Shown here in pieces: positions 1 to 64,000 of a stretch of 64,000 nucleotides of DNA (position 1 is its first letter; every line of letters starts with the position of its first letter). Where the stretch lies: assembly GCF_000516515.1 (NCBI RefSeq), contig NZ_KI911784.1, positions 4,626,633-4,690,632 of the forward strand, written 5' to 3'. Below the pieces are notes generated by a model. That model saw only the letters and a program-made list of their open reading frames with translations, was not told the origin of the DNA and did not search any database. A program made the position numbers and the translations under genes. This stretch comes from Chloroflexus sp. Y-396-1 (GTDB taxonomy: Bacteria; Chloroflexota; Chloroflexia; Chloroflexales; Chloroflexaceae).

Positions 1-1
1 T

Positions 2-106
2 CAATTGGCCCTGATCGATGATCCGGAGTTCCGCGCTGGCCGAATTCATACTGGCTATGTCGCTGAGCTGCTGCGTCAGTGGAAAGAGACACTCAACCCG
101 GCATAA
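2..106 (+). CDS. accC: Biotin carboxylase C-terminus (partial)
   Basis: Only the last 34 codons and the TAA stop are present; the gene begins before the window. The visible peptide contains DDPEFRAG followed by IHTGYVAELL, which matches the usual C-terminal end of acetyl-CoA carboxylase biotin carboxylase (AccC) or of the equivalent subunit of pyruvate carboxylase. In AccC this end closes the biotin carboxylase C domain, which makes carboxybiotin from ATP and bicarbonate. It lies just ahead of nusB and acpP, an order compatible with a fatty-acid synthesis neighbourhood. The assignment rests on a short tail, so it could be another biotin-dependent carboxylase. Confidence 0.6.
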   Translation, partial: QLALIDDPEFRAGRIHTGYVAELLRQWKETLNPA

Positions 107-139
107 GTCGGCAACGGGATGCGTATGGGGAGGGCAAGA

Positions 140-574
140 TTGGCAAGTCAACGGCATCGAGTGCGGATCGCAGCTTTGCAGATCCTCTTTGAGGTTGATG
201 AAACCGATCATGCAATTGATCAGGTGCTCGAACGTCGGCTCGCCGATGAACCAATGCCGCAAGAGAGCGCCGATTTCCTACGGCGTCTGGTGTTCGGCGC
301 CTGGGAACATCGTGCTTACCTTGATCGGATTATCGAAGAGGCAGCACCTAACTGGCCGGTCGCGCAGATGCCCGGAGTCGATAAAGCGGTGTTGCGTATC
401 GCTCTTTTCGAGTTGCTCATCGATGATGTCGAGCGAACGCCGATTAAGGCTGTTATTAATGAAGCTGTTGAACTGGCCAAACAGTTTGGCAGTGATAATT
501 CAAGTCGATTTGTTAATGGCGTGCTCGGCACGGTAGTTACACGCTATCTGGCCGACCGTAACGACGAAGAGTAG
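140..574 (+). CDS. nusB: Transcription antitermination factor NusB
   Basis: NusB binds boxA RNA together with S10 (NusE) and keeps RNA polymerase processive over rRNA operons. The protein has the all-helical NusB pattern: an [16 protein letters not shown] start, [11 protein letters not shown] in the middle, [16 protein letters not shown], then [19 protein letters not shown] and FVNGVLG near the C-terminus. Length is about 144 residues, normal for the family. A TTG at 140 is preferred because GGGGAGGG lies 6-7 bases upstream. ATG codons at 119 and 125 are in frame but have no good ribosome site, and the Shine-Dalgarno would fall inside the gene. It ends 30 bp before acpP, so the two are probably cotranscribed. 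Confidence 0.9.
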
Positions 575-604
575 CCGTTTTTGAAAGGAAGGAATGTAAT
601 TCGT

Positions 605-853
605 ATGGCTTCGCCTGAGATGGAAGAGCGCCTGCGCAAGATTATCGTCGAACAGCTTGGTGTAGAACCAGATCAAGTTGTTCCTACCGCATCGTTCACC
701 AAAGACTTGAAGGCCGACTCGCTCGATCTTGTAGAGCTGATTATGTCAATTGAAGAAGAGTTCGGCGTCGAGATACCAGACGAAGAGGCTGAGAAGATTC
801 AAACCGTCGCCGATGCTCTGCAATATCTCGAAACCCACCAGAGTAACGAATAA
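605..853 (+). CDS. acpP: Acyl carrier protein
   Basis: Acyl carrier protein of type II fatty acid synthesis, about 82 residues and strongly acidic. The phosphopantetheine attachment site is the Ser of ADSLDLVEL, followed by the usual acidic helix with [16 protein letters not shown] and VADALQYL. The ORF is open further upstream, but ATG 605 gives the canonical start [10 protein letters not shown] and lies behind an AAAGGAAGG purine stretch. It follows nusB closely on the same strand. Nothing is unusual in the sequence. Confidence 0.93.
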
Positions 854-922
854 TCTTGTCCAGATGTAGGATCAAAAGGTTTTTCCCTGCCAGATTGTAT
901 GTGCAGTAAACACTGGTCGGTT

Positions 923-952
923 GCCCCCATCCTCTCCTTGTAGGCTGGGGGC
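923..952. terminator. Hairpin between convergent acpP and aminotransferase
   Basis: GCCCCCA (923-929) pairs with TGGGGGC (946-952) across a 16-base loop. It lies between the convergent ends of acpP and the minus-strand aminotransferase. Only a short T-rich stretch follows on the plus side, so it is a candidate terminator, not a canonical one. Confidence 0.4.
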
Positions 953-1033
953 ATTGCTTTCGCTTTGTGGAGATCGCCGGGGCACACCACTGTGTACCCC
1001 AACACCGTTCAGGCAAGAAGGGCTTGACACACT

Positions 1034-2230
1034 CTAAAGATCGGCAAAAGCCGCCCCAATAATCGCAATCGCCTCTTCAATGCGACTAATGCTCTGAAAG
1101 CTGAAGGCAAGACGCATCGCATGCTCGCCCTGCGCACGATCAACAAAACAGGCCGTACCGGCCAGAAACTCAGCCCCCCGGGCACGGGCTGCTTCCAGAA
1201 GCGCACGAGCGCTCACGCCTTGCGGAAGTTTGACCCAGATGAAAAAACCACCAGCAGGCATGACAAAGCTGGCCTCAGCCGGAAAATGTTGACGTATCGC
1301 AGCCGCCATTGCTGCACATTTGGCAGCATAGTGCTGACGAAGCATAGCAATATGTCGTTCGAGTCGGCCATTCTCGCAAAAGCGAGCTACGACACGGGTG
1401 ATGAAGGGACCAGTGGTACCTTCAGCCTTTACCATTAGGAGACGATCAATAATTTCACGTCGCGCATGAACCCACCCAATCCGTAACCCGGGTGCGAGAA
1501 TCTTCGAGTAGGTGCCTACCCGAATGACCCAACCTTCCTGATCGAGCGCAGCCAGCGATGGCAATGGCTCGCCGGCAAATCGCAGATCGATGTAGGCATC
1601 GTCTTCAACCACCGGCACACCATATTCAGCAGCCAGGGTAACCAGTTGCCTGCGTCGTTCTAGGCTCAAGGTTACTCCGGTCGGGTTGTGAAATGTGGGA
1701 ATCGTGTAAATAAACTTCGGACGCCGACCGTCAGCCGCCAGTTCACGTAAGGTATCGGCCAGTAATCCAACGTTCATTCCGTGCTCATCAACAGGAATGC
1801 TGATCAGACGTGCTCTCGATTGAACAAAACGTCGCACAGCACCGAGAAAGCTAGGCGCTTCGATAATGACGGTATCTCCCGGCTCCACGAAGATTTCAGG
1901 TAAGAGGGCCAGTATCTGACCAGAACCATACCCCACCAACACGTGTTCAGGCTGCGCCGCAACACCTTCAGCCCGGAGACGCTCAACAATTTGATCGGTT
2001 AGACCGGGATACGACAGGGCATAATTCAACGAATCGGCAGCTTCGTAGGCTAAAACTTCCGCAGCAGCAGCCATCAATTCGGCTCGTGGGAAGAGTTCAG
2101 GATCGGCCAGGCCATACGCCAGACTGATCAGGGGGCGTACCGGCTCGCCAGCAGCACCGAACAGAGGCGGTACGACTTCTCGCACACGGCTGGCAAAGAG
2201 ACTTTCAAGACGGTCGGTCGTTGCGGTCAT
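1034..2230 (-). CDS. PLP-dependent aminotransferase, class I/II (2-aminoadipate/LysN type)
   Basis: A fold-type I aminotransferase of 398 residues. The PLP lysine is in TYSKILAPGLRIGW. YTIPTFHNPTG and VVEDDAYIDLRF carry the cofactor-binding Asn/Asp/Tyr region, and the C-terminal arginine region includes MRLAFSF. This arrangement is typical of the MocR-like group lacking the N-terminal DNA-binding domain, which includes 2-aminoadipate (LysN) and some aromatic aminotransferases. Substrate cannot be read from sequence. Start ATG 2230 is backed by GAGGAG upstream. It is a single gene, with acpP convergent on one side and a repeat element on the other. Confidence 0.85.
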   Translation of the reverse strand: MTATTDRLESLFASRVREVVPPLFGAAGEPVRPLISLAYGLADPELFPRAELMAAAAEVLAYEAADSLNYALSYPGLTDQIVERLRAEGVAAQPEHVLVGYGSGQILALLPEIFVEPGDTVIIEAPSFLGAVRRFVQSRARLISIPVDEHGMNVGLLADTLRELAADGRRPKFIYTIPTFHNPTGVTLSLERRRQLVTLAAEYGVPVVEDDAYIDLRFAGEPLPSLAALDQEGWVIRVGTYSKILAPGLRIGWVHARREIIDRLLMVKAEGTTGPFITRVVARFCENGRLERHIAMLRQHYAAKCAAMAAAIRQHFPAEASFVMPAGGFFIWVKLPQGVSARALLEAARARGAEFLAGTACFVDRAQGEHAMRLAFSFQSISRIEEAIAIIGAAFADL

Positions 2231-2295
2231 AAATTGGTTGCTCCTCTTGTGTATGGTACGCGAACCATGACGATACGAAGGAAGGAAAAAGCGAC

Positions 2296-2622
2296 TTAGA
2301 GCCTGATCAAAAACGTCTCATTGGGCACGTACTATGCCCGTGCGACTATGACATGAGGAGTTTTCCAGCGTTCTTTCTCTCTAGCCTCCATGTTTCCCCA
2401 CCGTTCACGGAGTACCGGATCGAACTCAGGTTTCCAACGTTCTTTCTCTCCGGGAAGGTGCGGGCCGCCAGGCGTGCGCCGCAGCACCGGCGCTGGCACC
2501 GGTGCAACCCAGTTCCACCGCGTCACGGAGACGCATGCGTTGCCTACCAGCGTTCGCCTAACCATTATGGAGATGCCCTTGTTGAGACTCATCACAAGCC
2601 CAGGTTTTTGATCATGCTCTTA
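2296..2622. repeat. Inverted-repeat-bounded element, copy 1
   Basis: TTAGAGCCTGATCAAAAAC (2296-2314) is matched by the reverse complement of 2604-2622, with two mismatches in 19. The 327 bp between has no convincing gene; the ORFs on both strands are proline/arginine-rich shadows. An internal segment around 2460-2510 (GGCGTGCGCCGCAGCACC) recurs in the copies near 5.1, 24.3, 24.7 and 51.8 kb. This fills the 490-bp gap between the aminotransferase and the dehydrogenase. It resembles a non-autonomous MITE-like element. Confidence 0.75.
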
Positions 2623-2720
2623 GAAAAAGGATAACACAAGTGTATTCCCTTTGGGATCGACATCCACAACTCAGACCCTACGGGCGCAATAGGAAGAGCC
2701 GGAATGCAATAGTTCCACCA

Positions 2721-3677
2721 CTAATAGCCAGCCCGCTTGTCAACAACATTCTGGAGCGGCTGTTGATAGATAAAGGCACGCAAATTGGCAGCGAACAGAT
2801 CGAGCGTGCGAGTACGAATATGTGGTGAACTCCACGAGATATGGGGCGTTACAAAGACATTTGGCAGCGTCCAGAATGGACTATCTGGCGGTAACGGTTC
2901 CTGGGCAAATACGTCAAGCCCGGCGCCAGCGATGCGTCGGGTACGTAATGCTTCAATTAAGGCGATCTCGTCAACAATTTCACCACGAGCAATGTTGATC
3001 AGATAGGCATCAGGCTTCATCAACGCCAGTTCTGCTCTACCAAACATCCCTCGGGTAGCCGGGGTAAGCGGTGCTGCAATGACCACAAAATCGGCTGCCG
3101 GGAGGAGTGAACGCCATTCACCCTCACCAACCACCCGTTCAACACCGGCAACCGGACGTGGGGTTCGCCGTGATCCCCACACGCGCATTCCAAAGGCACT
3201 GGCACGCTCGGCAATCGCCTGTCCAATGTGACCTAAACCAATGATCAGCATCGTGGTACCGGCAAGTTCCTGCAATTGCAGGTTTGCCTCGCGCCATTGG
3301 TGGGTGGCCTGCAACTGATGCAGATAACGAGCCTGCTTGACATGGCTGAGGGCGAAGAACATCACAAATTCGCTGATCGGAATAGCATGAACACCGGCTG
3401 AATTGGTAACAATAATGTCGCGCTCAATAACTTCAGGAATGAGAGACCCTTCAACACCCGCACGCGGGATATGGAGCCATCGCAGTGAAGGCATCTGACG
3501 CACTAACCGCGCCAGTTGCTCGTTGGGGAAGAACCAGCGTAAAAGAACTTCAGCATCAGTAATGGGAGCTTCTGGCTCCCCATTCTGATCGAACCAAACG
3601 ATAGTTGCCTCCGGTGCAACCGCCATAATTCGTGGCATCAGTTCGTCGCGTAGTAGACCTGGAAGAACGAGCTTCAT
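2721..3677 (-). CDS. D-isomer-specific 2-hydroxyacid dehydrogenase
   Basis: NAD(P)-dependent oxidoreductase of 318 residues. The nucleotide-binding motif is GLGHIGQAIAERASAFGMRV followed by GSRRT. The basic residues after the strand, instead of an acidic one, hint at NADP(H). The catalytic set is present: Arg in NIARGEIVDE, Glu in DVFAQEPLP and His in VTPHISW. The family reduces 2-oxoacids such as glyoxylate or hydroxypyruvate, and substrate is not resolved here. Start ATG 3677 has AGGAGAG upstream. It stands alone between two repeat-rich gaps. Confidence 0.85.
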   Translation of the reverse strand: MKLVLPGLLRDELMPRIMAVAPEATIVWFDQNGEPEAPITDAEVLLRWFFPNEQLARLVRQMPSLRWLHIPRAGVEGSLIPEVIERDIIVTNSAGVHAIPISEFVMFFALSHVKQARYLHQLQATHQWREANLQLQELAGTTMLIIGLGHIGQAIAERASAFGMRVWGSRRTPRPVAGVERVVGEGEWRSLLPAADFVVIAAPLTPATRGMFGRAELALMKPDAYLINIARGEIVDEIALIEALRTRRIAGAGLDVFAQEPLPPDSPFWTLPNVFVTPHISWSSPHIRTRTLDLFAANLRAFIYQQPLQNVVDKRAGY

Positions 3678-3845
3678 CGAGCAACTCTCCTGTAAGTTGA
3701 GAGACTGATCCTCATAACGTATTGTATGCGAAGTGGACGATTACTTGATCAGTCAAAAGGTGGGGTAAGGATATGTGTCCCTCCCCTCAAGCACGCTTCC
3801 ATTTCGTGGGATCACGAGCTTTCAGCTCACATTCCTGTACGTGCG

Positions 3846-3990
3846 TAAGTGAACCTAGTCCACACCGGCGGGGAAACCTACCGCTACCATTTCCGCTCCC
3901 TCTAGGAGGGCGGGCCGCTGGCCCGTATTCTGCAAGTAAGCGATTGGACCTAGTTCCCACCGGCGGGGGAACCCGTCCTTACTGCTTACG
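3846..3990. repeat. Two imperfect direct repeats with CACCGGCGGGG core
   Basis: CCTAGTCCACACCGGCGGGG near 3855 and CCTAGTTCCCACCGGCGGGG near 3950 are separated by about 96 bp. Between them lies a GGGCGGGCCGCTGGCCCG palindrome (about 3909). The 447-bp gap 3678-4124 holds these repeats plus the efp leader; I see no gene in it. Confidence 0.5.
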
Positions 3991-4124
3991 CCTCTCTCCT
4001 TCCCTATAACCAACTTGCGCAGAATACCGAATCCGCCTATAGTGATAGCACTCGCCAGGGATTACTGGTAGTGTGGAGTATATTGGGTAACAACCAGGAT
4101 ACAACAAACAAGGAGTATATTAAA

Positions 4125-4694
4125 ATGGCTGCAGGAACAACTTCTGATCTGCGCAATGGCATTGTCATTCGCTACAACAACGATTTGTACCAGGTTATTG
4201 AATTCCAGCACGTTGCCCCAGGAAACTGGCGGGCCTTCGTGCGGATGAAGCTCAAGAGCCTGACCACCGGGAAGGTGATTGAAGATCGAGTACGTGCCGG
4301 TGCAGAAATTGACATCGTGCGCATCGAGCGCCGACCGATGCAATATCTCTACCGGGAAGGTGACAGTTTCATCTTTATGGACAATGACACCTTCGATCAG
4401 ATACCGGTGTCGGCTGAATTGGTCGGCGATGCAGTGCGATTTATGAAGGAGAACGAGACGGTTGATCTGGTCTACGATGCTGAGAAAGATGTCATCATCG
4501 GTGTCGAATTACCGATCTTCGTAAACCTGAAGGTAGTGGAGACAACGGTTGCAGTACGCGGGGATACAGCGACAAACGTCACCAAACCGGCCACGCTAGA
4601 GACCGGTGCGGTGATTGAGGTACCGGCCTTCATTAACGAAGGTGATGTGTTGAAGATCGATACTCGCACAGGCGAGTATATTACGCGCGTGTAG
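4125..4694 (+). CDS. efp: Elongation factor P
   Basis: EF-P (189 residues, three OB/KOW-like domains) binds between P and E sites and relieves stalling at polyproline. Recognisable pieces are TSDLRNGIVI at the start, the domain I loop HVAPGNWRAF, RMKLKSLTTGKVIEDR, and the C-terminal domain with VVETTVAVRGDT, ATLETGAVIEVPAFINEGD and IDTRTGEY. ATG 4125 is chosen over the upstream ATG 4071 because AAGGAG precedes it and MAAGTTSDLRNG is the normal start. The loop tip residue equivalent to E. coli Lys34 is Asn34, with Trp35 and Arg36, so lysylation or rhamnosylation at the usual position looks impossible. Confidence 0.95.
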   Translation: MAAGTTSDLRNGIVIRYNNDLYQVIEFQHVAPGNWRAFVRMKLKSLTTGKVIEDRVRAGAEIDIVRIERRPMQYLYREGDSFIFMDNDTFDQIPVSAELVGDAVRFMKENETVDLVYDAEKDVIIGVELPIFVNLKVVETTVAVRGDTATNVTKPATLETGAVIEVPAFINEGDVLKIDTRTGEYITRV

Positions 4695-4740
4695 GTTCAC
4701 CTTCCTGAACGTTGATTCAACGGCCGAACCTCGTCAGTAG

Positions 4741-4841
4741 ATGTACGGGCGCAGCTACTGCACCCCGCCGCTGCGCCCCGACCGAGGCCGCCCGAATGTA
4801 CGGGCACAGCAGTGTTGCGCCCCGCCGCTGCGCTCCAACCG
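4741..4841. repeat. Two direct repeats downstream of efp
   Basis: ATGTACGGGC followed by CCCCGCCGCTGCGC occurs at 4741 and again at about 4796, a 55-bp step. A related hairpin version (TATGGGCAC ... GTGCCCATA) lies at 32956-32982. No coding function is evident. Confidence 0.5.
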
Positions 4842-4857
4842 ATCTTCTTCTGCGCTC

Positions 4858-5160
4858 TAAGAGCTTGATCAAAAACCCAGATTTCTCATTGGGCACGTAC
4901 CGCATCCGGGCAATCATTGCGCAAGGGGGTGCCAACATGCTTTCGCACCAGCCATCTCACATCCCCCTTTCAATCGCCCCGTCTATGAGCGAAAAGGGGC
5001 GAGGGGAAAGGTGAGGAGCCATCCCCCTTCCTCGCCCTGTGGGGTAGAGGAAGGGGGCTAGGGGGAAGATGAGGGGATGCTAGGCATGCTCCGCAGCACC
5101 AGCGCTGAACCTAGTGCCACCTATTTCCATCGCGGTGAGGAGATGCCTGCGTTGCCCGTA
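4858..5160. repeat. Inverted-repeat element family, copy 2 (one end seen)
   Basis: The left end TAAGAGCTTGATCAAAAAC (4858-4876) is followed by the conserved sequence TTTCTCATTGGGCACGTACC and a C-rich hairpin (5023-5057). Then comes the CTCCGCAGCACC segment (about 5090) seen in other copies. No clear right inverted repeat was found before the groEL terminator. With the direct repeats just before, this accounts for the 532-bp gap between efp and groEL; I see no gene. Confidence 0.65.
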
Positions 5161-5161
5161 A

Positions 5162-5202
5162 ATAAAAAGAGGTGCATAACGGGAAACCCCATTATGCACC
5201 TC
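5162..5202 (-). terminator. Rho-independent terminator of groEL
   Basis: GAGGTGCATAA (5169-5179) and TTATGCACCTC (5192-5202) form an 11-bp perfect stem with a 12-base loop. Read on the minus strand it is followed by TTTTTATTTA. It lies about 25 bases past the groEL stop codon. Confidence 0.9.
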
Positions 5203-5226
5203 GTCACTATGGTCTACCTGGCCGGA

Positions 5227-6864
5227 TTAGAAGTCATCGTCCGGCATCGGTGGCGTACCATTCTTCTTCTTCGGTTCAGGGGCATCGACGATCAGGGCTT
5301 CGGTAGTCAGCACCATACCGGCAACGCTAATCGCATTTTCAAGCGCAGAGCGTACCACCTTGGCCGGATCGATGATACCGGCTTCCATCAAATCAACATA
5401 GGTACCGGTCATGACATCGTAGCCGTAGTGGTTGTTATTGTGCTTCCGCTGCTCATTGCGCACATTCTCAACCACCACCGATCCATCTTCACCGGCGTTG
5501 GTTGCGAGCTGGCGCAGCGGCTCTTCGAGAGCGCGACGCAACACGTTGAGCGCCATCCGCTCCTCTTCAAACTGCGTCGTTACATTATCAAGCGCCGGGA
5601 TTGCGTTGAGCAGCGCTACACCGCCACCGGGAACGATACCCTCTTCGACAGCGGCACGTGTCGCGTTGAGCGCATCTTCAACCCGCGCTTTGCGCTCTTT
5701 CATTGCCGGCTCGGTCGGCGCGCCAACCTTGATAACCGCCACACCACCTGACAGCTTCGCGACTCGCTCTTGCAGCTTCTCGCGATCATAGTCAGAGGTC
5801 GTGGTCTCGATTTGCTGCTTGAGCTGTGCGATCCGGGCCTGAATGGCCTGCTTATCGCCAAACCCCTCAACAATAACGGTATTGTCTTTATCGGCTTTCA
5901 CGCGGCGAGCACGGCCAAGGTCTTGCAGTGTGGCACTTTCGAGCTTGCGACCGATCTCCTCCGAGATAACGGTCCCACCGGTCAAGATAGCAATATCCTG
6001 GAGCATCGCTTTGCGGCGATCACCGAAACCAGGCGCCTTTACCGCCAGCGCATTGAGTGTGCCGCGCAGCTTATTGACGACCAAGGTAGCGAGTGCTTCA
6101 CCGTCTACATCCTCGGCGATAACCAGCAGATCTTTCTTGCCACTGCTCAGAACTGCTTCAAGGATCGGGAGCAGATCCTTGACCGAGCTAATCTTCTTGT
6201 CGGTAATCAGAATATATGGCTCATCGAGCACCGCTTCCATGCGGGCCGAGTCGGTGATGAAGTAAGGTGAGATATAGCCGCGGTCGAATTGCATACCCTC
6301 GACCAGCTCGTGCTCGAGGTGGGTACTCTTACCCTCTTCAACCGTCACGACACCATCACGACCGATCTTGTCCATGACCGTTGCTAGGAGTTCACCAACT
6401 TCGGCATCTTGGGCCGAGATGGTCGCGACATTGCGAATTTCATCGCGCGTCTTGAGGGTAATAGCCTGCTCTTTGATCCGAGCAACCAGTGCCTGGCCAC
6501 CTTTGTCAAGGCCGCGCTTGAGCAGCATCGGATTAGCACCGGCGGCGACCAGCTTCAAACCCTCGTTGATAATAGCCTGGGCAAGAACGGTCGCTGTGGT
6601 CGTACCGTCACCCGCTACATCATTCGTCTTGACCGCAGCCTGCTTAAGCAATTGTACACCCAGGTTTGCGAAGGGATCCTTTAGCTCAATCTCCTTCGCA
6701 ACGCTTACACCGTCGTGGGTAACGGTTGGTGCGCCCCACTTTTTATCAAGAGCGACATTTCGACCACGTGGGCCAAGTGTCGTCTTTACTGCCAGAGCCA
6801 GCGTATCAATGCCTTGCTTCAGTGCTGTACGAGCTTGCTGATCAAAGATCAGTTGTTTCGCCAT
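5227..6864 (-). CDS. groL: Chaperonin GroEL (60 kDa)
   Basis: ATP-driven chaperonin subunit that forms the double-ring folding chamber in the cytosol. It is 545 residues, normal length. Key signatures are [17 protein letters not shown], the ATP site [31 protein letters not shown], and [22 protein letters not shown]. The C-terminal tail is [13 protein letters not shown], without the Gly-Gly-Met repeats common in proteobacterial GroEL. It starts 5 bp after groES on the same strand and ends at a strong terminator, so groES-groEL form one transcript. Confidence 0.98.
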
Positions 6865-6869
6865 ACTGC

Positions 6870-7166
6870 TTACTCCTCCACGATGATTCCTAGAATATCT
6901 TTCTCCTGCAAGATTAGATATTCCTCATCGTCAATCTTGAATTCAGTACCGGCATATTTGGCGTACAACACGTGCTGACCGACCTCGACACTCATCGGGA
7001 TCAGTTTCCCATCATCAGTTCGCCGACCTGGCCCGACCGCAATAACTTCACCCTCCATTGGGCGCTCTTTGCTCGCGGTATCGGGCAAGAAGATGCCACC
7101 TTTCGTCTTCTCTTCACGTGGCTTTGGTTTCACCACTACACGATCATTCAACGGTCGAACATGCAC
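6870..7166 (-). CDS. groS: Co-chaperonin GroES
   Basis: Ten-kilodalton lid of the GroEL chamber, 98 residues. It begins [14 protein letters not shown], has the mobile-loop region [17 protein letters not shown], and ends with [13 protein letters not shown]. The ribosome site is GAGGAGG just upstream. It precedes groEL and lies 60 bp downstream of a doxX-like gene on the same strand. No HrcA/CIRCE inverted repeat (TTAGCACTC-N9-GAGTGCTAA) is visible upstream. Confidence 0.97.
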
Positions 7167-7192
7167 AGGCTACCTCCTCTTCGTTCAGGTTA

Positions 7193-7216
7193 GGGGGTAG
7201 CAATCATCGCTACCCC
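7193..7216. promoter_or_regulatory. Inverted repeat upstream of groES
   Basis: GGGGTAGC and GCTACCCC form a perfect 8-bp stem around AATCATC in the short gap between doxX and groES. No T-run follows on the minus strand. It may be a processing site or an operator instead of a terminator; function is unknown. Confidence 0.4.
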
Positions 7217-7226
7217 TTTCGCCTTA

Positions 7227-7760
7227 TCAACTGGCAACTTGACCCGCACTACCTGTTGAAGCCGTTAGTGAGCGATGCTGGCGAGTCAGCAGGGCGAAGG
7301 CTACAGCAACCAAGATGAAGATCAGGCCAATCCAGAACGTCTGCGGCTGCGGAAGAGCAACTCCGAAGAACCGGTCAAGCGTGTACGCACCTGGCTCCCA
7401 CAAACCCATCACCGCGGCCAGTACCAGCAACACAAGGCTATACTCGCTGCCACCATTGCTGATCCACAGCCCATGTGACCAGTGAACGAGCGCAATCGCT
7501 GCGATCATCACCGCAATGATTGCCAGTGGGCCAAGCGGATGGAAGAGGCCAAGCGCGAAGAGCAAACCACCACCAAGCTCAGCCAGACCGGCCATCAGCG
7601 CCCAGAAGCGCGGTGCGCGCAAACCCATTCCGGCCAGCCAGTCAGTCGTTGCTCGCAAGCCTTGACCACCGAACCAGCCAAACAGCTTTTGCGCACCATG
7701 ACCCATCATGAGCAGCCCGATGACTACTTGCAGGATGAGCAAACCCACATCCATCGTCAT
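7227..7760 (-). CDS. DoxX family membrane protein
   Basis: A 177-residue membrane protein with four hydrophobic segments. The DoxX family hallmarks are RVLGLLMMG-like LLMMGHGAQKLFGWFGGQG near the N-terminus, ELGGGLLFALGLFHPLG in the middle, and NGGSEYSLVLLVLA. Family members are linked to quinone or redox membrane functions, but the role is mostly undefined. Start ATG 7760 has AAGGAGGTG. It is on the same strand as groES and only 60 bp away, so it may be the first gene of the groES-groEL transcript. That would be an unusual partner. Confidence 0.8.
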   Translation of the reverse strand: MTMDVGLLILQVVIGLLMMGHGAQKLFGWFGGQGLRATTDWLAGMGLRAPRFWALMAGLAELGGGLLFALGLFHPLGPLAIIAVMIAAIALVHWSHGLWISNGGSEYSLVLLVLAAVMGLWEPGAYTLDRFFGVALPQPQTFWIGLIFILVAVAFALLTRQHRSLTASTGSAGQVAS

Positions 7761-8029
7761 CGTGCATCACCTCCTTGATCATCAACGAGCATCAGTATCG
7801 GTCAACCTGCCGGAGCGATGTCACGGTGATGATGCAAAGAGTTTACGTCTTTGTAGATAAGAAATCGATGTTAGATCGTTATCAGCGCTGTATTAGCAAT
7901 GTGTTAGAAGTCTTCACACATTCCAGTAGTACCATACACCTGATGTCTATCCGCTCGTCCTATCCATAAGACGATTTTTGGCGTTTGTAGATTTCAGTGA
8001 GCAAGAACAGGTCCGAGTCAGCTATCGCC

Positions 8030-8058
8030 TTGAAATGCAAGCTCTACTATGGTAAGGT
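8030..8058 (+). promoter_or_regulatory. Candidate promoter of SBBP protein gene
   Basis: TTGAAA (8030-8035), a 17-base spacer and TAAGGT (8053-8058) preceded by TGG form a plausible but weak vegetative promoter. An inverted repeat TGTAGGT/ACCTACA (8062-8088) lies just after and could be an operator or leader hairpin. The rest of the 397-bp gap 7761-8157 shows nothing recognisable. Confidence 0.35.
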
Positions 8059-8157
8059 GTATGTAGGTACACAGTCAGGACACCTACAGACCCTGTTTCT
8101 CGCTGATGCTCACTATTGTCTGTAACTCATACCTGACCACCATAGGAGAGAACGCCT

Positions 8158-10374
8158 ATGATGATTGCATACCCTCGCTTGTTCTCTACCACAGCCCCCC
8201 GCCTTTGGCTATTTGTCGCTTACCAAACTGCTTTCCTTTCGATCCTTTTTTCATATCTACAAGTCCAATCTACAGGTGTCTCATCACCACCAATATCTGC
8301 AACGAGTCTTTTGTCGTATGCAACGATAGATCGCAATGTCTTCATCGAGAATCGCGGTCAGTTTGCCGATGGATTGGTCGCGGTCATGCTCGCACAGGAA
8401 GCTCAATTGGGCATCGGATACGATGGATGTTTGCATTTGATGTTTGATGATCTTCCACCAATTGTTCTAACATTTACTAGTGAGGGTTATATATCCCACG
8501 CCTCAGTTACACTTATTCGACCTCTAAAGACTAAAGTCTCATTTCTGTACGGAAATGATCCAGAAAAATGGCAATCTGATGTGCCAGTGTGGGAGAGTGT
8601 ACGAATTACTGGATTACTGCCACATATTGCAATAGAATTAGTCGTAGAAGCAAACCGTTTGCGGCTGAAAGCTATTCCAGATAACACCATTCCTGATCCA
8701 GATTTGCATAAGATAAAGCTCTTAGTCAGTAATACTGAAGTGGTTGGAATTGTTGATAGTGAGTTAGAAGTGCAAACCGGTAACCGGCGGCTATACTTAC
8801 CATTGCTCGAGATACATGGCAGAAATGCAACTTCGTTTCGTGCGACACCGATTGTTATTGATCCCTATGTAGTAAGTGCACCTTTTGTCTATCCAACGAT
8901 AACAAAAAAGTTCAAAACTTCAACCTCGACTAATATTGCACAAATACTAGCAGAAAGCACATTTTTGGGCGGTCGAATGGAAAAGAATTCAGACATCGCT
9001 ACAGTAATGTCACTAGATAGCCAAAATAACGTTGTGCTTGCGGGAGAAACTCGGTCTCCTAATTTCCCAACGACTCCAATAGCATATGACACAACATTCA
9101 ATAGACGCAGTGATGCAATCATTGTAAAACTGAGTAATGACTTGAGGACACTTCTAGCAGCAACATTTCTTGGCGGATATGGCGAAGAAACCATTACAGC
9201 ATTAACATTTGATAGTCATAACAATATAGTTGTTGCAGGTAATACGAATTCTCCCAACTTCCCAACCACGTCAGGAGCATATGATACGAGCTACAATGGA
9301 CGTGATGATGTATTCCTGGCGAAATTAAACAGTGACCTTTCAATCCTTCACGCGGCTACTTTCCTCGGTGGTCTTAGATCTGACTATGCAATTTCACTGA
9401 CACTAGACCGCAAGGATAATGTCTTTGCCGCAGGATATACGTGGTCTCTTGACTTCCCAATCACAGCAGGAGCGTATGATTCAACACCTGACATCCGGTC
9501 AGATGCGTTTGTAGCGCAACTGAGTAGCGATCTGACAGAACTTGTGGCGGCTACATTCCTTGGTGGAAGCAGATTGGATCTAGTCACAAAGCTGTTACTC
9601 GATGATCAAGGAAACGTAGTAATCACAGGACAAACACAATCTCCCGACTTCCCGACCACATCAGGAGCGTATGATACAACACACAATGGTTTGTATGATG
9701 GATTTGTAGCGAAGTTGAGCAATGACTTGACGATGCTTGAAAGCTCTACGCTTCTCGGTGGAAGCTATGATGAACTCCTTACTGCATTAGCTTTAGATAT
9801 TCAGGGGAATGTGATAGTAGCTGGAAGCACAACCTCTCCCGACTTCCCGACCACATCAGGAGCGTATGATACGATACACAATGGTTTGTATGATGGATTT
9901 GTAGCGAAGTTGAGTAATGACTTGACGATGCTTGAAAGCTCTACGCTTCTCGGTGAAAGCTATGATGAACTCCTCACTGCATTAGCTTTAGATATTCAGG
10001 GGAATGTGATAGTAGCTGGAAGCACAACCTCTCCCGACTTCCCGACCACATCAGGAGCGTATGATACGATACACAATGGGAAAGCAGATGTATTCGTGGC
10101 AAAGTTCAGCAACACCCTGAATACTCTCGAGAATGCTACCTTCCTCGGCGGAACTCTGTCTGACAATCCTACATCACTGGCACTAGATTCGCGGGGAAAT
10201 ATATTTGTGGCAGGATGGACTCTATCTCCTGATTTCCCAACAACTGTAAAGGCATATGATAGAACACATAACGGTGGTGTAGATATATTTGTCGCTAAAC
10301 TTACCTTGACTTCACAGAGACAAATGATACCGCTTTCAAAAGTTTGCAGGGTTTGCAATTTGTACCTCAGCTGA
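8158..10374 (+). CDS. SBBP-repeat beta-propeller surface protein
   Basis: A 738-residue protein with an N-terminal hydrophobic stretch (about residues 15-38), the FIENRGQF motif near residue 62, and then seven repeats of about 65 residues. The repeat pattern is TFLGG...LDxxGNVxVAGxTxSPDFPTTxxAYD...FVAKL. Such SBBP repeats are predicted to fold as beta-propeller blades, and seven repeats suit one complete propeller. Repeats 4-6 are almost identical at DNA level with a 195-bp period. After the last repeat the protein ends in an unrelated short tail (KVCRVCNLYLS), so a C-terminal anchor or sorting domain may have been lost. Codon use is visibly AT-richer than in neighbouring genes, which suggests transfer. 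ATG 8158 follows AGGAGAG. Function is unknown. Confidence 0.8.
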   Translation: MMIAYPRLFSTTAPRLWLFVAYQTAFLSILFSYLQVQSTGVSSPPISATSLLSYATIDRNVFIENRGQFADGLVAVMLAQEAQLGIGYDGCLHLMFDDLPPIVLTFTSEGYISHASVTLIRPLKTKVSFLYGNDPEKWQSDVPVWESVRITGLLPHIAIELVVEANRLRLKAIPDNTIPDPDLHKIKLLVSNTEVVGIVDSELEVQTGNRRLYLPLLEIHGRNATSFRATPIVIDPYVVSAPFVYPTITKKFKTSTSTNIAQILAESTFLGGRMEKNSDIATVMSLDSQNNVVLAGETRSPNFPTTPIAYDTTFNRRSDAIIVKLSNDLRTLLAATFLGGYGEETITALTFDSHNNIVVAGNTNSPNFPTTSGAYDTSYNGRDDVFLAKLNSDLSILHAATFLGGLRSDYAISLTLDRKDNVFAAGYTWSLDFPITAGAYDSTPDIRSDAFVAQLSSDLTELVAATFLGGSRLDLVTKLLLDDQGNVVITGQTQSPDFPTTSGAYDTTHNGLYDGFVAKLSNDLTMLESSTLLGGSYDELLTALALDIQGNVIVAGSTTSPDFPTTSGAYDTIHNGLYDGFVAKLSNDLTMLESSTLLGESYDELLTALALDIQGNVIVAGSTTSPDFPTTSGAYDTIHNGKADVFVAKFSNTLNTLENATFLGGTLSDNPTSLALDSRGNIFVAGWTLSPDFPTTVKAYDRTHNGGVDIFVAKLTLTSQRQMIPLSKVCRVCNLYLS
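9641..10030 (+). repeat. Tandem 195-bp duplication inside the propeller gene
   Basis: 9641-9835 and 9836-10030 differ at about five positions by eye. A third, partial copy starts at 10031 and diverges after about 50 bp. The period equals one 65-residue propeller repeat, so the reading frame is preserved. This indicates recent internal duplication or gene conversion. Confidence 0.9.
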
Positions 10375-10487
10375 ACTACACGATAATAATCTCTCCAGAA
10401 TATTGAAGGTAGAACACATTTAGGCAAAATTGTCGAAACAGTAGGAATAAAATCCCTCCGCCTATCTTTCACATATCTTTTCCTTGT

Positions 10488-11150
10488 TTAATAGCCTAGA
10501 ACTTGTGGCCCGAACTGTGCATCACATAAGAAGAGCGGGTTTTGACCATCGCCATGGTAGTTGTAGAGCTGGTTGCCAGCTCGCAATTGGACAAAGAGAC
10601 CGTCGATCAGCACCTGGATATAGGCCATGCCTGGTCGTGGACACCCAAGAGCGCCATCGGGCCAGGTGACTGCTGCGACCTGCACAACCTCTATGGTTGA
10701 CACGTCAACTCCTAGACGCTGGGCCAGGTCTTGCTTCGCCTGATCGATTTGTGCCTTCAACGCACCATCGAACGGCGGGTTTAATGGTTGGGCATTTGGC
10801 GGTAGAGTGGGAACACCGCCCTGATCGGAAGGTGGCATTGGTGTCTCCTTAACCGGTGGTACAGCAGGTACTGGCGTTGCAATCGGTGCAGCAGTTGGCG
10901 GCAACACAACGGTCGGTACAACAGTTGGTGCTAGTGATGATGTTGGTTGTGCGGTAAAGGTCGGGAACATCGTTGCAGTTGGTTCAGGCATCGTCATCTC
11001 ACGGGTTGCCGCTGGTGGTTGCGTTGGCAGCGATTGTTCGGGTAATGGCGAGGGTTGAGCAGGGAGAGCAGTGCTCGACGTACCACAACCCGAAAGAAGG
11101 AACACGCCGCTTATCAAGATCACAATCAATCTACGCATAGGCTTTCCCAT
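10488..11150 (-). CDS. Lipoprotein with proline/threonine-rich linker and conserved C-terminal domain
   Basis: A secreted lipoprotein of about 216-220 residues. The N-terminus is a signal peptide ending in the lipobox LLSGC. A low-complexity Pro/Thr/Ser linker follows to about residue 125, then a compact domain with LAQRLGVD, VTWPDGALGCPRPGMAY and the end LYNYHGDGQNPLFLCD. I recall this WPDG-LGCP domain from other Chloroflexota proteins, but I know no function for it. The two cysteines (in LGCP and FLCD) could form a disulfide outside the cell. Either ATG 11150 or ATG 11138 could be the start; the second gives a tidier signal peptide and has GGGAAAG ahead. Confidence 0.75.
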   Translation of the reverse strand: MGKPMRRLIVILISGVFLLSGCGTSSTALPAQPSPLPEQSLPTQPPAATREMTMPEPTATMFPTFTAQPTSSLAPTVVPTVVLPPTAAPIATPVPAVPPVKETPMPPSDQGGVPTLPPNAQPLNPPFDGALKAQIDQAKQDLAQRLGVDVSTIEVVQVAAVTWPDGALGCPRPGMAYIQVLIDGLFVQLRAGNQLYNYHGDGQNPLFLCDAQFGPQVLGY

Positions 11151-11282
11151 ACCGGTAGCAAATGAATGTCTTGCTGGTATAACGTATGACTATCGCGATT
11201 GGTTCCACACCATGGCCCTTTGTACAGGAAGGATGGATTGGCGTAAAAGAGAGGAGGGGTTTTCAGAGTTTTCATCGTTGAC

Positions 11283-11480
11283 TCCACTGCAAAAAGGTGA
11301 TCTTTCCACCACAGAGACCACGGAGATCGCAGAGACTAAAGATAATTTTATCGTTCATTGAACATAGGGTTGTGAACATTTTTCTTCCATGCGCCCAATG
11401 GCCAAAAATGATCCTTTTATTCATCAACCTTACACGCTCTGTGTACTCTGTGTGCTCCGTGGTGAGTTTTTTCAGTGCAC
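11283..11480. repeat. Imperfect inverted repeat with CCACGGAG/CACAGAG arms
   Basis: CACTGCAAAAA ... CCACCACAGAGACCACGGAG (about 11285-11325) is mirrored by CTCTGTGTGCTCCGTGGTGA ... TTTTTTCAGTGCA (about 11437-11479). The arms enclose about 110 bp without a convincing gene. It looks like a small non-coding element. Confidence 0.6.
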
Positions 11481-11580
11481 TCATCGTTGGTATGATAAAT
11501 GCCCTTTCCCAACGAACGACGATACACAAGCGATGAACGCTCCATACACTCAAAGCACCCCAACCAATACGGTCTGCTAG

Positions 11581-11605
11581 GTGCGCGGGCCTGCGGCCCG
11601 CGTCC
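11581..11605. repeat. REP-like palindrome GCGGGCC...GGCCCGC
   Basis: GCGCGGGCCTGCGGCCCGCG is a near-perfect palindrome. Related copies lie near 3909, 24336, 24810, 55583, 57450 and 57610. This copy sits in the gene-free zone 11151-12077. Confidence 0.6.
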
Positions 11606-11797
11606 CGCAGTATGCAACTGGAAACCATCACTACCAAGGATACCCGCTCGAGGAAGGAAGGGGTCCCCATACCGATGCAGTGACACCCATGATCGGTGGT
11701 ATACAGCGGGTTGGTCGCAGATTACTATCGGAACGGCATGCTGCATGCCTACACATAAGCTGCGGACGGCTTAGGACGCCGTTCCCGCATTTCTCCT

Positions 11798-12035
11798 GTG
11801 AGCCTGATCAAAAACGTTTCATCGCGCACGTACCGTGCTCGTGCGACGATGACGGGAGGAGGGGCCAACGTCCTTTCGCTCCCGCCCCCACCCTCCCCCT
11901 TCCTCTCCCGCAGCGCAGGAGAGGAAGGGGGCTGAGGGGAAGGTGAGGGCACCAAGCGTACTCGGCAGCACCGACAACTATATTCGTATCATTAGCGAGC
12001 CTGATCAACAGCCTAGGTTTTTGATCATGCTCTGA
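11798..12035. repeat. Inverted-repeat-bounded element, copy 3
   Basis: Left end GTGAGCCTGATCAAAAAC (11798-11815), right end GTTTTTGATCATGCTCTGA (12017-12035). Inside is the family's C-rich hairpin (11895-11931), followed by the GGTGAGGGCACCAAGCG segment. A second, truncated left end (GAGCCTGATCAACAG) occurs just inside the right end at about 11999. No gene is visible from 11151 to 12077. Confidence 0.75.
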
Positions 12036-12077
12036 GACATAACCACTATTGGGCAGGGCAATCATGTACCGAGGGCA

Positions 12078-14147
12078 TCAAGATACCCCTTCAAAACAAT
12101 AGACGCCAAACGGTGCTAAGCGTAACTCCTCACCGATACCACGACGCTCAAGACTATGCGGTGCAACCTGCAACAGCTCGGCGCCAACCGGTTGGGGTGC
12201 TATGAATCGACAAGGCAACGCAGCGAGATTAACAATACCGATCAGACGACGCTGATGAAACTCTCGACAAATGATTAACACATCACCAGCACTAGTCGTA
12301 ACCGACTGACAGGATACCGTTCCATAACGTAGAGCTGACTCGCGACGCCAGAGTGTTAACAATCGTGGTAGTACTTCGCGGTCTGCCAGCTCTTGACCGT
12401 TCCAAATAGCTGGGGTGAGACCACTGAATAGCATCACCGCCCACAATGCCTGACTAAGTCGTGAACCACGTAAGCCGTCAGCCAGTGGATTGCAATCGGC
12501 TGTATCGTGTGCTTCAAGGAATCCGATGCGATAGGCACTGTCGTACAGTTCAGCGTAATCGGCTTGATAGGTACACCATTCTGCTGGCGTAATCCGCCGC
12601 ATCGCAAGGTGCACGAGCATGTGGTGGCTGGGGTAATCAAACCAACCAGTGGCGAATTGGGCTGAACGTGGCCCTGAAAGCGTACTGAGCACGACTAATG
12701 CCGGTCGAGTCGCGACAATTTCGCGCAGCGCCTGCACCATCAGGGCAGAGCCGGCGCTGGCCCGCAACGGCGGGCGACGAATCCAGGCTAGGGCAGCACT
12801 GTACGGAGCGACAGCACGAATACCATCAAGCCTAAAATGATCGATCTGCCCAATTACCCACTGTTGCCAGTATAGACGCCAGTCGCTATGCAGCCAATCG
12901 AGGTGGTATCCACCCATTGGCAATGCTACACCAGGATGACAACCCACTGCTGGTGTGTCGGCCGGCACGCCGATGGCAAATGCTCCGCCTTCATCACGAA
13001 CGAACCATTCTGGATGCTCGGTGAGATAGCGCGAATCGGGCGCACATCCCTGCATTGCAACGTCGAGAAAGACCCGCATACTATGGTCATGAGCAGTAGC
13101 AATAAGTTGTCGAATCGCTGCTTTATCGCCGCAAGCCGGATCAAATCGTTCCAGATCGCCTATTAAGTGTGGCCGATCTCCGACAGTGTGCCATGGTAAC
13201 AAACAGAGCGTATCAACGCCAAGCGCCTTCAATTCCGGCAGACGCAAGCGTAATCCGTCAGCCCCCCCATGTTGCCGGAGATCGGCAACATAGATAATCG
13301 CATCACGAAGCCATGCTGCCGGCGGCTGCGGGAATGGGTTGACTGAACGATAGATCGTAAGCGCTGCTGGCCAGGACTGTGCTGTGAGTGTGAAGAATTG
13401 CCGCCCCACGGTAAGACGCCAGTCTGAACGAAGCCAGCAAGCAACAGCAATTTCATACGCCAGTGATACTGCTTGATGATCACTCCCCTGAACATAAGGG
13501 AGGGCAGCCTCTTCATCACTGTTGTACCAGCACAGAAAGGTCAGCGGCAAATTAGGATTAGACAATGCCATAACACCGCTACCCTGCGTGGGCGCCGGTT
13601 CAAAAGCACTCCCTCCCCGCACACCAGGCGCGAAGAAGCGGCGCGGCAAAACATTACGATCCTGAGCAACTGCAATATCGAACGGTGCGCGTGGACGCAC
13701 ACTGTTACTGGGCGCTTCAAAGGTACAATGAGCCGGTTCGCCAATTCGCAGGTGGGGGATAAGCATACGCACGCCGTACATGCGCAAATCGTCGCCACTG
13801 ACATTTTCTATCTCGACCCACCGCTCGATAACCTCACCCCCGAGCAGATAATGGTCAAAGATTTTTAGTGGCCCCAATCCGACAATGATCGTCATTTGCA
13901 ACCGATCATCTGCCTTAACCGTCAACCGATGCCAGATATAGCGGGAAAAGGTCTGGGTAGTAATCCAGTTATTTGGAGAACCCAGAGCCACATCAATCCC
14001 AGCACTCGGTGGGCCATAGCCTAGAACGTTCAGACTGTTATGACGGCGGAGTGTATGTAGTGCGCCACTATCGGTTGACCAGCCCAGTTCATAACAAGCG
14101 GTGCGTAAAATTATCTGGTCGGTCTGTTCGTAGAATTCGTAGCTCAT
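12078..14147 (-). CDS. Alpha-amylase-like GH13 family protein, possibly non-catalytic
   Basis: A 689-residue protein with an N-terminal beta-rich domain (about residues 1-260) and a TIM-barrel like that of GH13 amylases. Visible conserved regions are LPELKALGVDTLCLLPW (barrel start), FLDVAMQGC (region I), FRLDGIRAV with Asp441 where the nucleophile should be (region II), and FLEAHDTADCN (region IV). Region III, which normally carries the acid/base Glu, reads ALVVLSTLSGP. The expected Glu is Thr489, so ordinary hydrolase activity is doubtful. The C-terminal end resembles the beta domain that follows the barrel in amylases. No signal peptide is seen. It could be a divergent glucan-acting or a regulatory protein. 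Confidence 0.7.
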   Translation of the reverse strand: MSYEFYEQTDQIILRTACYELGWSTDSGALHTLRRHNSLNVLGYGPPSAGIDVALGSPNNWITTQTFSRYIWHRLTVKADDRLQMTIIVGLGPLKIFDHYLLGGEVIERWVEIENVSGDDLRMYGVRMLIPHLRIGEPAHCTFEAPSNSVRPRAPFDIAVAQDRNVLPRRFFAPGVRGGSAFEPAPTQGSGVMALSNPNLPLTFLCWYNSDEEAALPYVQGSDHQAVSLAYEIAVACWLRSDWRLTVGRQFFTLTAQSWPAALTIYRSVNPFPQPPAAWLRDAIIYVADLRQHGGADGLRLRLPELKALGVDTLCLLPWHTVGDRPHLIGDLERFDPACGDKAAIRQLIATAHDHSMRVFLDVAMQGCAPDSRYLTEHPEWFVRDEGGAFAIGVPADTPAVGCHPGVALPMGGYHLDWLHSDWRLYWQQWVIGQIDHFRLDGIRAVAPYSAALAWIRRPPLRASAGSALMVQALREIVATRPALVVLSTLSGPRSAQFATGWFDYPSHHMLVHLAMRRITPAEWCTYQADYAELYDSAYRIGFLEAHDTADCNPLADGLRGSRLSQALWAVMLFSGLTPAIWNGQELADREVLPRLLTLWRRESALRYGTVSCQSVTTSAGDVLIICREFHQRRLIGIVNLAALPCRFIAPQPVGAELLQVAPHSLERRGIGEELRLAPFGVYCFEGVS

Positions 14148-14211
14148 TCATCGACCGGCGTGGTCAGTATTAGAGGGAACAGATGTTTACAAAGAAATTA
14201 TAACACAAGCC

Positions 14212-14275
14212 GTAGAGGCGAAGCGATACGTCGCCTTACACAACACGAATAGGGGCAACGCGGTGCGTCTCTACC
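14212..14275. repeat. Two GGGGCGA-type hairpin repeats
   Basis: GTAGAGGCGA/TCGCCTTAC (14212-14239) and TAGGGGCAACGC/GCGTCTCTACC (14250-14275) are two adjacent members of a dispersed hairpin family. They lie between the GH13-like gene and the small membrane protein gene, near the latter's stop codon. Confidence 0.6.
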
Positions 14276-14573
14276 GCTCGTCATCACCACCGGAGATACG
14301 CCGTATTCGAGCGACGATGGCTGCTGATCCTATGAGGGCCAGCGTTGAGCTGCAAGCAACCAGCGCCAACCAGGTAGCATAGCGGCTAAAGACAGCTCTG
14401 AGCGGAGAATCATCTGGTTCCTGGGATATTTGTAATAGGAATGAGCCGGTCATACTGAGACCATTTCTCGATAGCGGAGCCGAAGTTTGTTCAGCAGCAT
14501 CGAGTATTATTGGTATTAAGTATGGAAGGCTGATAAGCAAGACCAGGAAGATTACAGACCAGTACCATTTCAT
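14271..14573 (-). CDS. Small membrane protein of unknown function
   Basis: About 100 residues starting MKWYWSVIFLVLLI, with one hydrophobic segment at residues 4-22 and a second at about residues 68-88. A short polar, probably extracytoplasmic, region lies between them and a basic-acidic tail (RIRRISGGDDER) follows. The ORF extends upstream, but ATG 14573 gives a natural membrane start and has AGAGAGA ahead. I do not recognise a family. It lies between the GH13-like gene and the ABC ATPase on the same strand. Confidence 0.5.
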   Translation of the reverse strand: MKWYWSVIFLVLLISLPYLIPIILDAAEQTSAPLSRNGLSMTGSFLLQISQEPDDSPLRAVFSRYATWLALVACSSTLALIGSAAIVARIRRISGGDDER

Positions 14574-14798
14574 ACATATCTCTCTACCGGCAATAACAAC
14601 CGCTCTATCGTAACACGATTCGGCCAATAGACATCATTGTCTATTTCGTCGAAACCATCTGTTGGGGGCTATCAGTAGAGTCGAGGCGACGCCGCGCCCC
14701 TAGTTGGACAACAACGAACAGCGTTTCACCAGCTTATGTCAGGACGCGAGCCAGAAGCCCACGCTCCAGGGCATAGAGCGGCATTTCCGGTCCCTCTC

Positions 14799-15500
14799 TC
14801 ACACCACACGCCGCCCCTTTACCACTTGATCGTCAGCAATCAGCCCGTCACGCACGCTGATAATTCGCTCGGCGTATCGTGCAACATCATGCTCGTGTGT
14901 GACCAAAATGATAGTAATTCCCTGTTCGGCGTTAAGTCGCTGAAAAATACCCATAATCTCAGCGCCGGTACGGGTATCGAGGGCGCCCGTTGGCTCGTCA
15001 GCCATAATGATACGCGGTTCATTCACCAATGCCCGCGCAATCGCGACGCGCTGCTGTTGCCCACCCGACAACTCATTTGGACGGTGATGTAGACGGTCTC
15101 CCATACCTACTGCTTCTAGGGCGCGCTGTGCTCGCTCCCGGCGATCTGGTCGTCCTTTGCCGTAGAGCATCGGTAATTCAACGTTCCGCAATGCCGTCGT
15201 GCGTTGGAGCAACATATATTGCTGGAACACAAAGCCAATCTTCTCATTACGAATAATTGCCAGTTCATCGTCACTCATTTCGCCAACATTGACCCCTTCC
15301 AGCAAATACTCGCCTGACGTTGGTCGGTCAAGACAACCGATGATATTCATCAGTGTGCTCTTCCCACTGCCCGACGGCCCCATAATTGCGACCATCTCAC
15401 CCTGTTGAATACTGAGCGAAATACCCCGCAGCGCGTGAACTTCGGTTTCGCCCATAATGTACACTTTTGTGATGTTGTGTAGTTGGATAAGTGGGATCAT
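14799..15500 (-). CDS. ABC transporter ATP-binding protein (LolD/MacB type)
   Basis: A 233-residue ATPase with all ABC motifs: Walker [11 protein letters not shown]-loop VFQQYMLL, signature LSGGQQQR, Walker B RIIMADEP and H-loop VTHEHD. The sequence [17 protein letters not shown] and the short length place it in the LolD/MacB (MacB-FtsX exporter) subgroup. That subgroup energises periplasm-facing permeases for lipoproteins, peptides or drugs. ATG 15500 has GAGGAACT ahead. No permease gene adjoins it here, so its partner must be encoded elsewhere. Confidence 0.88.
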
Positions 15501-15706
15501 AGTTCCTCAAATGCTCATCAAGCCGTCTTGCAACATCGTCTGATCACATTGTACTTGAAATCATCTTGTGCCAATCTGCCGGGGATGCTAACTGCCAGTT
15601 CCCGATCCGGTCTCAGCCCACGTTACCACACCGTGTAATGATAGGTGAGACAGGTGCCTTCAATAGTACGGCCAACAACAATCTGACACTGTTTTGTCGC
15701 AAAGAC

Positions 15707-15715
15707 TGGTATAAT
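15707..15715 (+). promoter_or_regulatory. Extended -10 promoter of valS
   Basis: TGGTATAAT carries a TG extension and a perfect -10 hexamer, 48 bases ahead of the valS ATG. No good -35 lies at 17 bases, which is common for extended -10 promoters. The gap 15501-15762 has no other recognisable feature. Confidence 0.6.
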
Positions 15716-15762
15716 AATGTCAATAATATGACGTGATACAATTGCTTTTTGTTGAGGTATTT

Positions 15763-18528
15763 ATGACCGATTCGACTGCTGCCCGTCCCTTAGAGATGGA
15801 TAAAGCCTACGAACATCGTCTCGTCGAGCAGCGACTCTACGCATGGTGGGAGCGGAATGGTCTCTTTGCGCCGCGTGACGATGCGCCGCGACCACCGTTT
15901 GTAATATCCATCCCACCACCGAACGTCACCGGCGAGTTACACCTCGGCCACGCGATGTTTGTGGCGATTGAAGACCTGATGATCCGCTGGCGTCGGATGC
16001 AGGGCTACCAGACGCTCTGGGTACCCGGTACCGATCACGCTGGTATTGCGACCCAAACTCAGGTTGAGAAGTTGCTCGAACGTGAAGGTACTTCGCGGCA
16101 AGCAGTTGGACGCGAAGAGTTCTTGCGCCGCACCTGGGAATGGAAGGAAAAGTACGGCGGTGAGATTACTCGTCAGTTGCGTAGACTCGGCGCCTCGTGC
16201 GACTGGTCGCGTGAGCGATTTACCCTCGATCCCGGTCTTTCACGGGCGGTACACACCGCGTTTAAGCGACTCTACGATGATGGTCTGATTTACCGCGGTA
16301 CCTATCTGGTCAACTGGTCACCGAAATTGCAGACCGCAGTTAGCGATCTCGAAGTAGAATACGAAGAACGGCAGGTCTCGATCTGGTATGTGCGCTATCC
16401 AATTCGCACTGCGGATTGGTCTGGCCCGACAGCACCCTGGGGATCGGGACAATGGGCAGCCGGTGCAACCGAGTTTATCACAGTGGCGACAACACGGCCT
16501 GAAACGATCCTGGGTGACACAGCGGTGGCTGTGTCGCCTGGTGATGAGCGCTATGCTCACCTGGTTGGCAAGGAAGCTATTTTGCCGGCACTAGGCCGAC
16601 CGATTCCGATTATTACCGATGAGTACGTCGATCCTGAATTCGGTTCTGGCGCTGTCAAGATTACGCCGGCACACGACAAGAATGATTACGAAGTCGGTAA
16701 ACGTCATCACTTGCCGATGATTAACATTCTCAATCCCGATGCCACGATCAATGAAGCTGGTGGTCCTTACAGGGGTCTGGATCGCTTCGAGTGTCGCAAG
16801 GCCATCCTGGCCGATCTCGAACGTGAGGGGCTCCTGGTCAAGACCGAACCGCATAAGATGAATGTTGGTATCAGTCAGCGTGGCGGCGAGGTGATTGAAC
16901 CACTCCTCTCTGAACAATGGTTTGTGCGTACTCGTCCACTGGCCGATCTAGCGATTGCCGCTGTGCGCGATGGCCGGGTGCGGATTGTGCCCGAACGCTT
17001 CGAGAAGGTCTATTTTCACTGGCTTGAACATATTGAAGACTGGTGTATCTCGCGTCAGCTCTGGTGGGGGCATCGCATCCCGGTCTGGTATATGCCCGAC
17101 GGCTCAATCGTTGTTCCCGGCCCCGATGATCCACCACCGGCTGAAGGTGTGCAAGACCCCGACGTCCTCGATACCTGGTTCAGCTCTGGCCTTTGGCCCT
17201 TCAGCACACTTGGCTGGCCCGACGATACCGAAGATTATCGTCGGTTCTATCCCACTAGCGTGATGGAAACAGGGTACGACATTCTCTTCTTCTGGGTAGC
17301 CCGGATGATGATGATGGGGTGCTATCTTACCGGTCAACCACCCTTCCACACTGTCTATCTCCATGGCCTGGTGCGCGATGAGCATGGCCGTAAGATGTCG
17401 AAGTCGTTTGGCAATGTGATCAATCCCCTCGACATCATCGAGCAGTACGGTGCTGATGCTCTGCGTTATACCCTAGTTACCAGTGGTACGCCTGGTCAGG
17501 ATGTCAATCTCAACCCGCAACGGATCGAGTCGGCCCGTAATTTTGCTAATAAAATCTGGAATATCACCCGATTCGTGATCAGTAAGATGGGTGATCTCCC
17601 GCGGGATGAAGCGAGCAAGGTGCGTCTCGAATCGTTGCAAACCGAATCCTATACGCTCGCCGACCGGTGGATACTTTCGCGCTACGCAAATCTGGTGGCT
17701 GAAGTGGATCGCTTAATGGAGGGGTACAACTTCGGTGAAGCCGGTCGGCAAATCCACGATTTTCTTTGGGGCGAGTTTGCCGACTGGTACGTCGAGATTG
17801 CTAAAGTTCAGCTTGAAGGTGATCCACAGCGCAACCTCTTGACCCGCAAGGTGCTCTATACCGTTCTCGATGGGAGCTTACGTCTGCTGCATCCCTTTAT
17901 GCCCTTCGTCACTGAAGAGGTCTGGCGGTATCTGACCGAAGCCTACCAACGCTCTGATCCAGAACCAGCGATGCCGTTTAACGAACTGGGCTTACGCACG
18001 TTGAGTTACGCCTCGTATCCGACTCCAATGGCAGGCTTTCACCAAGAGACGGTTGAAGCCGATTGGAAACTGGTGCAGGAACTGATTGTTGCCATTCGCA
18101 ACGTGCGCAGTGAATACAAGGTCGAACCGGCAAAATGGGTGGCAGCGACTATTGTAGCCGGTGAACGCGCTGAACTCTTGCAGTCACAGGCGCCACTGAT
18201 CAGTCGGCTGGCTCGCGTGGCTGCCGGTGATCTGGTGATTATTCCTGAACTCAACGAACGGCCTACTCAGGCAGCATCCATCGTGATCGGTTCGGTGGAA
18301 TGTTTCCTCCCCCTGGCCGGTATGATTGATCTGGATGCTGAACGGTCACGGCTGCAAAAAGAACTGGCTCAGGCTGAAGCTGAGGTTGCCCGTCGCACAG
18401 CACGCTTGAATAACGAGAGCTTTATCAGTAAAGCACCTGCGCATGTTATACAACGTGAGCGCGAAGGTCTAGAAGCTGCGCAGGCCGCTCTTGCCCGTCT
18501 CCGTGAGCGTTTGGCTGAACTTTCCTGA
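15763..18528 (+). CDS. valS: Valyl-tRNA synthetase
   Basis: Class Ia aminoacyl-tRNA synthetase charging tRNA-Val. The HIGH-type motif is HLGH at about residues 60-63 within PPPNVTGELHLGHAM. KMSKS is at about residues 544-548. The editing (CP1) domain includes TTRPETILGDTAVAV. The C-terminal coiled coil is visible as the final Leu/Glu/Arg-rich segment with LARLRERLAELS. Length is about 921 residues, typical for bacterial ValRS. ATG 15763 with GAGG upstream is preferred to a GTG at 15733. Monocistronic, convergent with murJ. Confidence 0.97.
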   Translation: MTDSTAARPLEMDKAYEHRLVEQRLYAWWERNGLFAPRDDAPRPPFVISIPPPNVTGELHLGHAMFVAIEDLMIRWRRMQGYQTLWVPGTDHAGIATQTQVEKLLEREGTSRQAVGREEFLRRTWEWKEKYGGEITRQLRRLGASCDWSRERFTLDPGLSRAVHTAFKRLYDDGLIYRGTYLVNWSPKLQTAVSDLEVEYEERQVSIWYVRYPIRTADWSGPTAPWGSGQWAAGATEFITVATTRPETILGDTAVAVSPGDERYAHLVGKEAILPALGRPIPIITDEYVDPEFGSGAVKITPAHDKNDYEVGKRHHLPMINILNPDATINEAGGPYRGLDRFECRKAILADLEREGLLVKTEPHKMNVGISQRGGEVIEPLLSEQWFVRTRPLADLAIAAVRDGRVRIVPERFEKVYFHWLEHIEDWCISRQLWWGHRIPVWYMPDGSIVVPGPDDPPPAEGVQDPDVLDTWFSSGLWPFSTLGWPDDTEDYRRFYPTSVMETGYDILFFWVARMMMMGCYLTGQPPFHTVYLHGLVRDEHGRKMSKSFGNVINPLDIIEQYGADALRYTLVTSGTPGQDVNLNPQRIESARNFANKIWNITRFVISKMGDLPRDEASKVRLESLQTESYTLADRWILSRYANLVAEVDRLMEGYNFGEAGRQIHDFLWGEFADWYVEIAKVQLEGDPQRNLLTRKVLYTVLDGSLRLLHPFMPFVTEEVWRYLTEAYQRSDPEPAMPFNELGLRTLSYASYPTPMAGFHQETVEADWKLVQELIVAIRNVRSEYKVEPAKWVAATIVAGERAELLQSQAPLISRLARVAAGDLVIIPELNERPTQAASIVIGSVECFLPLAGMIDLDAERSRLQKELAQAEAEVARRTARLNNESFISKAPAHVIQREREGLEAAQAALARLRERLAELS

Positions 18529-18575
18529 AAAGATGAGATTCTTTCCGGAAGTTCTCTGATCTACCTATCACACTT

Positions 18576-18604
18576 GTAGGGGCGATACTATACGTCGCCC
18601 CTAC
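18576..18604. terminator. Hairpin between valS and murJ (GTAGGGGCGA family)
   Basis: GTAGGGGCGA (18576-18585) pairs perfectly with TCGCCCCTAC (18595-18604) across a 9-base loop. It overlaps the murJ stop codon region and sits between convergent genes, so it may end transcription from both sides. It belongs to a dispersed repeat family in this window. Confidence 0.6.
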
Positions 18605-19998
18605 GATCTTTCGCCGATGATGCCGGTATACGCCGTAGTGTGCCATTCTGCCCGCATGTGAATCCGATAGAATAGCACGCCGCAGAGGATCATGACTTCC
18701 ACGACCCCACTGGCAACTGTGGCAATAGGGACTGCCAGAACACCGACCGCAGGCCACAATGCCATCGCTACCCCCAGCCGACTGAGCAATTGGGTAGCAT
18801 TGGCCAGAAGTGGCACGCGGGCATCACCAAGTGCAACCAGTGCCCGTCCAGTGATTTCAACAATGACGTAGATCGGCAGGCCGAGCGCAAACACCTGAAG
18901 AATAGAAAATGTCAGATCGCCCGCAGCGCTATCAAAGGCGCCACGCTCAAAAATTAGGTGTATCAACCAGCGTCCACTGCCGATCAAGGCCAGCGCACTC
19001 AACATTGCGAGAATTGCTGCAACACCTATGGCAGTCAACCATCGCCATCGGAACAGGTTTCGGTCACGGTTCACCGCGGCTGCAGCCAGGTAGGGGAAGG
19101 CTGCCTGTCCAATCGCCATACCGAATAGTCGTTGCGGTAAGTGACCGAGCAAGAGAGCGTTGTGCATCGCACCTAATCCGGCTGCCTGTCCGCCCAAACT
19201 GGCAATAGCCGTATCCACGATGGCGTTGCCATAGTTGATCGTCCCTGAAATCGCCCCAGGTATCGCCAGGTTGAGAGTCCCTCGTACCAGTGGATCGCGC
19301 AGATGCCATGCTGGTCGCAAATTGAGCCGATGATGCCAGAGTCCGGGGATCAAGATCAACAGTTGAATCACCGAGTCGCCTAGCGAGCCGATAGCCGCCG
19401 TTACAATTGTCGGTTCCGGCATGAGCAGGGTCAGAATGATCATTGTGTTACGTAAAGCAATTCCTGCTGCTGGCAAGAAGAACTGACCACGAGCAATCAA
19501 TACTGCACTGAGGACACCTTCAGCAACGAGAAGTACGATTTCTGCGATCAGGATGCGCGTCAGTAACGTTGCGAGCGCTTGCGTTTGCAGATCAAGACCC
19601 GGCGCAACAATCCAGCGCAGGAGTAATGGTGCACTGAGCCAGAGGGTGAACGTAACCGGTACGGTGACCACCAGCATCAGGGTTAACATCCGGCTGACCA
19701 GCAACGAGATGGCACGTCCATTCTTGCGCGCTGCGATCAGAAGGTGAGGAACAAGTGCATTGGTTAAGGCACCGCCAGCGATCAATGTGCTAACCGTTTC
19801 CGAAAGTCGAAACGCCGCGTAGAGCGCTGCTGCTTCTTCACCTACTCCGAAATGAGCATTAAAGAGAATTTGCCGGACTACGCCCAGCACTGCTGAAATG
19901 AGAAAGGCTGCCATGAAGATAAGCGAGCCTTCTGCTGTCGAAAGGCTAAGGGTTGGCCAGGCGTACCACGGCGTTGTTCTGAGACGTTGCCAGATCAT
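18601..19998 (-). CDS. murJ: MurJ/MviN-like lipid II flippase
   Basis: A polytopic membrane protein of 465 residues with about 12-14 hydrophobic segments. It resembles the MurJ branch of the MOP flippase superfamily, which moves lipid II across the membrane for peptidoglycan synthesis. The family pattern is visible in FLISAVLGVVRQILFNAHFG near the N-terminus, AFRLSETVSTLIAGGALTNALVP, LPQRLFGMAIGQAAFPYLA and FERGAFD. It is somewhat shorter than E. coli MurJ. There is no clear ribosome site at ATG 19998, so the start is uncertain. Its function in peptidoglycan export is inferred from family alone. Confidence 0.8.
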   Translation of the reverse strand: MIWQRLRTTPWYAWPTLSLSTAEGSLIFMAAFLISAVLGVVRQILFNAHFGVGEEAAALYAAFRLSETVSTLIAGGALTNALVPHLLIAARKNGRAISLLVSRMLTLMLVVTVPVTFTLWLSAPLLLRWIVAPGLDLQTQALATLLTRILIAEIVLLVAEGVLSAVLIARGQFFLPAAGIALRNTMIILTLLMPEPTIVTAAIGSLGDSVIQLLILIPGLWHHRLNLRPAWHLRDPLVRGTLNLAIPGAISGTINYGNAIVDTAIASLGGQAAGLGAMHNALLLGHLPQRLFGMAIGQAAFPYLAAAAVNRDRNLFRWRWLTAIGVAAILAMLSALALIGSGRWLIHLIFERGAFDSAAGDLTFSILQVFALGLPIYVIVEITGRALVALGDARVPLLANATQLLSRLGVAMALWPAVGVLAVPIATVASGVVEVMILCGVLFYRIHMRAEWHTTAYTGIIGERS

Positions 19999-20352
19999 AA
20001 ATGAATACAGTCCTGAAGTGACTTTATGGCGTATCCTGGCAACAACGACTTTTGTCTACCAGGAAGTGCGATTGCTTGCATCGCTCTCTATCATAGAGTG
20101 CAGGTGAGTGTCTCTTTCTGAACGAGGCAATACAACCGCTCACGAAAGTTCCATTGGCTCTGGATGCGTACAATTTCCCCCTACAAATATGCGTGCTGGT
20201 CGTCATCATAGCAGATATTTAATCCGTGTCGATTATAATAGAACAAAATCATACCTGACCGCATCTGTCAGGGTATCAGTGCGACGAACACAATTCTTTC
20301 AGGATTCCTATGACCGCCATCGTATCGGTGAGCAGCAAAGGGCATCATTCAC

Positions 20353-21696
20353 ATGGGTTCTATTCTGCCAACTCCCCGACTCTTGTTTCTTGTCTTGCTG
20401 GCGACCCCACTGATTGCCGGTGCAGCGTTTGTCTCTTTTCTCAACTGGATGGCAGTGCTCTATCTGATCATGGTGGGAGGGATTCTGGTCAGCGATATTC
20501 TGTTATCGCCACAACCCGATCAGATTGAAGCCGAGCGATTGCACGACACACGCCTTTCGCTGGGAGTCGATAATCTTATCACCATACTGGTAACCAACAC
20601 CAGTGCTCAGCCACTACGGTTTACATTGCGTGATGAATATCCGGTTGATCTACCGGTTGATCGCGATCTGTTGTCGGGTGTTGCCGAACCCTTTGGTCTG
20701 TGTGAATTACGCTATTACGTGCGTCCACGACGGCGCGGTGATTATCAATTTGGCGACATTGTCATGCGCTATGCAGGCATTCTCGGCTGTCACCAGCGAC
20801 AGGTGCGCTTTCCGGCATCCCGACCGGTGCAAGTGTATCCAAACCTGCTTGAAGCGCGTAAGTACGATCTGCTCGTGCGGCGTGGTCAACTACGGACAAT
20901 AGGCTTACGTTCGATCAGGCAGCTAGGTCACGGGGGTGAGTTCGAGTACTTACGTGATTACACCAGCGATGACGAGTATCGGCGGATTAACTGGAAGGCA
21001 ACCGCTCGCCGGGGCAAGCCGATTGTGGCCGAGATTGAAGCCGAACGCAGCCAACATATCATCTCGGTGATTGATACCGGTCGATTGATGGCTACTCCAG
21101 TTGCCGATTCGTTAAACCCCGCCGATCCCGGCTTAACCCGCCTTGATTATGTAGTCAATACAGCCCTTATGCTCAGCTTTGTAGTTCTCAGGAAGGGTGA
21201 TCAGGCCGGGATGTTGACGTTTGCCGGTAAAGTCGAGAATTTTATTGCCCCCCACAAAGGCAAAGCACAATTTCAACGCCTGCTCGATGCGCTCTACAAC
21301 GTGCAATCACAGCCGGTTGAAGCTAATCTGACCGCAGCCTTCCATTACATCGAACAGCACCAGCAACGGCGAGCGTTGATCGTTATTTTTACCGACTTGA
21401 CGAATCCATCGGTCGTCCAACCATTGATCACACAGATTCGCCGCCTGGCGCGCCGCCATTTGCCACTCTGCGTAACCATTAGCGATCCCAATGTAGCCAG
21501 TCTGGCCGGGCGTCCAGTGCATGATAGTCAGGGATTATTTCGACGTTTGGTTGCCGAGCAGTTGGCCGATGAGCGTCGAACGATGCTCGATCAGATTCAG
21601 CGGAGTGGGGCGCTTACACTTGATGTACCGGCAACTGAGCTGACCGTCTCGGTCGTCAATACCTATCTGCGTCTGAAAGAAGAGGCACGGTTGTAA
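20353..21696 (+). CDS. DUF58 domain membrane protein (first of two)
   Basis: A 447-residue protein with two N-terminal hydrophobic segments (about residues 5-45) and a large domain. The DUF58 signature is EYLRDYTSDDEYRRINWKAT followed by ARRGKPIVAE. The C-terminal part resembles a von Willebrand A-like fold (IISVIDTGRLM, ALIVIFTDL). DUF58 proteins usually occur with MoxR-type AAA ATPases and VWA or transglutaminase proteins. None of those is next to this gene; an M14-like peptidase follows after 5 bp. The promoter may use TATAAT at 20234. The 354-bp divergent gap upstream shows nothing else. Confidence 0.85.
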   Translation: MGSILPTPRLLFLVLLATPLIAGAAFVSFLNWMAVLYLIMVGGILVSDILLSPQPDQIEAERLHDTRLSLGVDNLITILVTNTSAQPLRFTLRDEYPVDLPVDRDLLSGVAEPFGLCELRYYVRPRRRGDYQFGDIVMRYAGILGCHQRQVRFPASRPVQVYPNLLEARKYDLLVRRGQLRTIGLRSIRQLGHGGEFEYLRDYTSDDEYRRINWKATARRGKPIVAEIEAERSQHIISVIDTGRLMATPVADSLNPADPGLTRLDYVVNTALMLSFVVLRKGDQAGMLTFAGKVENFIAPHKGKAQFQRLLDALYNVQSQPVEANLTAAFHYIEQHQQRRALIVIFTDLTNPSVVQPLITQIRRLARRHLPLCVTISDPNVASLAGRPVHDSQGLFRRLVAEQLADERRTMLDQIQRSGALTLDVPATELTVSVVNTYLRLKEEARL

Positions 21697-21701
21697 GGAA
21701 T

Positions 21702-22997
21702 ATGATTCATGTTGTTCTGATGTTGCTGCTTGTCTTCAGTCATCTGTCTCGCGTGTCGCCTGTACCGGTACCACCAGTTCGAACCATCGAGATTGGTCGT
21801 TCCGCTGAAGGACGCCCAATCGAGGCAGTGGTGTTTGGTAATGGTTCCCGTAAACTGGTGGTCGTCGGCGCGACGCATGGCGCTCCTGAAGCCAATACCT
21901 ATCGATTAGCACTGGCGCTGGTTGAGCACTTCCGCGCTCATCCCACTGAAATACCGCCAGACGTGCGGTTAGCGATCATTCCGGTGCTTAATCCTGATGG
22001 CCTGGCCCGTGGATGGCGGTTTGATGCGGCCGGTGTGGATTTGAACCGGAATATGGACACCTCTCACGATGCATGCCCAGAGAACGACTGGCGACTTCGG
22101 GTACAGGGTGCACGCGGCATTGTCTCGGATACTGGTGGCCCCTACCCAGATTCGCAGATTGAAAGTCGTATCATCCGGGCTTTTCTCCTCGATGCAGCAG
22201 GTGCCATCTTTCTCCACTCTAACGCCGGGCTGGTCTTTCCGGCCAGTTGTGAGCACATGCCCTCGATTGCGATGGCACAAATTTATGCCGCGGCAGCCGG
22301 TTATCAGTACACCCGTTTCTGGGATCGGTACACGATCACCGGTGGAATGCACGATTGGGCCGCTGGGTTAGGAATTGCGGCGATTACTCCTGAACTGTCG
22401 ACCGGCGACCAAACCGAGTTTGCTGAGAATCTGGCTGGCTTACGAGCCGTGCTGATGCATTCCGCTGAAGTATTACCTTTGCCTGAAGCGGGAATGATTA
22501 ACGAAATACCGGTACCACCCGTCATCTACCGTTTCTGGCGAGCAATGGGTGGTAAAGAACGTTTTGGCGTGCCGTTAGAATTGGCAACCCAAACTGCAAC
22601 CGGTATCCGGCAGCGTTTCACGCGAGCAGTGATCGAAATTGATGAAACCCAGCGTGATACGATTGCCTACACCCGTCTGGCCTCATTAGGTGAGGAAGCG
22701 ATGATCGCGCTGGCCTACGGTGGCGCCGATACTATTACGCCGTTCAGCGACCGGCCGTCAGGACCCTTCGCAGAGTTCTGGCAACGTGGTGGCGGCCAAT
22801 TTGTATTCGGTGATCCGATCAGCCTACCCTTCGCAAGCCTCTTCCCCGATGGGAGTAGTCGTATAGCGCAATATTTTACCCGTGCGGTTTTCTTCCTTGA
22901 GCCGTCTAGTGGTCAAATCGAGCTTGCTCCACTCGGCTTGTGGGATGCTGCTCGTACCCAACTAACGGCGCCAGTAGTTCAACACACTATTCGTTGA
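21702..22997 (+). CDS. M14-like zinc carboxypeptidase with LGFP-like repeats
   Basis: A secreted or membrane-anchored protein of 431 residues with an N-terminal signal segment ([15 protein letters not shown]). Residues about 25-250 follow the M14 carboxypeptidase pattern: THGAPE at the first metal site, [29 protein letters not shown] for the second His ligand, and ITPELSTG for the catalytic Glu. The first site is HxxxE, where M14 enzymes usually have HxxE. After about residue 265 come two short repeats ([19 protein letters not shown] and [19 protein letters not shown]) like LGFP or cell-wall-associated repeats. It starts 5 bp after the DUF58 gene with AAGGA ahead, so they form an operon. A wall peptide or secreted peptide substrate is likely. 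Confidence 0.75.
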
Positions 22998-23583
22998 CCG
23001 TTTCACCAACAACCGTTACCCGTCCACACACCGGACAAGTCCGCGCTTCAGGCTGCTGCGCTGGTCCACCGGGCAACCGTCCTCCACATGGACACACATA
23101 GCCAACCAGCCGGGCTGGGTTCCCCATTACTAACCCATAATCGGGAACACTGCGCGTCACTACCGAACCGGCTGCGACCATGGCAAAACGTCCAATCGTA
23201 ATACCACACACAATTGTTGCATTAGCACCGATACTCGCTCCATACCGCACCAGAGTCGGCGTCACCGTCCAATCCTCTAGCCCTTTGAGTGTGCCATCCG
23301 GGTTGATCGCACGAGGTGTCTTATCGTTGGTAAAACAGGCGTGCGGGCCGACAAACACCCCATCTTCAATCGTGACCCCACGAAAGACGGAAACATTACT
23401 CTGAATCTTAACCCGGCTACCAACTTTTACCCCAGCATCGAAATAACAGCCTTTGCCAATAATGGATTCACTCCCAATCACGACATCTTCGCGGATCTGA
23501 GTCCAGTGCCAGACACGAGTATTATTCCCAATAGAGGCCTTCGGATCGACGGTTGCGGTCGGATGAATAATAGCCGGACTCAT
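22987..23583 (-). CDS. Hexapeptide-repeat acyltransferase with C-terminal zinc ribbon
   Basis: A 198-residue left-handed beta-helix acyltransferase. Hexapeptide turns are seen as [70 protein letters not shown] and [12 protein letters not shown]. This resembles the WlbB/WbpD-type UDP-sugar N-acetyltransferases that build rare surface sugars. The last 40 residues add CPCG and, 20 residues on, CPVC, which look like a small zinc ribbon. The gene overlaps the end of the convergent peptidase by 11 bp. ATG 23583 has GAGGAGA upstream. Confidence 0.8.
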
Positions 23584-23878
23584 TGTGCTTTCTCCTCGAC
23601 AAGCGCGATATTAGGACAAAAAGCTGTTAATCTTACTTTATCACAATGGCACCGATCCTGAACAGAACGATAGGAGCGGTTACCCAACTCGCCCTATTGG
23701 AGTAAGGTTTCATCGAATTACCACGGTCAACCTTTCGGAGCCTGATCAAAAACTCGGATTTCTCATCGGGAACACACCGTGCCCATGCAACCATGGCGTG
23801 AGGGGGTTGCCATCGTTCTTTTTCTCCAGCTCCTACCTTCCCCTTGCCGCTGGCGGCAGGGGACGAGGGCGAAGGTGA

Positions 23879-24253
23879 GGGGCTCCCATCTCCCCGTCGA
23901 GGAGCGGCAGGGGGCGAGGGGCGAAGGTGAGGGGCTCCCATCTCCCCGTAGCGGAGCGGCAGGGGACAAGGGGGGAAGGTGAGGGGATCCCATCTCCCCC
24001 TTCCTCGCCCCGTAGAGGAGCGGCAGGGGGCGAGGGCAAAGGTGAGGGGATCCCATCTCCCCGTTGAGGAGCGGCAGGAGGCGAGGGGCGAAGGTGAGGG
24101 GCTACCATCTCCCCGTCGAGGAGCGGTAGGGGGCGAGGGGCGAAGGTGAGGGGCTACCATCTCCCCGTAGCGGAGCGGCAGGGGGCGAGGGGCGAAGGTG
24201 AGGGGCTACCATCTCCCCCTTCCTCTCCCGCGCTGCGGGAGAGGAAGGGGGCT
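23879..24253. repeat. 52-bp minisatellite array
   Basis: Units beginning GGGGCTCCCATCTCCCCG or GGGGATCCCATCTCCCC start at 23879, 23931, 23983, 24046, 24098, 24150 and 24202. Spacing is 52 bp except one 63-bp unit. Each unit ends in GGCGAAGGTGA or a near variant. The last unit contains a perfect 17-bp stem (CCCCCTTCCTCTCCCGC, 24215-24231, with 24235-24251). Confidence 0.9.
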
Positions 24254-24854
24254 GGGGGGGAAGGTGAGGGCCGCCAGGCGTGCTCCGCAGCACCAACGCT
24301 GACACCGGTGCACCCCTGTTCCACCCATCAGGATGCGGGCCAGCGGCCTGCGCTCCCCCAGCACGCAACCGTGGCGTGAGAGGTTGCCATCATTCTTTTT
24401 CGCCAGCCCCCACCTTCCCCCTTCCACTGGCGGCAGGGGGCGAGGGGCGAAGGTGAGGGGATCCCATCTCCCCCTTCCTCGCCCCGTAGAGGAGCGGCAG
24501 GGGGCGAGGGCAAAGGTGAGGGGATCCCATCTCCCCGTTGAGGAGCGGCAGGAGGCGAGGGGCGAAGGTGAGGGGCTACCATCTCCCCGTCGAGGAGCGG
24601 TAGGGGGCGAGGGGCGAAGGTGAGGGGCTACCATCTCCCCGTAGCGGAGCGGCAGGGGGCGAGGGGCGAAGGTGAGGGGCTACCATCTCCCCCTTCCTCT
24701 CCCGCGCTGCGGGAGAGGAAGGGGGCTGGGGGGGAAGGTGAGGGCCGCCAGGCGTGCTCCGCAGCACCAACGCTGACACCGGTGCACCCCTGTTCCACCC
24801 ATCAGGATGCGGGCCAGCGGCCTGCGCTCCCCCAGCACGCAACCGTGGCGTGAG
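23975..24854. repeat. 474-bp tandem duplication
   Basis: About 23975-24380 repeats at about 24449-24854 with an exact 474-bp offset: GGGGATCC at 23983 and 24457, CAGCACGCAAC at 24358 and 24832. A third, partial copy follows to about 25060. It includes minisatellite units, the CTCCGCAGCACC segment and a REP-like palindrome. Confidence 0.9.
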
Positions 24855-25088
24855 GGGAGGGCCATCGTTCTTCTTCTCCAGCCCCCACCTTCCCCCTTCC
24901 GCTGGCGGCAGGGGGCGAGGGCGAAGGTGAGGGGCTCCCATCTCCCCCTTCCTCTCCCGCGCTGCGGGAGAGGAAGGGGGCTGGGGGGAAGGTGAGGGCC
25001 GCCAAGCGCACTTTGTAGCACCAACGCTGACACCGGCGTCCCCCTATTCCATCCATCAGGATACGGGCCAGGGGAAAGGTCAGAAGGA

Positions 25089-25658
25089 CTACAGATACCC
25101 CCTTATCCAGTGCAAAATCGCCGGTACATCAACCTGTTCAGGAAACGTTGTATCTACCGTAAGCAGAGGGCCACTGAGTGGTAATGGCTCGATAGCGCCC
25201 CGAGTTCGCACCAGCTCCAGATCAGCAGGTGAGCAATCGTCGCAGTGACCGGGATGCCGTTGCTGTTGTCCGACACGCCTGAGGATGCGTTCAACCAATA
25301 CGTCACCATCGGCAGTGCAGCGAATTTGTAGTGGCTTGAAAGGAGCAATTGCCTGCAATCTCTGCATCCGCGCTGTATCAAGATCGACGCGAAAGTTACT
25401 TTCTACAATGAGAGATTGACCACTACTCAAGATGGTTGCAGCAGTGTGGTAGAGAATCGTAATTGCCGTGGCTCCGACTCGTCGCGACCATTCCCGATCC
25501 GACCAACCAAGCCCATCAAACATCAACTCTTTGAACGAATCTTTGCTTAGTAATGGCAGATGCAAACCACTGGCCAGCGCTTGTGAGATGGTTGTCTTAC
25601 CAGTTGCCGGATGACCGGTAATGATGATCAACGTTGGTGTTTGCACATATTCCATCAT
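25089..25658 (-). CDS. P-loop ATPase/kinase-like protein
   Basis: A 189-residue protein with Walker A GHPATGKTT at about residues 15-23, followed by a kinase-like LLSKDSFKELMFD and a SLIVESNFR strand. It resembles small AAA/zeta-toxin or gluconate-kinase-like P-loop kinases. A conspicuous RHPGHCDDCSP segment (about residues 140-150) could bind a metal or form the lid. Substrate is unknown. The ORF is open to 25739, but that extension runs through a hairpin repeat, so ATG 25658 or 25655 is the likely start. It borders the minisatellite block. Confidence 0.7.
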   Translation of the reverse strand: MMEYVQTPTLIIITGHPATGKTTISQALASGLHLPLLSKDSFKELMFDGLGWSDREWSRRVGATAITILYHTAATILSSGQSLIVESNFRVDLDTARMQRLQAIAPFKPLQIRCTADGDVLVERILRRVGQQQRHPGHCDDCSPADLELVRTRGAIEPLPLSGPLLTVDTTFPEQVDVPAILHWIRGYL

Positions 25659-25660
25659 CC

Positions 25661-25688
25661 GTAGTGGCGACGCGGTGCGTCGCCTCAC
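25661..25688. repeat. GGGGCGA-type hairpin upstream of the P-loop gene
   Basis: GTAGTGGCGACGC pairs with GCGTCGCCTCAC. It is another member of the dispersed hairpin family and lies directly upstream of the likely start codon. Confidence 0.6.
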
Positions 25689-25817
25689 TCCAAACCAACC
25701 TGATGTTGTCCCCTCATCACATGATGGAGGTATCAGCACCGCTCTTCTAATATATTACAGCAGTTGAGAAACGTAATTTGTAATCTTTGGTCATCACGAT
25801 GATCCAGTCTTCGCCAA

Positions 25818-25840
25818 GGGGCGAAGCATTACTTCGCCCC
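25818..25840 (-). terminator. Hairpin downstream of the secreted Kelch-like protein gene
   Basis: GGGGCGAA (25818-25825) and TTCGCCCC (25833-25840) form a perfect 8-bp stem with a 7-base loop, 33 bases past the stop codon at 25873. It belongs to the GTAGGGGCGA hairpin family. No T-run follows. Confidence 0.45.
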
Positions 25841-25872
25841 ACCTTCAGTAGATGAAATGTAAAGTTTGCGCC

Positions 25873-28602
25873 TTAACGATTGATCACCGGCACAAAGACC
25901 TTATGGCTGGATGGCTGTGGATTCGGGTTCGGCGTCGGGCTGGGGCCTGGCGTCGGGCTGGGGCCTGGCGTTGGGCTGGGGCCTGGCGTTGGGCTGGGGC
26001 CTGGCGTCGGGCTGGGGCCTGGCGTTGGGCTGGGGCCTGGCGTCGGGCTGGGTGGCGCGGTGATCGTAATTGTACGGATAATTCCATTCGGCGGCGAGAC
26101 ATTCTCACCACGATTGTTACTACGTCCCTGCGTATCCTCACCGGTCATTGTGTTATAGTCAACCACAATCCCGATATCATACGTTCCCGGTTCGCCGAAT
26201 ATCTCATTCCAATTAACCTCGCCACCACCCTGCGACTTTATCCACTGGTTCAGCGCAATGGAGTATGTTGCCCCCGGTTCCATCACATGTTTCGGCACCT
26301 GGGCGCTGATGGTCGCGCAGGAAGGTGTAGCATTAGCCCCAGCATTTGGATCTGGCGCCGGTACGGCCGTTAGCGCCGGCGTTCCAGGATTGGTGCGACG
26401 TGCAATGCAGAGATCGACAAAGAAACTACCACCACCACTTGCCGCGACAACGCTGCGCGTTGCTGTGATACTATTATTGCGCAAATTGCGCAGCGCAAGC
26501 ACGATATTAGCGAATCGGCCGTTGCTTGTCTGCACATCAAACGTATCGATCAGAATATCGGGTTTAGCAGCTACTACCTTTTCGACTGCAAAGTAGCGCA
26601 GGCGCGGCGTAAAGGTAGATAGGCCAGGGTCTTGGATAAATTGAGCCCGGTATTGCATACAGGTAGCCTGAATCTCCTCGTTAGGGAAGGCGTTGATCAG
26701 GCGTACTACGTTTTCACCGTTCTTTGAGCGCAAAGCTGATGACGTGTCACCATCGAGATCACGCCAGCGCGAGGGATTTGTTGATGACGTTGACGGATCG
26801 AAGTCACTCTCACGGCAGGTACCGCTAGTCACCACTGCCCGGAACTGAATCCGAATATCGGCCTCTGGATTCTGAGCCGGACGGTTAAGGTCAGTAAGCC
26901 ACTTGAACGCCAGCAGACGTGAGGTCTCACCATTGGTCAGTACCGGGAATGGCTTCGAATAGTACCATCCTTCCGAAACACGAGTTGCACCGCTCGTCTC
27001 ATTTGCACCGCCAACACCACCAACGAAAATGGTTTTGGTCGGTTGGTTACTTTCATTTGACCCGCCAATGACGTACATCCATGCTGTATTGGCCTGAGTT
27101 GTGCCATTAGAAGGAGGAACCGCCGGCACCAGCGCAACCGACGCATTAAGCCTCCTATTCGGTAATGGTAGGACATAATCGTTGGTTTCATTAGTTCCAA
27201 CGAAGTAGTTGCCACTCGCGGTCAAATCCTCAAGCAAGAACTGGTCGTTATAGATAGCAACCGGAATCGTGGCAGTGGCGCCAGTCGCACCAGGTGTGCC
27301 GGTAGCGGTCGAACCGGTCACGTAGTAGAGACGATTATTGAAACTGACTCCGGTCACTCCTTGCCGGCCCTGGATGCTGATTGTTTGGGTACCGCCACCG
27401 CCACTCGCACGAGCGACCTGATCGGTCCAGGTTAGCGTGCCGTTGGTCGGGTTCACATCGGCGCGGCGTACTGACGTGTTGAGTGTATTACATTCAATAT
27501 CAGTACACCCTCCTAGCAAGAAGATAGCATCTTTCTGTACCGGCGTCCCACCTTCGATGCGGGTAGTACTGGCGGCAATTGCCGTGCCAGAGTGGATTGC
27601 AAACGGAAGGTCAGCGAGCCTAGCCCATACGGTTGCTTCGCTAGCGTTGGTTGGATGGACAAGATTGCCATTGCTATCAACTTTTGTATAGAAGACGTGT
27701 GGATAAATATCCTCTTGCAGAAATTGATTGGGAGCAATGCTAAGCCCACCAATAGCATAAATATAATCAGTACCATTACTGGTACGGACATGCACAACCT
27801 GTACATTCTGGATGCCGCGCAGATCGGGTGAATTAGGATCAGTAATGATATTTCCGTTACTATCCAGTGTTGGGAAGCGCCAGTTATTGGGTGCACTCCA
27901 GCCCACGATATTGCCACTTGCGTCAACAGTGGCTCGCTGCACGATGTTGGTGGAAAAATCGTAGATTGCGCAATCCTGATCGTACATGCTTCCGCCAATA
28001 ATAAAGATGTACCCTAAGTTGGTACCGGCTGTCGCCGGTACGGCTACCGCTCCAGCCCGTGAACGCCCGGCCAGTGGTGTATCACATTCGGGGCCGGGAT
28101 CAACGGCGGGAATTGAAAATGCGGTGAAGGCGTCGTTACCTGGTGGAACCGGCTCTCGAGTTTCCAGGCTGCCGGTCTCTTGATTAACCACCCCACGGTA
28201 AATGTAGGAAGAACGGTTTTCCTCCCCCGGATTTGGACTGGTTGCACCACCGATCACAAACAAGTACCTGCCGAGACTGACGACAGGTGCATCGCTGAGC
28301 GGCTGGGGTAACTCCGCCGCAGCGATTGACCAATTGTTGCGATTAAGCGCACCGGCCGGCGCCAGTTCAATTGCACCAACCACGTCAGGGTTACTGGGCG
28401 ATCCTGGCGATGCAGCAACGACAGTGCGCTGAAACACACCATCAGCAAAATCGGCCTGTGAGTTATCAATGATTTCCAGCGATCCGGTCTCGTCATCAAG
28501 GGCACGCACTGCCGGTGGCAGAGAGACCAGCAGCCAGACCATACCGATCACTGCAATGATGCATAACGTGAGTGATCGCTGAAATTGCCGGGACATTCTC
28601 AT
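25873..28602 (-). CDS. Secreted Kelch-like/CARDB-like surface protein with Pro-rich C-terminus
   Basis: A 909-residue exported protein with a signal peptide at about residues 10-34 ending near AVRA. The bulk (about 80-560) consists of loose repeats around IYAIGG, IFIIGG, MYVIGG and IFLLGG, typical of Kelch-like propellers. A CARDB-like immunoglobulin fold follows ([15 protein letters not shown] ... LALRNLRNN). The C-terminus has seven PSPTPG units and ends [10 protein letters not shown]. The repeats are encoded by an 18-bp minisatellite. ATG 28602 has GGGGAGGAA ahead. It lies 200 bp downstream of the TadG/VWA gene on the same strand, so it may be part of that cell-surface cluster. Function is unknown. 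Confidence 0.75.
25931..26053 (-). repeat. 18-bp minisatellite encoding PSPTPG repeats
   Basis: Seven units of GGCGTCGGGCTGGGGCCT, or the same with GTT for GTC, run in tandem within the reading frame. Copy number could vary between strains without breaking the frame. Confidence 0.9.
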
Positions 28603-28757
28603 AGGGTTCCTCCCCAGGAAGTCGTGGGAAATGTGAAGTTGAACTGGTTGAAATCAGGCTATCTGGACTTGCCAGTCCCCAGACCAGCCATACTATTACC
28701 AGGTGTAAACCTTCAGCTTACTTGCACTAGAGCACTTTGCGAGGATTCGACAAGGCA

Positions 28758-28794
28758 ATACCGCAGAGACGAAGGTCATCCGTCTCTGCGGTAT
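28758..28794. terminator. Long hairpin downstream of the TadG/VWA gene
   Basis: ATACCGCAGAGACG (28758-28771) pairs perfectly with CGTCTCTGCGGTAT (28781-28794), a 14-bp stem with a 9-base loop. It lies just past the stop of the VWA gene. No T-run follows, so it may terminate, protect an mRNA end, or be a member of the hairpin repeat family. Confidence 0.55.
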
Positions 28795-28805
28795 GCGATC
28801 CTGGC

Positions 28806-31430
28806 CTAATTCACACTACAGACGTTCCCATCGAGGCGCAGGCGTAGATTTTGCTCGATGGTTGAGATGAAACCCACGCCCTGTCCATTAGGCTCAAGTA
28901 CAACCACCATGTCAGACTGGCTCGAGCTACCATTGAAGAGCTGACTGTACATGCGCGGCAGCGCCGTAGGTGGATCGAGCGGATGGCGGTAGAAAAGGTA
29001 GGCTTGCAAGCGGTACGTACCGCGCGGGATCGACTCGAAGGTATACCGCACACGACCATCCGTACTGGCCACAATCGGTGCTCGGTACACACTTCCGGTC
29101 GAGAAATCTTCCAGAATAACCTCGCCCACGTTCGGGTAACTGAGACCATTCACTGACTGGAAGTGGTTGCCTGGAATTGTTCCACGCCACTCGCCGTCAT
29201 TGCCACTAATGCATGGTCCTCTTTCGACCTGATCGTTGATTGCCATAATGATCCGGTCAACGTTACTCAAACCATTGGCGTCACGCTCAAGCGTTGCGGC
29301 CTGATAGTAGTGATTCGGTGTCGTAGCTACACCATCTCTTAGACCCGTTGCCGGAATGTCAGAAATAGCCAAAACGTATAGCTCGGCTTGTAGTGATTGA
29401 TCAGACTTGATTCTTTGCGCCATCTTTATCTGCTGCGTTAACGGGCGATCTATAGGAGGTTGAACAAGTCTACCATTTCTGTAGACTGGACCACCGAATT
29501 CGTTGGTTTGACACTCTGCATGGTCTATTACTCGGCGATTCAACTGCTGACAAAAATGACCTTCCATAAACGTGCCGACACTCCCCCCACCGTTCAGACT
29601 ACCATCGCTTTCGCTGAAGAAGATATTGGTTATACCATCAGTAATGAATAGGATGACCGGACGGTATTGCCAAGAACGACCATTGTGGAAAACCTCCTTA
29701 GGGGCATCTTTCAGAAGTTGATAAGCTCGATAAAGGCCCCCAGTTCCGTTCGTACCACCTGCGGGGAGATACGGCTGATTTAGCGGTGCATAGTCGGAGT
29801 TAGCATCAAGGATGCTTTGCTTGAGGCTATTGATGTTGTTTGTAAATCCTCGGACGTATGTAGATTTCACATTCTCATGGAACCATACCAATGCCATTTG
29901 GTCATCCGGAATACTCTGGTCATAATTGGGATTGCCGGGCATATTCGCTAAACTAACGAAGAGTTCTAGTGATTTCTTCGCCACATATATGCGACGCTCC
30001 TCTAACGGGAACCAGGCATTGCTTGGATGTCCATCGCAATCGTCCACTTGAGGATCGTAGGCATCGATGTCACATCTGGTTCTAGCACTGCTGTTAACAC
30101 GGTTAATGGTTATCCTCCCATTCCAACCAGTCGAGTGACTACCTCTTATGCCATAGCCTGCAAAGTTTGCATTCATTGAACCTGACACGTCGAGAACAAC
30201 CACGTATCGAATTGGGCGACGCATACTGCTCTGCGTCATATACTCCGGCCAAAACTCCACGCTCCCCGTCAAACGGACGACACTCGTGTCTTCAGGTGGT
30301 GGCGGCGTAGCTGAACATGCCGTGCCCTGACGATTCGGCGTGCCGAGGAAGATGAAATCCATGTAGGGACGATTGCGCTCGCGACCGTATTCGGTCAGGA
30401 CGAACAGACCAAATCGGACGACACGGTAGACTGCATTCGACCCCTGACCAGCAGCAACATCGTAGATCGGCAGTACCATCAATGTCTGGTTGCTGATATG
30501 GGCATCCAGGGCGGCGCGCCGATCATTACTTGCAGTGAAACCTGAACTCCCGTACACCCAGTCACCAACGTTCAACTCACCCGGGCGTTCAGGATAGTTT
30601 GCCGGTCGTGGGAGATTGATATTCGGCCACGGTGCTTCCATGAAACCCTTCGAGAGCGTACCGGTACCGGAAAGTGACATCTCTAGCTCTTGGGCGCTAT
30701 TAGCATTGGCGCCACTGGCACCCCGGCCATCAAGCCAGCGCAACCAGCCAAACTGGCCTGGTTGATTGTTGTCGGCCAGGTAGAGCCGCATTTTGGTATA
30801 GCCTCTAAAGTTACCGCTCGTCAACCTTGTCCAGTTGTTATCAGGCCGACCATCACCATTTGCATCACCGGGATTGCGGAATTCGTTACCACTGATATAG
30901 TCATTATTGATACCAATGGGGTACACACCATCAGTTGGCGGGCAGGTACCGGCGTAAGCGGTAGCTGCAATCGGCAACTGATTTTGATTAACGACCCGTG
31001 CGAAGAAGGTGTCAACGTTGCCGCTCAGATTGACCTGAATGTAGGCAACGTTATCCGGTGCAACGGTACCATCGCGGGTGATGCGGGCGCCACCCTCGAT
31101 CGGTTCACCGCGTGCGTTCAAATAGAAGGCTTCCAGGCGAATATTTGGATTGTTATCTACCTCAATTCCATTGGAACGCAGTGAGTTGACGATTGAATCA
31201 TAGATAACCGTGTTCGTGGTACCGGCCGGTCGGCGGATGTAAGTATTCATCGCTGCAAGTGAAGCTGCATTGGCCGCAGCAACAGCGCGACGCTCTTCGG
31301 CAAAGGTGCGCCCAACGTCGACTGACAGCGCCACCATTCCGGTCAACACGACAATCATGAGAGCTAGCAATGGAACGCTCTGCCCTCGGATCCGTCGTAA
31401 TGAACGGTGTGTGTTCCATCCCTTTTTCAT
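28806..31430 (-). CDS. TadG-like protein with von Willebrand A domain
   Basis: An 874-residue protein. The N-terminus has a TadE/TadG-type pattern (RGQSVPLLALMIVVLTGMVA, then ALSVDVGRTFAEERRAVAAAN). A VWA domain starts at about residue 405 with the metal-ion site VVVLDVSGSM and later FITDGITNIFF. C-terminal sequence around VRYTFESIPRGTYRL resembles a Cna-B-like fold. TadG-like proteins are pilus- or envelope-associated and are exported through Tad/Flp systems; this one is probably adhesive. ATG 31430 has GGAGGAAACG ahead. Two TadE-like genes lie upstream on the same strand. Confidence 0.82.
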   Translation of the reverse strand: MKKGWNTHRSLRRIRGQSVPLLALMIVVLTGMVALSVDVGRTFAEERRAVAAANAASLAAMNTYIRRPAGTTNTVIYDSIVNSLRSNGIEVDNNPNIRLEAFYLNARGEPIEGGARITRDGTVAPDNVAYIQVNLSGNVDTFFARVVNQNQLPIAATAYAGTCPPTDGVYPIGINNDYISGNEFRNPGDANGDGRPDNNWTRLTSGNFRGYTKMRLYLADNNQPGQFGWLRWLDGRGASGANANSAQELEMSLSGTGTLSKGFMEAPWPNINLPRPANYPERPGELNVGDWVYGSSGFTASNDRRAALDAHISNQTLMVLPIYDVAAGQGSNAVYRVVRFGLFVLTEYGRERNRPYMDFIFLGTPNRQGTACSATPPPPEDTSVVRLTGSVEFWPEYMTQSSMRRPIRYVVVLDVSGSMNANFAGYGIRGSHSTGWNGRITINRVNSSARTRCDIDAYDPQVDDCDGHPSNAWFPLEERRIYVAKKSLELFVSLANMPGNPNYDQSIPDDQMALVWFHENVKSTYVRGFTNNINSLKQSILDANSDYAPLNQPYLPAGGTNGTGGLYRAYQLLKDAPKEVFHNGRSWQYRPVILFITDGITNIFFSESDGSLNGGGSVGTFMEGHFCQQLNRRVIDHAECQTNEFGGPVYRNGRLVQPPIDRPLTQQIKMAQRIKSDQSLQAELYVLAISDIPATGLRDGVATTPNHYYQAATLERDANGLSNVDRIIMAINDQVERGPCISGNDGEWRGTIPGNHFQSVNGLSYPNVGEVILEDFSTGSVYRAPIVASTDGRVRYTFESIPRGTYRLQAYLFYRHPLDPPTALPRMYSQLFNGSSSQSDMVVVLEPNGQGVGFISTIEQNLRLRLDGNVCSVN

Positions 31431-31494
31431 ACGTTTCCTCCATGTGCTACATTGACGCTATAACGCACGGTGACATTCAACAAAACGTTACATC

Positions 31495-32085
31495 TTAACC
31501 AACAAATTGACTGCGAATAGGCATTGTGTGCGTTACCCGTAAGATAATCTCTTGCCCAAAAGCTGGCGCAAATGGGAAGAAGAGACGGTAACGATAGCGA
31601 ATAGTGACCCTGATCCAGCAATTCTGACCCGCATTGCGCATATCGGTGCGCGGAGTCGTCGTTGAACATATACCACTCAAATTAGCTGGATTAGCTCCTT
31701 TGGGATTTTCGATAATGACAAACCCATTGGGATTGGTGGGATTGTTAGGGTCAAAAACGAATGTTTGATTCGCATCATCAATCCCATCACCGTTGAGATC
31801 AAGAAGGTTTGCTACACCTGTCGGACGGGTGCCACCAGCGGTGCGGATACGATTGAAGATTTCGCGATAGTTGAGACGTACTTCAGTGACCTGGCCGCTG
31901 CTGTTAGTAACTACTAATGGGTAACTACCGTAAGTAGCCCCTTCTTGCGCAGCAGCCCGCAGTGCCTGCATCGTGAAGAAGATGAGACCAAGATCAACCG
32001 CTGCTGAAAGTAAGAGAAAAATCACCGTCGCCGAGAGGGCAAATTCGACGATTGCCTGACCGGTTGTTTTGCGCCGTTGTTTCAT
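31495..32085 (-). CDS. TadE-like pseudopilin (second in cluster)
   Basis: About 196 residues, starting MKQRRKTTGQAIVEFALSAT. The GQAIVEFAL motif followed by a single hydrophobic helix (VIFLLLSAAVDLGLIFF) marks TadE-like minor pseudopilins. The rest is an extracytoplasmic domain with NLLDLNGDGIDDANQTF, which may bind calcium. The ORF is open to 32145, but ATG 32085 has GAGAGGGGGTG upstream and gives the standard N-terminus. It lies 19 bp downstream of the first TadE gene. Confidence 0.85.
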   Translation of the reverse strand: MKQRRKTTGQAIVEFALSATVIFLLLSAAVDLGLIFFTMQALRAAAQEGATYGSYPLVVTNSSGQVTEVRLNYREIFNRIRTAGGTRPTGVANLLDLNGDGIDDANQTFVFDPNNPTNPNGFVIIENPKGANPANLSGICSTTTPRTDMRNAGQNCWIRVTIRYRYRLFFPFAPAFGQEIILRVTHTMPIRSQFVG

Positions 32086-32104
32086 AACATCACCCCCTCT
32101 CTGC

Positions 32105-32677
32105 TTAAGGTCGCCTGAAGTTTTGATTCCAGTCGTTAATATCACGAGCGCAGGCTACTCCACGTGGGTGTGTTGGGTCAACTCCCAAGTTTTCGATGGA
32201 ACGGCGCTGCACAACGCGCAGGTTGAACGTTCCATTTCGTAAGCCAATCAGGTCGAAGAGTGGTGTAATACTCCGTACTGGATAGTTGATTTCAATCTCT
32301 ATCGGCCCGCGATCACTAAGATTACGGGTTTGGCTGCCGTTCGGATAACGGATAGTAACGTAGTCTTCGATCCGCCGTCCTTCATTTCCGCTACCATCAA
32401 ACAAGACAATATCCGAGCGAATCGCCTCCATAATGCCGCGCGTGCAAGGGTCGGCGGTAAAGCCAGGATAGTTGGCCGGTGGATTATTCCGTAAGTCCAA
32501 CCAGGTCTGATAGGGTGGGAGCTGGGCTGCTGCCTCGGCGCCGTTACGTGCTGCCTGCGATACCATTGAGTAAGCAAAGATCAGGTAGCCGAACTCAATG
32601 ATACCAAAGAACACAATCAACATCACCGGCAGCAAGAGTGCCATTTCGACAATCGATTGTCCAGATTTGGTCTCCAT
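32105..32677 (-). CDS. TadE-like pseudopilin (first in cluster)
   Basis: About 190 residues, starting METKSGQSIVEMALLLPVML. It has the GQSIVEMAL TadE signature and one N-terminal hydrophobic helix, then an extracytoplasmic domain. ATG 32677 has AGGAG ahead. The longer ORF up to 33088 overlaps the esterase gene in another frame and is not supported. It appears to be the first gene of the TadE-TadE-TadG-surface protein run. Confidence 0.85.
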   Translation of the reverse strand: METKSGQSIVEMALLLPVMLIVFFGIIEFGYLIFAYSMVSQAARNGAEAAAQLPPYQTWLDLRNNPPANYPGFTADPCTRGIMEAIRSDIVLFDGSGNEGRRIEDYVTIRYPNGSQTRNLSDRGPIEIEINYPVRSITPLFDLIGLRNGTFNLRVVQRRSIENLGVDPTHPRGVACARDINDWNQNFRRP

Positions 32678-32871
32678 CGCACACACTCCTGCAAAAGCTT
32701 TTGCTCTGCTTATCAGTATATGGCAATCGGCAGAACGGCAAAATAGTCCAAAGGTACCGGATTTCAGATGCGTTTGCGTATTTCTTAGTGATGCGGGTTG
32801 TGCCCAACTACGTACCACTGATGCCGGATCGCCCGCATCAACAATTTGATGGTCAGCGGACCGACGAGAGC

Positions 32872-32900
32872 GGTAGGAACGAAAATTTTTCGCCCCTACC
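32872..32900. repeat. GTAGGGGCGA-type hairpin
   Basis: GGTAGGAACGAAAA and TTTTCGCCCCTACC form a hairpin member of the dispersed family. It lies in the gap between the TadE cluster and the esterase, a region with no other feature apart from hairpins. Confidence 0.6.
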
Positions 32901-32955
32901 TGCCGTCGGCCCCGACCGCACCACCCGTCACAGCACCGTGGGGCACGGCAGCCTG

Positions 32956-32982
32956 TATGGGCACAGCGACGCCGTGCCCATA
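32956..32982 (-). terminator. Hairpin at the end of the esterase gene
   Basis: TATGGGCAC (32956-32964) and GTGCCCATA (32974-32982) form a 9-bp stem adjoining the esterase stop codon at 32983. Confidence 0.5.
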
Positions 32983-33699
32983 CTAATCGTGGCCGCCAAT
33001 GTACTGCACGATCATACGTTGCCAGTACGGCCAATCGTGGCACCATCCATCCCATATACGCAGGGCATTGCCAATCCCTTTGCCCCACAATTGGCTCGAT
33101 AGAAGCTCATTTGACCAGGCCGCAGGATCGTCACGGCCAATTGCCAGAATAATGTCGGTCTCACGCAACCGATCAATTGTCCATTGATCGGTCAGGTTGG
33201 GCACAAAATCCACCGGATTGTGAAAATAGACGCCCTGGGTGTAGTGAGTGAAAAAGCGCTTCAGATCGTATAATCCCGATAGACCAATCACCCGCCGTAC
33301 CAGACCCGGATGGCGCAAGGTAAAGATCACTGCCTCGCTGGCACCGAACGAACAGCCGGTTGCAATCAGAAATGGGTTAGGATTGAGATGGCGAACCAGT
33401 GGTAAGACTTCGGTGATCAGGTAGTGTTCGTATTGTTCTTCCCGCCACATACGGGTATCAGTATCGGCTGCGTAGTTATACCAGCTTTCGCTGTACACAC
33501 TATCAACGCAGATCAATTGAATCCAACCCTGATCTACATGATGGCTCAGCGCTCCAACCATACCACGGTCTTCGTACTCGTAGAAGCGTCCATGCGAAGT
33601 AGGAAAGACCAAAACGGGAGCACCGGAATGCCCGAAAATGAGGAGCTCCATCGTTCGATTGAGGGCAGGGCTGTGCCATGCGTGGTATTGGCGTTGCAT
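32983..33699 (-). CDS. Alpha/beta-hydrolase esterase
   Basis: A 238-residue hydrolase of the putative-esterase type. The nucleophile elbow is GCSFGASEA (Ser in GxSxG). A candidate Asp is in IGRDDP and the His in CHDWPYW near the C-terminus. The N-terminal part has PVLVFPTSHGRFYEYEDRG, which is family-like. No signal peptide is seen, so it probably acts in the cytoplasm. The natural substrate is unknown. ATG 33699 has no strong ribosome site, and the start is uncertain. Confidence 0.75.
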   Translation of the reverse strand: MQRQYHAWHSPALNRTMELLIFGHSGAPVLVFPTSHGRFYEYEDRGMVGALSHHVDQGWIQLICVDSVYSESWYNYAADTDTRMWREEQYEHYLITEVLPLVRHLNPNPFLIATGCSFGASEAVIFTLRHPGLVRRVIGLSGLYDLKRFFTHYTQGVYFHNPVDFVPNLTDQWTIDRLRETDIILAIGRDDPAAWSNELLSSQLWGKGIGNALRIWDGWCHDWPYWQRMIVQYIGGHD

Positions 33700-33792
33700 A
33701 ATTACACGGTATTCATTACAACATTGGCGATTGCAGTACGTAAAATGATAGCCTGCTGAAGTCGGCCTGTCAATCGAGGAGCATCTTTCGTT

Positions 33793-34977
33793 ATGACCAC
33801 ACTTTCGACAACATCATCTCAAACATTATCCTGGGCTCATGTAGCAATTCTGGTCTGGATGCGATGGCTGATCAGTCTGGTCTTTCGTCTGGTGTACCCC
33901 TTATTGACGTTTCTTGCGACCAGTTTCGCGGTTGATCTAAGCACAGTCAGTTTGCTAATTACCATCCAGGTAGGGGCATCATTGCTGAGTCCGTTGGGTG
34001 GTATGCTTAGCGATCGGTTTGGTGATCGGACAACCATTTTCTGGAGTGGGATGCTGTTCGTAGTTGGTACGGTCGTCTGTGCGTTCAGTCATCACTTTTG
34101 GTTGTTTCTGTTCGGCTACGGCATTATTGGCTTGGCAGTTGCCATTGCAATGCCAGCATTACAAAGTTATGTCAGTGCGCGTAGTCATTACACGCAACGC
34201 GGGCGTATGCTCGGTATCTTGGAATTGAGCTGGTCATTGTCGGCCTTGCTCGGCGTACCGTTAGTGACATGGACGGCTGATCGTTTCGGTCTTGACACGG
34301 TCTTTTTCGTGTTGGCCATTGTTGGGGTGATAAACGTTGCGCTTACGATAGTGCTCCCGAATGATGAACAGATTCATGCCCTATATGCTCGTTCCACTTC
34401 CGAGAGTCGTTTGTCGCATCTGGTACGTCGACCGGTGATCCTGTCTACACTTATCTTTATCTTCGTTCAGATGGCAGCGGTCGAACTTATCTTTGTAAGC
34501 TATGCTGGGTGGTTAAGTAGTACGTTTGGTTCCACCACGACCGAATTGGGATTTGTCTTCGGACTACTAGGCGTCGTTGAGCTAGTTGGTGCTCTGATAG
34601 CAACCCTGTTTACCGATCGGATTGGCAAACGACGGGCAGTATTAGGCGGTTTTGCCCTGGTCGGTATATGGTTACTTCTTTTGCCACATAGCGCATCTTG
34701 GGCACTCTTTCTCACGCTGCTTTTGGCGTTTGATCTGTGCTTTGAGTTTGCGATTGTCTCTACCTTTCCGCTGGTCAGCGGCCTAAGCGCTCAGGGACGT
34801 GGCACGGTACTCGCCGCGATGACAGCCTGTATTGGCGGTGGACGTATTCTCGGATCGTTGATCGCGCCATGGCTGAGTATCACAATTGGTTATGGATTCA
34901 ATAGTACATTGGCTGGAATCCTGGTTCTCGGTGCAGTCAGTTTTGGTATCATGACAATACGCGAAGGCCGTGCATAA
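33793..34977 (+). CDS. MFS transporter
   Basis: A 394-residue, 12-helix major facilitator protein. The MFS signature GGMLSDRFGDRTT is present between helices 2 and 3 (about residues 68-80), and the second-half equivalent is TLFTDRIGKRRAV. Such proteins drive proton-coupled efflux or uptake of small solutes. Substrate is not readable. ATG 33793 has GGAGCATC ahead. It is divergent from the esterase and precedes a thioredoxin-fold gene by 85 bp. Confidence 0.85.
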   Translation: MTTLSTTSSQTLSWAHVAILVWMRWLISLVFRLVYPLLTFLATSFAVDLSTVSLLITIQVGASLLSPLGGMLSDRFGDRTTIFWSGMLFVVGTVVCAFSHHFWLFLFGYGIIGLAVAIAMPALQSYVSARSHYTQRGRMLGILELSWSLSALLGVPLVTWTADRFGLDTVFFVLAIVGVINVALTIVLPNDEQIHALYARSTSESRLSHLVRRPVILSTLIFIFVQMAAVELIFVSYAGWLSSTFGSTTTELGFVFGLLGVVELVGALIATLFTDRIGKRRAVLGGFALVGIWLLLLPHSASWALFLTLLLAFDLCFEFAIVSTFPLVSGLSAQGRGTVLAAMTACIGGGRILGSLIAPWLSITIGYGFNSTLAGILVLGAVSFGIMTIREGRA

Positions 34978-35062
34978 GATCGGCAATGTAACCAAACGCA
35001 CCGGCTTTGCATCTTGTTATTAGCAACGGTAATGATCTTGATGACGTGAAAGGAATGAGACG

Positions 35063-35728
35063 ATGGCACTCATGCAGGAAAAAGATCGCAAGGCGGTGCG
35101 GGAAGCATTTGCCGGCCTGAATCGACCGGTAGAGATCGTGCTCTTTACCTCGGCCGAGAGTGGTGAATACAGCGAGGTAACGCATGAGCTTTTACAAGAG
35201 GTTGTGGTGCTGAATCCACTGTTGAGCCTACAGGTGTTCGATCTTGAACAGGATCGGGCGTATGCTACCGAACTTGGCGTCGATAAAGCGCCCGGTATCG
35301 TCTTTCTCATCGGTGAAGAGCGACGGAACCACGGGTTGCGCTTTGCCGGGCTGCCTAGTGGCTATGAATTTGCCTCCCTCATTGAGGCGATTCGCCTGGC
35401 CGGTGGGGCTGCTCAGCCCGATCTCCAACCGGCAACGATGGCCCTGCTTGAGACAATTCAGGCCCCTATGCACCTCCAGGTCTTCGTCACTCCAACCTGC
35501 CCCTATTGTCCACGAGCAGTAGTTATGGCCTACCGGCTGGCGTTGGCGAACCCATACATTTCTGCCGAAGGAATTGAAGTGACCGAATTCCCCGAATTAG
35601 GAGATCGCTATGTAGTGATGGGAGTTCCGAAGACCGTGATTGACGATCTGGTACATGTTGAAGGAGCGGTACCGGAAGGGATGATGGTCAATAAGCTTCG
35701 TGAAGCCATCGCTGCGGCGGCTGCGTAG
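35063..35728 (+). CDS. Tandem thioredoxin-fold disulfide oxidoreductase (PDO/glutaredoxin-like)
   Basis: A 221-residue protein with two thioredoxin-like domains, as in archaeal and thermophile protein disulfide oxidoreductases. The first domain (about 1-115) has LFTSAESGEYS where a CxxC would be, so it has no active-site cysteines. The second has CPYC at residues 146-149 in VFVTPTCPYCPRA and cis-Pro in VMGVPKTVID. It should reduce or form disulfides in the cytoplasm. ATG 35063 has AAAGGAATGAG ahead. Neighbours are an MFS transporter and an ECF sigma factor. Confidence 0.82.
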   Translation: MALMQEKDRKAVREAFAGLNRPVEIVLFTSAESGEYSEVTHELLQEVVVLNPLLSLQVFDLEQDRAYATELGVDKAPGIVFLIGEERRNHGLRFAGLPSGYEFASLIEAIRLAGGAAQPDLQPATMALLETIQAPMHLQVFVTPTCPYCPRAVVMAYRLALANPYISAEGIEVTEFPELGDRYVVMGVPKTVIDDLVHVEGAVPEGMMVNKLREAIAAAAA

Positions 35729-35821
35729 ATTGGTAGCTCGACAGGCACTCCACCGGAGACATGCTATACTACTTTCAGGAAGTGTCTGAACAACCGTATT
35801 ACCGGCGTTCTCCGCCTTTTC

Positions 35822-35857
35822 CTTCCCTCTCCCGCTCTGCAACGTGGGAGAGGGAAG
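35822..35857. repeat. CCTTCCCTCTCCC hairpin repeat
   Basis: CTTCCCTCTCCC (35822-35833) pairs perfectly with GGGAGAGGGAAG (35846-35857), a 12-bp stem. It belongs to a purine/pyrimidine-biased hairpin family found at many places in the window. It lies between the thioredoxin-fold gene and the sigma factor. Confidence 0.7.
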
Positions 35858-35941
35858 ACGATCAACGAAAGAATCTTGCCGGTCAAGAACTGTTCAGACA
35901 AACGTTACTATCTGGCTACTGTCTGCGATGGAGAAACTGCT

Positions 35942-36568
35942 GTGCCGGGACCAATCATTGATCTTTCCCTGTATGACGATGAACAGGCACTCCTAGAAGG
36001 GTTGCGTCGTGGCGATCCTGATGCCTGTACATGCTTTGTCAAACGGTTTGCTCCCTTCGTCTACGCACGCGCTCTCAACCTGCTAGGTGATGCCGATGAG
36101 GCCGAGAATGTCTTGCAGACAACCTTTATCAAAGCCTGTGCTGCTCTATCTGAATTCAACGGTACCGGAAGTTTGCGAAGTTGGCTTTACCGGATAGCCT
36201 CGAATGAAGGGTTGATGCTGTTGCGGCAGAAACGGCCTCAGGTTGATCTTGATGATGTGGGTGACATCAACGTTGAGACAACATCGCCACATCTCTCAAA
36301 GCTCTGGAGCATTGATCCAGTACGAAATGTGCTTGACGATGAATTACGGCGAGAAATTACACAGGCTATTGCTGCTTTACCTGATGCGTTGCGGGCTGTG
36401 ATTGTATTGCGCGACATCGAACATTTGAGCACCGAGGAGACAGCAGCTCAGTTGGGGATTAGCCCTGGTGCAGTAAAGGTACGCCTGCATCGCGCCCGCT
36501 TGCGCTTACGTGAGTTGTTGGCCCGCTATGTCGAGTCAGTTGAGGAGGGGCACGATGATACTGAATGA
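35942..36568 (+). CDS. ECF-type RNA polymerase sigma factor
   Basis: About 208 residues with sigma region 2 (AFVKRFAPFVYARALNLLGD-like, with DADEAENVLQTTFIKACAAL) and region 4 (ALPDALRAVIVLRDIEHLS, then TEETAAQLGISPGAVKVRLHRAR). It redirects RNA polymerase to stress or envelope promoters. GTG 35942 with GGAGAAA ahead is preferred to the open frame from TTG 35876. It overlaps the following zinc anti-sigma gene by 14 bp, so the pair is translationally coupled. Confidence 0.88.
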   Translation: MPGPIIDLSLYDDEQALLEGLRRGDPDACTCFVKRFAPFVYARALNLLGDADEAENVLQTTFIKACAALSEFNGTGSLRSWLYRIASNEGLMLLRQKRPQVDLDDVGDINVETTSPHLSKLWSIDPVRNVLDDELRREITQAIAALPDALRAVIVLRDIEHLSTEETAAQLGISPGAVKVRLHRARLRLRELLARYVESVEEGHDDTE

Positions 36569-36815
36569 TCACCATCACTGTGAAGATCTCCTCGATCTCC
36601 TAAATGACTATCTTGATGGGGAATTGAGCGTTGCCGAATGCACCGAATTGGAAGCGCACCTGCGCGAATGTCCAGAGTGTCAATCACTGCTTGCCTCGTT
36701 ACGGCAGACCATCTCCCTCCTTCATCAGTTTGAAGAAACCCCTTCCTCGCTCCCGCCTAGTTTAGAAGAACGACTGATTGCCCGAATGCAGCATCTACTG
36801 GCAGAGCGCCATTAG
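36555..36815 (+). CDS. Zinc-finger anti-sigma factor
   Basis: An 86-residue protein starting MILNDHHHCEDLLDLLNDYL. The anti-sigma zinc finger is HHHC near the N-terminus and HLRECPEC (HxxxCxxC) at about residue 34. There is no membrane segment, so it is a soluble zf-HC2 anti-sigma like RsrA-type proteins, which can be redox-sensitive. It overlaps the sigma gene by 14 bp and the convergent LysR gene by 4 bp. Confidence 0.85.
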   Translation: MILNDHHHCEDLLDLLNDYLDGELSVAECTELEAHLRECPECQSLLASLRQTISLLHQFEETPSSLPPSLEERLIARMQHLLAERH

Positions 36816-37708
36816 GGTCTGTAATGCGTCATCAAAAGCTGACGAAAAGCATAGGCTACCGGTGAGAGTGGTCGGGTTGCCCGCCACAACAAACGTAGGG
36901 TGCGCCGTAGCGGCCGACCTTGAATCGGGATTGGATGTAACGCGCCTACTTCCTGCTCGGCTGTAATAGCGTAAAGGGGAAGAATTGTCAGACCGGTACC
37001 GATCATCACCATCCGCTTGATCGATTCGAGGTTATCTAGCTCGGCGATAATCCGCGGTGTCAACGATTGCTCGCGCAATGCCTGATCTAGCCACACGCGC
37101 GTCTGGCTGCTCGCTTGTCGCATGATCATCGGCTGATCGGCTAGTTCGCTCAGATGGACTTCACTGCGTCCCCACCACGGATGCCGTCGTCCGACAACCA
37201 CATACTGATCAAATTCACGGAGGGGCTGTTGTTGCACATCCGTTATCGTATGATCAAGCTCGCCTTCGATAGCGCCCAGATCGAGGCCACCACTGCGCAA
37301 TTCGTTTACAATTGCAAATGTGGTACCGGTTTGGGCGCTCACTGCGAGGTTGGGATAGCGTTGTCTGAACATCTGCACCCATTCGGGTAGCAGGTAGGCG
37401 CTCACGCCGGGCGTTACCCCAATCTGCAACTGACCATCACGCAGTCCGGCAACATTGGTCACGGCCAGTTCGGCTTCAGCTACCAGGCGAAAAATCCCCT
37501 CGCAATAAGCAAGTAACCGCTGACCGGCTGGAGTCAATTCAACGCCACGGCGGCCACGCACGAACAACTCTGTACCCAGGCTGTCTTCCAGTGCCCGAAT
37601 GTGCTGACTGACCCCCGATTGAGTCATATGCAACTGCTCAGCAGCTTTACTGAGACTTCCCGCAGCAACAACCCGCGTGAAGATATCGAGTTTGTAGAGA
37701 TCGAGCAT
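36812..37708 (-). CDS. LysR-family transcriptional regulator
   Basis: A 298-residue LysR-type activator/repressor. The winged helix-turn-helix is at residues 1-60 (FTRVVAAGSLSKAAEQLHMTQ, then SGVSQHIRALEDSLGTELF). The substrate-binding domain follows. ATG 37708 has AGGAGC ahead. It is divergent from the sulfide-oxidation genes across a 345-bp gap, the classical arrangement for a LysR regulator and its targets, so it may control them. Its effector is unknown. Confidence 0.9.
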   Translation of the reverse strand: MLDLYKLDIFTRVVAAGSLSKAAEQLHMTQSGVSQHIRALEDSLGTELFVRGRRGVELTPAGQRLLAYCEGIFRLVAEAELAVTNVAGLRDGQLQIGVTPGVSAYLLPEWVQMFRQRYPNLAVSAQTGTTFAIVNELRSGGLDLGAIEGELDHTITDVQQQPLREFDQYVVVGRRHPWWGRSEVHLSELADQPMIMRQASSQTRVWLDQALREQSLTPRIIAELDNLESIKRMVMIGTGLTILPLYAITAEQEVGALHPIPIQGRPLRRTLRLLWRATRPLSPVAYAFRQLLMTHYRP

Positions 37709-38053
37709 CGTTGCTCCTGTATGGATGCATCATTGGTATCGCAGCACGGGTTCGTCCTTATTCTTCGCCAAACCCGCGCCAGGCTGTATCCAGACCAGTG
37801 TTCACCGATCAGCGAATACTGCTCCGACACCCAAAAGTATTTATTACTGGATGCAATAGACGACATACCCCCAAGCTATAAGTTGTCACTTAGAGATAGT
37901 ATAAGCATGTTTCGGCTTCTGGCAAGTGGCATTTCTGCGTACCATATAAATACGAAAACTCCCAACACTCTCAATAAGCAGTTGGCGCCAATGCTGCGAT
38001 GTACGAGGGAAGCTGCTGATTAACGGGACAAATGAAGAAAGGGATGTAGAGCA
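37709..38053. promoter_or_regulatory. Divergent regulatory region LysR / sulfur module
   Basis: The 345-bp gap holds both promoters. A TATAAA-like -10 near 37947 could serve the sulfur genes. An imperfect palindrome AAGT-TGTC-ACTT near 37881-37892 is a possible LysR site (T-N11-A style). These are weak, by-eye candidates; nothing else is recognised. Confidence 0.3.
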
Positions 38054-39454
38054 ATGTTGCTGAAGTATTTCTACGACGAGATGCTAGCCCAGGCTTCGTA
38101 TCTGATCGGTTGCGCCAAGACTGGCGAAGCGATGGTTATTGATCCGATGCGAGACGTTGAGCCGTATTTGCGGGTAGCAGCCAAGGAAGGGTTACGTATC
38201 ACTCACGTGACCGAGACCCACATTCATGCCGATTTCGTAAGCGGTGTTCGTGAACTGGCAGCTCGTACCGGTGCCCAAATGTACCTGAGCGACATGGGCG
38301 ACGCCAACTGGAAGTACGCTTACCCCGAAATAGAGAAGGCAATTCTGGTTAAAGATGGTGACACCTGGATGGTTGGGAATATCAAGGTGCAGGTGATTGC
38401 TACTCCAGGGCACACGCCAGAGCATATCGCATTCATGATCACCGACACTGCCGCTGCCGATCAACCAATGGGCGTATTCACCGGAGACTTTCTGTTTGTG
38501 GGTGATGTAGGCCGACCTGACCTACTGGAGGAGGCTGCTGGGATTGCCGGAACCAAAGAACCCGGTGCACGCAAGCAATTCCAGTCGGTACAGCGTTTTA
38601 AGGCATTGCCTGATTATTTACAGGTCTGGCCAGCCCATGGTGCCGGCAGTGCCTGTGGCAAGGCTTTAGGCGCAATTCCGTCGAGTACGCTGGGGTACGA
38701 GAAGCGGTTCAATCCGGCCTTCCAGTTTGATGATGAAGATGCGTTTGTACACTGGCTTCTGAAAGGCCAACCAGAACCACCACGCTATTTTGCCCGCATG
38801 AAGTATGTGAACAAGGTCGGGCCAGCTCTGTTGCACAATCTGGCGACACCGGTTGAGATCGAGCGTCCGCTGCTCGACCAGGCTCTGGCGGAAGGTGCAC
38901 TCGTCTTCGATCTCCGAAGTGCCGCCGAGTTCGTTGCTGGTCACGTACCGGGTAGCATCAGTGTCCCGATTCGTAAGATGTACAGCACTTACGTAGGCTG
39001 GTTTGTCGATTTCACCAATCCAACTTACCTCGTGGTACCTGATGATGCTGACATAGAGCAGATTCTGAAAGACCTGCGGGCAATCGGTGTCGATGATATT
39101 CCGGGGTACCTGCCAGCATCGGCGCTTGGTGATAACCTTGTGCAATTGCCGACCGCTACTGTGAAAGACCTTAGTGCAGCATTAGCCGACCGTTCGGCAG
39201 TGATCCTCGATATGCGCAATCTGACCGAGTACGAGGAGATTCACCTGCCCGGAGCACTTCACATTCCGCTCGGTTATCTGCCGCGTCACCTCGACGAGAT
39301 TCCACGTGATACGCCAATCATTGCCCACTGTGCAACCGGGTATCGCTCGCAGGTTGGTACAAGTCTGCTGCGCCGATTTGGCTTTACCAACGTTGCAACG
39401 CTGGTTGATCCGCAGGGTACCTGGCGTGAATTAGCTTCGGCGGTTGCGGTGTAG
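38054..39454 (+). CDS. Persulfide dioxygenase-like metallo-beta-lactamase fused to two rhodanese domains
   Basis: A 466-residue fusion. Residues 1 to about 230 form an ETHE1-like metallo-beta-lactamase fold with THIHADF (HxHxD, final His replaced by Phe), ATPGHTPEH, GDFLFVGDVGRPD and WPAHGAG. The two His and one Asp that hold iron in ETHE1 are conserved. Residues about 270-340 form a rhodanese-like domain without a Cys. The C-terminal rhodanese has the active Cys in HCATGYRS. Family members oxidise glutathione- or CoA-type persulfides to sulfite and transfer sulfur. It is first in a module with DUF1641 and sulfide:quinone oxidoreductase genes, so the pathway sulfide to persulfide to sulfite is likely. 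Confidence 0.85.
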   Translation: MLLKYFYDEMLAQASYLIGCAKTGEAMVIDPMRDVEPYLRVAAKEGLRITHVTETHIHADFVSGVRELAARTGAQMYLSDMGDANWKYAYPEIEKAILVKDGDTWMVGNIKVQVIATPGHTPEHIAFMITDTAAADQPMGVFTGDFLFVGDVGRPDLLEEAAGIAGTKEPGARKQFQSVQRFKALPDYLQVWPAHGAGSACGKALGAIPSSTLGYEKRFNPAFQFDDEDAFVHWLLKGQPEPPRYFARMKYVNKVGPALLHNLATPVEIERPLLDQALAEGALVFDLRSAAEFVAGHVPGSISVPIRKMYSTYVGWFVDFTNPTYLVVPDDADIEQILKDLRAIGVDDIPGYLPASALGDNLVQLPTATVKDLSAALADRSAVILDMRNLTEYEEIHLPGALHIPLGYLPRHLDEIPRDTPIIAHCATGYRSQVGTSLLRRFGFTNVATLVDPQGTWRELASAVAV

Positions 39455-39567
39455 CTTCTGGGTTCCCCCACCCCACAGCAGGAGTGGCCGTACCTGCTGT
39501 GGGGTGAACGGCATCGAATGAATGGTTTTTGCCCGACACCTGCCGGGCGCAACACGTAAGGAGAGCT

Positions 39568-40263
39568 ATGACATACGCGCATACCAACAGTGGAACAACG
39601 GGCGAGGTGCATGCCCTTGAGGCCGGTCACGTTGCTGAACTTCTCGGTCAGTTGCTCGAACGGATGGATCGGATCGAACAACACCTCGCGAAAGCTGATG
39701 CGCTGGCCAGCGAGGCGCCAGCGCTGCTGGCCATGGTAACCGATACGGTCGATGGATTGTATCGGGATGCGGCAAAGGCGGGTATCGATATCGACGAGCG
39801 ATTGAAGGTTGGCTTGCACGCCCTTGAGCGCTTGACCGAGCCGGCGACTCTCCGTGCCCTGGCCGGACTGAGTGAGCAGTTGGTAACCCTCGAACAACTG
39901 GCTCGCCAGGCCCCCGGCTTTGCTGCGATGACCGTCGATATGATTGACGAACTGTACGCTGCGGCTAGCCGGCAAGGTGTCGATATTGAGGGTACTGTTC
40001 GCCAGGGATTGACTGCACTACGCAATCTCCTCATCTTGATGCAGTCAGAGGAGATGAAAGCATTGATGAGTTCGGGTGTGCTTGATCCGAAGACGCTCCA
40101 GGTGATGGGAGCGGCAGCGCATGCGCTGGTGAGCGCCCAACGTGAGCCACGGCGGGCCGGCCCAATGGCATTGTTGGGTGCACTCTTCAACCGTGATGTG
40201 CAACGTTCGCTTGGCTTCGCCCTCAATTTTGCCGAACGGTTTGGGCAAAAACTGCCGGGCTAG
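39568..40263 (+). CDS. DUF1641 family protein
   Basis: A 231-residue, largely helical, soluble protein rich in Ala/Leu/Glu. It has RMDRIEQHLAKAD, LTEPATLRALAGLSEQL and a DUF1641-like C-terminal half. This family is known as a companion of sulfide:quinone oxidoreductase-like flavoproteins; its biochemical role is unresolved. ATG 39568 has AAGGAGAGCT ahead. It sits between the persulfide dioxygenase and SQR genes, with gaps of about 113 and 52 bp, so the three are probably one transcript. Confidence 0.82.
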   Translation: MTYAHTNSGTTGEVHALEAGHVAELLGQLLERMDRIEQHLAKADALASEAPALLAMVTDTVDGLYRDAAKAGIDIDERLKVGLHALERLTEPATLRALAGLSEQLVTLEQLARQAPGFAAMTVDMIDELYAAASRQGVDIEGTVRQGLTALRNLLILMQSEEMKALMSSGVLDPKTLQVMGAAAHALVSAQREPRRAGPMALLGALFNRDVQRSLGFALNFAERFGQKLPG

Positions 40264-40315
40264 GACGGTAACGTGCCGGAGAACAGGTAGTATCGCGACT
40301 AGAGAGGAACACACT

Positions 40316-41506
40316 ATGGCAAAGAGCCACTATCAGGTTGTCATTGCTGGCGGCGGTACGGGTGGTCTGACCGTTGCTGCTCAACTCATGGAACAGCCAA
40401 ATCCGCCGGAGATTGCGCTGATCGAACCGTCAACGGTGCACTATTATCAGCCCTTGTGGACACTAGTGGGAGGAGGAGTGTTTCCCCGTGAGCAATCGGC
40501 ACGCCCAGAAGCCGATTATATCCCACCAGGAGTCACGTGGCTAAAGGAGGCGGTGAAGGCATTTGACCCCGATAATAACAGTCTGACCCTGAGCAACGGT
40601 GAGACGATTACCTACGACTATCTGGTTGTGGCGCTGGGCATTCAGATTGACTGGCATAAGGTGAAGGGACTGCCAGAAACGTTGGGTAAGAATGGGGTCT
40701 GCTCGAACTACTCGTATGACACTGTTGAATATACCTGGCAGAATATCCGCACCTTCCGGGGCGGAAATGCTGTCTTCACCCATCCGAGCACGCCGATCAA
40801 GTGTGGTGGTGCGCCGCAGAAGATTGTCTATCTAGCCGATGATTATTTCCGCCGCTCTGGAGTGCGGCAGCAGAGCCAGCTCAATTTCTACCATGCGGGT
40901 GCAGCCATCTTTGCAGTAAAGAAGTATGCTGATGCGTTGAATCGCGTGGTCGCACGCAAGGGGATTAACGTTCATTTCCAGCACGATTTGATCGAGGTAC
41001 GCGGTGAGGCGCGTGAGGCCGTCTTCCTCAATCTGGCTACCCGCGAGACGGTGACGGTTCACTTCGATATGTTGCATGTATCACCGCCAATGAGTGCGCC
41101 CGACGTGATTAAGAGCAGCACGCTGGCTAATACCGGCGGTTGGGTCGATGTCGATCAATATACGCTTCAGCACAAACGCTATCCCAACGTATTTAGTCTC
41201 GGTGATTGCTCGAGCTTGCCTACCTCGAAAACGGGAGCTGCCATTCGTAAGCAAGCACCAGTGCTGGTAGCAAATCTGATGGCGGCAATGGCTAAAGAGA
41301 CGTTACCGGCCACCTATGATGGCTACACCTCTTGTCCACTGGTCACCGGCTACGGCAGTCTGATTCTGGCCGAATTTGATTATACCAATCAACCAAAGGA
41401 GAGCTTCCCCTTCGATCAGTCGCAGGAGCGCTACAGCATGTATGCGCTAAAAGCCTACGGGTTACCGGCGATGTATTGGAACGGGATGCTACGCGGTCGG
41501 ATGTAA
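40316..41506 (+). CDS. sqr: Sulfide:quinone oxidoreductase
   Basis: A 396-residue FAD enzyme that oxidises sulfide and passes electrons to quinone at the membrane. The dinucleotide motif is VIAGGGTGGLTVAAQL near the N-terminus; LVVALGIQ and FSLGDCSSLPTSKTGAAI mark the second FAD region. Three cysteines match the family pattern: Cys129 (NGVCSNY), Cys163 (IKCGGAP) and Cys340 (TSCPL). These are the usual sites for sulfur handling. ATG 40316 has AGAGAGGAAC ahead. Length and order fit type-II-like SQR in filamentous phototrophs. Confidence 0.92.
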   Translation: MAKSHYQVVIAGGGTGGLTVAAQLMEQPNPPEIALIEPSTVHYYQPLWTLVGGGVFPREQSARPEADYIPPGVTWLKEAVKAFDPDNNSLTLSNGETITYDYLVVALGIQIDWHKVKGLPETLGKNGVCSNYSYDTVEYTWQNIRTFRGGNAVFTHPSTPIKCGGAPQKIVYLADDYFRRSGVRQQSQLNFYHAGAAIFAVKKYADALNRVVARKGINVHFQHDLIEVRGEAREAVFLNLATRETVTVHFDMLHVSPPMSAPDVIKSSTLANTGGWVDVDQYTLQHKRYPNVFSLGDCSSLPTSKTGAAIRKQAPVLVANLMAAMAKETLPATYDGYTSCPLVTGYGSLILAEFDYTNQPKESFPFDQSQERYSMYALKAYGLPAMYWNGMLRGRM

Positions 41507-41538
41507 CGTCTATTCCCCTCCTCACCGCTAGACATGAA

Positions 41539-41566
41539 GCAGGGGCGACAAACTGGTCGCCCCTGC
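41539..41566. terminator. Bidirectional hairpin after SQR and RodA/FtsW
   Basis: GCAGGGGCGA (41539-41548) pairs perfectly with TCGCCCCTGC (41557-41566). It lies between the convergent ends of sqr and the RodA/FtsW gene, so it may end both transcripts. It belongs to the GTAGGGGCGA hairpin family. Confidence 0.65.
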
Positions 41567-41582
41567 GCTTTACTACGAACGA

Positions 41583-43001
41583 TTAGTACCGTTGATCGCT
41601 CACCGAAATTCGCAAGAGCAGCGCCACAATCAAAAAGTTAATGACAATCGATGAGCCACCATATGAGATAAACGGCAGGGTGATGCCCGTCAGGGGAATG
41701 AGGCGTAGATTACCGCCTAGAATAATGAGCGTTTGCACAGCAATGATTGAGGTCAGACCGATCACCAGGAGTTGTTCAAAGCCGCGAAAACGACCGGGTA
41801 TTGCCAGCGCTAAATGGTAACCGCGGAAGATGAGTAACATATAAGCGATGAGTACCGCTAAGGTTCCGGCCAGGCCCATCTCTTCACCAATGGCGACGAA
41901 GACAAAATCGGTGTGCACCGCCGGAACGTACTCTGGTACTCCTCTCCCCAATCCTGCCCCAAAGACACCACCTGAAGCGAGGGCGTAAATGGCCTGAACG
42001 ATCTGGTATCCTGAACCCTGAGCGGTAGCCCATGGATCGAGCCAAACCGATACACGCAAGCCAACAATTGGTAAGAGGCGGTACAGCAGATAGGCTCCAC
42101 CCGCAAATGCGGTCATACCAGCAACAACGTAGAGGCTACGCCTGGTAGCAGCATAGAGCATAATCAAGAAAACCCCAAATAGTAACAGTGCTGCGCCCAG
42201 ATCGCGTTGAAAGACAATTGTGAGCATCGCGATGCCCCACATACCGATCAGCGGCACGAGGTAAGGGAGAGGAGGTAATGTGAAAGGGCCAAGTCGGTAA
42301 CTTGATTGTACCGCCTCGCGATATTCATTGAGATAGGAAGCCATAAAGATGACCAGGATAATTTTGAGCAGTTCTGAGGGCTGAAAGTAGAAGAAACCCA
42401 GGTTGAACCAGACCCGCACACCACTGGCATTTGGATCAACACCTAAGAAAAATGTTGCCAGAATAAGGATCATGCCAAGAACCAACCATATGTAGCGATA
42501 GTGATCGAGTACATCGATAAATGAATGGCGAAACCAGCGGATGCAAATCTGGTCGAGAGGAGTAAAGAGGACGGTGGCCATAATCAGCGTACCGAGCGTA
42601 ACCCACAAGGTCTGTCTGGCCGCAATGCCTTCATAACACGGAAAACGCTCACCAGCAGCATTGCTACAAAACACGATCTGGTTCAAACCCGGCTCAAGGC
42701 GGGCAGTCATCATAAGGCTCAGACCAGCAAGGAGCGCAACCAGTGGTAAGATTAGCTGATCGGCAGTTGGGCTACGGAGCGAAAGACCCAGAGAAATAGC
42801 AAGAAAGAGCAGGAGTGGTAGGCTTGATGGCCAGAGAATGCGCAGCAGTCCTTCGAAAGTAGTCTGTAGTTCACTTTGCCCGGTGGCAACCACAACAAGG
42901 AGATAGCCCGCGGCAAAGAAAAGGAGCACCGTGATCAGAAGCTGCAATTCTACCAGACGCAAACGCCGAAGCTGACCAAAGGCGTCACGTAATGTTGTCA
43001 T
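41583..43001 (-). CDS. FtsW/RodA/SpoVE-family peptidoglycan glycosyltransferase
   Basis: A 472-residue SEDS protein with about 12-14 membrane segments. Signatures are HTDFVFVAIGEEMG, FQRDLGAALLL and LPLTGITLPFISYGGSS. SEDS proteins polymerise peptidoglycan with a class B PBP; whether it serves division (FtsW) or elongation (RodA) is not settled by sequence. The longer ORF to 43178 is rejected because ATG 43001 has AGAGGAATACG ahead and the extra part covers a hairpin repeat. It is downstream of threonine ammonia-lyase on the same strand. Confidence 0.9.
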   Translation of the reverse strand: MTTLRDAFGQLRRLRLVELQLLITVLLFFAAGYLLVVVATGQSELQTTFEGLLRILWPSSLPLLLFLAISLGLSLRSPTADQLILPLVALLAGLSLMMTARLEPGLNQIVFCSNAAGERFPCYEGIAARQTLWVTLGTLIMATVLFTPLDQICIRWFRHSFIDVLDHYRYIWLVLGMILILATFFLGVDPNASGVRVWFNLGFFYFQPSELLKIILVIFMASYLNEYREAVQSSYRLGPFTLPPLPYLVPLIGMWGIAMLTIVFQRDLGAALLLFGVFLIMLYAATRRSLYVVAGMTAFAGGAYLLYRLLPIVGLRVSVWLDPWATAQGSGYQIVQAIYALASGGVFGAGLGRGVPEYVPAVHTDFVFVAIGEEMGLAGTLAVLIAYMLLIFRGYHLALAIPGRFRGFEQLLVIGLTSIIAVQTLIILGGNLRLIPLTGITLPFISYGGSSIVINFLIVALLLRISVSDQRY

Positions 43002-43020
43002 AGCGTATTCCTCTGCGCGC

Positions 43021-43044
43021 AAGGGCGACGCATACGTCGCCCTT
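43021..43044. repeat. Perfect GGGCGACG hairpin
   Basis: AAGGGCGACG (43021-43030) and CGTCGCCCTT (43035-43044) form a perfect 10-bp stem with a 4-base loop. It lies between the threonine ammonia-lyase stop and the FtsW/RodA start. It is a member of the hairpin family and may also act as a terminator. Confidence 0.75.
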
Positions 43045-43092
43045 ATTCGGGCGCCTGTGCATACCCGACGCTGAAAAGCCTGTGGACGGGCG

Positions 43093-44328
43093 TCAAATTG
43101 GCCAATTCGGCTCACGTTCGCAGTGATAACCAGCCTGTTCAAGTGATTGAATAACCATCTGAGCGTGTTCTTCGTCACGCACTTCCAGAATTAACTCAAC
43201 ACCGGCCCGGTCAATCGGCACGCGCCACATACCTCGGCGGTGGAATAAATCCATAACACTGGCGCCGGTTGACGCGACATGATTGACCAGCCCGGCCAAC
43301 CCACCCGGACGATCATCAACACTGGTGCGCAACAAGAGATAGCGTCCCTGACGCACCAGCGCATATTCGATAACGCGCATCAGCAAATTGGCATCAATAT
43401 TGCCACCACAGAGGATCGTGGCCGTTACCTGCTGTGGTTTTACCGGCACTTTGCCACTCAACAGAGCAGCGACTCCGGCAGCACCGGCGCCTTCGACAAC
43501 CAGCCGACTGTACTGCAAGACGTGGGCAATAGCCATAACGATCTCGTCATCATCAACCGTCACCACCTCATCGACCAATGCCTGGATCATCGGTAAAGTC
43601 AGATCGCCAGGACGCTTGACCGCAATACCGTCGGCAATGGTACGAGCGGCTGGGGCGATGACCGGACGACCAGCAGCGAGTGAGGCTGGCACCGGTGCAC
43701 AACCGGCCGCCTGAACCCCTACGATCCGCACGTGTGGCAGTAGAGTCTTGACTGCCAGGGCAATTCCACTGATCAGACCTCCGCCACCGATCGGAACAAC
43801 CAGTTGCTGGAGATCAGGCAATGCCTCTACCAGCTCAAGCCCAATCGTCCCCTGACCGGCGATCACTTTTGGGTGATCAAAGGCATGTACATAGGTCAAC
43901 CCGCGCTCTTCTTTGAGTGCATGAGCGTAAGCGACCGCATCATCGAAGGTTGCGCCGTACAAAATCACTTCAGCGCCCAAACGTCGCGTTGCCACCACCT
44001 TGGTCAGTGGCGCCCGTTCGGGCATCACGATGGTTGCTTTGACACCCAACAATTGCGCTGCGTGTGCCACACCCTGGGCGTGGTTTCCGGCAGATGGTGC
44101 GATGACCCCTCGTTGCTTTTCCTCGGCTGAAAGATGAACAATCGTGTTATACGCACCGCGAATCTTAAACGATCCACTCTGCTGCGTGTTTTCTGCCTTG
44201 TAAAAGATCGGTCCGCCCAACTCGGCGCTCAGACGGGTCGCCGGGAGCACCGGCGTTGGGAGAATAATGTCACGCAGCGCCCGCCGTGCCGACTGAATAT
44301 CAGCCAGTTCAATCGCAAATCGACTCAT
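43093..44328 (-). CDS. ilvA: Threonine ammonia-lyase with C-terminal ACT domain
   Basis: A 411-residue fold-type II PLP enzyme that deaminates threonine to 2-oxobutyrate, the first step in isoleucine synthesis. The PLP lysine is in GSFKIRGAYN, with SAGNHAQG, the phosphate loop PIGGGGLISG and TILCGGNID also present. The C-terminal region (about residues 330-411) is an ACT domain (RTSVDDRPGGLAGLVNHVAS) for allosteric control. That arrangement fits the catabolic/biosynthetic short type. It lies 40 bp downstream of a small gene on the same strand. Confidence 0.9.
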   Translation of the reverse strand: MSRFAIELADIQSARRALRDIILPTPVLPATRLSAELGGPIFYKAENTQQSGSFKIRGAYNTIVHLSAEEKQRGVIAPSAGNHAQGVAHAAQLLGVKATIVMPERAPLTKVVATRRLGAEVILYGATFDDAVAYAHALKEERGLTYVHAFDHPKVIAGQGTIGLELVEALPDLQQLVVPIGGGGLISGIALAVKTLLPHVRIVGVQAAGCAPVPASLAAGRPVIAPAARTIADGIAVKRPGDLTLPMIQALVDEVVTVDDDEIVMAIAHVLQYSRLVVEGAGAAGVAALLSGKVPVKPQQVTATILCGGNIDANLLMRVIEYALVRQGRYLLLRTSVDDRPGGLAGLVNHVASTGASVMDLFHRRGMWRVPIDRAGVELILEVRDEEHAQMVIQSLEQAGYHCEREPNWPI

Positions 44329-44367
44329 GGAACGTCATTGCTCCCCAGGCTCAGGGCCAACGTTGGC

Positions 44368-44583
44368 CTAATCTTCACCAGCGATAAGTTCTTGGGCATT
44401 GGCGGCGCGTGCAGCGAGAATCCGAAAGCGCATTGCCGTTTCACGGTCGCGGGCGTGCTCGGCGGCCCGCATCAACACACCAATTGCCAGTTGCAGGCGC
44501 CGCAACTCTTCGCGGTCACCGGCCAATTGTAAACGGGCAATTTCGTGTTCGCAGTATTGGGCAATTTGTTCGACGGTTACCAT
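44368..44583 (-). CDS. Small hypothetical protein
   Basis: A 71-residue, all-helical, charged protein (EQIAQYCEHEIARLQLAGDR, then AARAANAQELIAGED). It has one Cys and no membrane segment. AAGGAGGACG lies 8 bases ahead of ATG 44583, supporting a real gene. No family is recognised. It is 39 bp upstream of threonine ammonia-lyase on the same strand and divergent from the MazG-like gene. Confidence 0.65.
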   Translation of the reverse strand: MVTVEQIAQYCEHEIARLQLAGDREELRRLQLAIGVLMRAAEHARDRETAMRFRILAARAANAQELIAGED

Positions 44584-44690
44584 GCTCGTCCTCCTTCAGC
44601 ACGCCCGACAAAACCCGTTTATTTTTAGATATTGTACCATTCTTGCTCTACAATGAAACAACGTGATCGTGACGAAAGGAGATGGTACCG

Positions 44691-44999
44691 ATGGCAATGA
44701 GTATTGCGGAACTGACCGATGCGATTAACCGATTTGTGACTGACAAGGGGTGGTATGCACCTGACAGTATCTTCCCACAAACACCACGTAATATCGCGAT
44801 TTCGGTTGCGGTGGAAGCAGCAGAGATACTCGAACATTTTCAGTTCCACGATGAGCCGCGTGATCGCGAGGCGCTGGCCGGTGAACTAGCCGATGTCGCC
44901 AATTATCTCTTCCAGTTGGCGTATCTGTTAGGGATTGACCTCGAGCAGGCGATCCTGAACAAACTTACCGAGAATTATAGTCGAACGTGGGAAGGGTAG
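44691..44999 (+). CDS. MazG-like nucleotide pyrophosphohydrolase
   Basis: A 102-residue protein of the all-alpha NTP pyrophosphatase (MazG/dCTPase-like) superfamily. Metal-binding acidic residues are in EAAEILEHFQF and LADVANYLFQL, and the active form is usually a dimer or tetramer. It should hydrolyse non-canonical NTPs or dNTPs to NMP and pyrophosphate. ATG 44691 has AAAGGAGA ahead. It stands alone upstream of isocitrate lyase. Confidence 0.82.
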   Translation: MAMSIAELTDAINRFVTDKGWYAPDSIFPQTPRNIAISVAVEAAEILEHFQFHDEPRDREALAGELADVANYLFQLAYLLGIDLEQAILNKLTENYSRTWEG

Positions 45000-45051
45000 T
45001 CTGTTCTTCGCATCGCGTTTCACAAGCATGTAACTACCACGTAACGCGAGG

Positions 45052-45060
45052 TGTTATACT
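45052..45060 (+). promoter_or_regulatory. Extended -10 promoter of isocitrate lyase
   Basis: TGTTATACT has the TG extension and a good -10 hexamer, 64 bases ahead of the aceA start. No clear -35 is seen. Confidence 0.55.
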
Positions 45061-45123
45061 ACTCACTATCAGTAGATTGTTGACCACGTTTGTCATGTTC
45101 AGCGGAGAAACTGGAGAACGCAC

Positions 45124-46398
45124 ATGGATCGTGCCGCACAAATCAAACAGATTGCCGACAGTTGGAATACGCCGCGCTTTGCCGGTATCGTGCGTCCGTA
45201 CACGCCTGAAGATGTCTATCGCTTGCGTGGTTCGGTGCAGATTGAGTACACGCTAGCCCGCATGGGAGCTGAGCGATTGTGGAATCTGTTGCATACCGAG
45301 CCATACATCAATGCGCTTGGCGCATTAACCGGTAATCAGGCAATGCAGCAGGTCAAAGCTGGCTTGAAAGCAATTTATCTGAGCGGCTGGCAGGTAGCGG
45401 CTGACGCCAACCTGGCCGGACAGATGTATCCTGATCAAAGCCTCTATCCGGCCAATTCTGGGCCACAGTTGGTACGCAATATCAACAATGCGCTCCGCCG
45501 GGCCGATCAGATTTATCACAGTGAAGGACGAAATGATATTTACTGGTTTGCGCCAATTGTTGCCGATGCCGAAGCTGGCTTTGGTGGCCCGCTGAACGTC
45601 TTCGAGATTATGAAGGCGTACATCGAAGCCGGTGCAGCAGGCGTACACTTTGAAGACCAACTCGCCTCGGAGAAGAAATGCGGACACATGGGGGGCAAGG
45701 TTTTGATCCCAACCCAGTCTGCGATTCGTAATCTGGTCGCCGCACGTCTGGCAGCCGACGTTATGGGTGTGCCGACAATTATTATTGCCCGCACCGATGC
45801 CAATGCGGCGACGCTGCTGACCAGTGATATTGATGAACGCGACCGACCCTTCTGCACCGGTGAACGAACCAGTGAAGGTTTTTATCGGGTACGAGCCGGG
45901 CTAGATCAGGCCATCGCCCGTGGCTTGGCGTATGCGCCCTACGCCGATATGATCTGGTGTGAGACCAGTGAGCCTAATCTTGAAGAGGCTCGTCGCTTTG
46001 CCGAGGCAATCCATGCCCAATTCCCTGGTAAGTTGCTGGCCTACAATTGTTCGCCCTCGTTCAACTGGAAGAAGAAACTCGACGATGCGACCATTGCTGC
46101 ATTCCAGCGCGAATTGGGCGCGATGGGGTACAAGTTCCAGTTTGTGACGTTGGCCGGTTTCCATACGTTGAACTACAGCATGTTTGAACTGGCACGCAAT
46201 TATCGTGATCGAGGGATGGCTGCCTACAGCGAGTTACAGCAGGCTGAGTTTGCCGCAGAAGCCTACGGCTATACGGCGACTCGCCATCAACGCGAAGTTG
46301 GGACCGGTTACTTCGATGAAGTAGCTCAGGTGATCGCTGGTGGCGAGATCAGCACCACGGCGCTGACCGGAAGTACCGAAGAGGAGCAATTCCACTAA
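45124..46398 (+). CDS. aceA: Isocitrate lyase
   Basis: Splits isocitrate to glyoxylate and succinate in the glyoxylate cycle. It is 424 residues, the normal prokaryotic length. The catalytic loop is KKCGHMGGK, with Cys186 as the active-site residue. [20 protein letters not shown] and [11 protein letters not shown] are also family hallmarks. ATG 45124 has CTGGAGAAC ahead. A malate synthase gene is not next to it in this window. In a Chloroflexus-like organism it may serve growth on acetate. Confidence 0.96.
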
Positions 46399-46416
46399 AG
46401 CACGTCTGAGCGTCTC

Positions 46417-46455
46417 TTCTCCCTTCCTCTCTCAGCATGGGAGAGGAAGGGAGAA
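46417..46455 (+). terminator. Hairpin downstream of isocitrate lyase
   Basis: TTCTCCCTTCCTCTC (46417-46431) pairs perfectly with GAGAGGAAGGGAGAA (46441-46455), a 15-bp stem with a 9-base loop. It lies 18 bases past the aceA stop and belongs to the CCCTTCCTCTCCC hairpin family. No T-run follows. Confidence 0.55.
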
Positions 46456-46554
46456 ACATTACAAATGCTGCATAATCACGCGGTGATGAGCGTGAACAAA
46501 TATCAACCTATCGTCGTACCTGAACCTATCCAACATCGACTTCGCAAACACCTT

Positions 46555-47445
46555 TCACCATCCACACACAAAACGATGGTGTAACCAACCGGCAAACCTC
46601 GTAGCGTGCGTAACACGCATCTCAACCGGCCACTTCTGGCCGGCGGGAGTCTGACCTTTCAGCGCTTCGGCCAGAAATGATCGTAATACCTGCCAGGCTT
46701 CACCGGCCGCCCCATCAGCGTTAATTGAATCGATACCACCAACGAAGGCATGCGGCTGATCAGGAAAAATTACAAAGCGAGTTGAAACTCCTGCCGCCCG
46801 TAAATTGCGCTCAAGCTGTTCTACTTCGCTCAGCGGAATAGAGGCATCGGCTCCGCCAAAGATACCGAGTACCGGCCCCCGAATCTGACGTAGTGCCGAT
46901 GGATTAACTGTTGCCATTCCATAGAAGATACCGGTAGCAGCAACGGCCGGATTGTGTAACGTATAGAGCAGAGAAGTTCGTCCACCATAACAGAAACCGA
47001 TCACAGCAATCCGGTCGGCTATCACATCAGCACGTGCGGTCAGCCAGCTAAAGACGGCATCGAGATCGGCCTGTACCTGTTCTGGTGGGGTGGTGGAAAC
47101 CTGATAGATCGCCCTAGGGATCCAGGTTGTGCTGGCGCCACGAAAGGTATCAGGAGCAACGACTAGATAACCATCGGCAGCCAGCGCAGTAGCCTTTTCG
47201 ATGATGTCCGGGCGCAAGCCCCACCACTCGTGAATCATAATCACTGCCGGATGGGGTCCGGGTGTGGTCGGTTCGACGACGAAGGCCCGGATTGGGCCAG
47301 CCGGTCCTGGTATCGTTGTATTGGTGAGCGCTTCTACCCGTCCCCTGCCAATCAAGGCATCAATCAGAATACTTAGCCCTAGCCCCAGTATGCCCACCCC
47401 GACGACAACGGCAATCCAACCCACTACTCGCCTCAGAAGTTGCAC
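46555..47445 (-). CDS. Dienelactone hydrolase family protein, membrane-anchored
   Basis: A 296-residue protein with an N-terminal hydrophobic segment (about residues 8-30) and an alpha/beta-hydrolase domain. The nucleophile is a Cys in GFCYGG, typical of dienelactone hydrolases. The Glu region is MIHEWWGL, the Asp lies in FGGADASIPL and the His in DQPHAFVGG. The anchor suggests action outside the cell. The C-terminal 35 residues are not typical and could be a lineage-specific tail. A GTG start at 47445 is supported by GAGGAGGAAGG ahead. Substrate is unknown. Confidence 0.8.
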   Translation of the reverse strand: MQLLRRVVGWIAVVVGVGILGLGLSILIDALIGRGRVEALTNTTIPGPAGPIRAFVVEPTTPGPHPAVIMIHEWWGLRPDIIEKATALAADGYLVVAPDTFRGASTTWIPRAIYQVSTTPPEQVQADLDAVFSWLTARADVIADRIAVIGFCYGGRTSLLYTLHNPAVAATGIFYGMATVNPSALRQIRGPVLGIFGGADASIPLSEVEQLERNLRAAGVSTRFVIFPDQPHAFVGGIDSINADGAAGEAWQVLRSFLAEALKGQTPAGQKWPVEMRVTHATRFAGWLHHRFVCGW

Positions 47446-47461
47446 AACCTTCCTCCTCGCA

Positions 47462-47490
47462 TTGACAGGGAACAGACAATCGAGTATACT
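47462..47490 (+). promoter_or_regulatory. Strong promoter of tRNA-Arg
   Basis: TTGACA (47462-47467), a 17-base spacer and TATACT (47485-47490) match the vegetative consensus. The predicted start lies a few bases before the tRNA at 47503. It overlaps the start region of the divergent hydrolase gene. Confidence 0.9.
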
Positions 47491-47502
47491 TTAGCTCGCA
47501 AT

Positions 47503-47579
<77 letters not shown>

Positions 47580-47587
47580 TTCAGATA

Positions 47588-47613
47588 CCCGCTCTACGAA
47601 GAGCGGGTTTTTT
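47588..47613 (+). terminator. Rho-independent terminator of tRNA-Arg
   Basis: CCCGCTCT (47588-47595), loop ACGA, AGAGCGGG (47600-47607), then TTTTTT. A canonical terminator 9 bases after the tRNA. Confidence 0.95.
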
Positions 47614-47718
47614 CATTACTCATATGTGCCGTTTACCCGTGAACTTCGCCTGCCAGATGAAAGTATAATATGAGGAGTGGCAGAGATTCTTCAGGAAAGT
47701 ACCCAACATCTGCACACT

Positions 47719-48597
47719 CTATAACGTCCCTGTCAAAATAACCTCAACCACATCCGGTGTCGGATTAGTTACCGGCTCTACCGTGACCATAACTTCGGTG
47801 AAGGTATTCACCTCGCGAGGTGCGGTTATCACCAACGTTGCCAGCCCGGTTGCATCAACCTGAAACGAACCGGCTGCAATTCGCTGTACCCCATCACTTA
47901 ACCAGAAACGATAGATGCGATCGGGTTCCAGCGGAGGCAAGCCACTGAATATCACGACCGCCTGCGTTTCGCCGGGGTACATATACATCTCACCTCGCGC
48001 AGCAAGATCGCCACGGGTTGGACGCAGCTCGCGGGTTGCCACGCCAGGGGCACTCACGAACGAAACGAGTAGCCGTTCCTGAGCGATCTGTTCGTTCAAA
48101 CGCGCCAACTGCTGTTCGTAAGAAGCAAGTTGTGTTGTCAGTTGGGACTGGCGTTCCTCACCGGCGGTCACGGAGGCCTGGAGCTGTTCTATTGCTACTA
48201 GCAATCGCTGATTCGTTTCGTTTATCGCTATTACCTGCTGTTGTAAGGTAAATGTGAACCATCCCAATAACACAATGACTACCGTCAGGCTGAACAGTGA
48301 CGCCAACATTGGCCGGCTGGTGCGACTGGGAGAAGATACAGATTTTGACGACCGGCGAGCAGCCTGATCGGCTGCGATCCGCTCCATCAACAAGGCGCGC
48401 ACATGGGCCGGAGGTGTTATCGGTGGTGCGGCATACGGCAGTAAGGCCACAACCTCGCGTAGCTGATCCAGTTCGGATCGTGCAGTAGGTGATCTGACCA
48501 GCACCTGCTCTAAGGCTGCCAGATCGGTCGGATCGAGGCTCCCGAGCGCGGCTGCCGCAAGGAGCGATTGTTCTTGCTCTGTGTCGGAGTCGTGCAT
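47719..48597 (-). CDS. Anti-sigma factor (RskA-type)
   Basis: A 292-residue protein. The N-terminal anti-sigma domain (MHDSDTEQEQSLLAAAALGS and a VRALLMERIAAD helix) precedes a membrane segment (SLFSLTVVIVLLGWF, about residues 105-120), a coiled-coil (about 125-180), and an extracytoplasmic RskA-type domain (GLPPLEPDRIYRFWLSDG). RskA proteins hold SigK-like factors at the membrane and release them after proteolysis. It starts 12 bp after the sigma gene on the same strand. Confidence 0.87.
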   Translation of the reverse strand: MHDSDTEQEQSLLAAAALGSLDPTDLAALEQVLVRSPTARSELDQLREVVALLPYAAPPITPPAHVRALLMERIAADQAARRSSKSVSSPSRTSRPMLASLFSLTVVIVLLGWFTFTLQQQVIAINETNQRLLVAIEQLQASVTAGEERQSQLTTQLASYEQQLARLNEQIAQERLLVSFVSAPGVATRELRPTRGDLAARGEMYMYPGETQAVVIFSGLPPLEPDRIYRFWLSDGVQRIAAGSFQVDATGLATLVITAPREVNTFTEVMVTVEPVTNPTPDVVEVILTGTL

Positions 48598-48609
48598 GCA
48601 ACTACTCTT

Positions 48610-49209
48610 CTAGTGATCGTTTGCATCAATGCCGTAGTGAAGCAACGCCTGCTTTAGTTTCTGTAATCCCAGTCGAATACGTGTTTTAATGGTTCCTAAC
48701 GGACTTTGCAAGTGATCGGCGATTTCACGCTGGGACAATCCCCCAAAATAGGCCAGTTCAATAACTTCACGCTGGTCTTGCGGCAGATCGGCTAATGCGC
48801 TGGTAATCAGCCGTCGCCGTTCAGCCTCAAGGGTCGATTGCTCGACGTTTTGCTGCTGATCGGTTAGCACTGACAGGATTTCTTCATCATTCTCGGTGGC
48901 TACAGGACGTGCCTGTCGCCGACGCAACTCGTCGATGCACAGATTACGGGCAATACCAAACATCCAGGGTAAGAAGGAACTATTGCGCTGATAGGTAGCT
49001 GCTCGCTTCCAGATACGCCAAAAGGTCTCTTGTACCACCTCTTCAGCCGGTTCAGCCGCTGCTAACATTCTGAGAGCTAACCCATACACAGCGCGTGCGT
49101 GGCGGTCGTAGAGTTGTGCAAGTGCTGCGCTATCACCAGCAGCAACCAACTCCATTAACGCTTCGTCACTCAGTCGCTTCAGATTAACCGAATTATCCGG
49201 TTGGGCCAC
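48610..49209 (-). CDS. ECF sigma factor (SigK-like)
   Basis: About 199 residues. Region 2 has DRHARAVYGLALRMLAAAE, EEVVQETFWRIWKRA and WMFGIARNLCIDELRRR. Region 4 has LPQDQREVIELAYFGGLSQ, then REIADHLQSPLGTIKTRIR. This is the SigK-like ECF group regulated by RskA proteins, consistent with the next gene. GTG 49209 is chosen because AGAGAGGG lies ahead; another GTG at 49236 has no ribosome site. A perfect palindrome GTAACGTTAC lies upstream near 49312-49321. Confidence 0.88.
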   Translation of the reverse strand: MAQPDNSVNLKRLSDEALMELVAAGDSAALAQLYDRHARAVYGLALRMLAAAEPAEEVVQETFWRIWKRAATYQRNSSFLPWMFGIARNLCIDELRRRQARPVATENDEEILSVLTDQQQNVEQSTLEAERRRLITSALADLPQDQREVIELAYFGGLSQREIADHLQSPLGTIKTRIRLGLQKLKQALLHYGIDANDH

Positions 49210-49473
49210 AGCCAACCCTCTCTTAACAATACGCACATCACGATCTGATGGATGCCTATCAATGCTGTGATGCGCGAAGATTCCCGGTGATTATTATACA
49301 CATATCTGCCGTAACGTTACCAGACTATGACCGAACATCCTTTCCACCCGGTGCACTACACGCCGAGAGTGGCATAATACAGGAACGCTAACTAACTGTA
49401 TCAGTTTGTATTCAAGCGAATTTCTTCCGTTCACACCCAATCTGTGGTACATTTATATTGAAATACGTTTCAC

Positions 49474-49501
49474 TTGACAGCCGCAATGAATGTGTTATAG
49501 T
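49474..49501 (+). promoter_or_regulatory. Promoter of polyprenyl synthase gene
   Basis: TTGACA (49474-49479), 16-base spacer, TATAGT (49496-49501) with a TG two bases ahead. The leader of about 120 bases contains a perfect hairpin AAGGCGAG/CTCGCCTT (49523-49543) and a second arm pair ATCGCCG/CGGCGAT (49567-49573 and 49604-49610). This accounts for the 420-bp gap from the sigma gene. Confidence 0.75.
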
Positions 49502-49629
49502 TCAGATTGTGGTGAATATCACAAGGCGAGAATATCTCGCCTTACTTCTGGCAAGGTGCACCACAATCGCCGGATCGTCGTCGCCTCCGGCGCCAGACCG
49601 GCTCGGCGATCCTAGGAAGGAACAGCCGC

Positions 49630-50715
49630 ATGGCCGGCTACCAGCTACCGTTCAATCAGTCAGGGCCACTGACCATTTCTGAGGTTCATACAGTACCAAC
49701 ATCGAGTCATCGCAGTACCGGAGAACTTGCTCCGCAAATAGCCGGTGGACTGGCCGGTATCTTCCATCGAGCCGACATCCTGGCCGATCTCGGCGCTATT
49801 GAGCAACGGTTGCTTGAATGTACTCATTCGCGTGTCGCGGTAATCAGTGCCGCCGGCGTGCACACGGTTCGTTCTGGCGGGAAACGGCTACGGGCAGCAC
49901 TTGCCGTTCTGGCTGCACGATTGGGTCAGTATCAACTGGAACGGGTCATTCATCCTGCCGCAGCCGCCGAACTGATCCACGCTGCTTCGCTCGTGCATGA
50001 TGACCTGGTCGATCAGGCTAACCGTCGCCGTGGGCAGATTACCGTTCACGCCCGTTGGGACAACGACGTAGCCTTGATGGTAGGTGACTACTTTTTCGCT
50101 CTGGCTGCGGCTGAAATGGCACGCAGTCCTGATCCACGCATCATTACCTTCTACGCCGAAGCTGTGCAAACCATTTGCGAAGGGGAACTCAGTCCGGTCA
50201 CAGTTGCGGAGCCATTCGACCGCGCATTGCGCCAGTATCTCTACAAAACCGGCGCCAAAACCGCAGCATTGTTTGAGGCTTCCTGCAAGGCCGGGATGGT
50301 AGCCGGTGGCGGCAGTGATGAGCAAATCGCAGCTCTGGGACGCTATGGCTATGATTTGGGAATGGCATTCCAGATCATTGATGACGTTCTCGACTTTATC
50401 GGTGACGAACGTACCCTTGGAAAGCCAGCGGGGAACGACCTGCGCCAGGGAACGATTACGTTGCCACTCATCTACGCCACTGCTGCATCCTCCAGTCAAC
50501 GGTTGCGCGATGTACTGACATACTCACCACCGCCAGACGCATTAGTAGCTGATGTTATTCAGGAGGTGATTGCAGTCGGCGGTGTGGCTGCTGCCCAGGC
50601 TGAAGCGGCACGGTATATCGAGCAAGCGATCGCTCATCTCAACATCTTTCCCACAGAACCGGCCCGCCAGGCGTTGATCGAGATCGCGCATTTCGTTCTT
50701 GAACGGTCAGTGTAG
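49630..50715 (+). CDS. Polyprenyl diphosphate synthase
   Basis: A 361-residue trans-isoprenyl diphosphate synthase (IspB/HepT/GGPP-synthase-like) that lengthens prenyl diphosphates. The first Asp-rich motif is DDLVD in HAASLVHDDLVDQANRRRGQ and the second DDVLD in FQIIDDVLDFIGD. GGKRLRAALA and NDLRQGTITLPLIYA are also family motifs. Chain length cannot be predicted safely. ATG 49630 follows AGGAAGGAAC. Possible products are quinone side chains or carotenoid/chlorophyll precursors in a phototroph. Confidence 0.88.
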   Translation: MAGYQLPFNQSGPLTISEVHTVPTSSHRSTGELAPQIAGGLAGIFHRADILADLGAIEQRLLECTHSRVAVISAAGVHTVRSGGKRLRAALAVLAARLGQYQLERVIHPAAAAELIHAASLVHDDLVDQANRRRGQITVHARWDNDVALMVGDYFFALAAAEMARSPDPRIITFYAEAVQTICEGELSPVTVAEPFDRALRQYLYKTGAKTAALFEASCKAGMVAGGGSDEQIAALGRYGYDLGMAFQIIDDVLDFIGDERTLGKPAGNDLRQGTITLPLIYATAASSSQRLRDVLTYSPPPDALVADVIQEVIAVGGVAAAQAEAARYIEQAIAHLNIFPTEPARQALIEIAHFVLERSV

Positions 50716-50721
50716 CCCTCA

Positions 50722-50773
50722 CCTTCTCCCTAACCCCTTCCTCTCCCACAAGGGGAGAGGAAGGGGGAGAAGG
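50722..50773 (+). terminator. Hairpin after polyprenyl synthase
   Basis: CCCCTTCCTCTCCC (50734-50747) pairs with GGGAGAGGAAGGGG (50753-50766). An outer CCTTCTCCC/GGGAGAAGG pair extends it. It lies just past the stop codon and belongs to the purine/pyrimidine hairpin family. Confidence 0.6.
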
Positions 50774-50800
50774 TACGGTGGAGGCATCATCGCATACCTT

Positions 50801-50920
50801 ACCCGTCACGTACATCACCTGATGCTGCCTTACCAAAGGGCTGCAACGTGTGGCGGAGCGCCATTGTACACCACCCGTCACGTGCATCACCAGACACTGC
50901 TTTACCGGGAGGAAGGCGCG
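50801..50920. repeat. Direct repeat, about 72-bp step
   Basis: ACCCGTCACGTACATCACC at 50801 and ACCCGTCACGTGCATCACC at 50873, followed in each by GCTGCCTTACC or GCTTTACC. No gene is seen. Confidence 0.6.
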
Positions 50921-50939
50921 GCGGCGGTAGGAACAGAAC

Positions 50940-51018
50940 GCTGGCCCACCCTAACGCAATGGTCGCATAGGCACGGTACGAGCCTCATGAGAAAGCCGAG
51001 TTTTTGAACAAGCTCTTA
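50940..51018. repeat. Inverted-repeat element family, copy 5 (reverse orientation)
   Basis: GTTTTTGAACAAGCTCTTA (51000-51018) is the terminal repeat in reverse. The preceding 60 bases, read on the other strand, match the family's conserved left half. It abuts copy 6 directly, sharing the TTA at the junction. Confidence 0.65.
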
Positions 51019-51580
51019 GAGCGTGATCAGAAACCCATCTTCAGTTCAACGTGACACGGTGGCCTCCCGTGCATTCGACCTGACGTGATGCCCAGATCAT
51101 CGTTCCGATGCCGGATGATGGTTATATCCCCTCGCCGACGGATGCGGCGCCACCAATATCGTTCGTATCCTCACCGTCGGCGCCAATCGAATTGACCGTA
51201 TCGTTCGCCCCGCCATTTTCCGCTCCACCATCGTCCACCCCGCCATCGTCCACCCCGCCATCGTCCACCCCGCCATCGTCCACCCCGCCATCGTCCACCC
51301 CGCCATCGTCCACCCCGCCATCGTCCACTTCCCCATGCCGCCCAACACCGTCGCCACCGTCTGCACCCCACCTGTACTATCAGCGGCACAACGCTGCGTA
51401 GTTAGCGTGATCCCCATCGGCGCCCAAACGGAGCCGCGAACGAGAAATGACCATCTGCTGCATGACAACGCGCCGAAACGCTTACACGACAATAGCGTAG
51501 GTGCGGTTCGTGCACTGCACCTACGCAATAGGAACAGAGGCACAATATGATAGAAATCTAGTTTTTTGATCACGCTCTCA
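51016..51580. repeat. Inverted-repeat-bounded element, copy 6, carrying a 15-bp tandem array
   Basis: Left end TTAGAGCGTGATCAGAAAC (51016-51034), right end GTTTTTTGATCACGCTCT (51561-51578). Inside are about seven 15-bp units CCGCCATCGTCCACC (51225-51329). Frames on both strands are open through the array, but no gene call is supported because they lack ribosome sites and normal composition. Confidence 0.7.
51225..51329. repeat. 15-bp tandem array
   Basis: Seven units of CCGCCATCGTCCACC or one-base variants. Translation on one strand would give (DDGGV) repeats and on another (PPSST) repeats. It lies within element copy 6. Confidence 0.9.
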
Positions 51581-51850
51581 GCGCCTGATCAAAAACCCAG
51601 ATTTCTCGTTGGGCATATATCGTGCCCGTGCAACCATTGCGTGAAGGGTTGCCATCGTTCGTTCTCTCCAGCCCCACGTTCCCCCTTCCTCTCCCCGTGA
51701 GGGAGAGGAAGCTGTGTGGCCACGCAATCGTCAGCGTTTCGGGTGACGTTCCCCCTTCCTCTCCCCGTGGGGGAGCGGAAGGGGGCCAGGGGGAAGGTGA
51801 GAACTGCCGAGCGCGCTCCGCAGCACAGGCGCTGAAAAGGAGCATGCAAG
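51581..51850. repeat. Inverted-repeat element family, copy 7
   Basis: Left end GCGCCTGATCAAAAAC (51581-51596), directly abutting copy 6. It is followed by the conserved sequence, two C-rich hairpins (51685-51711 and 51751-51785), and the CTCCGCAGCAC segment near 51817. No right inverted repeat is seen before the PAS-STAS gene. The whole gap 50716-51871 (about 1.16 kb) consists of repeats without genes. Confidence 0.65.
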
Positions 51851-51871
51851 CACGCTCTCTTTTCTCACTTC

Positions 51872-53116
51872 TTACCTCTCACTCCTCTTCTCTGCCTCCT
51901 GTCGTATTCGTCGTAGAGCATACTGAATACCATCACGCAAATCAGCACGTGTAATGATAGTGCTCAGATCGACGCCAAGCGCGACTAACGTTTGGGCAAC
52001 ATCAGGTCGAATACCGGTAATAATGAGTTGGGCACCTAGCAGACGCAACGAAACTGCACATTGCAATATTGCATGCGCAACCTGTGTGTCGATCACCGGC
52101 ACACCGGTAACATCGAGCACGACAAGCCGGGCCTGGCGTTGTTGTACCTTCTGCAAAAGTGACTCGATCAGCGTCGCTGCCCGTGAGCTGTCGAAGGCAC
52201 CTACCATTGGCGCCAGCAATACTCGTGACTCCACTTCAAGAAGTGGCGTTGACAACTCGGCCAATAAGGCGGCCTGCGCGGCAATGATCTCTTCGCGTAC
52301 CGCTAACTGGCGACGTAGCTCTTCTGCTTTCTTAAGTTCTGTTATGTCAATTCGCAACCCGACCGTACCGCCATCAGGGGTACGTCGTTCGACAATACGA
52401 ATCCAGCGTCCATCGGCCAGATGTTGCTCAACGGGGGCAAGCTCGGCGTGTTTCTGCAATCGCTCGGCAACCCACTCATCCACACGCCCAATGGCTTCCG
52501 CGTATTGACCCCGCTCGGCGCCGATCCGAATCAGCTCGGCAAAAGGCCGACCAGGCGTAACCAGATCGGCGCTGACTGAGTACAATTCACGGTAGCGCCG
52601 ATTACAAAAGACGATCCGGTCGTCAGCATCAAGAAGCAGAAACCCTTCTTCAAGACTATCGAGTGCGCTCATGATGACTTCAAGCTGCTGTTGGGCGACC
52701 CGCTGCGCTGTCAGCAGACTGGTAACCTCCATCGCTTGCGCTGTCAGTGCCGTCTCACTGCGCCGAATAACAACCAGCATATGACGTGACTGATCACGTC
52801 GCAATGGTGCTGCTAATTGTAGCGGCGGATCAGCGGGTGAGAGGAGAGCAACCCATTGACGGGCGGCTCTAATCGCTTGCTCATCCCAGGCCAGAATCTG
52901 TGCGCAGGCATCAATCAGATCGGTCAAATCAGTCGGTTGTTCAGAGCCATCGCATAGCTCTAACCACAAACGATTACACTGCACCAGGCCACCCTCCGGC
53001 GCATAGGCGGTTGGCAATGGCAGCACATCTAGCATAGTTCGTCTCTCGTAAGCATGTTGTGAACCATCAAGAACGGAAACTTGCAGTGCATTATAACTCA
53101 AATCATATCTCCTCAT
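51872..53116 (-). CDS. PAS-STAS sensory protein (RsbR-like)
   Basis: A 414-residue soluble protein. A central PAS domain (about residues 150-265: LDSLEEGFLLLDADDRIVFC ... RIVERRTPDGG) is followed by a helical linker (KKAEELRRQLAVREEIIAAQ) and a C-terminal STAS domain (RQARLVVLDVTGVPVIDTQV, AQLIITGIRPDVAQTLVALG). The N-terminal 130 residues are unassigned. PAS plus STAS resembles RsbR-like stressosome subunits, here without a kinase. The site residues that kinases phosphorylate in RsbR-like proteins would be Ser/Thr; VIDTQVAHAI has the Thr at the usual place. Either ATG 53116 or ATG 53035 could start it. The ligand is unknown. Confidence 0.8.
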   Translation of the reverse strand: MRRYDLSYNALQVSVLDGSQHAYERRTMLDVLPLPTAYAPEGGLVQCNRLWLELCDGSEQPTDLTDLIDACAQILAWDEQAIRAARQWVALLSPADPPLQLAAPLRRDQSRHMLVVIRRSETALTAQAMEVTSLLTAQRVAQQQLEVIMSALDSLEEGFLLLDADDRIVFCNRRYRELYSVSADLVTPGRPFAELIRIGAERGQYAEAIGRVDEWVAERLQKHAELAPVEQHLADGRWIRIVERRTPDGGTVGLRIDITELKKAEELRRQLAVREEIIAAQAALLAELSTPLLEVESRVLLAPMVGAFDSSRAATLIESLLQKVQQRQARLVVLDVTGVPVIDTQVAHAILQCAVSLRLLGAQLIITGIRPDVAQTLVALGVDLSTIITRADLRDGIQYALRRIRQEAEKRSER

Positions 53117-53127
53117 CGCGGTTTTCC

Positions 53128-53170
53128 TACCCCCACCCTCCCTGCAAGCGGGGGTAAGGGAGGGAGTAGA
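53128..53170. repeat. C-rich hairpin upstream of PAS-STAS gene
   Basis: TACCCCC (53128-53134) pairs with GGGGGTA (53150-53156), and CCCTCCCT with AGGGAGGG as an alternative pairing. A related unit follows near 53260-53300. The 406-bp gap 53117-53522 holds these hairpins and an extended -10 promoter, but no gene. Confidence 0.5.
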
Positions 53171-53461
53171 ATTCCTCCAATGCTATGGTAACGAGCATGA
53201 TCGGCGAGAGAATAGGGGCTTGGGAGATCAACGTCGGGACGGGAAGCGACGTACCTCCGCACCTCCCCCCATGGCCCCGCAAGTGGGAGTAGGGGAAGAC
53301 GGAGTAGAACTCGCTCCCTACTGCTCTACACGCGCTGTGAATAGGTTTAGGAATCCGCCTCTCCCTCGCTCACTCCGCTTTCTTGCATACCAGCTTCTCT
53401 ACCGGGCAGGGAAACGCTCTGAAAACCTTACCGCTCACTCCTCACGTCACCTACCAAAGTG

Positions 53462-53470
53462 TGGTATAAC
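53462..53470 (+). promoter_or_regulatory. Extended -10 promoter of SDR gene
   Basis: TGGTATAAC lies 53 bases ahead of the SDR start. The same TGG-TATAA pattern occurs ahead of valS. Confidence 0.5.
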
Positions 53471-53522
53471 CATAGTGTAGTGTGCAAAACCTTTGCAAAT
53501 ACTGGATGAAAGGAAAACACAA

Positions 53523-54245
53523 ATGACGTTAACCGGAATTCATGCACTGGTCACCGGCGGTGGACGTGGTCTCGGACGTGCAAGCGCACTGGCATTAGCC
53601 CGTGCCGGTGCGATGGTCTCAGTTCTGGCCCGTAGTGCCGATGAAGTAGCCGAAACGGTGTGGCTGATCGAAGAGAACGGACAGCGAGCCTTGGGACTAA
53701 CGGCTGATGTGCGTGCGAGTGACCAACTTGATCGTGCGGTGAGTCAGGCCCGTGATCACTTTGGGCCAATTCGCGTCCTGGTTGCCGCGGCGGGGATTGG
53801 ATTACGTGCTCCTATTCAGGAAACGACCGAAGAACAGTGGGATGCTGTGATTGATACTCTATTGAAGGGTGTGTTTCTCAGTGCAAAGGCAGTGATCCCG
53901 CAGATGATCGAAGCCGGCGGCGGCAATATTGTCGTGATCGGAGCACCGCTCGACCGTATCGCTGTTCCCGGCTTTGCTGCGTATTACGCCGCAAAGGCCG
54001 GTGTTGACGGTTTGGTCCGCGTCATGGCCAAAGACCTGCGTCGGTTTGGGATCAACGTCAACATCGTACACCCCGGCGGCTTTGCCGATACCTTCATGGT
54101 TCGCACGACTGTACCAGAGGTTCGTACCGGTCTCCTTAGCCCCGATGAGATTGGTCCGGCAGTTGTCGAGCTGGCTGCACTACCGCCACGCAGTCAGACC
54201 GGGCAGACGATAGACGCTCATGCCCGAAAATTGGCGCAAAATTAG
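53523..54245 (+). CDS. SDR-fold protein with altered catalytic tetrad
   Basis: A 240-residue Rossmann-fold short-chain dehydrogenase/reductase-like protein. The nucleotide-binding motif is TGGGRGLG at residues 11-18. Tyr154 and Lys158 of YxxxK are present in YYAAK. The catalytic Ser is Ala141 in VVIGAPLD, the Asn of the tetrad is Leu113 (VIDTLLKGVF), and the usual NNAG is AAAG. Aligned by distance to the Tyr, two of the four tetrad residues are missing, so normal oxidoreductase chemistry is unlikely. ATG 53523 is chosen by the SDR N-terminus MTLTGIHALVTGG. It precedes the sigma factor gene by about 160 bp. Confidence 0.85.
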   Translation: MTLTGIHALVTGGGRGLGRASALALARAGAMVSVLARSADEVAETVWLIEENGQRALGLTADVRASDQLDRAVSQARDHFGPIRVLVAAAGIGLRAPIQETTEEQWDAVIDTLLKGVFLSAKAVIPQMIEAGGGNIVVIGAPLDRIAVPGFAAYYAAKAGVDGLVRVMAKDLRRFGINVNIVHPGGFADTFMVRTTVPEVRTGLLSPDEIGPAVVELAALPPRSQTGQTIDAHARKLAQN

Positions 54246-54258
54246 TCTGTTCATACCC

Positions 54259-54288
54259 TTGACAAAATCTGTGCAAAGATCGAAAATA
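54259..54288 (+). promoter_or_regulatory. Candidate promoter of sigma factor gene
   Basis: A perfect TTGACA (54259-54264) followed at 17-18 bases by an AT-rich -10 region (GAAAATA). It lies 115-140 bases ahead of the start codon. Confidence 0.45.
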
Positions 54289-54402
54289 TACACATCCGAA
54301 ATCTTTGAGGAGGCGTATATCCAGATAGAAAACTATTAACGCCTCGCAAGGAATGTTAAGAACATCGTTGCCGCTAACCGGAAGATGTTAAGGAGTACTG
54401 CC

Positions 54403-55485
54403 GTGAGAGCCTTCCCTCAGAAGCACGCAGCCGACAGTGAAATTGAACCGGAATTGTCCGCTGAGGCCACCGAACTCGATGCTGAGTGGGATGGCGATGT
54501 CGAACTCACTCCCGAAGACCTCGAGATTGAAAACCTTGAACAGCTCGATGATCTCGTGGAAGAGGGCGATATTGAGCCGGTCGAAGACTCGGTACAGCTT
54601 TATCTCCAAGAGATTGGGCAGGTACCGCTGCTTACTGCTGAAGAAGAAGTTGAGCTGGCCCGGCAGTACAGTCGTGGTAAAGAGGCGCGGCAACGTTTGA
54701 AAGCTGAACAATTTGCCAACGACCGCGAGCGCATGCGGCTTGAAATGGAGATGGCCCGTGGTGAAGAAGCACGTCGTCGGCTGATCCAGGCCAATTTGCG
54801 GCTGGTGGTAAGCGTGGCCAAGAAGTATATCGGCAGCCCAATGGCCTTCATGGATCTCGTCCAAGAGGGCAATATCGGCCTGATGCGTGCGGTCGAGAAG
54901 TTTGATTACACGAAAGGTAATCGGTTTAGCACTTACGCTACATGGTGGATCCGCCAGGCGGTCACCAGGGCAATTGCCGAACAGAGTCGACTTATTCGTC
55001 TGCCAGTGCACCTGAGCGAGTCGATTGTTCACCTGCGCCGCGCCATCTACCGTCTCGAACAGGAGCTGGAGCGTGAACCAACTGCTGAAGAATTGGCGCA
55101 TGCCTTGAATATGAGTGTACGCAAAGTAAAGCGCCTGCTTCGGGCTTCAACCCAGCCCATTTCACTGGAACAACCGCTTAACAGCGAGCAAGAAGGCCGG
55201 GTCAGCGAAACACTAGCCGATGAAACAGTGGCTTCGCCAATCGAGATTGCCGAGCAGAAAATGCTGCACGCCGAGTTAACGGCCGCGCTCAATGAATTGC
55301 CTGAACGTGAACGCAAAATTCTTCAGTTACGTTACGGGTTGCTCGATGGGCAACGACGCACGCTCGAGGAGGTAGGGGCAGCGTTCGGTATTACCCGTGA
55401 GCGTACTCGCCAAATCGAGGCTGAGGCATTGCGCCGCCTGCGTCATCCAAGCGTTGGTCAACGCCTGCACGCTTATCTGGATTAG
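54403..55485 (+). CDS. RNA polymerase sigma-70 factor, RpoD-like (group 1/2)
   Basis: A primary-type sigma factor of about 360 residues. Region 1.2 ([20 protein letters not shown]), region 2 ([40 protein letters not shown] and [19 protein letters not shown]), region 3 and region 4 ([35 protein letters not shown]) are all present. The long acidic N-terminal region 1.1 is short, as in group 2 factors. Filamentous phototrophs of this group are known to carry several such factors. GTG 54403 is chosen because AAGGAG lies 7 bases upstream; an ATG at 54385 precedes that site. A terminator-like hairpin follows at 55526. Confidence 0.93.
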
Positions 55486-55525
55486 AGAATGTTCCAAATT
55501 GCGTACTCTCTTGCCAATTCATGGG

Positions 55526-55552
55526 GGGGCGGATTTCCAATCCGCCCCTTAA
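55526..55552 (+). terminator. Terminator of sigma factor gene
   Basis: GGGGCGGATT (55526-55535), loop TCC, AATCCGCCCC (55539-55548), then TTAAAGCTTTT. A REP-like GCGGGCCGCTAGCCCACG follows near 55588. Nothing else is seen in the 303-bp gap 55486-55788. Confidence 0.7.
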
Positions 55553-55788
55553 AGCTTTTCAGAGTTCTCTGAGCCACCTGGGTGCGCGGGCCGCTAGCCC
55601 ACGTTATGCGCTGAGAGGTAAGAGAGCTTGTCGTTCTCCGTAGCCCAGGCACTGAACACATTGCCCCTGATCTGTCGGCACCCAACTGTGGTCGCATCCT
55701 GGCAATGACCACCTGTGGTATGAATCTATATCCGACGATGGCGCAGGTACGGTTCGCGAACCGCACCTACGTGTCGTACTAACCCGTG

Positions 55789-57279
55789 TTACCCTCGCCC
55801 ATAAAGTGCGGTCAGATAGCCTAAACGATAAGCCAGATCACTACTGATCTGGTCAAGACGCATTCGCCACGCCCAATTTCCTTCGGCTCGCCCCGGCAGA
55901 TTGAGACGTGCCCACGAACCCAACCCCAAAATATCTTGCATTGGAATAATCGCCGTGTCGGCAACCGACATCAGCACCGCCCGGATAAAATCCCACGCGA
56001 TGTGTTCATCACGTGCTCCCAGGTAATCCCGCACATGCTGCCGGGTACGTTCATCGAGGGTTGCCCACCAACCAACTGTCGTATCGTTATCGTGGGTTCC
56101 GGTATAGACGACCAGATCACGGCTATAGTTGTGCGGCAGATAGTTGCTTGTCGCATCGCCTCCCCAGGCAAACTGAAGCACTGCCATACCAGGGAAGCCA
56201 AGCTGCTGACGTAATGCCTCGACATCGGGAGTAATCAGACCTAAATCTTCGACAATAATCGGTAATGCGCCTAACTGTGATTGCACGGTTGCAAAGAGGT
56301 CTGCACCAGGGCCAGGCGACCAGCGCCCCTCAAGTGCTGTTTCGGCTTGGGCCGGTACTTCCCAGCAGGCGGCAAAACCACGAAAATGATCGATCCGTAC
56401 AATATCGACCAGGCTAAAAAGGACGCGGAAACGCTCGACCCACCAGTCATACTGACGCTCAGCCAACCGATCCCAGCGATAAAGTGGATTCCCCCAACGC
56501 TGACCGGTAGGACTGAAATAGTCTGGCGGCACTCCGGCAACAACCGTCGGATTTCCGCTATCATCGAGGTGAAATAGCTCAGGATTGGCCCATACATCAG
56601 CGCTATCAAAGGCGACAAAAATTGGTAAATCACCAATGATCTGAATGCCCCGCTCATTCGCGTATTGCCGTAAAGCCGACCACTGGCGGAAAAAGACCCA
56701 CTGCAAGAACTGCTGGAAGCGAATACGGTCGGCCAACACCTGCTGCACCTCGGCCAATGCCGCTGGATCACGCCGCACCAACCCTTCATCCCACCGATTC
56801 CACGGCTCGCCGCGGTAGGCCTCTTTCAAAGCGGCAAAGAGCGCAAACGTATCTAACCATGACCGCTGTTCCTCGCAGAAGCGTGCAAAGTCGGCCCGCT
56901 GCCCGGCATCAGCATGGGCAAGAAATCGGGCAAATGCCCATTCCAGACGGATCTTCTTCCACGGAATAATTGCTCCGTAATCGATCCAATCACCATCACC
57001 ACCCGGAGCACCATCGAGTGCTCCTTCATCAAGCCATCTATTGCGTACTAGTTGTTCGAGCGAAATCAAGAGCGGATTCCCGGCCAGCGCCGATAAACCG
57101 GCATACGGTGAATCGCTATAACTGGTTGGCCCCAGTGGCATAATCTGCCAGCGTCGCTGTTTTGCCATTACCAGCCAATCGACAAACCGGTATGCTGTAT
57201 CCCCAATATCACCAATCCCACCCCGCCCTGGCAATGAGGATGGATGAAGTAAAACTCCACTGACCCGCTGATGATCCAT
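55789..57279 (-). CDS. malQ: 4-alpha-glucanotransferase (GH77)
   Basis: A 496-residue disproportionating enzyme that transfers maltooligosyl chains. It begins MDHQRVSGVLLHPSSLPG and has GIGDIG, DIVRIDHFRGF (nucleophile Asp), PIIVEDLGLI (acid/base Glu) and VYTGTHDNDTTVGWW, the GH77 set. All catalytic residues are present, unlike in the GH13-like protein at 12 kb. ATG 57279 has TTGAGGTG ahead; the longer ORF to 57492 runs through repeats and is rejected. It is a candidate for glycogen or maltodextrin metabolism. Confidence 0.92.
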   Translation of the reverse strand: MDHQRVSGVLLHPSSLPGRGGIGDIGDTAYRFVDWLVMAKQRRWQIMPLGPTSYSDSPYAGLSALAGNPLLISLEQLVRNRWLDEGALDGAPGGDGDWIDYGAIIPWKKIRLEWAFARFLAHADAGQRADFARFCEEQRSWLDTFALFAALKEAYRGEPWNRWDEGLVRRDPAALAEVQQVLADRIRFQQFLQWVFFRQWSALRQYANERGIQIIGDLPIFVAFDSADVWANPELFHLDDSGNPTVVAGVPPDYFSPTGQRWGNPLYRWDRLAERQYDWWVERFRVLFSLVDIVRIDHFRGFAACWEVPAQAETALEGRWSPGPGADLFATVQSQLGALPIIVEDLGLITPDVEALRQQLGFPGMAVLQFAWGGDATSNYLPHNYSRDLVVYTGTHDNDTTVGWWATLDERTRQHVRDYLGARDEHIAWDFIRAVLMSVADTAIIPMQDILGLGSWARLNLPGRAEGNWAWRMRLDQISSDLAYRLGYLTALYGRG

Positions 57280-57363
57280 GATGCACCTCAACATTCCTCG
57301 ATTATCTATTTTGTTGTATTTGCAATTATAACACAGGAAACTATCTACGAAGTCGTCAACCCA

Positions 57364-57420
57364 GATCCTGATCAAAAATCCGGAATTTCCAACAGGCTCG
57401 TCTGTGTACAAAGTGGTCAT
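57364..57420. repeat. Inverted-repeat element family, copy 8 (truncated)
   Basis: GATCCTGATCAAAAATC (57364-57380) followed by a diverged form of the conserved left-half sequence. Only one end is visible. Overlaps the gap before the second DUF58 gene. Confidence 0.5.
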
Positions 57421-57444
57421 TCCAAATGCGCAACCATCCAGATA

Positions 57445-57640
57445 CCGCACAATGCGGGCCGGTGGCCTGCGCACCCAGGTGCCACGGGGCAATAACCGTT
57501 ACTGGAGGAGGCAACGCCAGCAGTGGGTTCCACCCTCGCTTGCGGGGGACTTAGAGGACGCGATGGGAGGCTGATGTACCAACCGATGATTTCGGTCAGG
57601 TGCCGCACAATGCGGGCCGGTGGCTCGCGCACCCAGGTGA
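57445..57640. repeat. REP-like direct repeats upstream of DUF58 gene
   Basis: CCGCACAATGCGGGCCGGTGG followed by a GCGCACCCAGGTG end occurs at 57445 and 57603, a 158-bp step. Each contains the GCGGGCC...GGC palindrome family. The 453-bp gap 57280-57732 has no gene. Confidence 0.7.
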
Positions 57641-57689
57641 CCGTGTGGCCGGATGACGAACATCGCTCGTGTTTCTTTCGATACCGTTG

Positions 57690-57698
57690 TGGTACAAT
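57690..57698 (+). promoter_or_regulatory. Extended -10 promoter of the second DUF58 gene
   Basis: TGGTACAAT, with a TG extension, lies 35 bases before ATG 57733. Confidence 0.5.
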
Positions 57699-57732
57699 TG
57701 AAGCAGATACATTATCCACTACTGGTTCTGCC

Positions 57733-59019
57733 ATGAACACAACCCGACCACTTCTCGTCTTAGTGCTTGCCGGCGCAAGCTTTCTCGCCGCTCAGAGCAC
57801 TGGCCAACGTCTCTTCTTTCATCTCAGCTACATCCTCGCCGCTCTACCGCTGGTTGCGCTAATATGGACCTGGCTCAATCTGTACGGTCTGAGTATTGAG
57901 CGTGAACACAAAAGCCTACGCGCCAGTGTTGGCGAATACACGCGCGAACGATTGACCATTCGTAACCGATGGTGGTTGCCAAAACTATGGATCGAAGTAC
58001 AGGATGAGTCGGACTTGTCCAACCACGAACCCGGTTTTGTGGCCTATCTAGGTGCTCGCGAGATAACCCGTTGGACGACCCGCACGCTTTGTACCCATCG
58101 CGGACGCTTTCGACTCGGGCCAACCCGTATTATCAGCAGCGATCCATTTGGTCTCTTTCGCTTTTCCCGCCTGATCGCTGGCAGTGGCGAAATTATTGTC
58201 TACCCGCCAACCGACATCATTACCGGTTTTCGCCTACCCGGTACCGAACTAGCCGGTGGATCATCGAGTCTGGTACGAACATATACCACGACGCCCAATG
58301 TGGCAACTATTCGTGATTATCAACCCGGTGATAGCCTGAACCGCATCCACTGGCGCAGCACAGCGCGCCAGGGTCGGCTGATGGTCAAAGAATTTGATCT
58401 CGATCCGGCAGCGGACATCTATCTCATCCTTGATTGTAATGAGCGCACGGTCGTGCGTATGCCACCTGCTCGACCACCAACTGATGAACGACAGATCGCC
58501 CCCTGGTGGCAACGGCAACCACCTTCGCGCCAGCACCCTGCTCTCGATTCAACCGAAGAACATGCTGTTTACGTAGCTGCTTCTCTTGCTCGCACACTCC
58601 TTTCACAAAACCGGATTGTTGGTTTACTGGCCTGGAGCGAACGGCTTGAAGTGATTCCTGCTGAGCGCGAAGAGCGTCAACTCTGGAAGATGCTTGAGTT
58701 GTTGGCCGTACTGCGTGCTTCCGGCCAACACTCACTGACCGAGCTTTTACTTGCTGAAGGCCAGCGCTTTGGCCGCGCTACGACCCTGGTCATTATCACA
58801 TCAGATGTTGATCCACGTTGGGTGAGTGCGCTCCAGCAACATATCTATCGTGGCGCTCGAGCTGTGGTCATCTTCATCGACCCGCTGAGTTATGGCGGCT
58901 GGAACGATCCAACCCCCCTTCTCCAACATGTAATCGGATTGCATATCGATGTTTATCGACTACAACGCGGCGACGTGCTGGAGGAAGCGCTGCGCCATCC
59001 GCTTCAGTCGGCAACTTGA
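57733..59019 (+). CDS. DUF58 domain membrane protein (second copy)
   Basis: A 428-residue protein beginning MNTTRPLLVLVLAGASFLAA, with two N-terminal hydrophobic segments and a DUF58 signature IRDYQPGDSLNRIHWRST followed by ARQGRLMVKEFD. The C-terminal half has a VWA-like core (IYLILDCNERT, TLVIITSDVD). It is clearly related to the 20.4-kb DUF58 protein but diverged. No MoxR-type ATPase lies nearby. The long ORF from 57523 covers the promoter and repeats and is not coding. Confidence 0.85.
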   Translation: MNTTRPLLVLVLAGASFLAAQSTGQRLFFHLSYILAALPLVALIWTWLNLYGLSIEREHKSLRASVGEYTRERLTIRNRWWLPKLWIEVQDESDLSNHEPGFVAYLGAREITRWTTRTLCTHRGRFRLGPTRIISSDPFGLFRFSRLIAGSGEIIVYPPTDIITGFRLPGTELAGGSSSLVRTYTTTPNVATIRDYQPGDSLNRIHWRSTARQGRLMVKEFDLDPAADIYLILDCNERTVVRMPPARPPTDERQIAPWWQRQPPSRQHPALDSTEEHAVYVAASLARTLLSQNRIVGLLAWSERLEVIPAEREERQLWKMLELLAVLRASGQHSLTELLLAEGQRFGRATTLVIITSDVDPRWVSALQQHIYRGARAVVIFIDPLSYGGWNDPTPLLQHVIGLHIDVYRLQRGDVLEEALRHPLQSAT

Positions 59020-59252
59020 GAGAACAGTTGTATATACGCTGCGCGAACTGTATATATATGTGCTACCCATTCTTGAACTCTCTGACAAGAGGAAGTAACA
59101 GAAGAGAGCCGACTATCGCCCGCACGAAACATGGTACTAATCGTAATCGGGATTATAGACCTATTGCCTGTTGAAACTGTTTAGTGTACAGTAGAGTCGC
59201 TATACTATGTGTTGTAACGAAAAAGTACTTGTTATTAATGGAAACACACGTT

Positions 59253-61655
59253 ATGGCTCAACCACTTGTGTTCAAACGGGGTACCGCTAAGCGTTTCTAC
59301 TCAGGATTCATCGTTACCCTCATCCTCGGCTTCCTCTTCAGCGTAGTCATGTCGGTTTTTGCGGCGGGAACTTTAACTGTCCAGGTATATCTCGACAGTG
59401 ATCGCGATGGAACCTTCGACAGTGGTGAAACTGGGATCAGCGGTGTTCTGGTCTCGGTCTATTCTGCTGAAAGCGTGATCGTTGGTCTAAATACAACCGA
59501 CAGCAACGGGCAAGTGGTCTTCCCCTCATTACCCGACGGCAACTATCGCATTGAAGTAAGTAACCTTGGCGCCCGGGTTGTCTCTGTACCGGGAAACGAT
59601 AACCCCGGCCTCCTCTCATTTGTGACTATTTCGGGAGGTGCTGTCACCCAACGAATTGGTCTGCGTGAGCTTGACGGTGGTTCGGTAGATACCGGCGCGC
59701 CAGTCGGAACCCGCAGTATCTCAGTGCGCGTCTGGGATGACAGCGACGCTGATGGCATTCAGGATGCAAGTGAACCATCATTGAGCGGTCTCCCGGTACG
59801 CCTGGTTGATAGTCTGGGCAATCTTGTTTCCGGGCCGGTAAACACTGATGCGCTGGGACGCGCAACCTTTAACAACGCCCCCACCGGCGCCGGCTATCGT
59901 GTACGCATTCTGGCGGCTGACATTCCATCAGGCTACATTCTAACCCAAGCCTTTGTGAACGATGGCGATCCAAACCCAACCATTCGCGACTCGAACGCGG
60001 TACTGGTGAGTGGAAATGTAGAGGCAACACTGCCTAGTACCGGACGCGGCGTAAACATTGACAGCGTTGATATTGGTTTCACTCGTGGAGCAGTGAGTGG
60101 CTTCCTCTGGCGCGACAACGACCGCGATGGGCTGTGGGACAGTGGTGAACCACGATTGAATGGGGTCACTGTTCAGTTGGTAGATACGAGTACCTCTACA
60201 GTAATCAGCACCACTACCACGCGCCAGCGGATCGGATCGACCCAACCCGAAGACGGTGGTATCTTTGTGTTCCCCAGTTTGCCGCTGACGACAACTTATC
60301 AGGTCGTGATACCCAATAGCCAGTTTGCCAGCGGCGCCCCGCTCTTCGGCGCGGCAAATTCACCGAGTGTTGCCGGTGGTGATGTAGGTTTGCAAGATGG
60401 AATACCTGGCACAAATGACGTAACCGGGCCGGTTCTCACCGTGAATGCCACGACGAATGTCTATTCCGACCAACGTTTCGGCTTCTATAAGGGCGTCGTG
60501 GGTGACTTCGTCTGGCTTGACGATGATAGTGATAGTAATCAGGACCCCGGCGAAATCGGGGTGAACGGTGTCATTGTCTTTGTAGATGCCGACAATGATG
60601 GCATCCGAGACAGCGGCGAACTCTTTACCGTTACTACCAATAATCCAAACAATGGTCAACCTGGCTACTATCTGTTCGATGATCTGCCACTAGGCAGCAG
60701 CTACCGCATTACCCTCGATCCGGATAACTTCAAAGCCGGTGGTGCATTGGTCGGTCTGGGCAATTCGACCGGAACTGCGGCTACGAATGGGAATGGTGAT
60801 TTTTACGTCTATCAAGTTTCGAGCACCTTGAATGAAGCTTCACCACAGAATATTATTATTGACTTTGGCCTGTACCAGCTAGCCCAAATTTCCGGTCAGG
60901 TCTTCTTCGACGGCGCGAATGCACCGGCTGATAATGCAGCCAGTGGTGAGCCGGGGGTTGGCAGCGTCACGGTACGGTTGCGAGACGGCAGCGACGCCAT
61001 CATCACGACGACTACGACCCTCCCCGACGGAACGTTCACCATCTCCAATGTCGCCCTCGGCACGTATCGGCTGGAGTTTGTCAACCCCGATGCAACAAAC
61101 TTCAGCTTTGTAGCCGCCGATACGGCGGATAACCGCGTTGCCAGCATTGTGAGCAACAACGGTCGCACCGCGCTGTTCACCGTCAACGCCTCGAACCAGA
61201 GCATCGTGCGCTCCGCCGCGCTGATCGGGAAGAGTACGGTGAATGGGATCACCTTCGTTGACCAGGCCTATGACGGGCAGCGTAGCGGCGATCCGGCGCT
61301 CGCCAACGTGACCGTCAATCTGACCGCGACGGTCGCGCTACCTAATCTGACCACCACCATCACGCGCAGCACCACCACCGACAGTAGCGGCAATTACAGC
61401 TTTGGCGGGCTGCCCGGCGGAACAGGGGCAGTTACCTTCACGCTGAGCTTCACCCCACCGCCGGCCACCCCACCGTACCAGGTGACCCAGGCCGATGTGG
61501 GAGCGGATGCAACCGATAGCGACGGCGCTGCCGACCTGACCGATCAGCCGCTCGGCGTGGGAACAACTGCCAGCCGCGACCAGGGCTACTACCAGAACGT
61601 GACCGTCCAGGCGCGGGTGTTTGAGGAGACCGCTACGATCAACAATACGTTTTGA
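59253..61655 (+). CDS. Giant SdrD/Cna-B-like repeat surface protein, 5' part before frameshift
   Basis: About 800 residues before a stop. An N-terminal signal/anchor (FIVTLILGFLFSVVMSVFAAG) is followed by four SdrD-B-like calcium-loop repeats (VYLDSDRDGTFDSGETGISG, VWDDSDADGIQDASEPSLSG, LWRDNDRDGLWDSGEPRLNG, VWLDDDSDSNQDPGEIGVNG). Then comes the first long repeat unit (start FDGANAPADNA) of Cna-B-like folds. Such proteins act as stalk or adhesin at the cell surface. The stop at 61653-61655 comes from an extra T: the next repeat copy reads ACG TTT GAG where this one reads ACG TTT TGA. The start may be ATG 59238 or 59253. ATG 59253 is preferred because GGAAA lies about 10 bases ahead. Confidence 0.85.
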   Translation: MAQPLVFKRGTAKRFYSGFIVTLILGFLFSVVMSVFAAGTLTVQVYLDSDRDGTFDSGETGISGVLVSVYSAESVIVGLNTTDSNGQVVFPSLPDGNYRIEVSNLGARVVSVPGNDNPGLLSFVTISGGAVTQRIGLRELDGGSVDTGAPVGTRSISVRVWDDSDADGIQDASEPSLSGLPVRLVDSLGNLVSGPVNTDALGRATFNNAPTGAGYRVRILAADIPSGYILTQAFVNDGDPNPTIRDSNAVLVSGNVEATLPSTGRGVNIDSVDIGFTRGAVSGFLWRDNDRDGLWDSGEPRLNGVTVQLVDTSTSTVISTTTTRQRIGSTQPEDGGIFVFPSLPLTTTYQVVIPNSQFASGAPLFGAANSPSVAGGDVGLQDGIPGTNDVTGPVLTVNATTNVYSDQRFGFYKGVVGDFVWLDDDSDSNQDPGEIGVNGVIVFVDADNDGIRDSGELFTVTTNNPNNGQPGYYLFDDLPLGSSYRITLDPDNFKAGGALVGLGNSTGTAATNGNGDFYVYQVSSTLNEASPQNIIIDFGLYQLAQISGQVFFDGANAPADNAASGEPGVGSVTVRLRDGSDAIITTTTTLPDGTFTISNVALGTYRLEFVNPDATNFSFVAADTADNRVASIVSNNGRTALFTVNASNQSIVRSAALIGKSTVNGITFVDQAYDGQRSGDPALANVTVNLTATVALPNLTTTITRSTTTDSSGNYSFGGLPGGTGAVTFTLSFTPPPATPPYQVTQADVGADATDSDGAADLTDQPLGVGTTASRDQGYYQNVTVQARVFEETATINNTF

Positions 61656-64000
61656 GAGCAGCGAGGCCGGGCTAAATGGTATCACCGTGACTGTGAGCGG
61701 GCCGGTGTCCAGTTCGGCACCCACGAACTCATCAGGTCTGGTGACCTTCAGTGGCCCGCCCGGCGTCTACACCTTTACCATCCCCACCGATCCGACCGGC
61801 TATACCCGCTCGCCGGGCAATACCGGCACGGCCGCCACGGTGCTCGTGCTGAGTGGGCAAACCGCACCGGCAGTGCCGTTTGGCTATTACCAGCCAGCCC
61901 AGATTTCCGGTCAGGTCTTCTTCGACGGCGCGAATGCACCGGCTGATAATGCAGCCAGTGGTGAGCCGGGGGTTGGCAGCGTCACGGTACGGTTGCGAGA
62001 CGGCAGCGACGCCATCATCACGACGACTACGACCCTCCCCGACGGAACGTTCACCATCTCCAATGTCGCCCTCGGCACGTATCGGCTGGAGTTTGTCAAC
62101 CCCGATGCAACAAACTTCAGCTTTGTAGCCGCCGATACGGCGGATAACCGCGTTGCCAGCATTGTGAGCAACAACGGTCGCACCGCGCTGTTCACCGTCA
62201 ACGCCTCGAACCAGAGCATCGTGCGCTCCGCCGCGCTGATCGGGAAGAGTACGGTGAATGGGATCACCTTCGTTGACCAGGCCTATGACGGGCAGCGTAG
62301 CGGCGATCCGGCGCTCGCCAACGTGACCGTCAATCTGACCGCGACGGTCGCGCTACCTAATCTGACCACCACCATCACGCGCAGCACCACCACCGACAGT
62401 AGCGGCAATTACAGCTTTGGCGGGCTGCCCGGCGGAACAGGGGCAGTTACCTTCACGCTGAGCTTCACCCCACCGCCGGCCACCCCACCGTACCAGGTGA
62501 CCCAGGCCGATGTGGGAGCGGATGCAACCGATAGCGACGGCGCTGCCGACCTGACCGATCAGCCGCTCGGCGTGGGAACAACTGCCAGCCGCGACCAGGG
62601 CTACTACCAGAACGTGACCGTCCAGGCGCGGGTGTTTGAGGAGACCGCTACGATCAACAATACGTTTGAGAGCAGCGAGGCCGGGCTAAATGGTATCACC
62701 GTGACTGTGAGCGGGCCGGTGTCCAGTTCGGCACCCACGAACTCATCAGGTCTGGTGACCTTCAGTGGCCCGCCCGGCGTCTACACCTTTACCATCCCCA
62801 CCGATCCGAGTGGCTATGTTCGCTCGCCGGGCAATACCGGCACGGCTGCCACGGCGCTCGTGCTGAGTGGGCAAACCGCACCGGTAGTGCCGTTTGGCTA
62901 TTACCAGCCAGCCCAGATTTCCGGTCAGGTCTTCTTCGACGGCGCGAATGCACCGGCTGATAATGCAGCCAGTAGTGAGCCGGGGGTTGGCAGCGTCACG
63001 GTACGGTTGCGAGACGGCAGCGACGCCATCATCACGACGACTACGACCCTCCCCGACGGAACGTTCACCATCTCCAATGTCGCCCTCGGCACGTATCGGC
63101 TGGAGTTTGTCAACCCCGATGCAACAAACTTCAGCTTTGTAGCCGCCGATACGGCGGATAACCGCGTTGCCAGCATTGTGAGCAACAACGGTCGCACCGC
63201 GCTGTTCACCGTCAACGCCTCGAACCAGAGCATCGTGCGCTCCGCCGCGCTGATCGGGAAGAGTACGGTGAATGGGATCACCTTCGTTGACCAGGCCTAT
63301 GACGGGCAGCGTAGCGGCGATCCGGCGCTCGCCAACGTGACCGTCAATCTGACCGCGACGGTCGCGCTACCTAATCTGACCACCACCATCACGCGCAGCA
63401 CCACCACCGACAGTAGCGGCAATTACAGCTTTGGCGGGCTGCCCGGCGGAACAGGGGCAGTTACCTTCACGCTGAGCTTCACCCCACCGCCGGCCACCCC
63501 ACCGTACCAGGTGACCCAGGCCGATGTGGGAGCGGATGCAACCGATAGCGACGGCGCTGCCGACCTGACCGATCAGCCGCTCGGCGTGGGAACAACTGCC
63601 AGCCGCGATCAGGGCTACTACCAGAACGTGACCGTACAGGCGCGGGTCTTCCACGAGACGGTGACGATTAACAATACCTTTGAGACCGGTGAAGCTGGTC
63701 TGCGGGCAGTCACCGTAAACGTGAGTGGACCAGCGTCAGGTTCGCTGACAACCGACCTCTTTGGTCTGGTGACCTTCAGTGGCCCGCCCGGCGTCTACAC
63801 CTTTACCGTCCCCACCGATCCGACCGGCTATACCCGATCGCCGGGCAATACCGGCACGGCCGCCACGGCGCTCGTGCTGAGCGGGCAAACTGCACCGGCA
63901 GTGCCGTTTGGCTATTACCAGCCAGCCCAGATTTCCGGTCAGGTCTTCTTCGACGGCGCGAATGCACCGGCTGATAATGCAGCCAGTAGTGAGCCGGGGG
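60891..64000 (+). repeat. 1014-bp tandem protein-repeat array
   Basis: Four starts (60891, 61906, 62920, 63934) of almost identical DNA. The unit of 338 residues contains two Cna-B-like modules. Unit 4's first 100 bp before its mark (63650-63760) are diverged, and a few single-base changes appear elsewhere. The array extends beyond the window. Confidence 0.95.
61654..64000 (+). CDS. Giant repeat surface protein, continuation after frameshift (runs off window)
   Basis: Past the extra T, the frame starting GAG at 61654 stays open to the window end, about 780 codons. It continues the same protein: ESSEAGLNGITVTVSGP, YTRSPGNTGTAA and then repeats of FDGANAPADNA. Units start at the TCCGG marks 60891, 61906, 62920 and 63934. 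The last three are 1014 bp apart and the first is 1015 bp, which is exactly the extra base. The protein probably continues well past 64000. It has no start codon of its own and is best seen as one gene with a frameshift or a sequencing/assembly error. Confidence 0.8.

What the first reader, a model, noticed from the sequence alone, without database searches (positions are those of the whole stretch)
61650..61653. One extra T breaks the giant repeat surface gene
In repeat unit 1 the DNA reads ACG TTTT GAG, giving a stop. The next unit has ACG TTT GAG at 62662-62670 and stays open. The unit spacing is 1015 bp here but 1014 bp in the other units, so a single inserted base is the simplest reading. 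Options are a true frameshift mutation, slippage-based phase variation at the T run, or a sequencing/assembly error in near-identical repeats.
Basis: seen in the sequence. Interest (0 to 1): 0.6.

Follow-up and report, generated by a model that had tools for sequence, protein, structure and literature searches.

The report
Stray base breaks repeat-protein gene
In this hot-spring Chloroflexus genome one extra T splits the gene of a large secreted repeat protein that is whole in every comparable relative; the break is real in the assembled sequence but looks like an ordinary recent mutation or an assembly error, not a genetic switch.

Summary
Window 61650-61653 reads TTTT where the three sister units read TTT, and the spacing is 1015 bp against 1014. 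The result is a TGA stop at 61653-61655 that splits one gene into 823 + 1732 codons. The gene is orthologous to an intact single ORF of 2110-2132 codons in all six Chloroflexus genomes where it was found. Those carry one copy of the 338-aa unit at about 67% identity; here it is present four times at 91-99% DNA identity. Units 1 and 2 are otherwise identical for 762 bp left and 145 bp right of the extra base. In 264 kb of the same assembly no other split ortholog was found. Phase variation by slippage is not supported: no homopolymer in the gene exceeds 5, and relatives carry 4-T and 5-T runs in frame at this spot. TTT TGA has the layout of a +1 shift site like the one this organism uses in prfB, but lacks the Shine-Dalgarno-like stimulator and any conservation. 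What remains is a consensus error in near-identical repeats (slightly favoured) or a very recent loss-of-frame mutation. Only reads or re-amplification can decide. Interest is low.

The parts
59184..61655 (+). upstream fragment: 823 codons, ending in TGA at 61653-61655; likely start ATG at 59253, followed by a hydrophobic export signal and SdrD_B repeats
   Evidence: ORF; Pfam SdrD_B, 6 stretches, E 3.6e-67; start and signal read by eye
61650..61653 (+). T run of four; three T in every other unit
61653..61655 (+). TGA stop created by the extra base
60879..61893 (+). repeat unit 1 (1015 bp), carrying the frame break
61894..62907 (+). repeat unit 2 (1014 bp, 338 aa), open; identical to unit 1 for 762 bp left and 145 bp right of the break
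   Evidence: predicted as three beta-sandwich domains, pLDDT 85.6
62908..63921 (+). repeat unit 3 (1014 bp), open
63922..64000 (+). first bases of repeat unit 4 (1017 bp in all; continues outside the window, genome 4690554-4691570)
61621..64000 (+). downstream fragment of the same gene; opens only at a TTG and continues to genome 4693484 (1732 codons after the stop), ending in a CARDB-like domain; no export signal of its own

Best explanation
This is one ordinary single-base insertion in one copy of a recently amplified, near-identical tandem unit of an otherwise conserved Chloroflexus gene for a long secreted protein of SdrD_B/Cna-B-type beta-sandwich domains. The most likely single source is a consensus or assembly error left in place: the extra base lies in a short homopolymer, in a 907-bp stretch where units 1 and 2 are otherwise identical, and everything downstream is still open. 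In the living cell the gene is then probably one ORF of about 2,550 codons. Shown: the base, the stop, the intact orthologs, the identity of the copies, the absence of other frame breaks in the 264 kb sampled. Inferred: that the base is not in the organism's DNA.
For: Extra base and its unit context. All six Chloroflexus orthologs are single open frames of 2110-2132 aa without internal stops, and both fragments together align end to end with them. 1732 codons after the stop are still open. Units 2-4 stay open, and their differences in the first 258 codons are mostly synonymous. In 264 kb of the same assembly no other split ortholog was found; exact 100-bp repeats make up only about 5.2 kb of that 264 kb, so the one suspect indel sits in the small part hardest to assemble or polish. 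Long-read errors are mostly short indels at homopolymers, per PMC12007338.
Against: The sequencing method of this assembly is unknown and no reads were available. The rest of the 264 kb looks clean, so the consensus is generally good. A run of 3-4 T is short for a typical homopolymer error. Mis-mapped reads from unit 2 would tend to erase a false extra base in unit 1, not create one. The repeats fill about half of this gene, so a real mutation in it would also land in a repeat about half of the time.
Confidence: 0.5

Rival explanations
1. A true, very recent loss-of-frame mutation in this strain. The cell makes an 823-aa truncated protein that ends early in the third domain of unit 1; the downstream part is not exported because it lacks a signal. 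Gene conversion between units 1 and 2 could undo it naturally.
For: The base is unambiguous in the assembly. The rest of the assembly looks clean. Near-identical tandem units are prone to recombination, and the units are mosaics of each other. A second giant repeat protein (5995-aa open frame) exists in the same genome, so loss may be tolerated. Domain borders come from the model.
Against: All six relatives with the gene keep it intact. There is no further decay in 1732 downstream codons; unit 1 has only one private substitution after the break.
Confidence: 0.4
2. The stop is partly bypassed by +1 ribosomal slippage at TTT TGA, as in prfB (CTT TGA), so some full-length protein is made despite the break.
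For: The P-site codon TTT can re-pair with the overlapping TTT when the ribosome shifts by +1 before the UGA. The same organism's prfB carries the layout GGGGG CAC CTT TGA C, and all seven relatives have the CTT TGA C shift site too, so this type of shift is used in the genus. The RF2 mechanism is reviewed in PMC5009743.
Against: There is no Shine-Dalgarno-like element just upstream (CAACAATACG), and G not C follows the UGA. The downstream RNA folds no better than shuffled sequence (z 0.29). The site is absent from all other units and orthologs, so it is not conserved.
Confidence: 0.06
3. Slippage-based phase variation: the T run switches between 3 and 4 and turns the surface protein on and off.
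For: Only that a homopolymer carries the change and that the product is probably exposed outside the cell.
Against: A 3-4 base run is far shorter than usual contingency tracts (established knowledge). The longest homopolymer in the gene is 5 and there are no short tandem tracts. Orthologs have TTTTT or TTTT in frame at the site and are intact.
Confidence: 0.03

Closest known systems
Chloroflexus SdrD_B-repeat protein orthologs (C. aurantiacus 2110 aa, C. aggregans 2132 aa, C. islandicus 2129 aa and others)
   Same: same genomic neighbourhood, end-to-end protein similarity, same N-terminal signal and CARDB-like C-terminus
   Different: they are unbroken and carry one copy of this unit instead of four
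SdrD/SdrC B-repeat and Cna-B-type surface proteins and pilins (Pfam PF17210, PF17802; PDB 10ps, 6fwv)
   Same: SdrD_B domains found by sequence and beta-sandwich fold by structure
   Different: scores are far under the cut-off of the MSCRAMM SdrD family; no LPXTG seen at the C-terminus; not a member of that adhesin family
prfB programmed +1 frameshift (CTT TGA C)
   Same: a sense codon able to re-pair by +1, followed by in-frame UGA
   Different: no upstream Shine-Dalgarno, no following C, not conserved
gene-fragmenting indels in long-read assemblies (PMC12007338)
   Same: single-base indel at a homopolymer that splits one conserved gene
   Different: the source of the reads is not known here, and the error status is not proven

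Membership tests
phase-variable (contingency) locus | hypermutable tract (long homopolymer or short tandem repeats) | tested here: not met
   longest homopolymer in the gene is 5; no SSR of 4 or more copies of 2-6 bp units
phase-variable (contingency) locus | both states present within one clone | not testable with these tools
   no reads and no conspecific genome held
programmed +1 frameshift of the prfB type | shift-prone codon followed by UGA | tested here: met
   TTT TGA at 61650-61655
programmed +1 frameshift of the prfB type | Shine-Dalgarno-like element just upstream and C after UGA | tested here: not met
   CAACAATACG TTT TGA G here against GGGGG CAC CTT TGA C in the same genome's prfB
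programmed +1 frameshift of the prfB type | conserved in relatives | tested here: not met
   absent from the other units and from six Chloroflexus orthologs
assembly or consensus error | contradicted by independent reads or amplicons | not testable with these tools
   no reads held; circumstantial support only
SdrD_B-domain protein (Pfam PF17210) | score over the curated cut-off | tested here: met
   224 and 467 bits against 29.7
MSCRAMM family adhesin SdrD (NCBIfam NF012181) | score over the curated cut-off | tested here: not met
   135 and 280 bits against 2500

The most novel reading that the evidence does not exclude
The tandem near-identical units work as a reversible reservoir: a unit can lose frame by a single base and be restored by gene conversion from its identical neighbour, with low-level full-length protein from +1 slippage at TTT TGA in the meantime, giving heterogeneous filaments.
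Probability: 0.03. Interest if true: 0.5.

Novelty: already known. Interest (0 to 1): 0.14.

Why it matters
If it is an error, annotation of this genome wrongly splits a conserved gene of about 2,550 codons. If it is real, it is a case of a strain losing a conserved secreted repeat protein that other Chloroflexus keep, and a marker for testing what that protein does in mat filaments. Either way it is a caution against calling pseudogenes or phase variation from a single assembly of near-identical tandem repeats.

Tried and rejected
Phase variation: no hypermutable tract. Programmed frameshift: no stimulators, no conservation. Two genuine separate genes: near the stop the second frame has no ATG start, only a TTG at 61621 and GTGs after the stop; it has no second export signal, and both parts align to one ortholog. 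Poor overall assembly with many frame breaks: none seen in a comparison with C. aurantiacus (no candidates among 44-47 orthologs) or in a coding-potential scan of 264 kb. The most similar other junctions in that scan (window 43096 and 40261) separate different genes: PALP/FtsW and DUF1641/Pyr_redox_2. A conspecific copy was looked for among the Chloroflexus genomes and in viral contigs without success. Paper searches for the strain gave leads (Chloroflexus sp. Y-396-1, MS-G, MS-CIW-1 in PMC10927633) but no proof of identity or of sequencing method.

Full report
What was checked. The window lies at 4626633-4690632 of a single-contig genome of 4,890,986 bp whose genus mates are Chloroflexus: C. 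islandicus and other Chloroflexus records are named; the two complete relatives of 5,258,541 and 4,684,931 bp I take from memory to be C. aurantiacus and C. aggregans. At 61650-61653 the DNA reads TTTT, so ACG TTT TGA GAG follows in the frame of the upstream ORF. The three sister units read ACG/ACC/ACA TTT GAG. Unit spacing is 1015, then 1014 and 1014 bp; the fourth unit is 1017 bp because of an in-frame codon. The upstream ORF has 823 codons, and the frame after the stop stays open for 1732 codons.

What the gene is. Both fragments are made of SdrD_B-type domains (Pfam PF17210, E 3.6e-67 and 1.6e-142), the second ending in a CARDB-like domain. The N-terminus has a hydrophobic export signal (read by eye). 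One 338-aa unit is predicted as three beta sandwiches (pLDDT 85.6), similar to SdrD B domains and Cna-B-type pilins. The stop falls after residue 258 of the unit, early in its third domain. The scores are far below the cut-off of the staphylococcal SdrD family, so this is a protein with such domains, not a member of that adhesin family. Surface attachment is inferred; no LPXTG is seen at the C-terminus.

Relatives. Six other Chloroflexus genomes hold the ortholog in the same neighbourhood as one uninterrupted frame of 2110-2132 aa; the fragmentary seventh (82% complete) has no match. They carry one copy of this unit at about 65-69% identity and further, more diverged neighbours. In the window's genome the unit has been amplified to four copies of 91-99% identity. 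Units 1 and 2 have no difference other than the extra base over 762 bp to its left and 145 bp to its right. The differences among units look like a mosaic (units 1 and 3 against 2 and 4 in the last 110 bp, units 1 and 2 together before that), which fits unequal crossing-over or gene conversion (inference). Differences in the first 258 codons are mostly synonymous, so the units have been under selection for protein sequence.

Is it an error or a mutation? A hexamer-based scan of 264 kb of this assembly for same-strand junctions with coding potential on both sides gave 39 junctions. Nearly all have an ATG close to the junction, as expected in operons. The most similar others, at window 43096 and 40261, join different genes (PALP/FtsW and DUF1641/Pyr_redox_2). 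The repeat gene is thus the only split ortholog seen, and a comparison with C. aurantiacus over 44-47 shared genes found no further frame shift. The assembly is therefore generally good, and the one suspect base lies in the roughly 2% of the stretch made of exact repeats of 100 bp or more (5.2 of 264 kb). Short indels at homopolymers are the dominant long-read error (PMC12007338). That, with the absence of any further decay, makes me lean slightly to a consensus error (0.5) over a very recent real mutation (0.4). This is a judgement: no reads, no sequencing method and no second strain were available.

Why not a switch. The run is four bases; the longest run in the 7.67-kb gene is five, and there is no short-unit tandem tract. 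C. aurantiacus has ACTTTTGAG and another relative AGTTTTGAA at the same codons, in frame and intact, so runs of this length are not by themselves unstable over evolutionary time.

Why not programmed frameshifting. TTT TGA does allow the peptidyl-tRNA to re-pair one base downstream. The organism's own prfB shows what a used site looks like: GGGGG CAC CTT TGA C, and the CTT TGA C shift site is present in all seven relatives. The gene's site lacks the upstream element and the following C, has no unusual downstream RNA structure (z 0.29), and exists in no other unit or relative. A low background of full-length product is possible but there is no sign of selection for it.

Verdict. The meaning is modest: a single-base break, either an artefact or very young, in a conserved secreted repeat protein. 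Reads across unit 1 would settle it.

Noticed in passing
G000:C1:459685-460707 (locus L088): prfB of this genome has the programmed +1 frameshift site GGGGG CAC CTT TGA C; seven other Chloroflexus keep CAT CTT TGA C with a G-rich element just upstream.
   Followed up: yes
G000:C1:about 350000-366000: A second giant SdrD_B-like protein with an open frame of 5995 codons, intact; relatives hold counterparts of 5540-5580 codons.
   Followed up: partly
60879-64000 and genome to 4691570: Lineage-specific amplification of a 338-aa unit from one (relatives) to four near-identical copies, apparently replacing the diverged neighbouring units of the relatives.
   Followed up: partly
23853-24958: 52-bp GC-rich tandem repeat array (several arrays, 84-97% matches), coding context not examined.
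   Followed up: no
9640-10079: 195-bp direct repeat, 2.3 copies at 97% identity, of in-frame length inside a 738-aa ORF (8158-10374) that stays open.
   Followed up: no
51200-51328 and 25931-26052: Short tandem arrays with periods that are multiples of three (15 bp x 8.6 and 18 bp x 6.8).
   Followed up: no
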